A DNA stretch of 64,000 bases from Galdieria sulphuraria (taxonomy: Eukaryota > Rhodophyta > Bangiophyceae > Galdieriales > Galdieriaceae), in assembly GCF_000341285.1 (NCBI RefSeq), contig NW_005178461.1, positions 62,001 to 126,000 of the forward strand. Direction: 5' to 3'. Below the pieces are notes generated by a model, which saw nothing but the letters and a program-made list of their open reading frames with translations, was not told where the DNA came from and ran no database searches. The position numbers were made by a program, and so were the translations under genes. This document shows, piece after piece, positions 1-64,000 of this stretch (within the stretch, counting starts at the first letter, position 1; each line of letters begins with the position of its first letter).

Positions 1-1406
1 AAAGTGTTATACCATCGACCTGACGCTGCAGGCCCAGAAAACTTGTATCGTATAGTAGGATTTGAAGTGCAGCCTTCCTCTTTGGCTCGTTCCGGAGATC
101 CTGAAGATCCTTCTTTCTGTAGTGCTGAAGGTCTTGAAGAAGTTTCTGTAGGAAAGACAGTATATTTCACTTACAACGTGGAGTTTGAAGAGAGTCCCGT
201 TCGATGGGCGACGAGATGGGACCCTCTTTTAAAGGCTGCGGAAGAACAGGAAGAAATTCAGTGGTTCTCTATAATCAACTCACTTTTGACTACATTATTT
301 CTGACAGCATTAGTTGGCATGATAATGCTTAGGACAGTTCGAAAAGATCTATTGCGTTACAGTCAACCTGAAGATGAAGAAGAGATTCAGGAAGAGACTG
401 GTTGGAAGGTTTGTATCTCTTTTGGTTTTTACTTTTTCCATTGAAATCAGTTTAGCTCATTCATGGTGATGTATTTCGGAGTCCTCCTTATCTTAGTTTA
501 TTTTGTGTTGCTATAGGCACCGGTGCACATGTTTTATCCATTGCCTGTATTACTCTACTTTTTGCTCTCATTGGATTTCTTTCCCCCGCCAATCGAGGGG
601 GTTTATTAAGTGCGATGGTATCTCTTTGGATTCTTACTAGCGTTATTGCTGGCTATGTTTCTTCAAGTCTTTACAAGTCCTTTGGTGGTTTGTTTTGGAA
701 ACGAGTTGCTTTAGGTACAGCCATATTGTTCCCTGGTCTGATCTTTTTAATATTCTTCTGTTTGAATTTTCTTATGTGGTTATCGCAATCCAACGATACT
801 GTTCCATTTTCGACGCTCGTTCTCATCTTATTTTTATGGTTTGGCATATCGCTTCCACTGGTATTTCTAGGAAGTTACTTTGGAAGAAGAAGGCCATCAT
901 ACGAATTTCCAGTACGAGTCAATCAGATTCCTAGAAAGATACCTCGACAGCCTTGGTACAACAACACTCTTTTGTCAGTTCTTATCGGAGGAGTTTTGCC
1001 ATTTGGGTCTGTCTTCATTCAACTCGTCTTTATACTTGGCAGCTTATGGCAAAACGAAGTTTATTACATGTTCGGGTTTCTTTCTATTGTTTTCATTTTA
1101 TTGATTGTAACTTCTGCTGAGATTAGTATCGTGTTGTGTTATTTGCGTTTATGTGGTGAAGATTATCGTTGGTGGTTTTATTCATTTTTCAGCGCAGGTT
1201 CTTCAGGACTATACGTCTTTCTTTACAGTTTGTTTTATCTTATGACGCAACCAGACTTTAATGGTATTGATTTTGTGTCTCTTATAGTGTACTTGAGCTA
1301 TATGTCAATCATCTCTATGTCTTTTACTTTTCTCACTGGTTTTGTTGGATTTCTGTCTTGTTTCTGGTTTACTCGCAAAATATATTCTGCAGTTCGCGTT
1401 GATTAA
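1..1406 (+). CDS. Nonaspanin / transmembrane 9 superfamily (TM9SF, EMP70) protein, 5' part outside window
   Basis: Two exons are visible, 1-408 and 456-1406, joined by a 47-nt GT-AG intron; the beginning of the gene lies left of the window. The spliced reading gives the TM9SF run GWK-LIHGDVFRSPPYLSLF and later FLSPANRGG and SLPLVFLGSYFGRRRP, followed by about eight further hydrophobic segments and the family-typical C-terminus FTRKIYSAVRVD. Family knowledge: nonaspanins are nine-TM proteins of endosome/Golgi membranes; the lumenal N-domain precedes the part seen here, and the C-terminal K-x-D-like tail is used for Golgi retention. The next gene starts only about 35 bp downstream on the same strand. 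The splice choice is fixed by uninterrupted family similarity across the junction; identification is confident, the exact paralogue is not. Confidence 0.93.
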
Positions 1407-1440
1407 AGATTTCAGTTGCTCTACTTATGACTATCTTGTT

Positions 1441-3996
1441 ATGGTTATAAGCAGAAAGGAATCCACAAAACTCAATTCTTTACCAAAGGGATTATGGTTG
1501 GTTGACTCAACTTTATTTTACATTATCGATAGAGTTATGCACAAGGACAATGATATCTTGTCCTGTAGGGAACTGAGTCACTTTGAGTTGAAAACTGTGG
1601 AAGCATTCTTCATACGAAATAATATTGAAACTTTACACTTGTTTCAGCCACGCGAAATATTTTTGCAAACGTGTAATATCGTTTGGTGTCGCAAAGTTGA
1701 GAACTTTTCCTATCGTACTTTTTCTTCAACTTCTCTCTATGGTCTTCTTTTCATTCGACGTATATTGTATTATGCCTCAGCTATACAAAGTTACGATAAG
1801 GATGTTCTGCAATCTGCTCTTCAACTTTCTTACCAGTCGGACGTAGAGAAACGTGCTTGGAGGGCCTATTTATTTCGATATTGCTGGTCAGGTCGTTCTA
1901 TAGTTGATTCTTTTTTTCATACTCTTGTTACTATTTCTATGGAGGACGAGAGTGCTCTTGTAAAGTTATGTAGCATCGATTCTCTCTTCTACTGGGTCAG
2001 ACAGAGTGGAGAAGACTTTTGCTCACGTTTGCTTTTGTTGCTGAAATATTTGATCCCCAGTCTTTTTATTCGACAACCAAAAGTCATTCGTTATTTTATT
2101 TTGAAGCATCTTTTGCAGCTCGTAGACGTATTCATTGCTATTCCGATGAAAAGGCAGCCATTGGCTCTTCATCATTCGTTTCTAATCATTGCATTGAAAG
2201 TATGCAACGATCCTTCTTGTTTAGTTCGTCAATTAGGACTTCAGTTATTAGAAAAACTGTTATTCAGGCCCAATTTTATTATTCTACAGGCTTTTTTAAG
2301 GAAGAGTATCAGACCGGAGAAATATTCTTTTATTTCCAATCCTATTATAACTAGTAGTTGGGACTATCTTCATTCACTTCTTCAGAAACTCAAGTTGAAT
2401 AACAGCAAAGGTATTGTTGCTCTTGAAGTAGCCGGCTCTTTGGTTCAACTTGCTGAGGATTCTTGTTTGCATATACGACTGTCATTCGTTCATGTAATTG
2501 ATATGCTTCTGTATTACTTTAAGACCAACACAAGGTTAACAGGACATGTTGTCGACTGCTTATTGTCGTTGTTGTATGACTCGAGTGGCTTGATTCGTGT
2601 AAAGGCGTTGAACGTGTTGACTTATCACGCACAAGACTTGTGCCTTGGCGATATATCCTTAAAGAAGTTGTTGATGTGTCTCTTAGATCCCAATCCTTTG
2701 TTTCGCTATTCAGTTGCGTTCTTAGTTTCTAATCTAATGCTATGTGAAGACTGCAACTTGGGTCTTATCTTCAAATACTATATGAAGGCCTTTGAATTCT
2801 TCCAAAATGATTTGCCTATTTTGTCATGGAGCATTGAAAGACTAGGTATTCGGAATCCTCAATTTGTCCGAAGAAGTGTTTTGATTTTTCCTCAATTGGT
2901 GAACAAATGCCTTTTCAAAACATGCAACTCAATAGACCCAGTCGAGAGAAATATTTTGTATCTTAGTGAACAACACAAGTTGCTGCTCATGTTCAAGTTT
3001 TTTCTTTCTTCAAATGATGAACAAGTGATTGAAAGCCTTCCACGAGCTTTTGTTTTGTTGTTTGACATTCGCAGAAGAAAATATGAGGAACACCGTTTAT
3101 CTTTAAGTTTACAAGTTTGTTGCAGAAGTGAAGAGAATCATTTGGTTTATATAACATCACAGTCAGTTTTGTCTTGTTTGAGTTTTGAATTGGCTATTTT
3201 TGGATATCAATGTTTATATTACGAGCGTAATTGTTTCCAACCCATATACTTTCCTCTCTTGAAATTGTACATTCAATATCTTGTGACATATTGTACAAGT
3301 TCATCGTTTGAAGCAGTCATTCATACTGCAAAGTGTCTGTTGGAATGGCTACGATTGTGTCCAGTGAATACCGACCATACAAGTTGTTTTGTTTCAGAAT
3401 GTATTCCAATTGAGAAGGCAAAGGAGAATGACTCGAGGATTAACTGCAAGTGTATTTGGCGAAGTGCTTTACTAGATACGATTATAGGATTGGCATTGTT
3501 TCAAAGTCCTTATAGGTATATAGAACAACTATGCATAGTACTTGAGCATATATATGAAGCGAAAATCTTCTCCAATCTGGCAAGGGACTTTTACAAAGCA
3601 GTTGAACATTATTTTGTACATAGCAGCGTTCATTTAAGGAGCATTCGATATTATCTGCAAATTTTATCTTTAACCTGTTCTGAGAATATCGATGTCTCTA
3701 ATATGATTCTTGTAGAGTTATTGTGTGCAGTTAGTGTACAGAATTTCGAATTGGACAGGATTCCACCTTTATTTATTCGAATATATTCATATAGCGATAC
3801 AAACCATCCTTTAACGGTTCAACAGCGTCTAGAGACTTGTGAACAGCGTTTGAAAGAAGGAAGGACTCTCGTTTCTGAAACTTGTCAATTGTCTTTGAAA
3901 GCCGATGATTCTATTCGTAAGGGTTTTGTGTCTTTGGAAACTGTTCTGTATGAGAAAATAGTTTGTCTCGTTCCACTCCAAGTTATTCATTGGTGA
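1441..3996 (+). CDS. HEAT-repeat protein resembling Integrator complex subunit 4
   Basis: Single open frame of 851 codons; I chose the ATG at 1441 because upstream in-frame codons overlap the nonaspanin 3' end. The protein is almost wholly helical with paired amphipathic helices typical of HEAT/ARM repeats (for example around residues 340-470, with segments such as LLSLLYDSSGLIRVKALNVL). The middle has the order seen in INTS4: repeats, then a helix with IERLGIRNPQFV followed by LVNKCLF, which I read as similar to the LKFLGSRHPTLV region of INTS4. Integrator subunit 4 is part of the nuclear snRNA 3'-end cleavage module with INTS9/INTS11. The assignment rests on remembered similarity in one region only and could instead be another HEAT protein. 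No intron is evident, unusual for neighbours of this window. Confidence 0.45.
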   Translation: MVISRKESTKLNSLPKGLWLVDSTLFYIIDRVMHKDNDILSCRELSHFELKTVEAFFIRNNIETLHLFQPREIFLQTCNIVWCRKVENFSYRTFSSTSLYGLLFIRRILYYASAIQSYDKDVLQSALQLSYQSDVEKRAWRAYLFRYCWSGRSIVDSFFHTLVTISMEDESALVKLCSIDSLFYWVRQSGEDFCSRLLLLLKYLIPSLFIRQPKVIRYFILKHLLQLVDVFIAIPMKRQPLALHHSFLIIALKVCNDPSCLVRQLGLQLLEKLLFRPNFIILQAFLRKSIRPEKYSFISNPIITSSWDYLHSLLQKLKLNNSKGIVALEVAGSLVQLAEDSCLHIRLSFVHVIDMLLYYFKTNTRLTGHVVDCLLSLLYDSSGLIRVKALNVLTYHAQDLCLGDISLKKLLMCLLDPNPLFRYSVAFLVSNLMLCEDCNLGLIFKYYMKAFEFFQNDLPILSWSIERLGIRNPQFVRRSVLIFPQLVNKCLFKTCNSIDPVERNILYLSEQHKLLLMFKFFLSSNDEQVIESLPRAFVLLFDIRRRKYEEHRLSLSLQVCCRSEENHLVYITSQSVLSCLSFELAIFGYQCLYYERNCFQPIYFPLLKLYIQYLVTYCTSSSFEAVIHTAKCLLEWLRLCPVNTDHTSCFVSECIPIEKAKENDSRINCKCIWRSALLDTIIGLALFQSPYRYIEQLCIVLEHIYEAKIFSNLARDFYKAVEHYFVHSSVHLRSIRYYLQILSLTCSENIDVSNMILVELLCAVSVQNFELDRIPPLFIRIYSYSDTNHPLTVQQRLETCEQRLKEGRTLVSETCQLSLKADDSIRKGFVSLETVLYEKIVCLVPLQVIHW

Positions 3997-4248
3997 AGGA
4001 GACTTACAGGTGCCTGTTCGAATATGCTTATCAAACAAATAGTAACACCTTCTATTCACCCTAGAGTATCTGTTTGCAATGCGTTGGACTGTAAAATACT
4101 GCTTTACTATGAAAGCATTCAATTACTAATACAGAGAGACTTGTATATATTTGAAAGATGGCCTTCATCATCATTCTCCAAAGCATCGGAATCGATTTTG
4201 CATATCGAGTCGTCGCCGGCGTTTTGGTTGTTGAGTTGTTTCCTTCAA

Positions 4249-5509
4249 ATGTACAAACTCTATACGTATCCAAACAACCCACGAGCTCAAAAAGCGCTTA
4301 TTGCTGCTGAATATGCACAAGTATCAGTTCAAGTTCCTAAGTTCGAGATGGGAAAGGACAACAAGAGTCCAGAATTTCTAAAGTTATTTCCCTTGGGAAA
4401 GGTAAGTTTGATTTTTTTTCATCGTGTCTTTTTGCATTCACTGACTTTAACAATTCTTTATACACAAGATTCCAGCTTTGGAAACTCCTCAAGGTCCTGT
4501 TTCTGAGAGTCCCGCTATAGCCTGGTATTTCGCAAAATTGCGTCCGGACAAGGGTTTATGTGGAAATTCTCTCTATGAAGAGTGCCAAGTGCAGCAGTGG
4601 ATTTCCTTTGCAGAAGACGCATTTGCGAAACATTATCCAGTCTTATTATATCCCTATTTCATGCCAGGAAACTTTTCTTTCCAAGAACAAGAAGCTGAAA
4701 AGGCAAAGCAACAAATCAAACGTTATTTGGACGTTTTGGAGTTACACTTACTGCACAACACTTACTTGGTTGGAGAGCGCGTTACTTTGGCGGATATCAC
4801 TGCCGTGTGTTATATTGTACCACTATTTCGTATCGCCTTGGGGAAGAGTTTTCGAGCGGCTTATACCTCCTTGTTACGTTGGTTGCATACTTGTCTGAAT
4901 AAGCAATCATTTCAAAGAGTGATTGGTAGTGTGGAGTTTTGTACGGAACCATTGGTTGGTCAGAAAACTGCAACAGCATCAACTGTACAAGAAGGACACG
5001 AAAGCACAATTTCTCAAAGCTCCCATGTGAATGGATTTAGTAATGAACTTATGGATATGAATGAATGGAAACGTAAATATAGTAATACGGATACTAGAAC
5101 TGAAGCGCTGCCTTGGTTTTGGGAACACTTCAATCCCTCACAACTTTCCTTGTGGTATTGCAAGTACAAATACAACGATGAATTGGAGAAGACTTTCATG
5201 TCCGCTAATCTGGTTTCTGGATGGTTTCAAAGATTGGAGTCTTTGAGAAAGAGTACTTTTGGAAGTATTTTACTTTTTGGGCAAAGTGGTCCCGCCGGTT
5301 CCGTCGAAATACATGGTGTATGGCTTTTTGTAGGTCAAGATATACCGAAGGATATGAAGGAGGGAGTCGACTTTGATGCTTATGAGTTTAGTAAGTTGGA
5401 TCCAAATAATGCGAAGGACAGAACCTTGATAGAAAACTTCTTTGCTTGGGATGGTGACTTTAGTTCCATTACCAATAAACCAGTGAATCAAGGAAAGGTA
5501 TTCAAATAA
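4249..5509 (+). CDS. Translation elongation factor 1 gamma subunit
   Basis: Two exons, 4249-4401 and 4469-5509, with a 67-nt GT-AG intron, give 397 residues. The N-terminal half is a glutathione-S-transferase fold (starts [24 protein letters not shown] helices around residues 85-200). A variable linker follows, then the conserved EF1G C-terminal domain from about residue 225, with [33 protein letters not shown] and AWDGDF. The family role is as structural subunit of the eEF1B complex that recharges eEF1A with GTP in the cytosol. Start chosen at the ATG that begins the GST fold; the longer in-frame extension upstream has no similarity. Intron junction restores [13 protein letters not shown] without loss. 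Confidence 0.96.
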
Positions 5510-5577
5510 AGTCCATGTTCAGTTGCCGGTTGTTTAGAAAATCAAACATTTATAAAGCGAAAACCAAAGGTATGGAT

Positions 5578-8375
5578 TTATACCGTTATAGTCTCTGAAG
5601 CATCTTTTGAAGAGGAACGGGAATGAGAAAACAGTTCAATATTATGATCCATTCGTGATAATGCAGCTTCTGCAGCCTTTGCACTTTGTTCAAGTTCTCC
5701 TCCCAATTTGGTCATGGTCTCCAAAGGAATGTCCTTGCTGTGATTGATGACTGAACCTGCCAAGCCATAATGAGGGTTGTTAGGACGTGTTGCACCGAAA
5801 AGTTTAGAAATGACTTGTTCAGCAATATACTCGAGACCATTCACAAAAGATGAAATAGCTCCTCCACGTCCTTCACGTAAATATTGACCTTGATCAAAAT
5901 GTTGTTGAATTTCTTTCTGAATAACACTAGCAGCTGCTATACGTTCTTCTGCTAAAATAATTTGTCGTCTTTGCTTGATCAATTCGTTCATGAGACGCTG
6001 CAATTGTTCGCTTCTAGAACGTTCATGATTTTCATATTCCTTTCGAGCTGCTACCAATTCTTCAGAAACACTTTGAGCACGCTTCTTCCAAGTTTGTATT
6101 TCTATGGACTGTTGATCAACAAGTCGTTGCATCTGCTTTCGAAAGTTTTCAAGGGATTGTATTTTACTTTCAGATTGTATTAGCTTCTTTCTTAAGGCTT
6201 CCTCTCCTATACCCTGATGGTCTTGATTATTCTGCATCTTCTTCAACTGATCTTCAAGCATTTTAGAATTTTCTTTCTCTATCTCTAAGGAATGGAGAAT
6301 ACGGTCGACTTCACTTTGAGCAGCATCTCGTTGAGATTCTATTCTTGCCTGGAAAATTTTAAGTTTATATTTGCCACTAAAGATAAAAGAATGAGACTCA
6401 CTTTTTCTGCTAAAATTCCTTGTATGAGTTCGTCCTTGTAGGCTTCACTTTGTAGAATCTCGGCAATCTTATATTGTAAAAATTCAACATCTGCTAGTTT
6501 CTCTGGGTCCCAAAGATTGGGTTGGAAGGAATCATCATCGACGTTTGTCCGGATACTTTCAATTACCTGAGAACGGAAATAGGCGTATTGCTGAGAATGG
6601 TCACGAGAATGAGCAGGAGTTGCAGAAGTAAGTTGTTCCATTTGTGTTCTTAAACTGGAGAGACAGTTTTGCTTTTCTCCTACTTCTTCTCGAAGGTTAC
6701 TGACTTCTCGTTTCTTAGTTTCCACAAATTGTTTGAACCTTGTCAAACCCTTTTGAAGATATTCTGCTGTTTCCTCGAGCTGTTGAATTTCTTCTTCCTC
6801 TTCTTCTACGGAACCCGATGACGAAACAGTAGAACTATCCATATCAATCACTTCAGAGTTCATTCTTTCATGATGACCTTGAGGAGTAAATTCTTGCATG
6901 AAAGATACAACCTTTTTCAATACTAAGTGAATGGAACGTATCGAATCCTTATATCTTCTATACTGATTGGTAATATCTTCTAATTGAGTTTCCAAATAAC
7001 GTTTTGTATCTTCGGTTTCTCTTCCTCGTTGTTCCGTCAATATCAACATTTGTTGCAATTCTTTTACAGCTGCACCAGAAACCAAAACATCTTGCGGTTC
7101 TGGTTGTCCTTCATTGGATTCTTCATTTGAAAGCGGTGGACTATGAATAGCCAGATCTTGTCTCTTTACCGTAACCAATGCTGGAGCTTTTCCATTAGGA
7201 GTAGATTGATTGCTATGATTAACCAGCTGTTCTCTTTCAGAAAGCAGTTGTCTGACAAATTCCTGTAGTCTTTTGATTTCCACTTGTAGTTGCATAACAT
7301 TGCCACTGGTTTCTTCTTGAATGGTTGCTCTATTCTTTACGCACTTGGCTCGCTGTGCAAATTTGAGAGTGGATATGGTCTCGCTTATATTCTTCTCACT
7401 TGGACTGATGGTTGCTATTATGCAAGTCTTTGCATTACCACCCAGAGAGTCTCTTAACAGAAATGTCAATTTCGAATCTCGATAGTTGATATGTCTTTCT
7501 CTTCCTCCAGCCACGTCAACTAGCGCCATTATGACGTAACCTAAGACTGATAAAGATCTATTTATGTTGGCAGCTTCTTTTAACGATTTTCCTGTCGTGT
7601 TTGTTTTCTTTTGTCTTTCGGAACCTGCCAAATCTACTAAATTAAGTTTAGATACTCGTTTCGTCCAAACTTTGTTTTCTTTGCACTCATTTCTCTCGAT
7701 GGTCAGAGTCAAGACTGCATGAGAACGAGAACTTTCTTGATTCATTGCAGTAGCACCAACTGCTCTATTATGCAACCCTTTCATCAGCAATTGATAACAT
7801 TCTTGTGGTCCTTGGACTACTTCTTCACTTATTCCATCTACGTAGACTCCTCTCCTGGAGTCTTCTCTAATATTTAATGGATGCGGTGTACCGGAATAGA
7901 GCAAGTCTGTAATCATCTCATTGTAAACTTGCAAATAAGAACATTTGACGGTATAATTGACCATATTCTTTCCACTTTTGTCTTGCTCCATTCTTTCAAA
8001 TAAATATTCCAATACCAAAGGAATAATACCTCTGGATTGCTTTGCAGCAGGTTCATTGCTACGAATGCCATCTTCCTTTCCTTGCATAGTAAAAGTCTTA
8101 CCGGAACCTGTCTGTCCATAAGCAAATATAGTTCCATTATATCCTTGCATCACATCATTTGCTATAGGTTTTGCTATTTCTTCAAAGACAGTTGCTTGTT
8201 TGGTATCCGAGTCGAAAATTCTATCAAAACTGAATTTTTTGGCAGCATCGGGGTCTTGTACATATATTACATTGTTTCCTTGCACTTGTACAACACTTTG
8301 TTCTTGTTCAACAGATATGAGAGGTCGAACACGAACCACTACTCGAACACTTTCTGCAGAATGATTATCAGACAT
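5578..8375 (-). CDS. Kinesin-12 (KIF15/PAKRP-like) N-terminal motor kinesin
   Basis: Two exons on the minus strand, 8375-6402 and 6348-5578, separated by a 53-nt intron, encode about 914 residues. The motor domain occupies roughly residues 8-345 with P-loop GQTGSGKT, switch I NQESSRSHA and switch II DLAGSERQ. Within the motor, NINRSLSVLGYVIMALVD and HINYRDSKLTFLLRDSLGG match the kinesin-12 flavour. The remainder is coiled coil with an acidic E-rich stretch near residues 570-580. Kinesin-12 proteins act in spindle or phragmoplast midzones in other lineages; the red-algal role is not known to me. Start is the ATG just before AESVRVVVRVRPL, preferred over upstream non-family codons. Its promoter region is shared with the divergent gene at 8602. 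Confidence 0.9.
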
Positions 8376-8601
8376 ACCAAAATGGAATTTTGATAAAAGA
8401 GTACAAAAGGAACGGAACAATGAAAGATTCACGAAATTAGACAGCCCAATCCCATCAGTGCTGTCTTTTAGGAATACATTAGACAGCAAATACTGCAATC
8501 GTAAATATTATCGAGTTTATCTTGTCGTTATTGGTAGGTTATATATACACACGGATACTCACGAATGAAAAGCATGGAAATAACCATAAGCGATGTAATA
8601 A

Positions 8602-9558
8602 ATGAAAGCAATGACTTTTTGTTATTTTCAGATAATGGCAAACGGTTGTTGGTTTTCCTTCGTGGGTGTTGTTCCACAACTTCATTTCCCTATTGCACAC
8701 AAACAAGGTGCCATATGTAAACAAAGAAAGAGATATACAGACAAGTGGAATAAATGTTGGAAGAGTTGTCAACAACAAGCAGAACCCAAATTAGAGTTGG
8801 ACGTGACAGCTTTGGAAAAGTCAAGAGCTAAGTATTTTCGAGAAAAGCGCAAGTTGGAACAAGTCGTCCAATCAAAGCGACTAGAAGATGTAGCACAAGT
8901 AAGAGAGACTATAGAACAAGTGACTGCTCAGGATCCCTTGTTTTTGTTGGAACGGAAGAGGAAACAATACGAAACTTTAAAGCTCAAAGGAAACAATGAC
9001 GAGGCTCAGCAAGTGTGGAAAGAAATAAAATGGCTTAAAGTTAGGATGCCACAGTTTCGATTGGGAGGTTTATGGGCAGGTAGGTTACAGTACTCCAACT
9101 AATCCTGAAGCTTTGTAAAACTCTAATTAGGAAAGACTTCCCAGCAATCTGTGGAAACGATTCATATCCACTATCAAGATGTAACTCTCTTTGCTGTAAA
9201 AACTTCGGAGACCGAACAAGGCATTGCCAAGGGAGAAATTGCCTTTCGTTGTGATATATCTGTTGATTCCTTAGTGGATCCTGAAGCACCAGGAAGTGAC
9301 CTTTTGAGACTAGGTTTGGAAAGGGTTATTCCTAATCTGGGTGGGATTCAACGTTTTAATGCAGAAGCACAAATACTTGTTCCAGTAGCCACTGGTACTG
9401 AAGCCGAAAAGCCAAGTTTTCAACAAGTTGCTGGAAAAGTACCTTTGATGCCACAGTGGACGCCAGGTGAACTTATAGTGATTGATGAACGTCAAATTGT
9501 CTTTGTTTGGTTAACTTTAGGTCAATATATATTGTTTGAGAAAAGGGAAGAGCTTTAA
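8602..9558 (+). CDS. Protein with FBXO31/EXECUTER-type C-terminal domain (former DUF3506)
   Basis: Two exons, 8602-9079 and 9131-9558 (50-nt or so phase-1 intron at 9080-9130), about 301 residues. Residues about 65-155 are charged and helical (likely coiled coil). From GGLWAGK onward the protein follows the pattern of the FBXO31 substrate-recognition domain: GLW.G, a strand-rich stretch with IHIHYQDVTLFAVKTS, and a C-terminal FVWLTLGQYILFEKRE. The same domain ends human FBXO31 and occurs in plant F-box proteins and EXECUTER. I see no F-box here. The first 35-60 residues could be a plastid transit peptide, and an alternative start is the ATG at 8635; there is also a TTTTCAG just before that ATG that might be a splice acceptor. 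Function unknown. Confidence 0.5.
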
Positions 9559-9603
9559 GGGCATCATACAATGAGACTGTCACACATATAATACATAAAG
9601 GGC

Positions 9604-12600
9604 TCATTTCTTAAAGGCACTTCGGATTCCAGTTAGTAACTGTGAGTGTAGTTGTTTCCGTTTCTCACGAATGTCTTCTACTTGCTCATCTGTGAATTGT
9701 AAGATACGAGATATTACAGGTAACAAAGTTTCCCAATCGTCTGTTTGTAAAAAACGTAAAAATACGTTTCTCAGATACTCAAATGTAATATCCTCCTTTA
9801 GTTTCTGTGCTGCTTGATACTTGTTATTCAAGTCTCTCAACTCCTTTTTTAAAAATTCCAATTGTTCCTCATACAGTTTCAAATCACTCTCTGCGTCTTG
9901 TAATTGTCGTGAATCTGCAACGAATGTCGTCGTGTTCATTTGATGTTGATCTCCAGTGTTGGATAAGCCTACAAGATTTGAAGAAGAGGAATTGTTAACG
10001 CTTTTCCATCGACTCAGTTCCCTTTGAAGACTTTGTATCTTATTTTGCAAATCCGAATTCTGCCATGTGAGTTCTTCTACTTTCTGTTCCCATCGTTGAC
10101 GCTCTTCTTGCAAACGACCAGATTCTTGGTCAAGGCTCACTTCCAAGCGACGAATTTGTATATGCGAATCTTCCAATCGGCTTTCCAAGAACAATATTTT
10201 GGATTCTCTTTCAGTCAATGTTGAAAAGGTTTCTTCGAGTCTCTTGGATTTCTCTTCCTTCACATGTGACAATTCTTCTTCTAACTGCTTCTCTCGTTCT
10301 TTTGCTTCCATTCGTTCTTGTTCCAACAAAGTTTCTTTCTCTTCAACGAGTTGCGAAATTCTTTCTTCTAATTGTGCTATTTGCAGTTTGAGGTTATCCA
10401 ATTCTGTGCGATATTCTTCATTCGTTTTTTCCAAAAGATTGTCTACATCTCGAATAGTTTTATCGCGTTGGCCGAGTGCTGCTCTTGCCTTTTCCTTATA
10501 CTTTAGAAATTCATCTTTGATCCTCGCAATTTGTTCTCTCAAATCCTCTACGGTTCGATGTTCTCTTTCCAAAGACGACTCCAAATTGCCAATAGCAGAT
10601 TGTTTCTTCGATAAGCTTTCTTCTTGAGCAGCCAACTCCAATTTCAACTAGAAAATATTGGTGGTTAAAATATACATCATTCCAATCAAACACTTACTTG
10701 ATGCACTGTGCTATTTAAAGAATGATTTTCATCCTCCATTTGCTTGATTTGTATTCGATAAGACTCACAATGCTCTTCATATCGTTTCTCCAAGGTTTCC
10801 TTCTCTTTGGAAAAATTCTGCATAGCATTACGAAAGTTTTCTTTAAGAGCTTCAAGTTCATCCTCCCTCTGTGATATACTCTTCTCTAAAGTTTCCTTGT
10901 CTTCTCTTGTACTTGCAAGTACTTGTTGGATAGCTTTTAACTCGTTTTGTAACTGTAAAATAAAACTTTGGGATTCCGATGCGTCCTCCATGCTATGATG
11001 ACTTTCCATTTCATTCAAAATGTGGGATTCCAGACTTTCTAAACTATTGGAACAAGTATTCACATGATTACGATAATATTTTACAATTTCATCGATTTCA
11101 TCCAATAAACGAACACATTCTCCGCGTTCTTCCTCAATATCAACGGTAACTTGGGAGATGGAACAAGTTTCTTCCGTTGATGTTGGATTCCCACAACCGT
11201 TGCCGCTCATACTGCTATTCTTATCACAGAATAATCGACTCTTTAAGGAAACGCGTTCTTCTTCCGCTTCCTTCCATTTTCTTTCCAACGAAGAATTGGT
11301 TTCCTGCAAAGAATTGTATTCTTCAGTAAGCTTCTGTAAGGCCAAGTCCAATTCATCCTTTTCCTTCTGAAGAATAGCTAATTTATCTCGTCTCTTGGAA
11401 TCAATCGTTTTCAACTTTTCTAGGGCTCTTTTGAGTTCTTCTTCACGTTCTTTCTCACTTTCCAAATCCTTTCTTAACTTCTCCAACTGATCTTGTCTTT
11501 CTGTCGAAACATGGCTTTCTTCCTGGGATGTGGAAATATCTCTACTTATGTGTGCTGCCTGGGGATCTTCTGTCTGTATTTCCATTTCTTCACAACTAGG
11601 CTTCGACCTGGCCTTTGTAAACAATTCGCTTTCAAGTTGTATCAGTATTTGTTTGAGCTCCATTAGCTTGTTGTGTATATTCTCAAAACGACTGTCACCA
11701 ATGGAAGCAAGCAATCTCTTCAATTTCTCAACCTGAGTACCAACCATGGCTTCTGAACTCTCCACCCAATTTCTATCAGAAACATCCAACGTTGAACACA
11801 AGTTCCTACAAAGTTCAGAAAGACCCTGGAAATAGGAATCATATTCTTCCGACTCTATCTCTACAGACGATAGTACACTTTTACATTCTTCAACGAGTCT
11901 CTGAGAAGCTGCGAAATTCTGTAGACTCGTTTCGTTATCCAAAGAATTTTCCGGTGTCTCCACAGCAACAACATTCGATTGCTTCAACTTGTTTATTTCT
12001 TCTTCTTTTGCCGCGATTATTTCCTTCAACGAAGCGTTTTCTGCTCTCATCTCGGAGAGCTTCGAGTGAATAAACTCCTTTGCTTTTGATTTGACTTGAC
12101 TTAATTGCGTTTGCAAGGCTTCCATTCGCTGTTTGGACTCGTCCAAGTCTTCTCGGTCTTGTTTCAGTGTTTCTACTTCTTTTTCAAGGTTCGAAATGAT
12201 TTCCTCCTTTTCTGACTTCAACTTGGAAACCTCAACTGCCTTTTCCTTCCACTGTGCAAGTTGTTCTTCCAAGTTGTCCACTTTCTCTCTCCACTCTCTT
12301 TCCACTTGGCTTTGCTCTTGCAACACTATTGTTCTTCAGAAATTTTCACAGATATCCACGAAAACAAACTTACATAGTGATAAACGTTCCTTTTCTTCCA
12401 CACACTGTCTGTTTGTTCGTCTCTCTTCTTCCAAACTGCTTTGTAGTTGCAAAAATACATCTGCTTGGTTCTCGCCAGTGATAATCTAAACCCAATCTCA
12501 TTCCTTTACACTCTAACCACTATAACAACATATTCACTACCTGTCTTATACTCAACTCCATACTCTGTTTAGCCTGAAACAGTGCCTCACACTGGAGTTC

Positions 12601-12774
12601 TTTCTCTTGAAGAGCTCTTTCTAGTCGCTGTACCAACTGTGGACTCACCTGTACCGACTCTACTCCTTTTCCAGATGATTCTTCCAATTTGTGTCTCAAC
12701 TCGTCACTCAATACTTTAGTGGACTCGCTCATTTTATCGATACCTGCACGCAGTCTCTCTTTCCAAGTGTTCAT
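9604..12774 (-). CDS. GRIP-domain golgin, long coiled-coil protein
   Basis: Four exons on the minus strand: 12774-12541, 12485-12374, 12325-10698 and 10647-9604; the three introns are 55, 48 and 50 nt. All junctions keep frame and yield about 1005 residues. Nearly the whole protein is heptad-rich coiled coil (E, K, Q, L). The last about 60 residues contain YLRNVFLRFLQTDD...LLPVISRILQFTDEQ, the pattern of a GRIP domain, which binds Arl1-GTP and targets golgins to the trans-Golgi network. The expected role is vesicle tethering. The C-terminal GRIP tyrosine is present (YLRNV). Upstream, the GET1-like gene ends 78 bp away on the same strand. Confidence 0.85.
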
Positions 12775-12852
12775 GGAACTCAAGACCCACAATATTCAAT
12801 TAATAATACTATTCTTTGGGGTCACAAGGATCATCAACTTGTGCTTTTTATT

Positions 12853-13490
12853 CTATACAACTTTTCTTTCGTCGAGACGCTTTGGTTCACGAATACGTCT
12901 TATACTACCCAGCAAATAACAAAACAAAATAAACGTTGCTCGTTCACAAACCGTTCCCCATATCCAACTAGGAACCGCACAAACGCCTGCCTTATGTACA
13001 AACCAACCATCCAGCGGCCATATCCAACCACAAGAAAGATATACACTTCGACTCCACCAACGACTCAACAACAAAGATAACAACAACACAGAAATCTACC
13101 AAAAAACTTTTAGTACAGTTTGAACAAACCACGCAATTTGACTTACACGATAGAACCAACTAACCCTATTCTTCCACTTTTTGTATACTTCCACTTGTTG
13201 AAGCCTGGAAACTTTTCCGACACGATAAACTGAAACGTAGAGATAACCAATACAATCATACCTTGGAACAACTCCAGTTCCCGTTCCAAATCTAGGCAAC
13301 GTCTTTTAGCCTTGGAATACTCTACAAAAGTACTAGGAGAGTTTAGCTTTTCAACTTGTGTACGCAAGTGACGAAACTGTTGAACCCGTTCTTTTTCTTT
13401 CGGTGCAGGTGTTTCTTTGTTGATAACTTGGTGATGAAGAAAAGCGATTAGGAACTGAAAGCAAACAACATAGAGTGAATACCAATCCAT
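12853..13490 (-). CDS. GET1/WRB-like tail-anchored protein insertion receptor
   Basis: Three exons on the minus strand: 13490-13262, then an exon ending at 13147, then about 13096-12853. The first exon encodes a TM segment (YSLYVVCFQFLIAFL) followed by a charged coiled coil with STFVEYSKAKRRCLDLERE, the pattern of GET1/WRB between TM1 and TM2. The second and third exons supply two more hydrophobic stretches (WFYR-ISVLLLSLLLSRW and ATFILFCYLL) and a conserved-looking W.WPLDGW. GET1 with GET2/CAML receives tail-anchored proteins from GET3 at the ER. Acceptor of intron 1 is ambiguous: either 32 nt (TTTCAG) or 50 nt (GGAAAAG), both in frame. Identification is by architecture and one motif, so moderate. 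Confidence 0.55.
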
Positions 13491-13583
13491 TTTTTGCTAC
13501 AAAAGGAATGAATTTGACAAGAAATCTTTTATCCATTTCCTTCATATACACTTCAGTCCTACCAATACTTCTGCCTTGACAAT

Positions 13584-16500
13584 CTATTCAACCAACTTTC
13601 GTGGAAACCATAAATCAAACAATTGAAAATAGCTTCGTGTCGACAATTCTCGGGTAAAAGAAATGCCGGAGGAACGATATGTTTCGATAAAGTTATGAAT
13701 GAATTGTTTGCAGCTCCAAGGAACATGTGAAGAATACTGTAGAGTTTCCAAACAACTCGCAAGTCTTTGAAACTTGGAGTCATCCGTATCTTCCATTAGC
13801 TGTTTCCATGTTTCTCGAAAAACATGTGAGAATATACAAGTAATAAAGAGCTCCAAAGTCATGTCTCCTTGTTTCGAACATCCAAGATTACTCACAAGCG
13901 ATGAAAATAATTCCATATTTTTCAATAAACTTTCCAAATCTTCAAGTGATAAACGAAATCCTTGTATAATGGAACATATTCCTTCCAGAATACTACCACC
14001 ATTCTTGTAGTCTCGTATCATGCCTGGATAATCTCTATCTATGGCACCTAATACACTTAGTATCTTTTTGAGTTTCCTCCACTGAACACTACTGGTGTCC
14101 AATACAAACACACTTGGAGCTGCTCGACCTAAGACGACTTGATGCGCTCGATTAGCTAAATGAACACAACTAAAAAGAGGATATTCATCTGCTTCCATAT
14201 GTAGCAAGACGCAAAGATGATCAACCTCTTCTATAAATTGAAAGTTGTATCGAGAATAAATACATGCCGCTTCTTCAAACCAAGAAGCGGGCACACCAAG
14301 TTCTTCACGTAAAAATCTATCTGACGATAGCTTTCCATCCGTTCCTTCTACTTCTTCCACTATAATCCAAGGAAACCAGTGGATAAATACATTTTTCAGA
14401 TAAAACATGTTATTATTTCCAAAGACTTCACAAGACCACAGTACGTAAAATGCCCAAGTATACAAATGCATCATTTCCAGTTGAATAGCAAACGAAATGA
14501 TAACCTTGGGTTCCAAATACGATGTCGCACAAATGCTTGACAGAATCTCACAAACTAGCCAAGGTTTATGAGCATCCAAGGCATCATAAACTACGCCATA
14601 TGCTAATGGAGTGGCTAGGTGCATCCATTGCACATGTTCGGGATACAAATCTGCGGCAATGCATAACAATACATAGCAAGCATCGTAAATGAGACTGTCT
14701 GATTTCAAACCTTTTGAGGCTTCTAACTGTTCATGTTCGGGTACTGTTATCACAATATGAGGTGGAACTGGAGGAGCAACAAATTCATTACTTTGCCATT
14801 CATCAATATATGATTGTAGAGAACACTTTAGTCCATCCGAATCAGTTACCAAAGCCCCTGAGCCATACCAGAAATGCAACCCAAAAGTCCTATACCAAGA
14901 TAACGAAAGATTCTCGGTAGCATGTAAAATATCCCCACTTAGTAAAGCATAAATACGATCCAAATCCTTCGGTACGTGTCCACAATAGAAACGATGAATC
15001 TTCAAACAACTCGATCGATAGCCTTCATCTTGCAACTGCATACCCTTAGCAACCATACATGCCAATCGGAAATTCTTCGTCTCACTACAAAACTTCACAG
15101 CTTGTTCAATCTCACCTCTAGTTAACAAGTGAAAAATATAAAGAAATTGATCTTGAGCAGGATTTCTCTCCTCTTGCGACCAGGTACAAGCAAAATTCTG
15201 CAACCAACCTGACAGATGACGCCTAAATAAAAGCAACTCAATATCATGTGATGTTCTAGTATCCTGGTCGAGGTCAATATTTTGGACAAAGAGAACAAGC
15301 AAAAGTCGAAGGACAAGCTCAAAATGTTGATTACCACTAAAACCTGCTTCTAAAATAAGATGTTGCAGTGTTTTCATGACAACCTCACGATGCCTAAAGG
15401 GAAATCGAAAACTGGGACGTCTGTACACAAAGGAATCGTTCATTTCTTCGGTATCAAAGCTCAGTTTCCAAGAAGAGAAATGAATCCGAAGGGTCTTTTG
15501 AATAAATGAATGTTCCCACTCTTCAGCTTGCTCATGAATAAAAACAGGTGAAATAAAGGGTCGATTAGATTCCATAAAACTTGGAATTGGAAAAGCGACT
15601 TGAAAGCCTGGGCCTACACTGGCTCTAAAAGAACGACTCAAAAATGAAAGTGGCTTCCCTTTCATTTCTGTTTCTGTGTAAAGGAACGAATTGTTCAAAG
15701 ACACTCGAAAACACAACTCTAAAAACCGTCGAGTAAATTTGCGATTCTTAGTTGAGCCCTTTTGCATGGGTTCTTCTATTTCATCTTTAAATGACTCCGC
15801 ATTCAACCAACCAGGCACTTGCTCTGGGGAAGTTTTCATAGAAGATGGAGACTTTTGTATCACATTTCGCAAGTCAAAATGTTGCTTATTGGGTTGGCTC
15901 TCTTCCATCTTACTATTTGAGGAAAAAAACTGCTGTTCTGGTGTTTTACCTAATTCTGCCGAAAATATATTCGACTTGAAAGGATTTTTTCTCGATGATA
16001 AAAGCATTCTAGAAGAAGTCCATTTCTTGCCATCTTTTGAGTGAATAAACGTGTTCAAATCCATCTGACTCTCTTTAGAAGTGCCGACTTTTTCGTCCAC
16101 TGACTCCTTAATGTTCATTCGTTCCACAGTTGGAAACTCATCTTCTGCTTCATCTTCATGAATTCGTTCGATTTCCTTATCAAATACAAGGTTCAAGGAA
16201 GCAGATGTGTGCCCCAAACTGCTTTCAAGTACAACTTCCTCTTCACTCGACTCATCTTCGCTATCTGGAAGCCCATACCTGCTAAAATGAGGGACTTCAA
16301 AAGACCACGTGCCTTGGGTAGCGTCATATCCTAAGAATGTTAGACCTTGTTTCTCACAATGAGACTTCAGCTTCGCAGTAAAGTTGGTAACACTGGCAAC
16401 GTCCTTCAGTGGTTGTCCTGTCTTTTTATCCATTTTCCAAACCTTGTGAAGGCTCACTTTTGCAGGTTTATTCAGGCCAATACCAACTTCGGGCTTTTCT

Positions 16501-19307
16501 GATTCATTCGGATAAACAGTCACTTCACGGTTTTCAATAATAACCAGGCGGTCAAGATCCAAGTTGCGTACGTCTGTTTCGCCATACCATTGAATTTCTC
16601 CTATGTCTCTTCGGCCCACAGTAAAGTGGAATACATGACTAAGATCCTCATCTCCCATCCTGCGAAGTTTTTCTATACTTGGGGAAGTAAAATAGGTAGG
16701 TTTTGTCAAAATAGGAGCGCTACTCCTTTCATCCATTTTTGAAACAGACTCTAACCTAGAGGCCTCCGGTGACAAGTGTTCTTCATAAAATTCTCGATAT
16801 GACGAATACACTGAAGGAGATCTAAGGTTACCCGAATACTGTCCAGGAGATCGCAATGGAGTAGGTTTGGCAACATGACTCTGTTCTAGCAAATCTGTGG
16901 TTTTACGTTCTGTTGGAGAGGAAATCAATCCATTTGTTTTCTCAAGTTCCTCTGAAGACTGTACCGTAGGCGATGACGAAGGAAACGAAAGCTTCCTTTC
17001 AGGAGGCGACTTCCAGCCACTAGCAAAATTTCTCCACTCTCCATTTGAAATGTCTCCTTTGACATCTGATCTTGGGGTAATAATTAACCGTTTCATATCC
17101 GATCTTCCAATGGCTGGCGACTTTAACAAAGGACTACTGCCATCTGCTTCTACCAAGGTGAAGTGTTCCGGACTAAATACAGATACTGGTTTTTTTGTTT
17201 CAAATAAAGGAGAACTCAAAGACAACGATGAACGTAGACTTCTAGCATGAATACGAGCAAATGAGCGAGCAGAAGGCCTTGCAATGGAACTGCCATTTGA
17301 AAAAGACAGGCTGGTTGAAGAGTTAGTGCTTTCAAGCGAGTTGTTCGTGCCTGAAGACTTGCCAAGTGACAAAGAGGCTGCTTCAAAGATAGGACTCTTT
17401 CCATATGGGGTATTCATATCATTGAAAGCAACACTTTGAGAAGTTGCAAATGACCAGTTCTGTTGCCCCTGTAGATTATTCGGTAAAATGCTTGAGTTTT
17501 GAGTTCCAAATAAAGGAGCACTTCCCATAGAAAATGAGGAACTTTGTTGGAAAGGTGCGGAAAAAGTTGGTGTTGAACCAAAGAGCCCTGAACTGGAACT
17601 TTGTAGTCCTGAAAAAGAGTTTCCAACACCACTAATACCCAAAGCAGGTGCTGCGAATCCTCCAGTGTTCGACTGCTGTCCCATTGGAGATAGAATATTG
17701 GTTGTTGGATTACTTGAAGAAAATGAGCCGAAAAGAGATGTACCGCTAGAAGCTGCTGGTAAACTTCCAAATAATGCTGAGGTTGTTTGCGGAGATGTCG
17801 CAAATCCTCCACCGAACAATGAACCACTTTGCTTCGATGAATCCGCTCCAAACGCAAATGAGTTGGCAAATGGACTAGAAGAAGCAAAAGTTGAAGAACC
17901 AAAAGAAGCTGAGCTACTAGAAGCAGAGCCAAACCTGTTTCCACCACCAAAACTGGAACCAAAAGAGCCAAGATTAAGTGTAGGTTGACTAGGCGCACTT
18001 GTATTTCCAAATGAGCCTCCAAATGCGGGTGCAGTCGATGTATTTCCAAAGATAGAAGTAGAGCCAAAACTACCGAGCTGTTGGTTTGGCATAGATGTAC
18101 CAAATCCAGAAAAAGGCTTTTGACTGGAATTACTGCTAAATAAACTCGATGAAGAAGAGCTTGATCCAAAAGTTGTCGCTGCCTGAAAGGGAGCACCGCT
18201 TTGTGAGCCAAAAGCTGGAACCGGAGTGGAAACACCAAAGACTGAAGAACTTGAGCCAAATCCTGTTGACGTCTGACCGAAAGGAGACGAACCCAACCCA
18301 AACCCTGGGACTGAGGATGGTTGCGAAGAACCAAACGCTGTAGAAGTATTGCCGAAGAGCGAACTGGTAGATGCGCCAAAGCCTGGAGTTGATATGGCAG
18401 GCGAGGAAGCAAAGAGACTACTCGAAGGTCCTCCAAACCCTGTATTGATAGAAGATGTACCAAAACCACTTCCAACAGGTTGAAATGTTGAAAGAGAAGA
18501 ACTATTCTTTTTTCCCAATAGATAATCTTCGTAGCGCAGTTCTTCAAAGGATTTATCTTGATAATCTGGCATTCTTGAAATAGACATATACTTTACGTTC
18601 ACTCCACCACCATCATATTCTTGTATAGGTTGAAACTTAGGGTTGCCTGTCCCTTTCAAAGTATTTCCTTGTGCGGAACCCTGACCGAGACTCGTAGAGA
18701 CGTTAGGAAGGGTGTTGCCAAAAGCGCTAGTTGAGAGCGGAATAGTGCTCTGAACACTCTTTGCTCCGAATGCAACAGAACTGTTACCGAATGTCGGTAC
18801 ACTTTGAGTTGTTTGTGTACCTAAGCCTACAGAACCGAAGCCTCCCAAGGAGTTGGCGCCTCCTGCAAAAGAGGGTTGATTAAAACTACTTGCTGGGAAA
18901 GGAGTCGATGAAGCAAAGACAGCTTGAGAATTACCAAAATTCGATCCAGATCCGAAAAACGAAGGGGTATGTTGACTAAAAGCAGGTTGTCCGGGATTGA
19001 CATTCGTAACTGCGTTGCCAAAGGCGGGCTGTGCCTGTCCAAACGGTGATGGAGGAACTGAAGAGGGAGCTGCTCCTGAAGGTGGTACTCCAAATCCTGC
19101 TTGCGGCGTCACACTACTTGGAGTACCGCCACCACCGAAGACAGAACCACCCTGGAAAACGTTGGGACTCGAACCGAACGAAGGAGCGCTCTGAGAAGTA
19201 GCAAATGGGCTAGGACCTCCAAAAGTTGGAGTTGCACTTCCAAAAGAAGCAGCACTAGTAGTCTGTGAACCAAATAACGGTTTTCCAAAGTTCCCCCCAA
19301 GTGACAT
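13584..19307 (-). CDS. NUP98: Nucleoporin NUP98-NUP96 precursor
   Basis: One uninterrupted frame of 1907 codons. Residues 1-690 are FG/GLFG-type repeats rich in S, G, N, Q and F. They are interrupted near residues 236-270 by a GLEBS-like segment (SISRMPDYQDKSFEELRYED) that in the family binds RAE1. An autopeptidase domain (peptidase S59) spans about residues 865-1010 and ends in HFSRYG near residue 1005, the self-cleavage site of NUP98. The following about 900 residues match NUP96 (helical, with WYRTFGLHFWYGSG), a scaffold of the Y-complex. Thus a single precursor is expected to be cut into a mobile FG Nup and a scaffold Nup. Start is the ATG leading into the FG region. Absence of introns in 5.7 kb is notable against its neighbours. 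Confidence 0.95.
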   Translation of the reverse strand: MSLGGNFGKPLFGSQTTSAASFGSATPTFGGPSPFATSQSAPSFGSSPNVFQGGSVFGGGGTPSSVTPQAGFGVPPSGAAPSSVPPSPFGQAQPAFGNAVTNVNPGQPAFSQHTPSFFGSGSNFGNSQAVFASSTPFPASSFNQPSFAGGANSLGGFGSVGLGTQTTQSVPTFGNSSVAFGAKSVQSTIPLSTSAFGNTLPNVSTSLGQGSAQGNTLKGTGNPKFQPIQEYDGGGVNVKYMSISRMPDYQDKSFEELRYEDYLLGKKNSSSLSTFQPVGSGFGTSSINTGFGGPSSSLFASSPAISTPGFGASTSSLFGNTSTAFGSSQPSSVPGFGLGSSPFGQTSTGFGSSSSVFGVSTPVPAFGSQSGAPFQAATTFGSSSSSSSLFSSNSSQKPFSGFGTSMPNQQLGSFGSTSIFGNTSTAPAFGGSFGNTSAPSQPTLNLGSFGSSFGGGNRFGSASSSSASFGSSTFASSSPFANSFAFGADSSKQSGSLFGGGFATSPQTTSALFGSLPAASSGTSLFGSFSSSNPTTNILSPMGQQSNTGGFAAPALGISGVGNSFSGLQSSSSGLFGSTPTFSAPFQQSSSFSMGSAPLFGTQNSSILPNNLQGQQNWSFATSQSVAFNDMNTPYGKSPIFEAASLSLGKSSGTNNSLESTNSSTSLSFSNGSSIARPSARSFARIHARSLRSSLSLSSPLFETKKPVSVFSPEHFTLVEADGSSPLLKSPAIGRSDMKRLIITPRSDVKGDISNGEWRNFASGWKSPPERKLSFPSSSPTVQSSEELEKTNGLISSPTERKTTDLLEQSHVAKPTPLRSPGQYSGNLRSPSVYSSYREFYEEHLSPEASRLESVSKMDERSSAPILTKPTYFTSPSIEKLRRMGDEDLSHVFHFTVGRRDIGEIQWYGETDVRNLDLDRLVIIENREVTVYPNESEKPEVGIGLNKPAKVSLHKVWKMDKKTGQPLKDVASVTNFTAKLKSHCEKQGLTFLGYDATQGTWSFEVPHFSRYGLPDSEDESSEEEVVLESSLGHTSASLNLVFDKEIERIHEDEAEDEFPTVERMNIKESVDEKVGTSKESQMDLNTFIHSKDGKKWTSSRMLLSSRKNPFKSNIFSAELGKTPEQQFFSSNSKMEESQPNKQHFDLRNVIQKSPSSMKTSPEQVPGWLNAESFKDEIEEPMQKGSTKNRKFTRRFLELCFRVSLNNSFLYTETEMKGKPLSFLSRSFRASVGPGFQVAFPIPSFMESNRPFISPVFIHEQAEEWEHSFIQKTLRIHFSSWKLSFDTEEMNDSFVYRRPSFRFPFRHREVVMKTLQHLILEAGFSGNQHFELVLRLLLVLFVQNIDLDQDTRTSHDIELLLFRRHLSGWLQNFACTWSQEERNPAQDQFLYIFHLLTRGEIEQAVKFCSETKNFRLACMVAKGMQLQDEGYRSSCLKIHRFYCGHVPKDLDRIYALLSGDILHATENLSLSWYRTFGLHFWYGSGALVTDSDGLKCSLQSYIDEWQSNEFVAPPVPPHIVITVPEHEQLEASKGLKSDSLIYDACYVLLCIAADLYPEHVQWMHLATPLAYGVVYDALDAHKPWLVCEILSSICATSYLEPKVIISFAIQLEMMHLYTWAFYVLWSCEVFGNNNMFYLKNVFIHWFPWIIVEEVEGTDGKLSSDRFLREELGVPASWFEEAACIYSRYNFQFIEEVDHLCVLLHMEADEYPLFSCVHLANRAHQVVLGRAAPSVFVLDTSSVQWRKLKKILSVLGAIDRDYPGMIRDYKNGGSILEGICSIIQGFRLSLEDLESLLKNMELFSSLVSNLGCSKQGDMTLELFITCIFSHVFRETWKQLMEDTDDSKFQRLASCLETLQYSSHVPWSCKQFIHNFIETYRSSGISFTRELSTRSYFQLFDLWFPRKLVE

Positions 19308-19789
19308 TTCAGTTATTAAACTGTCGCGTCCAAACGAGCATCATCTTCTCCAACAGCTAAATATTAAATTCAAGGAATATTACCTTTTAAAAGTATTTCA
19401 TGTCCATCTTGCTAGAATATCGCGAAGCATTGACACTCTGTGTCAGTGTGATTGCTAAAAAACTAAACTGAACAAATAGAGTATGCATGCTTATGTCACA
19501 AGTCTCCACTCGTTCCTTTGTACATTGCTTGAAGTGACGAAACCGTTTTGTCTTTCAAATGCTTTTTAAAAGATAGTATGCCCTACAAACTCTCTTATCG
19601 GATACACAAAAGAATCAGTTTTTATCTTTCAATATAACTGATTTAGTTCTCCATTTCAACTGATTCCTATGTCAACACTATATCAGAAGAGCAACGACTC
19701 TGCAACATTTTGACTACAATATACGATCATCGAAATTTATGAAGCCCACAATAGTCTTTTGAACCATTTTCCTTAGAATTTGCTTTCGA
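19308..19789. other. Intergenic region between divergent NUP98 and YqgF genes
   Basis: No coding frame or RNA gene is recognisable in these 482 bp, which must hold both promoters. A small perfect hairpin-type palindrome, TGACAC-TCT-GTGTCA, lies at 19431-19445; its meaning is unknown. Confidence 0.5.
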
Positions 19790-20590
19790 ATGATTCAGTT
19801 GTCTTTCTTATGTGAACTTTTCCCTCAACGTCATGTTTATTTTAAGAAAGATAGACTTTCAAAAAGCAAATATGGACAAGTAGCCAACGTTACCCGAAAG
19901 GCAACCACCCTATTCCGAGTCTGTCCTTCTGTTGGTATCGAGACTAGTATGGTTTTTGCTTCTTTCACTGGCCGAAAAGCTGTAGGAGTTGATTACGGTA
20001 TGAGTCGTGTTGGAGTTGCTGTTTCTGTTGGGTTTTCTCCTCGACCGTTGACTTGTATCAAACACGAAAACAACACTGATTTGGTTTTAGAGAAGCTGAG
20101 TGAAATAGTATCTTCCGAGCGTGCAGAAATAATTGTGGTTGGCCTTCCTTTAAGTGCAAGAGGTTAGTTTATTTCGAGTTTTCTATTCGAAGTTTTCAAA
20201 CTTGTATACGTAGTGGAGTGTTCAAGTGGTCAAACACAAAAAGCAATGAACTTTGCTCAACTAGTCGCCAATCGCTTTTCAAAGCAAGAAGTGTATTTAT
20301 GTGATGAAAAGTATACAAGCATTGTTGCCAACGAAAGATTAGCTGAACGAGGGATCAGCTTAGTAAACTCAAAGGAATTAATTGACTCTGAAGCAGCTGT
20401 AGTTTTGTTGGAAAGGTTCTTCGGAGGTTGGTCCAGTGACAAGTCTGGTTTATACTTGAAACTCGTAAAACCTCAACATGAGAATATTGAACAAGACGTT
20501 GAAACTTTGGAAGAACAAGAAAATCAAGTCTCTCCAACTTATACGCCGTATCGAGAGTGGCGAAGGAACCTTTTGCGACCTCGACATTGA
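19790..20590 (+). CDS. YqgF/RuvX-type Holliday junction resolvase-like nuclease, probably plastid-targeted
   Basis: Exons 19790-20162 and 20214-20590 with a 51-nt phase-1 intron, 249 residues. The core from about residue 65 has the RNase-H-like motif VGVDYGMSRVGVAV, then IIVVGLPLS, and CDEKYTS (the DERLT-equivalent). These carry the acidic residues expected of YqgF. The bacterial family is linked to pre-16S rRNA 5' processing and has RuvC-like fold. The first about 60 residues are basic and hydroxylated without acidic residues early on, consistent with a plastid transit peptide. It ends 46 bp before the convergent small gene on the other strand. The splice is supported by continuity of the family core between PLSAR and VECSSGQTQKA. 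Confidence 0.85.
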
Positions 20591-20636
20591 TCGAGTTATC
20601 ATAGTGTAACTTACTTATGTACAGTTCTTTCTTACT

Positions 20637-21026
20637 TTAACTGCTAAACATAGCAACTGCTTGTTGCATTCTGTTTCTAATCTTTTGTCTACGGCGCCGA
20701 TCTTTCGTTCTTTGTCTTTTTGTTATTGGTTTTGAGGAAGCTTTTATCTTGTTCTCACCCCCTTTTTCAGTTTCCAGGTGTTGCAATACAATGTTGTCAC
20801 TTGATGTACTCTCATGACTATCAAGTTGCTAAAATAACTGTTAACTTGGAGAAGAAAGCTCGACTTTCTGTTCCACACTTACTACGGAAGAAAGTTTATC
20901 CAGTATCAAAACTTTATCCTCCTTGTATTGTTTTTTTTCTTTTTGCTTTTCAAACTGCAGTTTTTCGTTATGAATCAGAGACTCTAGATAAGCCTTTCTA
21001 CGGCGCCTAGTCACTTTCCTGCCCAT
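20637..21026 (-). CDS. Small very basic protein, possibly nucleolar (SLX9-like)
   Basis: Two exons on the minus strand, 21026-20883 and 20828-20637, joined by a 54-nt GT-AG intron. They give 111 residues. The N-terminus is MGRKVTRRRRKAYLESL and the C-terminus RQRTKDRRRRQKIRNRMQQA, with a serine/glutamate-rich middle. Both ends resemble the basic ends of ribosome-biogenesis factors such as SLX9/FAM207A, but similarity is too weak to name it. The reality of the gene is supported by a clean intron whose removal keeps a 63-codon second exon open. Convergent with the YqgF gene. Confidence 0.5.
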
Positions 21027-21302
21027 TATGATTTTATCACAATGAGAAATTGTATAGCAACTGTCTTATTACTTGATGCTTCTTATAGACATCTCTCATT
21101 TCCAATATAATGTTGTCACAATCAATATATACCAAATAGTACCAAAAAACCGATCAAAATACTATCAAGTTTCCATATAGTGATTTCACACCGTGTCAAA
21201 GCCTTTCAAAACTCTTTGAATATCCATTGAGAGCCGTGGATCGGAATTTGTTTTATCGATTTTTTGTGTTGCACCGGCGGCAACTCTGATTGTTGAAAAG
21301 AA

Positions 21303-22324
21303 ATGGACCCTTACAACGGTTATATGGCAGAAACTTCAGAAGCATACTTTTGGGGTACGTATTCAGGGAACCCTATCTTTTACCCACTAACCATTCTTCT
21401 TCAGCTCTTGAACTGGCCCCTCAGAAGAAGGAAACCTTTATCGTGAACCCCGATCACGTACTTCACCTCACCATGGCTTCATTTGGTACCAAATTGGTAG
21501 AAAAAGACAGAGCTCCTATTTCCATGCAAGTCAAAAATGAAACGTTGGAAATGCCTGAGGGAGATGCAAAAAAGGTTACTAACTGCACCCTTTGTGTGTT
21601 GCTACCCGGTGTTATGGAAAGTATACCTTTGAACGTGATACTTTCAGATTCGACCGATGTAACTTTTACAAATAATTCAAAATCCAATACGGTTTATCTT
21701 ACTGGTTATATGACGGTAGAAGACTCGTTTGGTGGTTATGAAGGTTCAAGTGATGAGGATTTTGAAGAAGAAGAAGAAGAAGATAGCGAAGAAGATAACG
21801 AGGAGGAACAAAAGATTCCAGTGAAGAAAGAAGAAGATAAAGTTCAGAAACAGGGCAACGTATTGAAGGGTGCGAAGCAAACTCCCTCATTGCCTCAGAA
21901 GAAACAGGGAAACAAGGAAGAAGAGGAATCGGATGAAGACGATATTTTTATGGAAGAAGACCTCTCTGACGACTTTGACTTGGGAGAAGATTCCGAAGAA
22001 GATGAGGAAGAAGAGTCAGATGAAGAAGAACTTCAACCAAAGGCAACTAATCAGAGAGCGAAAGTTGGACAGAAAAGAAATGAACCAACTGGAAACGAAG
22101 CAAAGCAAACAATGAATAAGAAGACCAATACGCCACAAATGACTCCTCAGCAAGCCAATCAAAAGAAACAGAACAATGTTTCGCAAAATGCGCAACAAAC
22201 TGCAGCCAGTGGGAATCAAACAACTCCCAATTCTCAACAAAAGTTGACTCCTTCACAAAAGAAAAGATTGCGGAAGAAGAGAAAGAAGATGGAAGGAAAG
22301 TCAAAGGCTGACGGGTCTTCTTAG
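21303..22324 (+). CDS. Nucleoplasmin-like acidic chromatin protein (HD2/FKBP39 N-domain type)
   Basis: Exons 21303-21354 and 21405-22324 (50-nt intron, phase 1) give 323 residues. The first about 105 residues read EAYFWALELAPQKKETFIV... followed by HVLHLTMASFG and a strand-rich stretch, the nucleoplasmin-like fold shared by plant HD2 proteins and FKBP39/FPR4 N-domains. Two long acidic tracts (around residues 135-155 and 195-240) and a Q/N-rich, finally basic tail (SQKKRLRKKRKK) follow, suggesting a histone-binding nucleolar/nuclear chaperone. No FKBP domain and no C2H2 finger are present at the C-terminus. Start at the ATG that gives MDPYNGYMAETSEAYFW. Confidence 0.75.
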
Positions 22325-22409
22325 AGTTGCTTAGGGTTTCTTAGCAGCAAACTTGTTTGTTGTATTGTGTTGCATGATTTTTGTGTGGTTTTAGATAAAG
22401 ATTTCTTTT

Positions 22410-23803
22410 TTACTTTTTATGCCTCCTTGCACGATGTTGTTCCATCATGTGACGTTTTTTAGATGTGCAATAAACTATCTTTTCACATAGTAAACAAACT
22501 TGATATCTCTTTCGTGTACTGCTCTTGTAGAAAAAGTTCTCTGAACTGGCATATACATTTTGTTGGATGATCTTCTGATCCAAAGTCTCATAAGCCAGAT
22601 GGAAACCTTCTACTACATCCGTCACTGAAGAAATGGATGATAGTTGAAACCATTCAGAGGAACCATAATTTTTGAAAGCATTTTTTGAAAAGCTATGTTG
22701 TACTGTAAAACAACAACAGGGAAGATTAGGAAAGAATATACAAAAAGTTATGGAAACTGTAGGAACAACTATCGATGAAATCCATATAGTTAGCAACCCA
22801 TTTTCCTCGTTCCATGTCCAGTCCATAAAAGAATATAGCGAATGAGTTTCGACTTGTTTCGGTTGAATGCGACAAGGATGGCGAGGAAATGTATTACAAT
22901 CCACCTTAAGCTGCCAATCACAAGTTTCCATTTCACTCTTGTCTTTGTCATTCACTGTAGCATTGACTTGTACTGCTTGCTTTGGAACAAACAATGCAAC
23001 TGGCAGTTGTAACAAGAATAAAATGGCAGAAATACATCTATCAGAATCTCCTCTTAATATCATTGTGGCCTTAGAATCATGACTTGTTTCGGAAAGATTC
23101 AAAATAACCAGTCGTGCTCCAGTTTTGACTGACATCAAACAGAAATTTTTAGAAGGAAGCATCTGAAGACTTGACCCAATAACTATATGCAAGTCCGCTT
23201 TCCTAGAATGAAAAATTGCCTTTTCCAGATCGACCTTTGGAAGCTCATCATACCAATCAAGAACAAAGTCACACAACGAATAGGAACAACGAGAACAAGG
23301 TATTTGGATATCCCTAAACCCGACAGAATGAGTTGGTTTGTCCAGTACTTGTTTCCTTTCACACTTTGTACAATATCCGACAAATAGACAGCCATGAATC
23401 TCTGCTAAAAGATGTTCAGGTACACCTGACTTTCTGTGAAGTCCGTCCACATTCTGCGTGACAACAAACCGGACTAGCTTTTCCTTACACAACTGAGCAA
23501 TACCAAAGTGAGTAATGGTTGGCAAGGCATCTCGAAAACTTGTACAAGTTTCTGAAGGAATTTTTTCCTTTCCAACGTCCATAACCCCCGAGGACCTCGG
23601 AAATCTGCGATTCCTGCCTTGGTGGAAACTCCGGCTCCAGTGTGTACTACAACATGGTCACTCTGTCGAATAAACTCTACCAACTTTCTTAGTTTTAACG
23701 AAAGTGAGACTCTACTTTCTTCCTCCTCTTTTAGGTCTAGTTTTCCTTTGGCTTCACAAGGTGATAGAAGATAGGCATATTCATTTGAAGCAACATTCAC
23801 CAT
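22410..23803 (-). CDS. Sirtuin (SIRT6/7-like NAD-dependent deacylase), frame broken once
   Basis: The N-terminal part (from 23803) reads HTGAGVSTKAGIADFRGPRG-LWTLER, the Sir2 NAD-binding signature. The C-terminal part, in a different frame down to 22410, begins SETCTSFRDALPTITHFG and has the catalytic FVVTQNVDGLHRKSG, the zinc pairs CTKC and CSRC and IVIGSSLQMLPSK. The two frames overlap within 23582-23474, and an intron would not fit between GLWTLER and SETCT. The switch coincides with a run of six A (minus strand) near 23561-23566, so a one-base error or real lesion is likely. The last about 35 residues contain CLLC...H....H, a C2H2-like finger not usual for sirtuins. SIRT6/7 proteins act on chromatin or in the nucleolus. 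Confidence 0.85.
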
Positions 23804-23874
23804 TCAACAGTTTCTCCAACAAACCACAAATAATTTATTTCAACTACTGCAATCAACATTATCATTCATTCACA

Positions 23875-25903
23875 TTATCCTTTCGTATAGTCATCCAAGT
23901 TTTCAGCCGTTAAAGTGGGCACATCATCCACAACCTTACTACGTTCAGTTGATTTATCATTATAAAACATTTCCATTTCTTTTGCATTGTCATAATGACC
24001 CATCTCTTCTGAATTCTTCACAAATTGTTTGTATCCTTCTTTGCCCAATTTACGTTTCAACATAAGTGATGAGAACATGGTCAGATCCTTGTAATCAGTG
24101 GGAAGAGCAGCAACATATTCAACATGATCCATTCTCAAAATCTTCTCTGCTCTACAAAGTGACGCAATATATAAACGACGATACTCCAAATAACTTTCTT
24201 TCTGACCGAACAACTTTTGGTGAATCAAACTCTTCAAATTATAAGAGTTCAAGTCCTCACGATTCAAATCGTCTTGAGTGATACCCCACTTCAGTGCAAA
24301 ACGACAGCAGTATCGTCTCCTCAACTCTACAAAACGANNNNNNNNNNNNNNNNNNNNCCCCCATCTTTCCAGAGATGAAGAAACACCGTACATAGTAGCA
24401 CGAATCCTGGTAGGAAAGGCCTCTGCTGGTACCAAGTATACCGGAATAAATACAAAATATTGAAAACTAGATACAAACCATAAATACAATGATACTCGAT
24501 AATATTTTAAGCAAAACTCACCCTGCAACAAAAGTACTCCAGATAATCCAGGCAATAGGTTGAGCCTTCAGCTGATAAAAGAAGCCGGTATTAATAATTT
24601 GAGTGCAAGCTAACCAAAGCCAACCCAATAACTCCGTCTTACGTCTACCCAGTTTGTCGACAACAAAGGCAGCGACAAAAGGTAACCAGATCAGCCACGC
24701 AGCACCTTCAGCAAGAGATAGCCAAATGCTCTTGAACAGAGAAACTCCGATAACGTGTTGAAGAATGAGGCCACCAAAAGTTCCTTGACTATAGTTTATC
24801 CAGTCGATAAGGAACCACATGATAACAGTTCCAACAGTTCGAGGCAAAAAATGACGTAAAATAACAAACAAATCTAAACCATCATATCTCCGGTGCCTCC
24901 TTTCTTGATCCTTCTTAAACATCAGTGAATCCTTCATTCTTGTTCGGAAAATAAGAACTGTAATAACTGGGATAGTAGCTATACCAAATGAGAGTCTTGC
25001 AACTACATTCCAGTTACAATGAGAGGCAGCACCCAAATGGGCATTGCGACATGCGATTGCTACTAAGATGAGTTGAACAACGAAAGGTGCAAAATTTCCG
25101 ATAACTTCAAGACACATGACCAGCATAGCAACTCTTCGCCCACGTGTTGCTGTGTTGACTTGCTCACTATCTTCCATTACATTTGGAACATTACAGGTAT
25201 ACTCTCCACCCATTCCTAGACCAGCAACTCCAAGGGCAATACACATCATCCATATCATACCGACATGAGAGGTACCATTCATAGCAACTCCCAATATGTT
25301 TCCAAGAAGCACAAGACAAGAACACATAATCAGACCTTTCTTCCTTCCAAAGTAATCTGCTATAAAGCCAAAGGCAAGTAGACCAAACATAACACCATAT
25401 AACATAGAAACTCCAACTGCTGCCTGAACAGTTGTGTCGTTACCAACACTCGGAAATATGTCCGTGAACATCGTCAGCAAAACTGAGTTGATGTCGTACA
25501 TATAGCCGTTGACAAAGAACCCAGCCGCTGTACCAAAAGCGTTGAAGCGGATGGTACTTTTGTCTTCGTCTGACAACGGAGCAAGCTTGTTGGCTTCAAA
25601 ACCTCCGTTCTCATCGTCACCACTTTTGTTAGCACCTGCTTGTTGTTCTTGAGAAGCTCGGAGTATCTCCATAGAGCTTCTGAACATTTCCTCTCCAACA
25701 ACATCAACTCTCGCACCTAGCCCATTCATTTTGCAAACGGTATTAAGAAACTCGAGAAGAGCTGCTGCTTTTATAGAAAAAGGATTCGAACTCTCCAATG
25801 GAGGTCCAGTAGAACGATTCTGGACAAAATTGGGTGAGTGGCCGCAATCAGTTGGGCACGTGCGGTTCATTGCCAAATATGAAGTCAGATCGTAGGAATC
25901 CAT
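23875..25903 (-). CDS. MFS transporter, phosphate:proton symporter (PHT1/PHO84-like), interrupted by an assembly gap
   Basis: Exon 1 is 25903-24522 and exon 2 starts at 24466; the 55-nt intron is GT-AG, phase 2. After about 110 soluble residues the protein has MFS helices with NGYMYDINSVLL, the loop ADYFGRKKG between TM2 and TM3, GMGGEYTCNVPNVMED and LVPAEAFPTRIRATMYG, arrangements typical of inorganic-phosphate/organic-anion MFS symporters. The 20-N gap at 24338-24357 falls where TM11-12 should be. The about 150 hydrophilic residues beyond it (to DNA 23875) may be a cytosolic tail of this protein or part of another gene, because gap size and frame are unknown. Substrate is inferred from family resemblance only. 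Confidence 0.75.
24338..24357. other. Assembly gap (20 N)
   Basis: Twenty unresolved bases interrupt the transporter gene directly after SSSLERWG. A round number of N suggests a placeholder, so the true missing length is unknown. Confidence 0.98.
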
Positions 25904-26472
25904 TGTCGTCCCATACGAATACTCTGAGAAAGTTAATTAGACATTTCAAGTCGCGGGGAACGACTACGAGAACCCGACAAGACGCTTGTGGTTTCACATG
26001 TATGCACTGTTTTAGTCTTTCCAGAACTTGAAGACAATGTAGAAATTTTACATACTTTCTTAGAAACGGGTCGTACAAAAGACAGTTGTTACGAGGGGTC
26101 CCTAGAAAGTAGCTGATAAAAGAATAAAGAAGAGTCTAAGGTGCAAGCACGAGTTTTGAAAAGTAGGAATATTCGTTTTATTAAAATTGTAGCCAGGAAT
26201 GCTCACTCTCGGTTCCATCACTGAACTGCGTGAAGAAGTCGTTTTAACTCAAGCTTTCTTCAAGTTAGATTCTCTTTTCGTTCAAAAATACCGATGCCTT
26301 AAATCATTTGGCCTTTTGAAGGAGCTTCTTTTTCAACCAACTTCAGCAATTTTATTTATAGAAAACTATTCTAGAAATAAAAGAAAAGTTACCTTTCTAT
26401 TTTGGAACAAGACTTGAAACCGGAATCTCAAGTTGTATAACATTCCTAATATTGCACAGCACGGGTGGTGAT
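25904..26472. other. Intergenic region between divergent transporter and IPI1-like genes
   Basis: About 570 bp with no ORF that I can relate to a family and no RNA gene recognised. It must contain two divergent promoters. Base composition is AT-rich toward the IPI1-like gene. Confidence 0.5.
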
Positions 26473-28595
26473 ATGGGCAAACAAAAGAGAAAGCTTCGTG
26501 CTCTAGAAGGAAAGCACAAGTCTGCAGCGCTGACAAATACCGAAATACGTAGAAAAAGGATAAATGTTAGAGTACCTGAAACTTCAACAAATAATATTGA
26601 TTCTGTCAAAGGAGGCGAAACAGTGTCTACTTGGCTTTTACAGCTACGGAAAAAGAACTTTGTAGTGTCGAGGTCAGCTCTTAGAGGGTTTATTAAGGAT
26701 TTGAAGAACATTCCTGTGAAAGATTTAGAAGAACACGGCGGCAGTATTGTTAACGCAGTGATTCCTTGTATTATTGATCCAGGTTTGTTATGTAGACTTG
26801 GCTAATTTTTCTTTCTCTCAATTATTGTGCAGATGAAGAAACAAGAAAAGATGCTGTAAGATTCCTTGAAAGTTTTCTTTCGACTTGTTCAAAGCCGGAA
26901 TTCTTACCAACCAGTTTTATGGCTCACCTGAAGATTCACCTTCGTCATAACGGCGTCTCCGCTTTTGAAACAGGCTCACAGTTGATCTGCCTCTTAAGGG
27001 AACATAGGAATTCGTATCTCAGAGATAATCTGTATGAGCTTTTAAGCCTTTTCGCAAGCCTTTTGGACCACAATATGCCATTTTCCGTTGAAAGTTCGGA
27101 GCAACAGTTCTGTCTCGCAATACAATTGATGGAAAGTTTCGAAGCATTATTGTGTACTTTTTTTGAATCTGATGGAAACAAGGCTGAATTTGAGGATTTG
27201 TTGAAGAACAATGGTGTTTCTGAAGATATTCCTGTTGTTGTGAACGATATTGATGCAGTCTATGGATTGGCGTTGCGTGACTCTGTCAAGCAAAAAAACG
27301 AGCATATTTCATCTGAGTTGCTCAAACTTGTCAATTTTATTTTTCTTACGATCCGATCTTTTGGCAAGTATCCTGTAGTTGCTATAGGAGATGGTCCAAG
27401 TCAGAAGAAGCTATTCGTTGTTTTCAGCCGTCTTCTTCTCATGGTTGGTAAAGTGATTTCTCGCTTTGAACTTTCCAAGAATTCCTTCGAGCAATGGAAG
27501 GATTATTTGCCTATTTTAGTTGATACTTTGAAATCGTTTCGTTTAGGAGAAACATTGTTGGATAGATTTTGGGAAGAGAGTTTCCTTCGGTTTGCAGCAT
27601 TCTCATGTTTTCTGTGCCATTTTCTGAACCTTTCTGTGTTTTATTATTACCACTCCAATCATGTGAAACTGGTAATCAATGAATGTGTAGATATATGCAA
27701 CGAGTACTTGAGTGTCTCTTCAGATCATGACAATGGACAATCACAATGTTATTTGGTCATTGTAGCAAATATCCTTTGCCATTTGATAAAGCAGCTATCT
27801 TTGAATGAAATAGTTCCTCTTATGGATGCATTTATAGCTCATTGGATGGAAGCGGATATTCGTTCACAATGTGATATCTCATGTTTATATTTGCTATGGG
27901 AAGTTGTGATGAATCACGATTTGCTATGTAGATGCAAATGGGTGGACAAAATGTTTCGCACCTTTTTAAAAGTTTCATGGAATACTTTAAGAAGTCAGTC
28001 TATGGAGAGCTGCAGGCGTATGTTTTACTTTTGGTTGGCTTCTGTTTCTCACTTACCTGTACAATACAAATCGGTTTACGAGGAGTCTTGTTATTTGGTG
28101 AAAAATTTTTTTGGAAAGAGAAAGAAAGAAAATGGTAAATATTTGTTTGTTCCCGGACCTGCTGTTTTTCTAGATATCGAAATGAAACGGGTTGCGTTAT
28201 CGTTGCTATTTCATACTGGTCGATTTTGTTTGGAAGTTGCTGAAGTTCTCTTAGTATGTGTGCAGCATCCCAAATGTATAGCAGATCAAAGTTCATGGAT
28301 GATCTTCGGTTACTTTTTTGAGTTATTAAGACGTTTCTCAGACTCTTTATCTTCTGAAGATAGATACTATATCGCATGTTTGATTGTCATTGCGGTTTAT
28401 CGTTTGGCTGTGAATTATCCTGAACTGGAAACAACGGCTATCAAAAGTGGACAAAGATGTTTGGTAGAATGTCAATTGGAAGATAGTGGTGTTGAAAGTA
28501 TGAGAGAGATTCTGCAGTCTGAGAAGAATTTATCTGCCCATATGGTTGAAAAGGTATTATTGGCAAAGGAGGATGCCCATTTTGCCACTGGATGA
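26473..28595 (+). CDS. IPI1/TEX10-like pre-rRNA-processing protein
   Basis: Exons 26473-26782 and 26833-28595 (50-nt intron) encode about 690 residues. The N-terminus MGKQKRKLRALEGKHKSAALTN is basic as in IPI1/TEX10. It is followed by a helical repeat stretch with WLLQLRKKNFVVSRSALRG and PCIIDP-DEETRKDAVRFLESFL, matching the IPI1 N-terminal HEAT-type domain, and then a long helical body without clear signature. In other eukaryotes IPI1/TEX10 belongs to the Rix1 (PELP1-TEX10-WDR18) complex for 60S subunit maturation. Only the first about 160 residues are diagnostic. Start at the second ATG of the frame, where the basic conserved tail begins. Confidence 0.65.
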
Positions 28596-28665
28596 GAAAT
28601 TCCCACTTTTCCCAAATTCCGGATTTCCTTTTTTCAAAAAAAAAATTGTCCGTTTTGTGGGAAAA

Positions 28666-28674
28666 TTTCCCGCC
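28666..28674 (+). promoter_or_regulatory. E2F-like site TTTCCCGCC
   Basis: A perfect TTTCCCGCC, the classical E2F/DP consensus TTTSSCGC, stands 20 bp before the ATG of the PH-domain gene. It lies in a short, otherwise AT-rich spacer that also holds TTTTCCCAA and GTGGGAAAA, so half-sites are repeated. Function not shown. Confidence 0.35.
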
Positions 28675-28693
28675 TTGAAAGGCTTCGTTTTCT

Positions 28694-31198
28694 ATGAACT
28701 ACTTGAAAGCATTTCTTGTTATACAAAACTCTAAAAACTGTGTCAAAGAATGGAGAAACAAGTTGAAGGTAAAAGATTGTCGTCTCTATGCAGACTCACC
28801 CGACGGAGAAAAAATACAGTTAGCCTTTGACAACGTGTACACACAGCCTGAGGAATTCTATAAAGCTCAAGAATTTGTATATTTCACAGTCATCAACCAG
28901 CTAGAAGACGGTAATATTGTGGTTTGGTCACATATTAAGAATAACTCGCAAGGCAATGTCTTTGAATCGTGTAACAACTTCCTTCAATTCTTTCTATCAC
29001 AGGAAGTTGGCAACTCACTGGAGAGATTGCGTGTTTATGGACTAAATGCAGATGAGGAATATGAGGAGATACAAGATTGTGATGCACATGCACTTGAAGA
29101 GTTGAAGGAAAGAGGAAATATTTTCTTGAGGAAAATTGATGACTCTCAATCCCACAATGTTTCCACCGAGCCTTCGTTTTTCAGCATCTTCGAGAGTCTT
29201 CTCGTCACTATCCATTTTAGTAACAAATTGGTTTCATACGTCCTATTTACGGAACAAATAGTGGAGAAGAACTTGCTTTTATACGTTGGTTCTCGTCTAC
29301 AAATGGAAGTTCACAATTTGGCTGAGAGACAGGTTTTCAAATTTATAGTTTTGGAATTGGATGGAATGGGTACAGAAACGTTCAGTGTATTGAAGGATTT
29401 TCAGAAAACGCTAAGAATTTTACAAGAAACTAACCATTTCATTTCGTCCAATTCACCAACTGACCCAAAAATGAATACTTTAGAAGAGCTTGTTTCTTGT
29501 GGAGACTCAACAGAAAAAGAAAATTTTTGCAGTCAAAATGTGCGTGAGGAAGCACAGGAGGAAGTTTTCGATGTTGCAACCTATTCTGAGTCGGATCGTG
29601 AGTCGGAATGTGATTTGCCTCTTTCACAAATAGAAAAACATCAAATATTCAAGAAAATGGAAAATGTGTGGAATTCAAAGAGACAGAACACCACAGATGA
29701 ATCCAATCCTTTGGATACTGATCAACAGCTTCAAACAATTGCAGAGAACTCAAAGAGTCCTATCACTATGAAGAGTTCTGCCCAAGTACTACCAGTTCAA
29801 GAAAGACAAGAAATTTCACAAACATCTCCAGGTAACGAGCTGTTGGATGAAAGGAGATACAATGAAGACGATATTCGAGAGCGTATCTCAGAACTTGAGA
29901 GTCTGATGAATCAACAGCTTCGGCTTCGTGGTAATATGATGCGAGAAGTGAGTAATAAAGCTAGTCAATCCAGTGTAAATGCAAGAATGCAAGTCGCATA
30001 CATTGGAGACGATGCATTATCGGATATTCGTAAAGAAATTCGTTGTTTAAGAGAAAGACTCTCCAGTATGACAACCAACGAATCCATTTCATCATCTTTA
30101 GATACGTCCAAGGAGACTTCTTCTTCTCATCCTAGTATTTCTAGTCTAAGAGTTTCTCAGGTTTCTTCAAACACCGAAAAGGAAGGAGCTAACAATCTTC
30201 TTTCTTCGCTTGAAGATATTAGGAGTCGAGTGAATGCCTTGAAAGAGCCTCCTCGTAGACATAGACGTCACCGTCTTCACACGAATGATACTGAACGTTC
30301 AACAACTTCTGAACAACAAAGTTCCACAAGTTGTGAAAATCAGTGGGTCAATGCGACAGAATTTTTTGCCGATCCAAAAAGGCAGGCCCATTTTGGAATG
30401 CAAGGAAGAAGCTCAGATTTTTATTTTGCAAACTCTCACTTGCAAAATACAAGGCCAAGTGATATATATCTTCGACGTGAGAAATACTTTGATTCTTCTA
30501 ACCTACCTGGTCGTTCAAGTGATGCCAATTTGCTCAACGTTTCGAGAGGTAGTTTCTCTAATCATTTTCCTGATGACTACTCTCGTATTCCTTCTTATTC
30601 CAGCTTTGTTTCGGATCACCTTTCGAGAAACAGTGGAGGCGCAGGAGCTGAACTTTCTGATCAGTATCCCATTCGAAATTCTCAGAATCATCCAGACTTG
30701 CCCGTTTTACAAGACTCGCAAGAAAACACAAGAAGGATATCTTTTCGAGATTGGAGACCGTCGGAACAGCTCGTAACCAGTACTCCTTCCGTATCAAGAC
30801 CCATTGCTGTTCATGGACCGAAATATTCGCCTCAGACAGCGACTCAAGAAGCTGGTTCAGACATTCGAGCCGAAGGTGAACTTTGGCAACGAAAAGGACA
30901 CTTGATGAAATTTTGGCGGCGGCGTTTTGTCGCCATACTACCGCATTCGGTGTTCGGAAATGTTTTGTGTATTTTTGAAATGGAGAAAAACCAGACTCTG
31001 CAACCAACCAAGTCAAAAATGCTTGCACTGAAGCAGACTCAAGTGAAGAGTGAACCAAATACGGTAGTTATTTCTGGTAAGCCTCGATATGTGTTCCGAG
31101 TACAGACGTCTACTAGTGAGATTTTCTTCGCAGCAGCAGATTCTAAAAGCAGACAATACTGGATAGAGAAACTTCGTACAGCATCACGAAAGGCATAA
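28694..31198 (+). CDS. Large PH-domain protein with predicted coiled coil, function unknown
   Basis: Single exon of 834 codons. The C-terminal about 108 residues form a pleckstrin-homology domain: GELWQRKGHLMKFWRRRFVAIL at its start, then KPRYVFRVQTSTSEIFFAAAD and the terminal helix with the invariant tryptophan in SRQYWIEKLRTAS. Residues about 1-230 are a mixed alpha/beta region that I do not recognise. Residues about 300-720 are low-complexity, Ser/Asn-rich, with a short coiled coil near DIRERISELESLMNQQLRLR and another at ALSDIRKEIRCLRERLSSM. PH domains bind phosphoinositides or proteins, so a membrane-associated signalling or trafficking role is inferred. Only 99 bp separate it from the preceding gene. 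Confidence 0.75.
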   Translation: MNYLKAFLVIQNSKNCVKEWRNKLKVKDCRLYADSPDGEKIQLAFDNVYTQPEEFYKAQEFVYFTVINQLEDGNIVVWSHIKNNSQGNVFESCNNFLQFFLSQEVGNSLERLRVYGLNADEEYEEIQDCDAHALEELKERGNIFLRKIDDSQSHNVSTEPSFFSIFESLLVTIHFSNKLVSYVLFTEQIVEKNLLLYVGSRLQMEVHNLAERQVFKFIVLELDGMGTETFSVLKDFQKTLRILQETNHFISSNSPTDPKMNTLEELVSCGDSTEKENFCSQNVREEAQEEVFDVATYSESDRESECDLPLSQIEKHQIFKKMENVWNSKRQNTTDESNPLDTDQQLQTIAENSKSPITMKSSAQVLPVQERQEISQTSPGNELLDERRYNEDDIRERISELESLMNQQLRLRGNMMREVSNKASQSSVNARMQVAYIGDDALSDIRKEIRCLRERLSSMTTNESISSSLDTSKETSSSHPSISSLRVSQVSSNTEKEGANNLLSSLEDIRSRVNALKEPPRRHRRHRLHTNDTERSTTSEQQSSTSCENQWVNATEFFADPKRQAHFGMQGRSSDFYFANSHLQNTRPSDIYLRREKYFDSSNLPGRSSDANLLNVSRGSFSNHFPDDYSRIPSYSSFVSDHLSRNSGGAGAELSDQYPIRNSQNHPDLPVLQDSQENTRRISFRDWRPSEQLVTSTPSVSRPIAVHGPKYSPQTATQEAGSDIRAEGELWQRKGHLMKFWRRRFVAILPHSVFGNVLCIFEMEKNQTLQPTKSKMLALKQTQVKSEPNTVVISGKPRYVFRVQTSTSEIFFAAADSKSRQYWIEKLRTASRKA

Positions 31199-31291
31199 TT
31201 TCGATACCGTTGATCAATAAATTACTAAATATTTGTGGATTCTTCAAGGCCATTATTCATTTACCAATCATTTAGAATTTATTGAAACAAC

Positions 31292-32716
31292 ATGCTATTG
31301 GCTTATGTCCATGGCATATGTAGTCGGAAGTCCTCGTTTAACTGCTTTAGAAGAACCCATTTTTTGAGTTCTACCCGTTTCTTATTTCCCTCCAAACGAC
31401 GCCAAGTACGAGCTCCTTCTCTCCATCTCTCCTGTTTATATACAACCAGAGAGAAGTCTGTCAATAGTTCGAAGCCAATACTGCATCCGAAAATAACCAT
31501 TTTAGGTGGAGGCTTTGGTGGTCTTTACACCGCATTGACACTATCGCGTTATCCTTGGACGAGGCTAACCAAACCCAAGATTACTCTCGTTGATCGGTCA
31601 GACCGTTTTGTGTTTTTACCCATGTTGTACGAAGTAGCTTTTGGACAGTTGGACAAGTGGCAAGTGGCGCCAACGTTTTCTCAGTTATTGCAAGGAACAG
31701 ATGTTGAGTTTGTGTTGGGACAAGTTGAAAAAGTTGATGTACAAAAGTCAACTTGTGAGATATTTTCCACCAAATATGGGCAAAAGGAATTTTATCATGA
31801 TAGATTGGTTATTGCCATCGGTACGGAACCAAGTTTGTCATCAGTTCCTGGTGCCGACAAGTATGCATTACCATTTCGTACATTGGAACACGCCGAACAA
31901 CTGAAACAGAAATTAGTCAACTTAACCAAGATGAGACGTCAACAGAACAGGAAACCTGTTATTTTTGTAATCGGTGGTTCCTACTCCGGTGTTGAACTAG
32001 CTTCCAATGTTGCAGAATACTTTCGAGGAGAGGCAAGAGTATGCATCGTGGATCGAGGAAACCGTTTACTTGATGCTGCAAGTGAACACAACAGAAATGT
32101 TGCGTTGCAAACTCTTCGTTCTTTGAATGTGGAATCATTGTTGGATATGGAAGTGAGTTGCGTCACTGAGAATGCTGTGTCGCTAAAGTCGATCCAAGAA
32201 TCAACCCAAGAGTCGGAGAAGAAGTTCGATGCCGATTTAGTATTATGGACTGCAGGTTTTAAACCTTCTTCATGGTTGCAATTTGTTGCATTAGAAAAGG
32301 ATCCAACAGGACGTATTCTTACGTCGAGTACTTTACAAGCTACAAGGCATGATAATATATTTGTTCTAGGAGATGCTGCAGCAGTGACAGATGTCAACGG
32401 ACAAAGATGTAAAGCCACTGCTCAAGTAGCCATCCAACAAGCAGAATGTGCTGCTTGGAATATTTGGGCATCGCTTTGCAATAAGAAACCGGTTCCATTT
32501 CGATATGAACATTTGGGAGAATTGATGACGCTAGGAAAGTATAATGGGACTGCTGAAGTTTTCGGAATACCTTTAAGTGGGACATCTGCACAGTTCACTC
32601 GTCGATTAGCTTATCTTTTTCGTATGCCAACGAATTTACATCGTTTGAAAGTGGGTCAGAATTGGGTGTTTAAGCCGGTTTCCTGTTTCTTTGAGAACTT
32701 TAGCTTTCCTTTGTAA
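31292..32716 (+). CDS. Type II NAD(P)H dehydrogenase, NDC1-like (plastid/mitochondrial)
   Basis: Intronless, 474 residues. About 65 N-terminal residues rich in S, R, K and F without acidic residues look like an organelle transit peptide. The FAD-binding GGGFGGLYTAL (near residue 70) and a second GxGxxG-like NADH motif GGSYSGVELASNVAEYF (near 228) follow, with WTAGFKPSSW and VLGDAAAVTD binding the flavin pyrophosphate. The sequence FVFLPMLYEVAFGQLDKWQVAP matches plant NDC1 and cyanobacterial NDH-2 rather than mitochondrial NDA/NDB. NDC1 reduces plastid quinones and takes part in prenylquinone (vitamin K1) metabolism; this role is inferred. No EF-hand is present. Start at the first in-frame ATG. 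Confidence 0.9.
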   Translation: MLLAYVHGICSRKSSFNCFRRTHFLSSTRFLFPSKRRQVRAPSLHLSCLYTTREKSVNSSKPILHPKITILGGGFGGLYTALTLSRYPWTRLTKPKITLVDRSDRFVFLPMLYEVAFGQLDKWQVAPTFSQLLQGTDVEFVLGQVEKVDVQKSTCEIFSTKYGQKEFYHDRLVIAIGTEPSLSSVPGADKYALPFRTLEHAEQLKQKLVNLTKMRRQQNRKPVIFVIGGSYSGVELASNVAEYFRGEARVCIVDRGNRLLDAASEHNRNVALQTLRSLNVESLLDMEVSCVTENAVSLKSIQESTQESEKKFDADLVLWTAGFKPSSWLQFVALEKDPTGRILTSSTLQATRHDNIFVLGDAAAVTDVNGQRCKATAQVAIQQAECAAWNIWASLCNKKPVPFRYEHLGELMTLGKYNGTAEVFGIPLSGTSAQFTRRLAYLFRMPTNLHRLKVGQNWVFKPVSCFFENFSFPL

Positions 32717-32756
32717 AATCCGGCTTTTAGATTTTACATGTCCATAAGATAGTACA

Positions 32757-33210
32757 CTATTTTGTCAGCAGTAGTGGTCTGAAAAGTATTGGAATACAGT
32801 AAAAAAGAAAACCCTTCAACTCACCTGGTATTGAAAAGAATCCTCGTTTTGGCTACTCCCAATACTTGTATGGAAGCTTGGTTCTCTTTCCCGTTTGCTT
32901 CCTTCTTTAGGACTGCGAATGGCTTTTTCAAACTTTCCACCTTTCCCTGTAGTAGAGAATTTCCCACTCGAAGTTTGGCAGTTGCCTAGAGAAAAAGATA
33001 TTCAGTTTTGCTATGTGATATGTGACCAGAGCCTACTTGTTCCCAGTTCACCCACAAGTCGCCTATGTTCAAACCTCCCAATTGTGTCGTTTCTTCTATT
33101 CTGTGTAAGCTTTGATGTGTGCTTTGTTCATTCAAGTGAAACGACCCTTGCAACTCTAAAAGTATCCAGTCCTTTGCGTTTTCTTTTGAATAGCAAACAG
33201 GAACTCGCAT
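32757..33210 (-). CDS. CTF8: CTF8, subunit of the Ctf18-RFC clamp loader
   Basis: Three small exons on the minus strand, 33210-33037, 32985-32825 and 32778-32757, with 51- and 46-nt introns, give 118 residues (human CHTF8 is 121). Spliced product has DWILLELQGSFHL near the start, LNIGDLWV, then VGNSLLQGKVESLKKPFAVL and a final AKTRILFNTRPLLLTK. This matches CTF8 motifs EWVLMELQG, G.HILYGKI.HLEKPFAVL and TKPRPII in order. CTF8 forms the Ctf18-Dcc1-Ctf8 module of an alternative PCNA loader, needed for sister-chromatid cohesion and replication. Each exon is too short to be noticed alone; consistent introns and collinear motifs support the model. An E2F-like site abuts the start codon. Convergent with the NDC1 gene. 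Confidence 0.88.
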
Positions 33211-33220
33211 GGCGGGAAAA
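33211..33220 (-). promoter_or_regulatory. E2F-like site TTTTCCCGCC directly before the CTF8 start
   Basis: On the minus strand TTTTCCCGCC is immediately followed by the CTF8 ATG. It fits the E2F/DP consensus, and CTF8 is an S-phase gene. A site so close to the ATG implies a very short 5' leader or transcription starting in or just before it. Confidence 0.4.
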
Positions 33221-33237
33221 TTTTAACACATTGTGAC

Positions 33238-33262
33238 GGAAAGAGAAAGAGAAAGAGAAAGA
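33238..33262. repeat. Short (GAGAAA)n purine microsatellite
   Basis: About four units of GAGAAA with little variation lie upstream of CTF8; a purine-rich simple repeat with no coding role seen. Confidence 0.7.
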
Positions 33263-33507
33263 TGATGTCGAACAATCACAGATGCTAAGAATAAACGTGG
33301 AAAGGTAAAAAAATACAATATCTCTCATGTTCACAGTAAAAAACTCTTTTATTTAAGTTCCAATCATCTGTTGATTCTAAGATATGTAACTCTTAAGAAC
33401 TTATGGGCTGCGACTATCCAGTAAAGCATCAAGAGACAACAAACGCATGAGAACATATTCATTTTATATCCATGACTTGAAATGTCCTATTATAATGGAT
33501 ACATGTT

Positions 33508-34499
33508 TTAGGACGCGGTCGTCTCGCTAAAAATCCTTTCTTTGAGTCGGTTCAATATTGCGTTCATATCCTGCTCCGTCACAATGGACTTGCTTTCTGC
33601 AAAGGGTCTCAATTCTTCGTATAAAAGCTCCCTAGCTAGTGCATAACGCTCTACAAACATTCTTTCCACGATAGGATCGTGTAGTAAACGCGAAACATGG
33701 TTATCGGGATCCTCTCCTTCTCCCTCTGCATCGTCCTCAAACAGAAACAAAAGTCCTTGCTCGGACACGGTATAACTGCACTCTTCACATCGACAAAGAT
33801 AATTCTGCCAACCACGAAACAAGCCATAGTCTCCATTTGCTAGTTGTTCTGGCTCACTCGGCAAACTCTGAGTCACGCAGAACTTTAACTCTTGTCCATT
33901 CGGTTTAGTCGGGTATACGTTTAGAATGTGTTGTAAAAAAGGATATTTTTGAATACAAAGTGAACAAACAAGGTCAAACTCCTCTTCAAATATATTCCCA
34001 GCACACCAAGGTGCCTTCAGGTTCAAACACGAAACATGATACCAGTCTTCACAAACAAAACACTGGATCATATCTTCAGCGTCCTCACTGTACTCTTTTT
34101 CACAGTAACAGAAACGATTCCAAAAGTTGTGGTTGTACTTGTTCGTTTCGTTTGTGGCTGGTTTATCAGGAAAAAGTTTGCAGGTGTTGTGCATCTTGCT
34201 GTTTCCACAGTCACAGATAAAGTCTCTTTTACCATCTATTTCAAACGTCTTCTCAAAGTGTTCACCATGACAAATAGCTCTACAACCACGACAAAAGCCA
34301 GCCGTCTGTCCATCCCTGGTGCACTGTTTGCAACCGAAGACGTCTTGTGACGCACAATTCAAAGGAAAGGTACAAGAAGAATCATGCCAATCTACTGAGT
34401 TAAGTACTCGAAAGATAATGAAAGGTACAACAAAGACTCACTTTCTTCTTCTTGTTGTCTAACTACGTCTACCATCGTCACTACATTGTCTTGGTTCAT
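33508..34499 (-). CDS. UBR7-like protein (UBR box plus PHD finger)
   Basis: Exon 1 is 34499-34442; exon 2 runs from 34394 or 34391 to 33508. Product about 315 residues. After an acidic start (MVDVVRQQEEE) comes a UBR-box with CKQCTRDGQTAGFCRGC, a histidine, and CDCGNSK. A PHD-type zinc finger follows (FCYCEKEY, CFVCEDWYHVSCL, LVCSLC), then a C-terminal region with CRCEECSYTVS and LLHDPIVERMFVERY. This order is UBR7. In mammals UBR7 is a nuclear chromatin-associated E3-like reader with histone binding. The intron acceptor is of CAG-TAG type, giving two in-frame proteins that differ by one residue. A palindromic E2F-like site is about 25 bp upstream of the ATG. Confidence 0.88.
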
Positions 34500-34523
34500 C
34501 CTAAGCAATTTAGAAATTTCCAA

Positions 34524-34535
34524 ATGGCGCCAAAA
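34524..34535. promoter_or_regulatory. Palindromic E2F-like element containing TGGCGCCA
   Basis: The sequence ATGGCGCCAAAA at 34524-34535 reads TTTTGGCGCCAT on the minus strand, a full E2F/DP palindrome. It lies 25 bp upstream of the UBR7 start, in a short spacer between UBR7 and the next upstream region. Function inferred. Confidence 0.35.
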
Positions 34536-34603
34536 TTTTCTTTTACTATGCTTCAAGTTCTCTTCAAGTAACTAGCTACTTCTTCTCAACAAGTATACTA
34601 ATA

Positions 34604-35326
34604 TTAACAAGTTCCATAATTTATAATCTCTTCACCTTTCACATGGTAAAGAGACGTATCTATTGAAAACTGTTTCTGCATGTTGGGTGCAAGAACATTT
34701 TTGAAGAGGTTCACCTGTGACAAGCGATCCTCATAAATAATAAATCGACGAATATCTCCAAATCTTCGAGCCAACTCCTGAAGCACTTGTTGTTTATAAG
34801 TGAACGTGTCAGTCGTCCAATGCAAACTTTCTGGTTTACAAAATACCCGCCAAGGTAGAATTCCCACGTCGAGTTGTTGTGTTATACGCAATACCTGAGG
34901 ACGAACAGTCGATAAGCGACCTGTCAATACGATGCACAAATTGGTCAACTCTTGGTCTAAATAACGGAACTGAGATACGACTGAAGATATGACTAGTTCA
35001 GGAGGCAGTGGGTGAGATATAACTGGCGGCAAAAGCGACTCTGGTCTAGACCACCAACTCCGAAAAGGCCAAGGTTGAAAGTAGTATTGATGATATTTCT
35101 CTTTTCCCTCCTCAGGACAAGGAGTCTTTACCTAGCGCATTTACTGAGCAACTGTGACCCAAATATATTGTCTTCCTACCAGAGTCCCATCAAAATCAAA
35201 AACACAGAGTTGCTGTACACTCTCTTTTGTGCGGTGAGACAAGATGTTTCTCTCCAACGTGGATATTTCCAACTGAATGGTTTCATTCCAGTTTTTCATA
35301 TTATTTCGACTAGTAGTATCAGACAT
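34604..35326 (-). CDS. HAD-superfamily protein of the Swiss Army Knife RNA-repair-like type
   Basis: Exons 35326-35180 and 35131-34604 with a 48-nt intron, 224 residues. The junction falls right in the catalytic loop: CVFDFDGTL-VKTP, giving the nucleophile motif DFDGT. Further motifs are WPFRSWWSRPESLLPPVI, LCIVLTGRLS (motif II-type Thr/Gly) and RFIIYEDR near the end (acidic motif). The WW...PESL and TGR signature is that of the HAD_SAK family, thought to be an atypical HAD phosphatase linked to RNA repair. Function is inferred from family only. No signal peptide. Confidence 0.7.
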
Positions 35327-35507
35327 AGCATCTCAACGTTGAAACTGCCTCATCTTCTGGAAGCCTCTTGAGCCCCCAACAGATTAGATCCATGTACGCA
35401 AGGTTGTAAAACCTACTGAATGTTGTAATGTTGGTTTTCAGTGGACAAGAGAAAAAAATGAGTATTTTATACAAAATAAGAAAATTACAAGTGATGTTGT
35501 TACAGAA

Positions 35508-35850
35508 TCACTTTAAAACAATGGTCACCTGTATCCCTTGATAACTTCTCTAAATACCTTCATCCACAAGAATGTAGTTTACCTTGCAGAATCCCTCCAT
35601 TCCGTTCAGAGTCAACTCATTATCTAGTCCATATGAAGAAATCCTATCCTTTCAAAACAAGAATACATTCACAATACATTTCATCAAATGTCTGCAAACT
35701 TTCTGAACAGCAAGGAGAATGAAAGGTTGTGTTTCTTTTCTAGACTTGTAGTACAAGGCATATTCATAGTTGTCTGATACACAAATTTTATACAGTGTCG
35801 ATAACAGAAATACGTACAAAAATGCAGTACATCTTCCCAATACGTCGCTG
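35508..35850 (-). CDS. Coding tail of an unidentified multi-exon gene
   Basis: Four minus-strand segments, 35850-35818, 35773-35700, 35648-35583 and 35528-35508, are linked by three introns of 44, 51 and 54 nt, all GT-AG and phase-compatible. Together they read TYWEDVLHFYNYEYALYY..., then KETQPFILLAVQK, DRISSYGLDNELTLNGMEGF and VTIVLK-stop. The pattern of short introns and the sensible protein argue that these are exons. The 5' boundary is uncertain: no in-frame ATG lies upstream, and a GTAAGC donor at 36006 inside the NUMOD3 frame has the right phase (1) for the acceptor before 35850, so the segments could be the alternative end of that gene with a 156-nt intron. I do not recognise the family. 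Confidence 0.45.
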
Positions 35851-35905
35851 CTATTTACGTCAGTTTGACGGGCACATCATCCTACAAAAAGATCATGTCG
35901 AAAGA

Positions 35906-36763
35906 CTATCGAATTTCCTTGCCATCCAAAAAAATCTGCTTATACTCCTTTTCCGTATCTTCTTTCAAGATAACCATATTTCCAAAATTCATGCAGTATG
36001 GCTTACTTCTCAGTATATTCCTCAGTTCTAAGTATCTGTTTATCTTTAACAGCAGTATCGGAGCACATGACTTTTCTACATCACTCATTCTAGGCAGTCG
36101 AGTGTAAGTGGAACGGAAACCATCACTCCACAATTTGAGATCCTTGTACAAATATTGTAGTCTCTGTAGAAGCACTTGAGAAAGTTCACAATGCTGTTGA
36201 TTTTCAACAAACAATATGTTGGAAGAGGAACTCATAAGTTTATCTTTTTTAAGCTCGTGTCTTTTCTTGGCAGCGATACTCATCCGTATTCTGGTTTCTC
36301 TTGACAAGCGCTTTCCTTTATTCCAAGCACTTCTTCCCTTTAGTGCTTCACAAACTTTCTTCCGAAATTGTGGGTTCTTCCAACGCTCTCGAACAACCGT
36401 TGATTGTTTCAACAACACGTGACTCGCTCTCCTACCAGCCAAATTCTTTGCACGAAACTCTGGGTCTCTCCACAACAACTTGAGTCTAACTGAGCGACAA
36501 GTTGTGATTGAGTGACCTGTATTTGTAGGATGGTTATCTTCCGGGAAAGAACTGTTAGCTTCATCTGCATATTCCTTCCTTTGAGCAACAAGCATATGAG
36601 AAAGTTGGTTTCGAGGCAACCTGCGAAACTCCCTTTTATTGACGGTTTGACAGGTTTCCCTACAACCAAAACAGTTTCTTCCAAAAAGCTCTTTATTGTT
36701 GTAACCTAAGTTGCATAAGAAACAGCCAAAACCTATTGTTGTCTCTTTCAAACGCAGCGCCAT
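35906..36763 (-). CDS. NUMOD3-motif protein without nuclease domain, probably organellar
   Basis: From the ATG at 36763 the open frame has 285 residues. Residues about 110-180 contain LKLLWRDPEFRAKNLAGRR, RWKNPQFRKKVCEALKG and SAWNKGKRLSRETRIRMSIA. These are repeats of the nuclease-associated modular motif (NUMOD3 type), with the W..P.FR and W.KG....ET..R.S.A signatures known from homing endonucleases and from plastid proteins of plants. Paired cysteines (CFLC, CFGC) occur in residues 12-35. No GIY-YIG or HNH core is visible, so DNA binding rather than cutting is the inference. The C-terminal end may differ if the GTAAGC donor at 36006 is used. Confidence 0.6.
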   Translation of the reverse strand: MALRLKETTIGFGCFLCNLGYNNKELFGRNCFGCRETCQTVNKREFRRLPRNQLSHMLVAQRKEYADEANSSFPEDNHPTNTGHSITTCRSVRLKLLWRDPEFRAKNLAGRRASHVLLKQSTVVRERWKNPQFRKKVCEALKGRSAWNKGKRLSRETRIRMSIAAKKRHELKKDKLMSSSSNILFVENQQHCELSQVLLQRLQYLYKDLKLWSDGFRSTYTRLPRMSDVEKSCAPILLLKINRYLELRNILRSKPYCMNFGNMVILKEDTEKEYKQIFLDGKEIR

Positions 36764-36872
36764 AACAAACTTATCCAAAAATGATAACCCCTTTTTTATT
36801 GATCCACGAAACCTAAACAATCACCTCATATCTCGATCTCTCTCTCCCTCATCGTGATGGTTTGCTCAGCAT

Positions 36873-36895
36873 TCATATATATATATATATATATA
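36873..36895. repeat. (AT)n microsatellite
   Basis: An uninterrupted 23-nt alternating AT run lies between the cryptochrome 3' end and the NUMOD3 gene. Confidence 0.9.
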
Positions 36896-36911
36896 ATAAT
36901 CATTATCCTTC

Positions 36912-39900
36912 TCAGGGAGCTTCCATGGTTTGTTCTTTTTGTTCCACGGGACATATACCATATACATAAGGACCTCGAACTCCACCATGCAGGTGCCTAT
37001 CCCATTCTCCAGTCACTTCAAGATTCAATATATCACTTAGAAAAGATTTGATCTTATATATCTTTAAAAGTTTCTTCTTATCTGGACACCACTGATGGAA
37101 AAGATCTTTCATATTTCGAACTCGTACAAAATCACGAGAAATACGACGATCTACATTATCCGTCAACTCATAGTATTGGAGAAGGAATTGCGCAAACAAT
37201 TGACCTTCATGTTGGTTATCCTTTGCAACTATCTCCAGCATTGCACGTCTTTCTTCGCTCGTTTGTGGTGGCTGTCTCCAATCGCTACTACTTGTTTTCT
37301 GCGATAAAGAAGTTCTATTGTGACTGGAATGCGCTGTCATAAGTTGTTTTCGCTTCAACTGAGTTTGCCTCACTCTCTTTGTGGTTCCTGTTGTTTCTCT
37401 ACGACTTTCTTGCATACCTTCCATGTTTATTGTAATGATTTCAGGGGAATCATCCGGATGACTAGATATATCGTTCCATTTCTGAGTTGATTCTTCCATC
37501 GGAGCAGAAGAATGGGCAGTAGCTTTTACTTTGCGTTTTGTTGAAGGAAAAGTTAGCATTGAAGAAGAAGGAGAAACGTCCGTCATTCTATGTTCACTTG
37601 GATAACTTTCAAGCTTATGAGAAACAGGATTTCCATAAAATGGACCCATATGAACAGTCTCTTGCGTACTGTTATCTAAAAATGGTTGATAGAGGTAATT
37701 GAGATTCGTTTCTGCCGAAGGAATTCTTCGATGAAAATTGTTTTGGGCGTAAACAGCGGTTTCCAAATGCACATCTTCCGAATAACTTCTTCTTTCTTGT
37801 GCAGAATAAGGAGTCGACATCCATGTTGGAAGAAACACTTGTGAAACATGCTGTTGGCCCATAGAAGGACTATAAGAACCTACAAAATTGGAGATATTTG
37901 ACTGTGCCGCAGTCAGTTGATCGAGTTTGTTAGTCATATAGGAAGAGGAATCATCGCGACTCTCTAAATGAAAATAGGCAGTTTCATCTTCTTTCTGAAA
38001 GGATAGATCATTCAACATCAATTCATCATCCTCATTTTCGGAATTAAATAACAAATGTTCCAAAGAACTCACTGGAAGGGACGGTGGTGAATCATATTGT
38101 AAAAGTTGCCACAAAGATGGTAATAGACTTAAAGCTGATGAGCCTTGTTCTGTCATGGATGTCTCTTCTAGCATTCGGTTGGACTCCTCTCCTATTTCTT
38201 CATCAGGCCATTCTTCAATCACATCGTTCACAGTTGGCGATGAAAGACTCTTTGGTAAATGCTGTCCGTCTACTACCTGCCTCATAATTCTCAATGCTTC
38301 CTTTGCTCTACTTCTTGCAAAAGATACATCAACAATAGGAAACGGATAGGTCTTTCCCAACGTAATATTTGCATTCGCTAATACATCTTCGGGTGCCTGC
38401 CAAGGACAATGTATGTATTTGTCCTGTAAAGAAGCCAATTCTGGTATCCACTGCCTAACGTATGTTCCACTAGAGTCGTATTTACGACCCATTCCTATAG
38501 GATTCACCAAACAACTCAACGGAAAGGAGTCCGTATTACATCCCGCAGTCCATTGCCATCCTAAAGTATTTGCTGCCAAGTCTCCATCTATCAAGTGTGA
38601 ATAAAGGAAATGCGCTCCCAGTTGCCATGGAAGCAATAAATAACGCGTTAAAAAGGACGCGAGAAGAAAACGAAGAATGTTATGAATCCATCCAGTGGAC
38701 CGTAACTCACGAATGGCTGCATCCACCATAGGATAACCTGTGTGACCTACAGACCAACGATCTAAGAGAGAATAATCACGCTCCCAGGGGAAAAGATTGA
38801 AAACGCTTTGCAATGGAGTATCTATAGCATTTGGATAATAATAAAGTATATGATAGGCATATTCTCGGAGGCACAAGTTTTTCAAAAATGCCTTAGCAGC
38901 TTGTGAATAGAGATACCAATTTTCACGGTTGTTTGCAACTCGTTTTCTAACCATATAAAAAATTCTCTTCACACTCAATTCTCCAAATTTGAGATGTGGA
39001 CTCAGTTTAGACGTTCCTGTTAGACTTCTTCGATATCTTGCTGCACCAAACTTATCAAAAGAGTCGCTCAAAAATGCCTTCAAGGTTCGTTGAGCCTGAC
39101 GACAACCAGGTTTCCAATTATTCTTCGATTCAAACGCTTCTATATCTTCTTTTGAAAGAAGATCCAACTGACCCACTTGATTCTCAAGTTCAGTGTATGG
39201 TAACGATGTGCAATACTGTTTGCTGATACTCAATGGCTCGGGTGGAGGCAACTGAAGCATCCATGCTCTCATATAAGAATGAAAATCAGGAAAGAAGGGA
39301 GAATGATCATTCTGCAGTTCCCAAGGTTCAACAAAAAGTTCTGACTTGAATGAGACCAATTTAACGGTACTTCCAGAAAACATCGAAATGACTCGTTCTT
39401 CCGCCTTCAGATAGATTGGTTCATAAGCTCTATTCCAAAAAATGACTGTTGCACCAATTTCACGAACTACTGATGGCAACTCTTCTTCTGCTAATCCATT
39501 TCTACACAGCAACTTGACACCCAATTTTATCAGTTCCCTTTCTAGAACCAGCAGAGAGGACCGGAGCCACCACAACCAAGGTTTACTAGGATACCATCTT
39601 CCAAAGGAGTTTGGACTCCAGAGAAAAATAGCATAACATTTTGTTTTTCTTTCTAAGGCTGCTAATAATGCTGGGTTGTCATCTAAACGGAGGTCGTGAC
39701 CTCGAAACCAAACCAGAGAACTTTCACGTTGACCAGTACCTGCACTTTCAATTTGTACTTGAGCTTTAACACTGGATTGGATATCGAGTTTGTGTGAATC
39801 ACCGTATGAGATCATTTCAGGGTCTTTGCAACTTTCTTGCTTGGATTTGCTAACTCTGTTGCCGTGGCTTTTTTTGGCAGGCGAGTTACATTCTTCTTCC

Positions 39901-40040
39901 TCCGACGACATAATGCTATTCAAGTTATTATTCACTTCCATGGTTAACGTTCCTTCAATGTGCTCTACAAGTTGCGTCGTATATGTTGCATTTTTATATC
40001 TCTTCTTTTTGGTAACTTTCCTCTCGGAGCTCAACCACAT
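36912..40040 (-). CDS. Cryptochrome/photolyase-family flavoprotein with long N- and C-terminal extensions
   Basis: Single exon, about 1042 residues from the first ATG (later ATGs at 39941 and 39911 are possible). The photolyase core spans about residues 105-610: SSLVWFRGHDLRLDDNPALL, FGAARYRRSLTGTSKLSPHL (FAD region), GYPMVDAAIRELRSTGWIHN and GTYVRQWIPELASL, all typical. GWQWTAGCN rather than the plant-cry GWQY is present. Before the core, about 105 residues include KKSHGNRVSK, a possible nuclear signal. After it, some 400 residues are mostly low complexity and then end in a compact domain of about 115 residues. Cryptochromes are blue-light receptors; some members repair DNA. Class (plant-like cry versus CPD-like) needs a tree. 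Confidence 0.88.
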   Translation of the reverse strand: MWLSSERKVTKKKRYKNATYTTQLVEHIEGTLTMEVNNNLNSIMSSEEEECNSPAKKSHGNRVSKSKQESCKDPEMISYGDSHKLDIQSSVKAQVQIESAGTGQRESSLVWFRGHDLRLDDNPALLAALERKTKCYAIFLWSPNSFGRWYPSKPWLWWLRSSLLVLERELIKLGVKLLCRNGLAEEELPSVVREIGATVIFWNRAYEPIYLKAEERVISMFSGSTVKLVSFKSELFVEPWELQNDHSPFFPDFHSYMRAWMLQLPPPEPLSISKQYCTSLPYTELENQVGQLDLLSKEDIEAFESKNNWKPGCRQAQRTLKAFLSDSFDKFGAARYRRSLTGTSKLSPHLKFGELSVKRIFYMVRKRVANNRENWYLYSQAAKAFLKNLCLREYAYHILYYYPNAIDTPLQSVFNLFPWERDYSLLDRWSVGHTGYPMVDAAIRELRSTGWIHNILRFLLASFLTRYLLLPWQLGAHFLYSHLIDGDLAANTLGWQWTAGCNTDSFPLSCLVNPIGMGRKYDSSGTYVRQWIPELASLQDKYIHCPWQAPEDVLANANITLGKTYPFPIVDVSFARSRAKEALRIMRQVVDGQHLPKSLSSPTVNDVIEEWPDEEIGEESNRMLEETSMTEQGSSALSLLPSLWQLLQYDSPPSLPVSSLEHLLFNSENEDDELMLNDLSFQKEDETAYFHLESRDDSSSYMTNKLDQLTAAQSNISNFVGSYSPSMGQQHVSQVFLPTWMSTPYSAQERRSYSEDVHLETAVYAQNNFHRRIPSAETNLNYLYQPFLDNSTQETVHMGPFYGNPVSHKLESYPSEHRMTDVSPSSSMLTFPSTKRKVKATAHSSAPMEESTQKWNDISSHPDDSPEIITINMEGMQESRRETTGTTKRVRQTQLKRKQLMTAHSSHNRTSLSQKTSSSDWRQPPQTSEERRAMLEIVAKDNQHEGQLFAQFLLQYYELTDNVDRRISRDFVRVRNMKDLFHQWCPDKKKLLKIYKIKSFLSDILNLEVTGEWDRHLHGGVRGPYVYGICPVEQKEQTMEAP

Positions 40041-40809
40041 ACTTCGAAAAGACAAATATAAATCAACTACAATTCATGTGATTTGAGACGCTCCTTTAAC
40101 ATGCAGTTCAATACTCTCTTAGTCGTAAGCCTCGCCGTAATCAAACGGTTCGACTCAAAGTTTCTGCTCAAAACCCCACAAGGTCATTTCCCCACATAAA
40201 AATCCCGACAGAATTGTGATTCATCACGGGTTTTATTCCGCCTCCCTCCTTCTCACCACAGTTGGCGACTTGGATATCATTTTTATTGCAACTATAGCAA
40301 CTTTCATTCATATTAATGGCATCTATCAACAGCAACTGTAAAGCAATACTAGTGTTCATGGTATAGAGTTCAGTGTCTGTTATAGCTACATTGGTTGTAG
40401 TCTAGATAGGACTCATGAACTTTGTAAAGAACATTGGACGAGCTTCATTGGTACTTTCAACTCGACAAAAACAAGAAAACATCGAACTTATATATATACA
40501 CCTTCTATCTATATCTTTTGTTTGCACAGATAGAATAAGCAGTCGAATACAAAAAAAGCATATGTTGACATCGAAGCAGCTTAATTTGTTGACACCGAGT
40601 AAACAGAGCTTGAAAACATCATGTGATTATTCAGTGACCATTATATGTCATATTCTACTACAAATTGTAGTCTTTGCATATATACAAAAGTGGAACCTGT
40701 ACATGGAAGCCCATTCTTCCTTCCATCAATGAAAAGAATGGAAAGCAATCGGTACAAGTCTCAGAGATTTCCGTTGGTTTCATTTTGGTATTCTTGTGGA
40801 GTTATAGCC
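40041..40809. other. Intergenic region upstream of cryptochrome and NUP58
   Basis: These 769 bp separate two divergent genes. Short open frames exist (for example 40415-40732 plus and 40168-40359 minus) but none shows a recognisable family, codon pattern or clear splice partners. No RNA gene was recognised. Confidence 0.4.
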
Positions 40810-42060
40810 ATGTCCTTTTCTTGGAATACTTCAAACCCCGCTTCTTCCCCAGCTCTTGGAGTGACACAAAATATGGCTTTCTCTGCTACTCAAAACAATC
40901 CAGCTCCTCAGGGTACAACAAGCCAAAACTTGCAACCAAGTAGTTTGTTTTCTTCTCCCATTCAATCACCGTGGACGGGAACGCAAAATCAACCTAGTCT
41001 TCAAGGAAACTTGAAGCCCCCGACCTTTGGTTCTTCTGGTATGACAACAACACAATCAAGCTTATTTTCGCAACCTTTAGGTATTTTCTCTTCTTCCACG
41101 AACGCAAGTCCTACACCGACTATCAATACGACACAAAATACTCAAACTATAAAATCGATTCCCTTTTGGCAACTCCCGGACGCTGTAAAGACTGAAATTT
41201 TAGAAATAGAAAAGTTCATCAGAAACGAAAGACAGAAGTGTTTGAAACTAGAAACCCAAAACAACTTGCAGCAGTTGGAAGAGACGGAAGCGAGAATCAA
41301 CAAAACAGTTCAACATTTCCAAATAGCCAAGAACACTTGGGAGTCGCTAGTTGTGAAAGTGCAAGCCTGTAAGAACGTTATCAAGAACGAAATGAATAGC
41401 GTGGAAACTGTCTATGCTGTTATGGAATCAGCAACAAGGGATGACATGACACCGATTCCTCGCAGAAGTGAGGAAGCTGTCAAGAAACTTTTTGATAAAT
41501 TTTTTTCTTATTTAAAAGAAATGGAGGAGAACATGAATGAATATGAACAACAAACGCAAACAGCAATGTCCGTACTACAGAATGTATCCAAAAGTATGGG
41601 ATGGAAAGGTCAAGCAGTAGAAGATGTATTGAAACAAGAATATGAATATTTTATTTTTGTTGCAAGTAGACTAGCATATCTTAGAGAGAAGTTTCGTCAG
41701 TTGAAAGAGAAATATCTGAAACTGTTGCAGCTTCGCAATCCGGATGCTACAAGTCCATTTGAAGTTAGCACCTCTTCTGGGAAGCCTAGTTATTGGAATG
41801 AACGTTATCACACCCCGATGAAGAACATAAGTGTTTCTGCACAACAACCCAATCATAGTTTTCTTACAACACCAATATCAAGATATAAGCCACCGTTACC
41901 GATGAAAGGGTCTCCGACAAGTTTGGGAAAGATGGATGAAAAGAGTAGTTTTGCCACACCCTGGACAGATTATTCTCGTAAACGAGATGTTGAAAACTCT
42001 TCATTTAAAACCCCGTTGCCTCAAGTAACCCGTTTTAGTGTTTCTTCATTTCTTCAATGA
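40810..42060 (+). CDS. NUP58: Nucleoporin NUP58/NUP45-like FG nucleoporin
   Basis: Start ATG at 40810 gives 416 residues. Residues 1-115 are S/T/N/Q/P-rich with FG-like dipeptides (TFGSSG, SLFSQPLG). A coiled-coil region follows from about 120, SIPFWQLPDAVKTEILEIE to residue 330, with EQQTQTAMSVLQNVSKSM and FVASRLAYLREKFRQLKEKYLKL, which matches the NUP58 helical core of the NUP62-NUP58-NUP54 channel complex. The C-terminal 90 residues are again Ser/Thr/Pro-rich. Assignment as NUP58 (not NUP62) rests on the REKFRQLKEKYL helix. NUP54 is also in this window at 62163. Confidence 0.75.
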   Translation: MSFSWNTSNPASSPALGVTQNMAFSATQNNPAPQGTTSQNLQPSSLFSSPIQSPWTGTQNQPSLQGNLKPPTFGSSGMTTTQSSLFSQPLGIFSSSTNASPTPTINTTQNTQTIKSIPFWQLPDAVKTEILEIEKFIRNERQKCLKLETQNNLQQLEETEARINKTVQHFQIAKNTWESLVVKVQACKNVIKNEMNSVETVYAVMESATRDDMTPIPRRSEEAVKKLFDKFFSYLKEMEENMNEYEQQTQTAMSVLQNVSKSMGWKGQAVEDVLKQEYEYFIFVASRLAYLREKFRQLKEKYLKLLQLRNPDATSPFEVSTSSGKPSYWNERYHTPMKNISVSAQQPNHSFLTTPISRYKPPLPMKGSPTSLGKMDEKSSFATPWTDYSRKRDVENSSFKTPLPQVTRFSVSSFLQ

Positions 42061-42306
42061 AAATCATGTCAAGCAAAATATTTCATAGGTATTTTTTGGA
42101 GTTTCTCGTTGGTCATGTAGTACATTTTATTGTGTATAGAATGGACCACGTTCATGGAGATATATGGCTCTTATTGTTGTGAAACTTGTTTGTAATATAT
42201 CTAATAAAGCTAAAAATCTCCTATTCATGTGGCTTCGTATTGCCATTGTTTTTGGGTTGTGTCCATAAATTTTTGATAAACCCTTAAGAGATAAGTTTTC
42301 TAGTTG

Positions 42307-42807
42307 ATGGATGATAGGGAGACCACGTCTCCATTCTCATCTTTGTACAAGAGTTCCAAAGTTACCTTTTTGTTTACGAGTTCTCAAACAACTCTACTGG
42401 TTTCATCTGGATATCGTTTACTGTCATGGAGAAGGTCACACAAGTTTAGGAAGTGTTACTTGGCCAAGTGTGTCTCCCAACAATCACTCAACGGCGACTT
42501 GACTTTTCCTTCCAAGAAATACTTATTGTTGAAAGATGTGCAACTGTTGGGAATCGTTCCTCTCATTCCAAACTGGGTATTATTGGCCTTGTATGGTTAC
42601 TTGGGGTTTCGATTTTTTAGTGGATTTGAACAGACAACTTACAACAAGGTAACTGAGCTTTTTTATTTATCACAAGTTGATAATTGTCAGTAGAATAGTA
42701 GATTAGTGCTAAGTATTTTATGGCCTGTTATGTTTATTGTCAATGATCGTTTTCGACAAAACTTTAAGAAAGCTTTAAAACAAGGAGACGATGAAGAGGA
42801 TGGCTAA
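42307..42807 (+). CDS. Small conserved plastid-type membrane protein (cyanobacterial-like LLWPV motif)
   Basis: Exons 42307-42648 and 42694-42807 joined by a 45-nt intron, 151 residues. The N-terminal about 65 residues are basic and Ser/Thr-rich (transit-peptide-like). Two hydrophobic stretches follow: LLGIVPLIPNWVLLALYGYL and LVLSILWPVMFIV, then a basic RFRQNFKKALK and an acidic tail. The phrase ...YNKNSRLVLSILWPV...N.RFRQNFKKALK is the pattern of a small conserved membrane protein I associate with plastids and cyanobacteria, of unknown function. The splice is supported by the join of TTYNK with NSRLVL. The next gene starts 88 bp downstream. Confidence 0.6.
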
Positions 42808-42894
42808 GTTGTTGTTGTTGTTCTCACAAAGAAATAAAAGAGAGAGAGAGGGAAAGGGATATTGTGATGTATATGCATTGGGTTTGGATTGCAA

Positions 42895-45372
42895 ATGTTC
42901 ATACTTTGTGGTCGATTGTTTCATCATTGTATTCCACAACGTTATGGAAACTTTACACTTGGTGAAAGAAAAAAGTTCGACCCAAGACCAAGTTATGAAG
43001 CACTTGCAAAAACTAAAGGTTATCACAAACGCTCGTTAGGCATCCAACATAACTCGGCCACCCATATGACGACAACACCACGCAAAGCCAACAACCCAAA
43101 ACCTCATCTCGAATACATTCAAGTAGTTGTTTTGGCTCCCAATGAAAAACTATTTTACAGTTTTCTTACCTTGGCGGATATTTTTCAACAGCAAATGTCT
43201 CGTAAAGAAGCAACCCAAGTGAACCCCACCGAAAATAATGAGTCGATGGAATATTGGAACAATATTCCTTTACTCAACTCTAAAGGAGAATTTGTTTCCA
43301 GAGAAGTCAGTCATTCATCTTTCTATCGTTCTACAACACTATCCCATTTGCTACCTGCTTTACAACCTGTGTTGAAGGTTTTCCTAATAGAACAATGGTT
43401 ACAAGACCAAGGCAACCATAATAGTTATTTATTGTTACAACAAGCTGTTCAAAGTGCAGATGTAATAGTAACAGGTTGGATTTTCAATCAGCAATTGGCA
43501 ATTAGAGTAGCAGAAATATTGAAACCTGTTCATCAACAATTGTTAGCCTGCATTGTGTTTCCTTCTTCTCCAATTCTCATTCCATATAACAAGTTGGGGC
43601 AATTTGAACTCTGTCGATGGACAGAAACACAGAATATATTATCTCATTTGTGTTTTTCCAAAGAGACATGCTCAGATAGTCCAAAGACACAAGAAGAGAC
43701 AAACCAACTGGAGTTGAAACTGTTGGAATCGTTCCGAATATTACCAAAGCTATTGAATTACATTGGAGAGGAAAAGAGGGAAGATATATGCACATATATG
43801 CTTTCTTATCGTCATTGGGTTGCTTCGAGTCCAGAAGATGTGAAATTGTGTCTTTCTTTTATCATCGAAAGAAGTCTAATGAATATGGAAAAGGAGAACA
43901 AAGAGGAAGATGTATGGATGACAAAGCAGGAAGAAGATGCGCAAACTATGAAAACAAAGATAAAGCAGTTGTGGCAAGCCTATTGTGAAAGCACATCTTC
44001 CACAGTTACTATTCGTTCCTTACCTTCCCCGAAGAAGCTACAAAGTAGTGGTCATCATGAACTGGCTCGTCTCATTGCCATTTACATGCATCAATATCAT
44101 TGCCAACTAAAGGATATTTCCATTTTGTGCCAATTCAAATATTCGATATCCTGCCAACGCGAGTGGAACCGATTTGCGCAACAATTACACCAGAAATTCA
44201 CTTTGCGCTATCCTGTTGAGTTGGAAAAGGAACTGTTACAATTGAGTGAAAAGATTCATAAAGGAAAGCACCTTATGCCACTTTCTTCAGATGTTTTGGC
44301 AGAAAATCGACATTTGCATCAATCCATTCTTCAATTGGGAGGTTATAGGAAGGCAGCTAAAATCTTAGGTTTGCAAAGATATCGTCGTTCATCCAAGCCA
44401 ATCTCGAAATCAATGCAAGAGTTTACTCATTTTGAGAAAGAATTGCGGACTTTTTTGCATCAACGTGCACAAAAGATAGATAGTGAAAGAGCAGAGTGGA
44501 TACAAAGAATCATGCCAAGAATGGTGGACTTTCGTGAAGCAGGTAGAACAGATCTATTGGATGCCATTCAATATCATGGAGGACAACATGCAGTTGCCAG
44601 AAAACTTGGTTTGCAGATGCATTATCAGGCAACATGCAATGAATATATTCAACATTTTAGTTGTCTAGAAAAGGAACTCAAGCGTTTGATATCTGAAGAA
44701 CTGGGAGATATCTACCAATCGAATGAGATGCCAACCCTTCATGACCTTAGACAATTAGGACGAATTGATTTGATAGCCGCTATTCGTATACATGGAGGAA
44801 TGCACAAAGTAGCCAGTAAAATGAATTGGAAGCTTTGTAAAGGCTCGAGGTCTACCCAGCTCAAGATAAAAGACTTGAATTGGCTAAAGATAGAGTTGGA
44901 AAGGTGGATAAAGAAACAAGGATTGACTGAACTTTGTATAGTACCTACAACGAGGCAGTTATTGGAAGATGGGAGACCTGATTTGGTTCGAGCTATTCAA
45001 TTTCACGGTGGTAGGGAAACCGTTGCTAAGCAGTTTGGAATGGTAAAAGGAGACAAGACCATCTTTGATGAGAGTTTCTTTTTAACAGATTGGAGTGGTT
45101 TGGAAGAAGAAGAAGAAAGTCAAGTCAATTCATCTAAGAAAACAAATACTCGAAGAGAATCACATTACTGGTGTCGACTGGAAAATGTACGTAAAGAACT
45201 ATTAGCTTTTATATATGAATATGGACAACCGGGTGTGATGCCGACAAGAGCTGAATTGTTAAGAGCTGGACGCGGGGATCTTTTACGTGGAATGACTATT
45301 CATGGTGGACAAAAGGTTGTAGCCAGAGATTTATCGCTTGTCATGGTTTCTCAAGTCAAAAAGTCGAAATAA
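42895..45372 (+). CDS. Magnesium-chelatase H N-terminal domain fused to tandem GR-DL-AI-HGG repeats
   Basis: From the ATG at 42895 the single exon has 825 codons. Residues about 70-330 match the N-terminal domain of Mg-chelatase subunit H (CHLH/BchH, DUF3479): ADVIVTGWIFNQQLAIRVAE, CIVFPSSPILIPYNKLGQFEL and FRILPKLLNYI followed by WVASSPEDVKL. The cobaltochelatase-type catalytic part does not follow. Instead about five clear repeats of about 60-90 residues occupy residues 440-825, each with an LEKEL-type helix, then MPT..L...GR.DL..AI..HGG...VA..LGL (for example MPTRAELLRAGRGDLLRGMT). A weaker copy precedes them near 360-430. The start is basic (MFILCGRLFHHC), compatible with plastid import. 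Function unknown; a tetrapyrrole or light-signal link is inferred only from the domain. Confidence 0.7.
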   Translation: MFILCGRLFHHCIPQRYGNFTLGERKKFDPRPSYEALAKTKGYHKRSLGIQHNSATHMTTTPRKANNPKPHLEYIQVVVLAPNEKLFYSFLTLADIFQQQMSRKEATQVNPTENNESMEYWNNIPLLNSKGEFVSREVSHSSFYRSTTLSHLLPALQPVLKVFLIEQWLQDQGNHNSYLLLQQAVQSADVIVTGWIFNQQLAIRVAEILKPVHQQLLACIVFPSSPILIPYNKLGQFELCRWTETQNILSHLCFSKETCSDSPKTQEETNQLELKLLESFRILPKLLNYIGEEKREDICTYMLSYRHWVASSPEDVKLCLSFIIERSLMNMEKENKEEDVWMTKQEEDAQTMKTKIKQLWQAYCESTSSTVTIRSLPSPKKLQSSGHHELARLIAIYMHQYHCQLKDISILCQFKYSISCQREWNRFAQQLHQKFTLRYPVELEKELLQLSEKIHKGKHLMPLSSDVLAENRHLHQSILQLGGYRKAAKILGLQRYRRSSKPISKSMQEFTHFEKELRTFLHQRAQKIDSERAEWIQRIMPRMVDFREAGRTDLLDAIQYHGGQHAVARKLGLQMHYQATCNEYIQHFSCLEKELKRLISEELGDIYQSNEMPTLHDLRQLGRIDLIAAIRIHGGMHKVASKMNWKLCKGSRSTQLKIKDLNWLKIELERWIKKQGLTELCIVPTTRQLLEDGRPDLVRAIQFHGGRETVAKQFGMVKGDKTIFDESFFLTDWSGLEEEEESQVNSSKKTNTRRESHYWCRLENVRKELLAFIYEYGQPGVMPTRAELLRAGRGDLLRGMTIHGGQKVVARDLSLVMVSQVKKSK

Positions 45373-45452
45373 GACAATGAAGTTGACAACAGAGCTGTAC
45401 AAACAACGTTCTATTTTGTCATATGTAGATGTATAAATGTTGTGGGATACAA

Positions 45453-47510
45453 TCATGTAGATAAAGTAATACGTTGCTCTTCAATGAGTTTCTTAATGAT
45501 CATTCGCAACTTTTCTCGAAGCATTGTGTCCACAAAGCCATCCAGTAACGCAACCAACTGCCATACGATGGAATGTTCCACATGCTTAAACATTTCTTCC
45601 ACTGATAATATCAATCGTTCACATAATCTGTTCAAAAGCATTTTCAAAGGTGGTTGACGTGAGGAGTCTAAACTACATGCACTAAATAACAAAGTCACAA
45701 CCAATGAGAGACTTGAGCCTGTAGTTATCACAAAAAGAAAGTTTTTGTTTTCTTGATGTCCTACAGCAAAAGAGTGCGTCCATTCAGTGAGGACAGAAAT
45801 ATCATCCGTCTCCTCGATAAAGTGCATGACGCTCTCTACAAATTGCTGCCAACTGGGCTCTTCCAACTGTGCTTTGCTTGTTCGTTTCAAAATCATACCC
45901 AAACTAAAGAGAATCATGTTTAACAATGGTGTCAGATAAGTACGAGGAAGAACCGAAAAACATCGAATCAATAGTTTTCGACCCTACATAAGAAGATATA
46001 AAAGAACAAGCTTCATATTCCTATCTATAGCATACCTTTGGCAAAGCACAAATTCTGCTAAAAATATTTCTCGTTTCGTCACGTAAATTTTCATCAACAG
46101 TAATACCAAATGTATTAAGCAGTTTTCTGGACATTTTTGTTTTATGTTCTTCTAATTCTGCAACTGATGAATAGACGCTCAGTTCATCTTCCAAATCAAA
46201 CAATATGTCAAATGCTAAAGATATGACACTTTGTGCTGCTATTCTGGAGTCTTCATGAAAAGGTGTATCTGTCACATGGGCTTCGTCTCTTTCCAATGAA
46301 CTATCCGAAACAGACTCAAGTGCAACCTAACAATCCATCTTTCTCAATAAAACCATCCAACTCAACTACATTTACAAATCACCTGAACCATTCTTCGGGG
46401 TGCATTCGGATTATATCCTTGAATACTACCAAGTGCACGTTCCAATATTTTAAGATTGTTCTCTGAATGATGAGGAAAATATCCACTCCTCAAAGTTTTC
46501 TTCTTTGTATCTCGAGAATAGGGATATTCTTTCAACTGCTCTTCACTTCTCCTTTGCTCTTTCTGGCGATATGCTTGACAGTAAAAGTCTTCTACAGGCC
46601 AACTCGAAGTTTCCAACTGACGAATATGCATTTTGGCTATGAGCTCAATTTCAGAACAAGTCATCCACTTGGAATATAACCTTCTAACAAAATGACGGGA
46701 ATCACTCCTCTTCTGATAACCCGTTCTTTTTTGTCGATGCCCACTCGAGATATCCCTAGGTTGACGAAACTGGTTGTTCGACTGAGAAGATTGAAAGAAT
46801 GATGCTCCCTTCTTCCTACTACTATCAAGTGTTTTGAAGGATTCTTTTAAAGAAGGATATTCGTCTTCAAACTTTTTACTCTCAGAAAAAGTTTCCCAAG
46901 GTTTCTTTTTTGTGAGAGCCGAGTCCTTTTCAAAAGAGGTTGATTCTTGTCGTGCAAAAACTTTACCAATTACTGGGTCTCTTCTTTCACCACTGACTGT
47001 TGGTTCTAGGAAGCCTCTTGAAATTGGAACTTGTGTGGTTCTTCTTTGGCTACTCTCTAGTAGAGACCGTTCCAAGTCTTGAGCAAACAATACTTTGTTT
47101 GGTCTCCTACGGGAATCAACGACATTCCAAGCTGTTTTTCGCTGTAGTTCCCTTGCATCATTTCTGTTGCCTTGAAAAAGATTTGTACCCCAAATATCGT
47201 TGGCATAGAGTGGGTCCTTGTTTCCAACTGGAGTGTGCATAGTATCACGGTTCATTTCTTGAGAAGTCTGTGGTTGTAAAGACAGGAGGCGAAGCTTATC
47301 TTCTACTTGAGAACCGATGTACCATTGTCGCTGTTTCCTCTTTTCCTCTTCCAACTGGGAAGCTACCAACCGATGTTCTTCTTCCCAAGCATAGTCCACG
47401 TCCACTGCATCAGCAAAAGTTTCATTATTGACGTCGTCTAACTCGGAGTCTTCCTCTAGTGCTTGTTCCGAGTGGATATGATCATCCACCACCCAGTTGT
47501 CCTTTTCCAT
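45453..47510 (-). CDS. PAT1-like mRNA decapping activator
   Basis: Three exons on the minus strand, 47510-46383, 46326-46036 and 45983-45453, with introns of 56 and 52 nt; about 649 residues. The N-terminus is acidic (DSELDDVNNETF) and low complexity. The central KWMTCSEIELIAKMHIRQLE and WPVEDFYCQAYRQKEQRR match the PAT1 core, as does ERALGSIQGYNPNAPRRMVQ. The C-terminal about 300 residues are helical as in Pat1-C. PAT1 links the Lsm1-7 ring, Dcp2 and Dhh1 in P-bodies. Boundaries chosen where family similarity continues and frames agree. Confidence 0.88.
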
Positions 47511-47637
47511 GGATCTAACCAATACTCTTTTCTATGAAATGGAAGCTTTTTATCAATACTATTTTCCTATTGCAAAAAATATTTACACAACTTGCAACAT
47601 TTCTATGGTTTCAAAATAAAATATCAATACACATCAG

Positions 47638-48620
47638 TTATATACCAGGACGTCCATAACTTAAACCAAATGCCATTCGAAATATATCCATCCAACCTTG
47701 CGACCAAGAACGATGATGAACCGTTCCACTTGTATGTCGCTTGACTCGAAACTTTTGTTTGCATAAATAGAAGAGCAAACAAAATGTTGTAACAATAGAA
47801 ATGCGAAACAGAGGACTGTCTACTTGTTGAACTATCGTCCACGTCTTTGACCACACAGAATCGTTCATCTCTGTTACACTATCCATAGACTCATCTTGTC
47901 CTATCCTCACCACAGTCGACCTGGAGTGTTCTTGTGGTATATAGTCCAAAGATTCTTCCGTTTTCTCCATACAAGCGGGTCCACTATCATTGTTCAAAGC
48001 TTCCTTCCTATTGATTAATTCTCGTTCCATACAACTAAGCCACTCTTCATCAAACCCCCACTCCGGTAGTTCATTGTGTACTTTATCAAGTCCTTTTTGA
48101 ATACCTTCCAAACCTCGCTGTGGAAGAATATGAAACAATAAAACTTCCCACAAATGCTTCTTTTGTTTTACTGAAAACCTTCCCCTTTCTCCATTAGAAA
48201 GGTAACTTTTTCTTTCCAACCGAAACCAGCGTTGGAAAGTTGTTTCTGCCCAATCCAAGCCGTTGTCATCCGATACAACTAGAAAGAGACTCACACTAAC
48301 TCCAAATAATGTACTCAACATAATATAGCAAAATGTTACATGAAGACTTACCAAGTGTTCAATAATGAAAAGTTTTCAAAAGCAACGCCATCTTCTACTA
48401 CACAACGAATAGCAATATCTCGTGCTTCTATTTCTCTTCCCAACTCAAATAGCGCTTGTATTTCTGCACACAAACAAATAGCATACTCTTGACGACTGGT
48501 AGTCGACGTTTTAAGATTTCTCGCCAACTGAATGGCTCCTTCAAAGTCACCAAATAAGAGACTAGTTTCCAGAGCGTTACAAGACTGCGACAACTTGGAC
48601 ATTCGTTGTGGCGTGATCAT
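47638..48620 (-). CDS. Tail-anchored peroxin candidate (APEM9/PEX26-like)
   Basis: Exons 48620-48352 and 48295-47638 with a 56-nt phase-2 intron, 308 residues. The first about 120 residues are helical hairpins resembling TPR-like repeats (CNALETSLLFGDFEGAIQLA, YAICLCAEIQALFELGREIE). A single hydrophobic segment lies near the C-terminus (RISIVTTFCLLFYLC), followed by a basic tail and GWMDIFRMAFGLSYGRPG. The layout matches plant APEM9, the functional equivalent of PEX26/PEX15 that tethers the PEX1-PEX6 AAA complex at peroxisomes. Sequence resemblance is weak, so this is a structural guess. Divergent from the AsnRS gene with only 65 bp between the two ATGs. Confidence 0.4.
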
Positions 48621-48685
48621 CGCGACGAAACGGATTGTTGAGAATTGTGGCCTTTTGACTCCCTACATTCATCACTTTAAGAATA

Positions 48686-50459
48686 ATGTCGTCAGATCAT
48701 TGTCTACCTACTGAAGAAAAAGAGTCGGAAGAAGAACAACTGAGAAATCAGTTGAAGGAAGTTACCCTTGACGATTTCATAAAACTTGACGAGCAACAAA
48801 AGAACTTGCTTCCCAAGGCCCGTCGGAAAAAGTTGGAAAGGTTGCTGAAAGAGCAGGAACGAAAGGAACAGAAAGCAAAGGAAAGAGCACAAACACTGGA
48901 AGCTGAAAGATTGTTGAAACTAGAAGAGAGCAAGAAGATCAAAATAGAAGAAGATCCTTCTTTGCCGTTTGCCACACCCATCAAGATTCGAGATGTCCCA
49001 TCATATGTGGATAAAAGAGTTACAGTGAGTGGCGTCTTTTGCTTTTTGTCTTGTTCTGATTATTGAGATTTTTAGGTACAAGGTTGGGTTCATCACATAC
49101 GAGAAGACGGCAAGAAACTTCTGTTCATCGAATTGCGTGACGGAACCGGATTTCTGCAGTGCGTCTTGTCGGATTTGCTATGTCAAACATATGAAGCTCT
49201 TACTTTGCATCGTGAAGCTACCGTCCTTTTGAAAGGAACTCTTACTTCAGATGAAAGAGCAAAAGGAAGTTTTCCTGGGATCGAGTTACGTGTCGACTAT
49301 TGGCAACTTATTGGACCAAGTCCTTCGGAGATTGAGAATATTTTAACTTATGAGAGCAATCCTGATATTTTGCTGAATAACAGACACTTAGTTATTCGTG
49401 GGACTAGGACTTCCACGGTACTTAAACTTCGGTCAATTATTACGCAATGTTTTCGAGAGCATTTCTTCGATCGAGGCTATGTGGAAGTATTTCCACCCAC
49501 CATTGTTCAAACACAGTGTGAAGGAGGTTCCACATTGTTTCAGTTAGACTATTTTGGCGAACCAGCATATCTTACACAAAGTAGTCAAATGTATTTGGAA
49601 ACTGCAATAGCTTCCGTGGGTGATTGCTTCTGTATTCTTCCGAGTTATCGAGCGGAGAAGAGTTCAACTAGAAGACATTTGGCGGAGTTTCATCACATTG
49701 AAGCGGAATGTCCATTCATTAACTTTGAAGACTTGTTATTCAAAATAGAAGACTTAGTAAGCGACGTGATGAGACGAGTGATGGAAAAGGTATGGTTCCT
49801 ACTTTTTGTATATCGAAAATTTAAGATGGGATAGGCAAGTCATTTGGTCCTTTCACTGAATCCAAATATCCAAGTTCCTAAGCGTCCCTTTCGAAGAATG
49901 ACTTATGAAGATGCTATTCGATATTGTCAAGAAAACAACATTTATAAAGATGAAGTCACCAAAATGCATTTTGAATTCGGCGATGATATTCCTGAACTTC
50001 CTGAAAGAAAGATGACGGACCAAATCAACGAGCCTATTTTTCTCACCCGATTCCCGGTGTCATTAAAGTCATTTTATATGAAAAAATGTGAAGATAATTC
50101 GCGACTGACTGAAAGCGTTGATTTACTTCTTCCGGGTGTAGGGGAGATTGTTGGGGGAAGTATGAGGATCCACGAATTGGAGGAACTTCTGGAGGCATAT
50201 AGAAGAGAAAAGATGGATCCCAGTCCCTACTATTGGTTCACTGACCAGGTATGTTATTCCAATTGTTTATTATTATAGTTGTTGTTGTTGTTGCTGCTGG
50301 ACTGACCAGCCTACTCGTGTGAATTAGAGGAAGTATGGTTCCGCACCACATGGAGGCTACGGTTTAGGACTAGAACGATTTTGCTGTTACTTGTTAGGAC
50401 TCTATCATGTTCGTGATGTTTGCTTATATCCAAGATACAAGGATAGATGCAAGCCCTAA
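48686..50459 (+). CDS. Asparaginyl-tRNA synthetase, cytosolic type
   Basis: Four exons, 48686-49024, 49076-49789, 49835-50248 and 50328-50459; introns 51, 45 and 79 nt. About 532 residues. The N-terminus has a lysine/glutamate-rich coiled extension (residues 20-100), then the OB-fold anticodon domain with [20 protein letters not shown]. The class II catalytic domain has [19 protein letters not shown] (motif 1 region), [20 protein letters not shown] (motif 2) and [17 protein letters not shown] (motif 3). The enzyme charges tRNA-Asn. Intron 3 contains a short (GTT)n run. The lack of a transit-type N-terminus suggests the cytosol. Confidence 0.95.
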
Positions 50460-50522
50460 ACCTTTCTATTGTCACAACCGTATAATAAATAAATACTAGG
50501 TCCATTCTTAAAGGGATGCTAG

Positions 50523-52121
50523 TCAGTTATTCAAATCCATTAGTATGAAAAATAACACAAAACTTAAAATGAAAAGGAAACTAAAATATCCAAGCCATCG
50601 TTTCCTCTTTTGCAAGTATTCGAGATGGGTCATCGGCAATGGAAAGTAAGTAAGCAGCCAAGAAAAGACATCTTCTCCATCCATTCTCCATACAGGAGCC
50701 ATATTAGATATTCCAATGAAGGCTGACAGTATGAACAAAATTCGAAAGAACTGTTCAAATTTACCGATGGGATTCCATACAATTAGGAATTTATACAACC
50801 ACCAAGGACTTATACGTGGCACATATTCCGTCCACTTTACAGAATGCAGCAACGCATCAGGACTGGTCACCAGTACAGTTTGATGGTAGTTTTGTTCACT
50901 AGGAATCCATCTCTTCAAAGAAACTAATCGGCCACCGGTTCCAGTATAAGGAACAAAATATTGATCATCCACTAGTTTGTCTTCACAGAATCCTAAAGCA
51001 ACTTCTTGGGTTTCTAACCATTCCTCTGAAATACAAACGGCATTTGGATAACCAGTATTAAAAAAAGAAGACTGAACAAAACACTTCCAAACAGATTCTT
51101 CAACTTGCCAACTGTCACTGGAGAGACCCGGACAACACATATGAAATGGACGAAACCACTTACTGCTTGTAATGTTGTTCTTGTTCAAACAGATACCCAC
51201 AAAAGTCTCAGATGTAAGTTCCCGTATTACTTCCTTGATATCGTCCAACTTTCTTATTTCTCTATTGTTTACGCTCACCAATCCATCTCCGATAGAAAAG
51301 CAGTTTAACAAGCGACTACTTTCTTGTCCCGTTGAAATGAACCCCGAAACAGTCATCTGTTGCCTGAAGAAAGGTGCAACAAGTAACGGAAGCAGAAATA
51401 CAACAACCAAAGAAAGTAGACATAGCAACAAGTTAAACCAAAATCCAGCACAAACTATGCGCAGTCGACTCTTTGTGTTGAGATCAAGTAAACTCTCTTC
51501 AATGGTCACGAACATTCCAGGAATATAGAAAGCTAAAAAGAGCCCAACTTTTTCTACTCCAATACCTTCCACATAAGCAGTTATTGCGTGGCCTAGTTCG
51601 TGAAAAGGAAGTATCACCAATAACCCAACCCAACATAACAGCCAAGAAACTGTTAGGGGCAATTCAGGGTCTAATTTTAACCATTTCATCAAGTGGAATA
51701 GTAAAGCGTTTGTTACTTCCATCAGCAATTTTTTAAAAGATGAAATCAAAGGAAACTTATTGGCTAGTTGCCAAGGGTCCAATCTCCAAAAGATACTTTG
51801 CGTTACTACACAAGAAACAAAAATCAAATACATAGTTATTCCAGTTATAACAAGTCCCAACATAAGAATACAACAAGCCATGACACCAACTATACTTCCC
51901 AACTGAAAGAAAAGGCGCAAAACCCGTCTATGTATTTTACACCAAGTCTTCAAAGTGGGAACAGCTAACTTCAAGCTCCATATAACGCAACCTTTTGTTA
52001 CTTGAATAGAGTGTGTTCTCAACCACAAGGACCATCTGCCTTGGACGAAACTATCTAATGTCTGAAACACTAAGTAAACAGCCAACCAAACCACAGAGCC
52101 GATGACCCACAGCGCCACCAT
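50523..52121 (-). CDS. Site-2 protease (MBTPS2-type zinc intramembrane metalloprotease)
   Basis: One exon; ATG at 52121 preferred over the upstream GTG codons; 532 residues. The zinc motif HELGH is in a membrane helix near residue 172 (LVILPFHELGHAITAYVEG), and the second motif, SNMAPVWRMDGEDVF, is near residue 475 (the LDG motif supplies the third zinc ligand, D). GLFLAFYIPGMFVTI matches the S2P family pattern after HEXXH. Several hydrophobic segments flank a PDZ-like stretch. S2P releases membrane-tethered transcription factors such as SREBP/ATF6 after a first cut; plastid S2P-like proteins also exist. The gene is divergent with TspO, 61 bp between the two ATGs. Confidence 0.9.
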   Translation of the reverse strand: MVALWVIGSVVWLAVYLVFQTLDSFVQGRWSLWLRTHSIQVTKGCVIWSLKLAVPTLKTWCKIHRRVLRLFFQLGSIVGVMACCILMLGLVITGITMYLIFVSCVVTQSIFWRLDPWQLANKFPLISSFKKLLMEVTNALLFHLMKWLKLDPELPLTVSWLLCWVGLLVILPFHELGHAITAYVEGIGVEKVGLFLAFYIPGMFVTIEESLLDLNTKSRLRIVCAGFWFNLLLCLLSLVVVFLLPLLVAPFFRQQMTVSGFISTGQESSRLLNCFSIGDGLVSVNNREIRKLDDIKEVIRELTSETFVGICLNKNNITSSKWFRPFHMCCPGLSSDSWQVEESVWKCFVQSSFFNTGYPNAVCISEEWLETQEVALGFCEDKLVDDQYFVPYTGTGGRLVSLKRWIPSEQNYHQTVLVTSPDALLHSVKWTEYVPRISPWWLYKFLIVWNPIGKFEQFFRILFILSAFIGISNMAPVWRMDGEDVFSWLLTYFPLPMTHLEYLQKRKRWLGYFSFLFILSFVLFFILMDLNN

Positions 52122-52182
52122 GAAAAATGAAGTTTGCACCACATACCTTGAAAGCGATTGATGCTACTAATTAGTTGAATTC

Positions 52183-52932
52183 ATGTTCGATTGGCATTTT
52201 GTTACTTTTCACTTTTTAGCTGAAACTCTATTATTGACAAGTTACTTTGCATGTTTTAGTTTTCTTCGAAGACTGCTGCTTCCAGCTGCAAAGTTGATTC
52301 CCATTCGTTCTACACAATATCTTTTAAACTCGGATATTGTTTCTTCTAAAACTACATTTGGCTGTAGAAACGACTGTACTTATGTTTATTTTCATATATT
52401 AGATATCGGTGGTTTCAGTTCTCTATTGATAAGTGCTACTGTAGTCATATTTGCTTCGTTCTTTCTACATCTTCCATCTATGTGGCAAAGAAGAGTGCAA
52501 CTAGCACACCCAACAGTACCTCTTGACCATTCTTGGTATGCACAGCTCCAGAAACCGTGGTGGACTCCTTCTCCTATGGTGTTCGCATTGGTTTGGTTCG
52601 TTTTAAAGTTACTTCAAAGCTATGCGCTCGCATTGATATTTGAATGCTGTCATCAAAGTCCCTTTACGATTCCGGTCTCCATGTCAATATCTTACTTGGT
52701 ACTTGCTGACCTCTTCAATCAAGTATTCTTCGTTCAACACGATTTGGTGGGTGGACTAGTAATGATTGCTATTTTGATGCTCTTTACCATCATGACTATT
52801 TTTGCATTTCTACATATCTCTCGTTTGGCTGCGTTTTTCTTGATTCCTTTGTTCATATGGTTATTCGTCGCTTTTTTATTAACTGTTTCAATAGTCATAA
52901 TGAATAGAAACCAATATACTCATATTCAATAA
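52183..52932 (+). CDS. TspO/MBR-family translocator protein
   Basis: Intronless, 249 residues. After an N-terminal extension of about 70 residues, five hydrophobic segments carry the family motifs WYAQLQKPWWTPSPMVFALV and, near the end, PLFIWLFVAFLLTVSIVIMN. The TspO family binds tetrapyrroles and lipids and lies in the mitochondrial outer membrane or bacterial outer membrane. In plants it is stress-regulated and secretory. The N-terminal extension is hydrophobic and contains several cysteines; its targeting is unclear. Adjacent to and divergent from the S2P gene. Confidence 0.9.
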   Translation: MFDWHFVTFHFLAETLLLTSYFACFSFLRRLLLPAAKLIPIRSTQYLLNSDIVSSKTTFGCRNDCTYVYFHILDIGGFSSLLISATVVIFASFFLHLPSMWQRRVQLAHPTVPLDHSWYAQLQKPWWTPSPMVFALVWFVLKLLQSYALALIFECCHQSPFTIPVSMSISYLVLADLFNQVFFVQHDLVGGLVMIAILMLFTIMTIFAFLHISRLAAFFLIPLFIWLFVAFLLTVSIVIMNRNQYTHIQ

Positions 52933-52942
52933 AAAGAAATGT

Positions 52943-53809
52943 TCAACACTCAAAATGTATAGGAGTAATATTCTTCAACTGTTTTCCTATACGAATTTCC
53001 TGCAACAGTTGTTCTCTTGGAGTAAGAGGTTCTAAGTGGACTTGTTTCTGTTGCAATGGTGTGGAACGAAGACGGTCTCTGCCATATTGTATTTCTATCA
53101 GCAGTTGATCTCGCAGTTTCGTGTCCACGCTGTGACGATGTTCCATCTTTCGAAAGGGCGGAGCTTTGGAAGAAGACTTGCTCTCCTTTCGAGGACTATT
53201 CTTTGACTCTTTTTGCTGGAAAGACTCTCCTTCCACCATCTTTTTGAAAGATTGGGTTAAAGATTCTTCACTCTGTTCCTCATTTAAACTGACTCTTCTA
53301 CTACAGAGTATAGTGGAACGCTGTTTCTTGCCATACTCTGCAAGGGAGTCATCACACTCTTTTCTTCTTTCACTCATTTGTGAAACCACTGACTCAGCGT
53401 CGTTTTCATCAATTACTTCAGTATACTTTTTAGTTGTCTTCGTTGACGCTTTTTTGTTTCCCTCCCCTTGAATATATTTAGAGATAATATTTTGTATATG
53501 TTCCTCTTCATCGACAGCACAGTTGTAGTTTTCTTCAGTGATATCTGAATAGGCGACTACCGAAGATACATTATAACTGCTACCATCATCTGAACAAGGA
53601 TATCTCTTCGTTGAGCTACTTCTACTCTTTTCCTCATATGTTGTTCTTCTCAAATAAGCACTTGAATTTTGTGAAAAAGCTTGTTTTTCGGTTGGATACG
53701 AAAAACCAATTCGATGACGTATAAGCTTATCCCACGTTCCAAATACCAACCACGGTGGTGGCTTTTGTTGTTCAAGATAGCGTTGTCGTTGGTTGAACGA
53801 CATATCCAT
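52943..53809 (-). CDS. Protein with two tandem C-terminal WH2-like motifs
   Basis: About 288 residues from the ATG at 53809 (MDMSFNQRQRYLEQQK). The N-terminus carries PPPWLVFGTWDKL; the middle is Ser/Lys/Glu-rich and disordered. The last 65 residues contain RDQLLIEIQYGRDRLRS and REQLLQEIRIGKQLKNI, each fitting the WH2 pattern (R..LL..I..G..L+). WH2 motifs bind actin monomers, and two in tandem suggest a filament nucleator or G-actin-binding adaptor (inference). No other domain was recognised. The gene stops 10 bp from the TspO gene end. Confidence 0.6.
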   Translation of the reverse strand: MDMSFNQRQRYLEQQKPPPWLVFGTWDKLIRHRIGFSYPTEKQAFSQNSSAYLRRTTYEEKSRSSSTKRYPCSDDGSSYNVSSVVAYSDITEENYNCAVDEEEHIQNIISKYIQGEGNKKASTKTTKKYTEVIDENDAESVVSQMSERRKECDDSLAEYGKKQRSTILCSRRVSLNEEQSEESLTQSFKKMVEGESFQQKESKNSPRKESKSSSKAPPFRKMEHRHSVDTKLRDQLLIEIQYGRDRLRSTPLQQKQVHLEPLTPREQLLQEIRIGKQLKNITPIHFEC

Positions 53810-54265
53810 GTCACTCACTCTCACCGAACAAAACGAAAACCTAATGATGAACTCAAAAGAAAAATGCAGTCTGAATGCGCCTAAAACCCAACTCCCATAC
53901 AAATTGTGCCGTTTCAAATCAACAACTTATATTTATTTCAACAGTCAAGACAAATGAAAAGAAAACAATGATATCATATCAAGTCTCGATCAAAATAATC
54001 TGTTTCCTTCTTCTACTATGTCCTATTCATCTCTCTCCTGCGTTTATCAACGTAGAACATCCTATTTGTACAACACAGTCATTTCAATTATCAGAGTCAT
54101 CTCGGCGATTTTGACTCATTCGAAACCTGAAAATGATAAGCACAATTGAGCTAATTGTAATCCATCCAATTCATACCACCGGTGGAATGTACTCCGGACT
54201 TGACTCCAAATATTTGAAGACTCCCTATCAACTGAAGTCCTATAAAATATTAGTAAATAAGTAAT
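53810..54265. other. Intergenic stretch between WH2 and rhomboid genes
   Basis: Mostly unannotated. The plus-strand open frame 53875-54114 has no family resemblance. On the minus strand 54260-54116 remains in frame with an alternative last exon of the rhomboid gene (see that entry). Confidence 0.35.
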
Positions 54266-55468
54266 TCACAATGATATATCGAACCTCGGGCGTTTACGAG
54301 TTTCCAATTCCAAGCCATGGATATCATTTGTATACCAAAGTCTTGTCGTCTTTCTCTGTTGATAATCTTTTGCAATATCTCTTTTCTTGTATTCATAATA
54401 TGCCAATCTATCGAACCCAAAGTTTACGTCATAAATATTACAACTGCCTTACTCCTTACCCAAAAGCTGCACCTCCTAAATGAGCAGCAAAGTCGATTCT
54501 TCCAAAGTTACCAAGTAAACCAGTGGCATCCAGTAAGGCCCAAATCACACATCTACTAACAGTTAACCGAATGATGACAAGTTCAAAAACCAAAACGTAC
54601 GCATCCTTAGCCTTTAAAGGATATCCAAAAAAGTAAATATCTCGATTGGGAAATAACATTGCATACATAAACATTATTGCCATTACTGAACCAGATGCGC
54701 CAAGACTCAGCTACATCAAAACATTCACACTAGAGATTCAGGATTTTATAATAACAACGCTTACTGCATCACCCCGCAAAAGGTACTTGGATAATAGACT
54801 AGTAAGACTCGAAGAAAGACCACCTGCTAAATATAAGACGAAAAAGCGCTCTGGAGTTATTATTCGACAAACATCGGATCCAAAATGCATCAAAAGAAAC
54901 ATATTAGAGAAAAGGTGAAAAAAACTATGAAACGGTACAAGATTAGATGAGACTTTTGGATAAAAAAGAAACCTACCCAGCATGACTGAAATTGCAAGTC
55001 AAAAGAGTATGAACACGACCTCCCTTCACTGTAGACAACGAGCAGGTAAAATGACGAGATAAAAAGGGAACAAAGCTAGGAATCTTCCACGCCAAGTAAA
55101 CAACCGCATTCATACCAACCAGGGCCAGCAATAAAGAGCCTTCAGGTGTTTTAAGGTCTCTCTACAAAAAAGATAAAACTAAAAATCAACAGAGTCCGTA
55201 GCTAAACGCTAACCTTAACCCTTCTGTATGCCATATCTGAAAGTTCATTGAACATAGAAAGTGTTTCTTTAATTTGCTCCGAAATACTAAAAGGATACCA
55301 GTCCACTTTGTTGCTATTATAAGCAAAGGTTCCTGAACTCCCCAAAAACAACACGCCTAAGCTACTTTTCTTTGTTGCACTATTCAGATTTTTCTTAAAA
55401 AACAAAGGAACTGAAAGAGAACGAAAACTGCGGTAATATAAACGTGAGAATAGAGAAATGAACCTCAT
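54266..55468 (-). CDS. PARL-type mitochondrial rhomboid protease
   Basis: Five exons on the minus strand: 55468-55214, 55161-54977, 54924-54765, 54710-54460 and 54407-54266; introns of 52, 52, 54 and 52 nt. About 330 residues. The N-terminus MRFISLFSRLYYRSFRSLSV is a mitochondrial presequence. Rhomboid marks are FSHAGFFHLFSNMFLLMHFG (conserved HxxxN), the catalytic serine motif LSLGASGSVMA and the histidine motif DFAAHLGGAAFG. Together they make a PARL/Pcp1-like active site. The family cleaves mitochondrial inner-membrane proteins. The ATG is the first after a stop. A possible extra intron (donor GTTCGA in the last exon) would replace the final residues by a longer tail ending near 54116 with IWSQVRSTFHRWY, similar to the end of PARL. 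Confidence 0.9.
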
Positions 55469-55817
55469 ATTGTAGACAATGTTGATCACTCCCAATTCAA
55501 AACATCTTTCATGAATTCATTTTTAGATGCATGCAAAACTTTTCTAGAAGTGAAATTTGCTAGTTTGTATAGTTAAATTTCTATTAAGATAGAATCTTGA
55601 AAATAGAAGAACATGTGTTCCAGTGGCATACAACAGCTATGGAGAAATTAAAGTTTTTAAAATTATACACAAGGCAACATTGATGAGTGTTGAAACGACT
55701 CTAATATCTCTACTGTTGTTCCAAGGAAGTGTGAAGAACCGACTGGGTTGATTACCACCGTTCTTGTAAAAATTATGGAAGCAATTCGGAATTGATTTCA
55801 GTCTTTGGAAGTTCAGC
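55469..55817. other. Intergenic region between divergent rhomboid and ZNHIT2 genes
   Basis: About 350 bp, AT-rich, no coding frame of note. The two promoters must lie here. Confidence 0.45.
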
Positions 55818-56915
55818 ATGAATCAGCTCGAGTCTGCGGATATTGGAACGCGTACAAGAAGAATATGCGGTGTCTGTTCAAAGAAAGAGGCTCCCTATCG
55901 TTGTCCAAAATGTCATATGGCATATTGTTCAAAGGATTGTTATGAAAGTCACAATATATCCTGTCTTGAACAGTTCAGTAGCTCCTTTACGGAATCCCTT
56001 CGCAACGTTTTTGCGTCGGAATCAGAGAAAACGCAAATGAAACAACTGCTTCAGCGACACTGGGATGAATATTCAGAAGATAATGCTTTGAGCGTGGAAG
56101 ATGAAACCGAAATACTGGAAGAGGCACTTCACAGGCTAGACGTGGATGAACCGGAAGCGGTTTTTTCTAGTTTACCTGAGAGATTTCAGCAAAAATTTCA
56201 AAGGCTTTTAGCAAACGGTGAAATTGAGGATCTTGTACAAGTCTGGAAGCCTTGGTGGGAGGAAGAAGAGCCTACGATTGTGGAGATCTCAAAGAATAAC
56301 TCTGACACTGTTGGTCACAGAAAAGTCAAATTTGAAGACTGCAACCAAGAGAAACCCCACTTTAAACAAGAGCCGTCAGTAACTTTGAACCTACATGTAG
56401 TAGAAATATGTTACGCCTATTGCTATTGTATGCGATTGTTTAATGGAGACTTGCATATAGACTGTCTCGACAGTTTTCAGTGCCTTTTATCTATATCAAA
56501 AGTTCTCTCGGAAGATCGCCGATATTCATCAATTTCGGAAGTTTTATATTCTGTCTTACGCCATTCACAAGAAGATATTCACTATTCCAACTCAAAAGAT
56601 TTTTCGATCCTTCTTATTCGGGATACACGTATCGTTGTAGGTAAAGGATGTAAATGGATCCTGCGAGCAATTGAGGAAGCTCAAGAACTAGCCAAGGCTG
56701 CTCGTCAGGAACTCAAAAAAAATAATTATAATAGAGATTGGTTTCAGACAACACTAAAAGTAGAGAAGAAACTAGGTTACTTCAAATTTTTTGTAGAATC
56801 ACGTTGGGACGAAACTTGGACCAAATATTTTTGTCAGAATCTTGAATTATTTGAACAGCAACAGCTAGAAAACCTAAAGGAAAGTTTCCAATTTTCAAAG
56901 AATAGAAAGAAATGA
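55818..56915 (+). CDS. Zinc-finger HIT domain protein, ZNHIT2-like
   Basis: Single exon, 365 residues. The N-terminal HIT finger reads CGVCSKKEAPYRCPKCHMAY, then CSKDCYESHNISC. A characteristic ZNHIT2 order follows: RFQQKFQRLLANGEIEDLV and WKPWWEEEEP, and a helical C-terminal domain. ZNHIT2 connects R2TP/URI1 chaperones with the PRPF8/U5 snRNP assembly pathway in animals. The long acidic segment around residues 90-125 is variable in the family. Confidence 0.85.
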   Translation: MNQLESADIGTRTRRICGVCSKKEAPYRCPKCHMAYCSKDCYESHNISCLEQFSSSFTESLRNVFASESEKTQMKQLLQRHWDEYSEDNALSVEDETEILEEALHRLDVDEPEAVFSSLPERFQQKFQRLLANGEIEDLVQVWKPWWEEEEPTIVEISKNNSDTVGHRKVKFEDCNQEKPHFKQEPSVTLNLHVVEICYAYCYCMRLFNGDLHIDCLDSFQCLLSISKVLSEDRRYSSISEVLYSVLRHSQEDIHYSNSKDFSILLIRDTRIVVGKGCKWILRAIEEAQELAKAARQELKKNNYNRDWFQTTLKVEKKLGYFKFFVESRWDETWTKYFCQNLELFEQQQLENLKESFQFSKNRKK

Positions 56916-57496
56916 GATCTTTAAATGCCAATTTCTCAGTATCTGTTTAGAAAATGAAGCCTCATTGAAATTTATAGGTAAATTTGGGTTTCTTTCGGTT
57001 CACTCTCTAGTCATAAAGGAACGCAAAGCTTCTAATTATTACTCAAAGGATACGCCGAAATTTGGATGATTCGTTTTACGAACTTTCTTCCCCAAAATAA
57101 ATCTTATTATTAAAGTTTACCATCTAGATTTGTTATAATCATGACAATCCTGAATTAAAAAAAATTAATTTGCCACTCGTTAAGCTTTGATTTACAAAAA
57201 ATTCTGAACCTTGATTACAATTTTATGTTGGCTTAAAGCGAATTAAATTAAATTGAATTTATTGAAATTGACATCACCATTACGATTAATATTGTTGATG
57301 CCGTTTTTCTAAAGAAGAACATTCTTTGATAATAAATTTGTATAAAAATGACTAAAATTGCAATTATCGATAGTTCTTTATGTAAATTATAAAAAAGTGA
57401 AAATTTTCACTTGATGGAAAATGCACTTTGAGCTGAACTTGAATTCTGGACTGCATTATTAGTTTAACTTTTCGTAATTTAATTATCGGAAACATT
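56916..57496. other. AT-rich intergenic stretch with an 18-bp perfect palindrome
   Basis: No coding frame was recognised in 581 bp between the convergent ZNHIT2 and eEFSec genes. The region is markedly more AT-rich than elsewhere. AAGTGAAAATTTTCACTT at 57395-57412 is a perfect palindrome. A SECIS-like structure was looked for and not found by eye. Confidence 0.5.
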
Positions 57497-59122
57497 CTAC
57501 AAGTCTTCTTGGGTGATATACACATTTTTTTTCTTGGTTTCGTGGTCAACAGAGAAAACTTTATGAAACACGAATTCTACTTTTGATCCTGTCTCTGGTA
57601 TTTTCTCAGATTGTGATAAGAGTCTGACTCGTAACTTGCCGGATTTCCCGAATTTGCCCTCGATGTATCCACGAACACCATTCTCAAAACTGACTCTCAT
57701 TTTTTCGAAAATTTCGACATTGGCGTCTTTTTGAAAAAATCCCTTCACTATGAGAATTTGATTATCTTGTATTCTTTCAACAGTTCCTTGACGTTTCTTT
57801 ATCTTGGTAAGATGCAACATATCATTCTTTTTATCTGTTACGACTGCTGATGCCGTATCATGCATTTGCGCCAAGACATCTCCATGGAATGCAATTCTAC
57901 ATCGACTCACCTCAGTGTCCCAGTCTAAACGCGAAGCTATGAATCCAACTTTCGGATAAATACATAGAGGAATGTCAGTTTTTATCAAAGCAAAAAAAAT
58001 CTTGTTAGGATTGGAATCTCTATCATCATTTTCCAGTTGCTTTTCATAGAAGTACCTTTCATCGAATGAAAAACAATCCTTCATTTGGCAATGAGAATAC
58101 ATGGAGAAGAAAGTTACTGTAGCAACTGCTGTGGAATGTCCAACAGTCACATGAAATTTTGACTTGGACAAACACTCTTCTCGATAGAAACGTACTTTGT
58201 GTGCCGAGGTTATAAAACAAGTGGATAAAGACAAATATCCTGGAATAGCCAAGAATCCTCGTTCGACTTTGTCGGAAGGACATCGCGATATACAAATGGC
58301 TACTCGTTCTCCTTGTCCACATTGTGTAACTGGTTTACGATATATCTGCATACTCTTTACCTTCCTTGATATTCCAATATTTGGTATGTGTATCAGATCA
58401 CCCACATGAATGGCACCTTGTAATACAGTTCCTGTGAAAACAGTTCCATGTCCCTTTACTCCAAAACAATGATCAAAAGCAAATAGAAACTTTCCTTCAT
58501 GGCTTCTCTCGGGAATCGGTATATACTTCGCAATAGTACTTAGAAGCTCTTCCATTCCCCAAGGCTGCACATTTTCTGATATATGAGGTTCCAGTTTCTC
58601 TCTTTGACTGGGATTAGCAGCAACGAACACATAAGGGGCATCCTTAAACTTTGTTTGTTGAAGTGCCTTGAAAGTTCTCTTCTTCATTAGAGCCATCTTT
58701 TGAGTGCGTTCATCGGGAGGAATCAAATCTATCTTGCTGAATACAATGATTGCTTTGTCAGTCACCAATTCTCCAACTACTATACATTCAGAAGTTTGCA
58801 TTTGTATACCCTTTGTGACATCAATCACTAATAGTAAAGCATCTATAATCTTCGAACCTCCTAATACTGTCTTCAAGAGGGAAGCGTGACCAGGACAGTC
58901 AACCAAAGTTATCTGTACTTGTTCAGAGGTTTCTTCTTTATCTTTTTGTAACATAAAAGCAGAAAATCCCAAGTCCAAGGTGATTCCTCTTTCAGAACTC
59001 TGAGGATGCTTGTCTAAAGCAGCTGTCGATAGTATAGTGCTAATGGAACGAACCAAACTAGTTTTTCCACTATCCACGTGTCCCAAAACACCAATATTTA
59101 TATTTATAGTATTTTTATTCAT
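57497..59122 (-). CDS. Selenocysteine-specific elongation factor (eEFSec/SelB)
   Basis: One exon, 541 residues from the ATG at 59122. GTPase motifs: NIGVLGHVDSGKT (G1), ERGITLDLGFS (G2), DCPGH (G3); G4 reads FSKIDLIPP, i.e. SKxD where NKxD is usual. Further family phrases: FDHCFGVKGHGTVFTGTVLQ and FHVTVGHSTAVATVTFF. These match eEFSec, including the C-terminal eukaryotic extension. The protein brings Sec-tRNA to in-frame UGA codons with SBP2/SECIS, so it implies selenoprotein synthesis in this organism. The unusual serine at G4 deserves checking. Convergent with ZNHIT2; divergent with HisC with 66 bp between the ATGs. Confidence 0.92.
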   Translation of the reverse strand: MNKNTININIGVLGHVDSGKTSLVRSISTILSTAALDKHPQSSERGITLDLGFSAFMLQKDKEETSEQVQITLVDCPGHASLLKTVLGGSKIIDALLLVIDVTKGIQMQTSECIVVGELVTDKAIIVFSKIDLIPPDERTQKMALMKKRTFKALQQTKFKDAPYVFVAANPSQREKLEPHISENVQPWGMEELLSTIAKYIPIPERSHEGKFLFAFDHCFGVKGHGTVFTGTVLQGAIHVGDLIHIPNIGISRKVKSMQIYRKPVTQCGQGERVAICISRCPSDKVERGFLAIPGYLSLSTCFITSAHKVRFYREECLSKSKFHVTVGHSTAVATVTFFSMYSHCQMKDCFSFDERYFYEKQLENDDRDSNPNKIFFALIKTDIPLCIYPKVGFIASRLDWDTEVSRCRIAFHGDVLAQMHDTASAVVTDKKNDMLHLTKIKKRQGTVERIQDNQILIVKGFFQKDANVEIFEKMRVSFENGVRGYIEGKFGKSGKLRVRLLSQSEKIPETGSKVEFVFHKVFSVDHETKKKNVYITQEDL

Positions 59123-59188
59123 TCCTGAACGAGTCTTCCTGTTCAAGTCTTCAGACTTGCAGTTGAATCATTGTTGACGAATTTTTAC

Positions 59189-60737
59189 ATGGCTTGGTTA
59201 GATTGTCGAGAGCTGTCGTTCTTATACAGTCATCAGTTTATTGGGTATCGTGGACAATCCCGACAGTTGAAATCAACTTGTTAGTATTTTTTGTTATTTT
59301 GTGTCGTTAGGATAACGTTGTTATTTAGGTAGGTTTGTTGGATGCTTCGAAACAGTCATACGCCGTCATAAGTTGTCAAAGTCGAGTTATTCGCTTCGAA
59401 TGGAAGAACAGAATAGAATTCCAGATGAACCTGAACTTCCGCCTTTTCTTGATGAAGAACAGGCGAAGAGATATGGTTACGTGATGCCCTCTGATCCTGA
59501 AGATGATTTGGAAATTAGAATGAATGCGAAATATAAGGATCCTGAGGAGTCTTTGCCTCTCCACTATTCAGCTTTAGGAGGCATTAGGCGACCTGCCCGC
59601 CATCCTTTTGGTAAAGCTGCTAGATATTCCTCTTATGATGAAGTTCGGGAAGAAGTTTTAAGAATGGAGCCCTATGTTCCGATATATCCAACGGAAGTGA
59701 TTGCTGAAAAGATTGGAAAGCGAGTAGACGACATAGTCAAGTTGGATGCTAATGAGAATCCTTATGGACCTGCACCTTCAGTATTCAAAGTCTTATCGAA
59801 CGCTTCATATCTTCATTTGTATCCAGATCCTGAGTCACGCTTCCTGAGGAAGAAGATTGCAGAATATGTTGGAGTTCATGAAGAACAGATTATTACAGGC
59901 GCAGGTGCTGATGATTTGATTGATATGATTTTCCGTCTGTTTATATGTCCTGGAGTGGGAGATTCGATAGTTATATTTCCGCCAACTTTTGGAATGTATA
60001 AATTTGATGCTGATCTTTATGAGGCACATGTCTTTTATGCTTGGCGTGAAGATTCAACTATTCAGAAATTGCCAATAGATAGAGTAAAGGGTTTGTTTGA
60101 ACCAGAGACTTTGGGACCTTTTCCAAAGATTGCTTTTATTGCGTCTCCCAATAATCCTGACGGTTCTGTTGTTTCGGATGATGATTTGAAAGAATTGTTA
60201 GACTTGCCTATGACAGTTGTTTTGGATGAAGCTTATTTTGAGTTTTCAGGAAAGACTCACGTGGATTGGTTGAAAGACTACGACAATTTGATAATCTTAC
60301 GTACCTTTTCTAAATGGGCAGGTTTAGCTGGACTTCGACTCGGTTATGGTATTTTCCCTGAAAGTATTGTGAGTCAAGTATGGAAGATAAAGCAGCCTTA
60401 TAATGTTAATGTAGCTGCTCAATTAGCGGGAATAGCAACGTTGGAGGAGAAGGATTTGATGCTTCAACGAGTGGAAAAGATAAAGTTGGAACGTGAAAGA
60501 TTTTATCAACGTATTTCTTCTTATCAATCTTGGCTCATTCCTTATCCATCAGAAGCCAACTTTGTTCTATGTCAAGTTAAAGGTGGAAGAAATGCTCGGG
60601 ACATTTATAACAAGTTGATGAAAAGAGGAATATTGATTCGATATTATGATACGAAGGCACTTTCTAACTGTATTCGCATTTCTATGGGAACTCCACAACA
60701 AATGGATATTTTATATGATGCATTGGATACTTTATAA
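59189..60737 (+). CDS. Histidinol-phosphate aminotransferase with plastid transit peptide
   Basis: Exon 1 is 59189-59279 and exon 2 59329-60737 (49-nt intron, phase 1). The spliced 499-residue protein begins MAWLDCRELSFLYSHQFIGY and continues through RFVGCFETVIRRHKLSKSSY into MEEQNRIPDE. The first about 60 residues are basic and hydroxylated, fitting a transit peptide. Enzyme motifs: KLDANENPYGPAPSVF, PDPESRFLRK, FIASPNNPDGS, DEAYFEFSG and RTFSKWAGLAGLRLGYG with the PLP lysine near residue 359. It makes histidinol phosphate from imidazole-acetol phosphate in histidine synthesis. A second, intron-free start (ATG 59400) would lose the transit peptide. Confidence 0.92.
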
Positions 60738-60796
60738 AGTTGCTATAAGTAAATGGAGAATATTCTTTTTGCATAGTTTTTGTGGGTGGTAGAGAA

Positions 60797-61209
60797 ATGA
60801 GATTGCTAACTTACAACTTTTTACAGTGTCCAAAGACCAAAACTTTTCCGTTAATATTGGAACCTACACAAGTAGAAACTATAGAAACTGAATATAATAA
60901 GGAATTCATCCTACGCATGATACCTAGATTGGATTGGAACCTGGTTCGACAAGTTAGTAGACAGTTTGCGTTTGGTGAACTACCACAAGTAGCTCCCAAA
61001 GAAAGCACAGAAGATGAAGAAACTTTCCGATTACTTCATAAAATGTTATTGGAGGTACGTTTCTATTCTCAGCTACTATCCAAGTTTCAATTATTCAACC
61101 ATAAAAGACTCATATCAAGGAAGGAGTGCTGAAAAGTCAAGATGGAACTATCTATCCCATAAAAGATGGTATTCCTAATATGCTCATAACACAAGTAAAC
61201 GATGAGTGA
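60797..61209 (+). CDS. TRM112: TRM112-type methyltransferase activator subunit
   Basis: Exons 60797-61054 and 61108-61209; the 53-nt intron uses AAAAG as acceptor, giving LLLE-THIKEGVLKSQDGTIY, which follows the family pattern LLLEVEVIEGTL. About 119 residues. Start MRLLTYNFLQC, the core RMIPRLDWNLVRQ and the end YPIKDGIPNMLITQV are TRM112-like. TRM112 activates several tRNA, rRNA and protein methyltransferases (Trm9, Trm11, Mtq2, Bud23). The gene sits 59 bp from HisC on the same strand and converges with the proteasome gene. Confidence 0.93.
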
Positions 61210-61269
61210 GCAAGCCGTTGTTTATTTCTTCAGAGAATAAAATCACACAACATTTTCCTAAAACTTCTT

Positions 61270-62116
<847 letters not shown>

Positions 62117-62162
62117 TCAAGCGCCAATTAATTAATACGATTCATTTTTTTTTCTGTCGACA

Positions 62163-63194
62163 ATGTTTGGATCCGTTGCTGCTACACAAACAACCAGTAT
62201 GGGACCCTTTTCGACTAGTAGTTTATTTACAAGCCCTAATAGTACTGCCAATCTACCCAGTACAGGATGGTCACAACCAACTTACAATAATAGTTTCGGT
62301 ATGACACAAAACATACAGCCAAACCCACCCACTCTTGGAACTAGCAACTTTCCCTCAGTTTCTGGTGGACAAAACTATGCAACCAGCTACCCAATCAACT
62401 CATTGAATCAGTTACCAGATATACAACAAATGAAAGAAGCTTTCAACCTACAAAGTTCTTCTTGTCGCTTTCGATATATATTTTATAACGCTTCCACCAT
62501 GGCTGCCACAGTGGCCCAACAAGTACCTCAAGGAATGGACTCCACTTTATGGGAACAGATTCAAAGGAATAACCCAGATCCTAGTCGCCTGGTACCTGTT
62601 CAGCTTTCCGGTTTTGATGAATTGCAAACCCGTATACAACAACAGAGTACAAGGGTGCAAGAACACCTGCAAGCCTTGACGGGAATTGAAAATATTTTGT
62701 CCGAATGTTCGGATATAGAAAGGACACAATGTGCACTAAAATTGGCAGAATTCCGTAATCGATATTACACGTTATTTCGTAGGTTGGTACAATTCATCGG
62801 ACGAGTTTGGTGTTTATTATCCCGGGGGCGGGCTCTTAGAATCGAAGAAAATCAGATGAAGGATGCTTTGGAAGCGCTGCAGAGACGCGTAAGTTCTCCA
62901 GGTGAGCTTCACGATAAATTGGCGGATTTGATTGAGCTCTTCAGAACCAATATTTCTCTTCAAAAGTTTAACGTAAGACAGTTTTTTCCCGAAACAAGAA
63001 TTTTTCTCAATGTGTTCTAGGAGCTACATAAACAGACGTCACTGAGAAAAGAGTCATTAGAGCGTATATATAGAGTGATAAGTAAACAACAAGAAGGATT
63101 GGATCTTTTGCTTCAAGTTTCCTATCAGTTGGAGAGTGATTTGAATATACTCGCCGATGGCTTGAAGTCTTTGGTCTCCAATGCAATGGCATGA
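62163..63194 (+). CDS. NUP54: Nucleoporin NUP54-like
   Basis: Exons 62163-62972 and 63021-63194 with a 48-nt intron, 327 residues. The N-terminus begins MFGSVAATQTTSMGPFST with FG-like and Q/N/S-rich sequence. The helical core contains NPDPSRLVPVQLSGFDELQT, RQSPGELHDKL-like and DLIELFRTNISLQKFNELH, matching the NUP54 pattern NPDPEKLIPVPVVGFKEL. With NUP58 and NUP62 it forms the central channel complex. The splice restores the continuous helix from FN into ELHKQTSLRKE. Confidence 0.85.
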
Positions 63195-63343
63195 TTCCAT
63201 CGATTCGTTCTTCCGTTGTGAATCTCCAGAAATTGTTACAATTTGCCCCGTTGTCGGGACACAACTCAAGAGGTGCAATAATCATCGGGTGATTGAATTT
63301 GCTATCTCGTTGTGACTGCCGTTGTTTGTCCGTTGATACTAGA

Positions 63344-64000
63344 ATGGAGAATATGCAACTTAATGGTGATGCTAAACATAGAAAAGCAGGTCGAACTTTG
63401 AGTTCAGCAGTAAGTGTTACAGTTGCAGACTTGTCTCCTCTTCACCGTGCTAGACTTGAATATTTCCCACGCTTGCCGCCGGTAGGTGTCTACCTAATTC
63501 GATTTTTTGGAATAAGAGCCATATATATATATATATATGTTGCGTAGATATTGAAAGGTGCTTTTGGATGGAGAGAGGGAGAACCTACTGATTTTGCTGA
63601 TGACGCCGAAGAAATTAAGAGATATTTTCCTAACCTATATGGACAACCTTCAGTGTTTATAGTACCGAATCGTGGAGGTCCGGTAACCACTGGGAAAACT
63701 TTAAGAGTAGGAGTTGTATTATCCGGAGGTCCAGCACCTGGTGGACATAACGTTATATCCGGACTATTCGACTACCTGTATAACCGAAATAGAGACTCCG
63801 TTCTATTTGGTTTTTTGAACGGTCCAAGCGGTATTATTAAGAACAATTATGTTCAACTGGACGAAGAGAGGATTTATCCATATAGAAATCAAGGAGGATT
63901 TCATATCATTGGTTCGGACAGAACAAAGATTGAGACCCCAGAGCAGTTCCAGAAGGTGGACGAAACTGTAAGAAGTTTGGATTTGGATGGTTTGGTTGTC
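63344..64000 (+). CDS. Pyrophosphate-dependent phosphofructokinase, beta-type, 3' end outside window
   Basis: Exon 1 is 63344-63481; after a 66-nt intron containing an AT repeat, exon 2 runs from 63548 to the window edge. Visible motifs: SPLHRARLEYFPRLPP-ILKG, PNLYGQPSVF, and LRVGVVLSGGPAPGGHNVIS with GFLNGPSGI. GGPAPGG is the PPi-PFK phosphate-binding loop as in plant PFP-beta. The enzyme interconverts fructose 6-phosphate and fructose 1,6-bisphosphate with PPi in the cytosol. Confidence 0.95.
63521..63538. repeat. (AT)n microsatellite inside the first PFP intron
   Basis: About nine AT units lie near the 3' end of the intron, close to the acceptor; may affect amplification or assembly. Confidence 0.85.

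Follow-up and report, generated by a model that had tools for sequence, protein, structure and literature searches.

The H subunit of Mg-chelatase counts among the GUN proteins of plastid-to-nucleus signalling, and the part of it that concerns us here is its N-terminal head, domain I. The porphyrin pocket of ChlH has been proposed to lie between domains III and V (PMC5098175), and the crystal dimer is formed by domains I and V (PMC5098175, PMC4951491), with Gly195 and Glu199 located in domain I and Glu199 salt-bridged to Lys1018 of the partner (PMC4951491). Reported cross-links to ChlD include one in head residues 150-173 and fall mostly in domains III-VI (PMC6604950), and ChlH lacking its N-terminal 159 residues had normal porphyrin affinity, kept Gun4 binding and showed about 10% activity (PMC4255732). 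Truncated CHLH proteins tested in Arabidopsis all failed to restore plastid signalling or Mg-chelatase function (PMC5098175), and the same source describes S92F, near the CHLH N-terminus, as causing a strong gun phenotype with slight tetrapyrrole defects. Taken together, the deletion, pocket and dimer data point to the head of ChlH as a part for docking, distinct from the pigment pocket. Two isoforms of ChlH have been described (PMC10156173). In a red alga, a Mg-protoporphyrin signal couples plastid and nuclear DNA replication, and the part of that report cited here gives Fbx3 as the receptor and leaves ChlH unmentioned (PMC3539659).

The gene described here lies in a window, by which we mean the whole 64,000-nucleotide stretch of Galdieria sulphuraria DNA that was analysed. 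Kinesin, Nup98-96, photolyase and eukaryotic selenocysteine elongation factor domains mark this window as eukaryotic nuclear DNA, and its GC content is 38-41% in 8-kb steps. Whereas in ChlH/BchH the chelatase core follows the head, in the window ORF, which shares ChlH head motifs, the head is followed by a tandem repeat array and contains about 55 inserted residues with no counterpart in ChlH. ChlH head and five-repeat array stand in a single open frame, with the following features:

42895..45372, plus strand: whole ORF, first in-frame ATG to stop, 825 aa
42895..43113, plus strand: basic N-terminal extension by composition, 73 aa with 13 K+R and 4 D+E
43114..43902, plus strand: ChlH head (domain I), residues 76-338, with Pfam, NCBIfam, PDB and ChlH-profile matches
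43195..43368, plus strand: ChlH-absent insertion, after the first strand and helix, with low pLDDT
43372..43800, plus strand: PF11965/DUF3479 match, residues 162-304, covering model positions 31-159 of 159
43954..44145, plus strand: w1, residues 356-419, a possible degenerate repeat copy, not established
44215..44385, plus strand: repeat w2, the most divergent of the established copies, leave-one-out score 21.4 bits
44425..44622, plus strand: repeat w3, leave-one-out score 55.5 bits
44659..44841, plus strand: repeat w4, leave-one-out score 53.4 bits
44878..45054, plus strand: repeat w5, leave-one-out score 44.2 bits
45181..45351, plus strand: repeat w6, nearest to the bacterial copies, leave-one-out score 66.2 bits

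The reading frame is free of stops from 42868, and the last base of its stop codon is 45372. Translation could start at 42895, at the next in-frame ATG (43066) or in an upstream exon, and the codon signal weakens upstream of about 42930. We trained a codon model on eight further ORFs of this stretch; applied in 150-base windows at a step of 90, it put the ORF frame top of the three forward frames in every window starting from 42930 to 45180. At the head-array junction (44010-44250) the codon score is about zero (0.01, -0.02), yet still higher than in the other frames, and about 100 nondescript residues lead from the head to the first sure repeat. GT..AG pairs can be seen by eye inside the head insertion, where a short intron would be conceivable, yet the codon score there favours coding. 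The basic N-terminal extension is compatible with a transit peptide, though no proof of one. Among six-frame stop-to-stop segments of at least 30 residues, no other one in the window resembled ChlH or the repeat, and PADLOC gave no match on the ORF.

An earlier note on this DNA had read 42895-45372 as a CHLH N-domain, at about residues 70-330, joined to five repeat copies and lacking the chelatase core, and had named the absence of a significant DUF3479 match as grounds for giving the idea up. The match is there: PF11965 hits the ORF at E 3.8e-16 with 60.1 bits against a curated cut-off of 27.4, which makes the head a member of that family. The proposed span was about right, since a first strand and helix (VVVLAPNEKLF...) at residues of about 77-105 is suggested by alignment and model, and the NCBIfam ChlH model matches residues 171-338 (E 4.8e-25). 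Synechocystis ChlH in the PDB also matches by sequence (E 6.7e-14). The missing core is borne out as well: a profile of 21 ChlH sequences, drawn from 80 kept cyanobacterial loci, aligns ORF residues 164-338 to ChlH 58-220 and scores below zero bits on the remainder, so that neither the chelatase core nor the ChlH region with the published porphyrin pocket is detected by it in the ORF. Similarity ends at about ChlH residue 220, and the next conserved ChlH stretch, YPDMGIWHPLAP, is missing from the ORF. With 87.6 bits on the ChlH/BchH equivalog, whose cut-off is 1300, the ORF does not qualify as a full-length ChlH.

The head has diverged considerably from its relatives. It is 25-30% identical to 20 ChlH heads and keeps 34 of the 105 columns invariant among them, the other 71 being lost, with the columns of the first helix doubtfully aligned. 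FPSxP, NKxG and LP.L.Y are kept, as are the positions of W193 (Trp193) and of Glu199, the dimer salt-bridge residue, which is E316 in the ORF; the Gly195 position is A312. A ChlH1 profile (23 rows) gave the head 75.6 bits versus 24.9 bits for a ChlH2 profile (11 rows), and by these profiles the head is ChlH1-like. In a tree it falls on the ChlH1 side, on a very long branch that is too long to trust. AlphaFold2 modelled the head with low confidence (mean pLDDT 56.5). At E <= 0.001 this model has 10 PDB fold matches, all to ChlH; normalised by query length, their TM-scores are 0.38-0.41. The model was built with 20 ChlH rows as input, so these matches serve as a consistency check only. Among cyanobacterial-phylum genomes PF11965 is present in 64 of 146, and every one of its 104 matches lies in a frame of at least 1219 aa, which makes a head standing alone unusual among these genomes. 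An oddity of that survey is a ChlH2-type match (G055:C1:2126327-2126797) within a 13,930-aa open frame. No plasmid record matched the head at E <= 0.01.

Behind the head, the repeat follows the consensus MP..GR.DL..AI..HGG..VA..LG. The count of five copies stands, as none of 5000 shuffles scored as high as the leave-one-out value of any of w2 to w6. A sixth copy, w1, was considered and set aside at 4.9 bits, a score reached by 22 of 5000 shuffles. The YW...N motif of w6 begins at 45163. Profiles free of window sequences place the array in the HGG repeat of cyanobacterial HTH proteins: one built from six cyanobacterial repeats gave w3-w6 35.0-57.9 bits and w2 7.1 bits, against a best of 7.9 bits in 2000 shuffles of residues 341-827, and one built from eight prokaryotic repeats gave w2 21.3 bits, a score that none of 5000 shuffles reached. 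The array has a basic pI of 9.46 and a net charge of +20, and the head a pI of 5.59; w3 and w4 are nearly neutral at +1 each.

Similar GYW..MP..GR.D..GG repeats presumably occur in plant plastid proteins as well. The repeats found no match over any cut-off in Pfam or NCBIfam, nothing better than E 0.011 in PHROGs and nothing better than E 1.1 among PDB sequences. A w6 model built from the five window copies, and so from only 5 rows, reached a pLDDT of 90.1 with four helices. With this model PDB and BFVD gave nothing at E <= 0.001 in fold searches, by which such small helical domains are easily missed, and an HTH-like fold is therefore not confirmed. The profile hints in that direction are weak, with YdaS at E 6.6e-4 and 19.9 bits (cut-off 30) and P22_Cro at E 0.2 and 11.9 bits (cut-off 30.2), both under threshold on the window ORF, and we did not adopt that fold. 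Membership in HNH_repeat (PF18780), a homing-endonuclease-associated family, was likewise rejected. The family is not listed for the window ORF and matched 1 of 11 lone repeats at E 0.012; its likeness is a weak match to the repeat of one relative (E 0.0069), which at 17.1 bits stays under the curated cut-off of 26. PMC8078820 offers no convincing template for the HNH_repeat family.

The nearest relatives of the array that we found are bacterial, in searches that took in prokaryotic, plasmid, phage and viral sets with the window as the sole eukaryotic DNA examined. Four prokaryotic proteins carry the repeat, two with HTH domains and two with DEAD/ResIII domains, all over cut-off. Against 72,556 plasmid records the array had one match, in Allocoleopsis franciscana PCC 7113 (tblastn E 4e-11), where plasmid pMIC7113.04 encodes WP_015211581.1; this protein combines HTH domains with three repeats and is annotated as terminase gpP-like, and its gene adjoins one annotated as recombinase family. 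A 51%-identical relative of this protein occurs in genome G188 alone among 292 searched, and its neighbour there has Resolvase and Recombinase domains; four further genomes of the 292 match with similarity outside the repeats. A plasmid search with P0004 returned 3 records, of which only Allocoleopsis covered the repeats. These two HTH proteins resemble the window protein in having the same repeat, in tandem and C-terminal, and differ in having HTH domains in place of the ChlH head, three copies and a neighbouring recombinase. The recurring order of a recombinase gene and then an HTH protein with three HGG repeats (L082 1330-4416 and L081 2566-5567) is possibly a mobile-element module in these two cyanobacterial records.

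An 11-repeat profile matched 3 of 386 genomes, namely G188, G140 and G252. The copies in the latter two, both searched as cyanobacterial phylum, scored E 2.0e-6 and 2.0e-5 (per one genome, with a model lacking these copies) and 66.2 and 68.8 bits once the model included them. Each protein has the same repeat as the window, with one copy detected before the DEAD and ResIII domains, an SF2-type ATPase; the two match each other at 52% and were found in 2 of 194 genomes. Loci L092 and L093 show these large helicase-like proteins with their one HGG repeat. The array found no relative in four cyanobacterial genomes (0/4), and exact-pattern scans of viral contigs, which are of low sensitivity, gave none. 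Phage searches yielded only E 0.1-0.3 matches of the array to Alt-like phage genes, which we take as chance, and nothing for the bacterial repeats.

Several other genes of the window deserve mention in their own right. Just upstream, 42304-42693 (plus strand) is a 129-aa ORF with one hydrophobic stretch. It had been described earlier as a plastid-type membrane protein, a label that finds no backing in Pfam or NCBIfam, where it has no match, or in 59 cyanobacterial genomes, where a search of its last 66 residues, run without a positive control, returned 0 hits. On the minus strand, 13584-19307 encodes a Nup98-96 precursor that includes the autopeptidase domain, and in the same 30-kb stretch 40645-42060 (plus strand) is an FG-nucleoporin-like ORF with a weak Pfam match under cut-off. 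The minus strand also holds a photolyase-family protein with long extra parts (36912-40055, a 1047-aa ORF), an M50 peptidase (50523-52142) and, at 57497-59146, the eEFSec domains of a selenocysteine-specific elongation factor, which suggest that the organism may make selenoproteins.

How might such a fusion work? We favour, at a probability of roughly 40%, the reading that this is the gene of an adaptor, which joins a docking module derived from the ChlH head to a basic array that probably binds nucleic acid; its mechanism, including the nucleic-acid binding, partner, localisation and role of the protein, is what we infer. A ChlH1-type head (domain I) would have been cut from the chelatase near a natural domain border, and a head so cut would carry out no Mg-protoporphyrin synthesis and probably no porphyrin binding, while what it brought along may be a module that docks autonomously in ChlH. 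The array would consist of five small helical domains and probably binds DNA or RNA, by analogy with the four prokaryotic carriers and their HTH or helicase domains. It could hold the protein on the plastid nucleoid, on a plastid transcript or on nuclear DNA as the head contacts a partner such as the Mg-chelatase subunits, and chlorophyll synthesis might thereby be coupled to gene expression or replication. The link to Mg-chelatase in particular is something we infer, because many conserved head residues have changed, and with 34 of 105 invariant columns kept the head may no longer bind the partners of ChlH. The lack of a fold match for the repeat model and the nearly neutral w3 and w4 also count against this reading, and the failed Arabidopsis truncations (PMC5098175) speak against signalling by the head on its own. 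The more specific proposal, that the protein tethers Mg-chelatase to the genome and so places or reads chlorophyll synthesis at plastid or nuclear DNA or RNA, seems to us unlikely.

Helical repeats frequently bind proteins, and the fusion could also be a Mg-chelatase regulator that binds ChlH domain V, ChlD or ChlI in competition with, or instead of, the real ChlH head, with repeats that act as a protein scaffold or dimeriser free of nucleic-acid contact. Retention of the salt-bridge Glu199 as E316 would fit such a protein, as would the crystal contact that the ChlH head makes with domain V of its dimer partner and the one ChlD cross-link reported for the head (PMC4951491, PMC5098175, PMC6604950). 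But only 34 of the 105 invariant head columns are kept, HTH or helicase domains are found in all four prokaryotic repeat carriers and the array is basic, and we hold such a regulator to be somewhat doubtful. It is also conceivable that the protein is a plastid or nuclear nucleic-acid factor in which the head is no more than a folded scaffold or a means of self-association and has no link to chlorophyll synthesis. The very long head branch, the 25-30% identity and the 71 of 105 invariant columns lost speak for this, as do the prokaryotic contexts of the repeat, whereas the kept FPSxP, NKxG, LP, W193 and Glu199 positions suggest continued selection on a ChlH-like fold, though not on its partners; we judge this alternative improbable.

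The earlier note had offered reuse of a paralogous H-domain either as adaptor or RNA/DNA factor or as tetrapyrrole sensor, and its proposals part ways here. The former is the best reading, given the HTH and helicase carriers and the basic array; the sensor, in which the head would bind porphyrin or Mg-porphyrin and control the array, has lost ground. Derivation of the head from a porphyrin-handling subunit and the red-algal Mg-protoporphyrin replication signal (PMC3539659) would lend the sensor some appeal, but the pocket has been placed between domains III and V (PMC5098175), removal of the N-terminal 159 residues leaves the porphyrin affinity of ChlH unchanged (PMC4255732), and the receptor of the red-algal signal is Fbx3, with ChlH unmentioned in the cited part of that report (PMC3539659). 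Since the pocket has been placed elsewhere and headless ChlH binds porphyrin normally, a porphyrin sensor is the least probable of the explanations we weighed. That the fusion is instead a gene-model artefact, in which two genes or exons of different transcripts share one open frame, would account for the nondescript 100 or so residues between the head and the first sure repeat and for the codon score near zero at 44010-44250. Against this are the 825 stop-free codons, the ORF frame being the best of three in all junction windows, and the lack of either module elsewhere in the window, and we regard an artefact as highly unlikely.

The adaptor reading draws on two modules that both have relatives, in a combination that, at the level of sequence, was not met before in the collections searched. 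No relative of the fusion of ChlH head and HGG array appeared in prokaryotic, plasmid, phage or viral collections, the window being the only eukaryotic DNA examined, and we found no description of the combination in the literature on DUF3479, ChlH paralogs, HGG repeats or Galdieria ChlH. The most interesting part is the repeat, which as far as sequence comparison goes is an undescribed family. It has no accepted library match and is common to a eukaryotic nuclear gene and bacterial HTH and helicase proteins, and is for that reason worth naming. A natural protein with the head but without the chelatase would reveal what the head alone can do. The fusion suggests a possible adaptor linking chlorophyll synthesis to DNA or RNA, and if the tether between Mg-chelatase and the genome were true, it would provide a direct-contact route for tetrapyrrole-linked plastid signalling.
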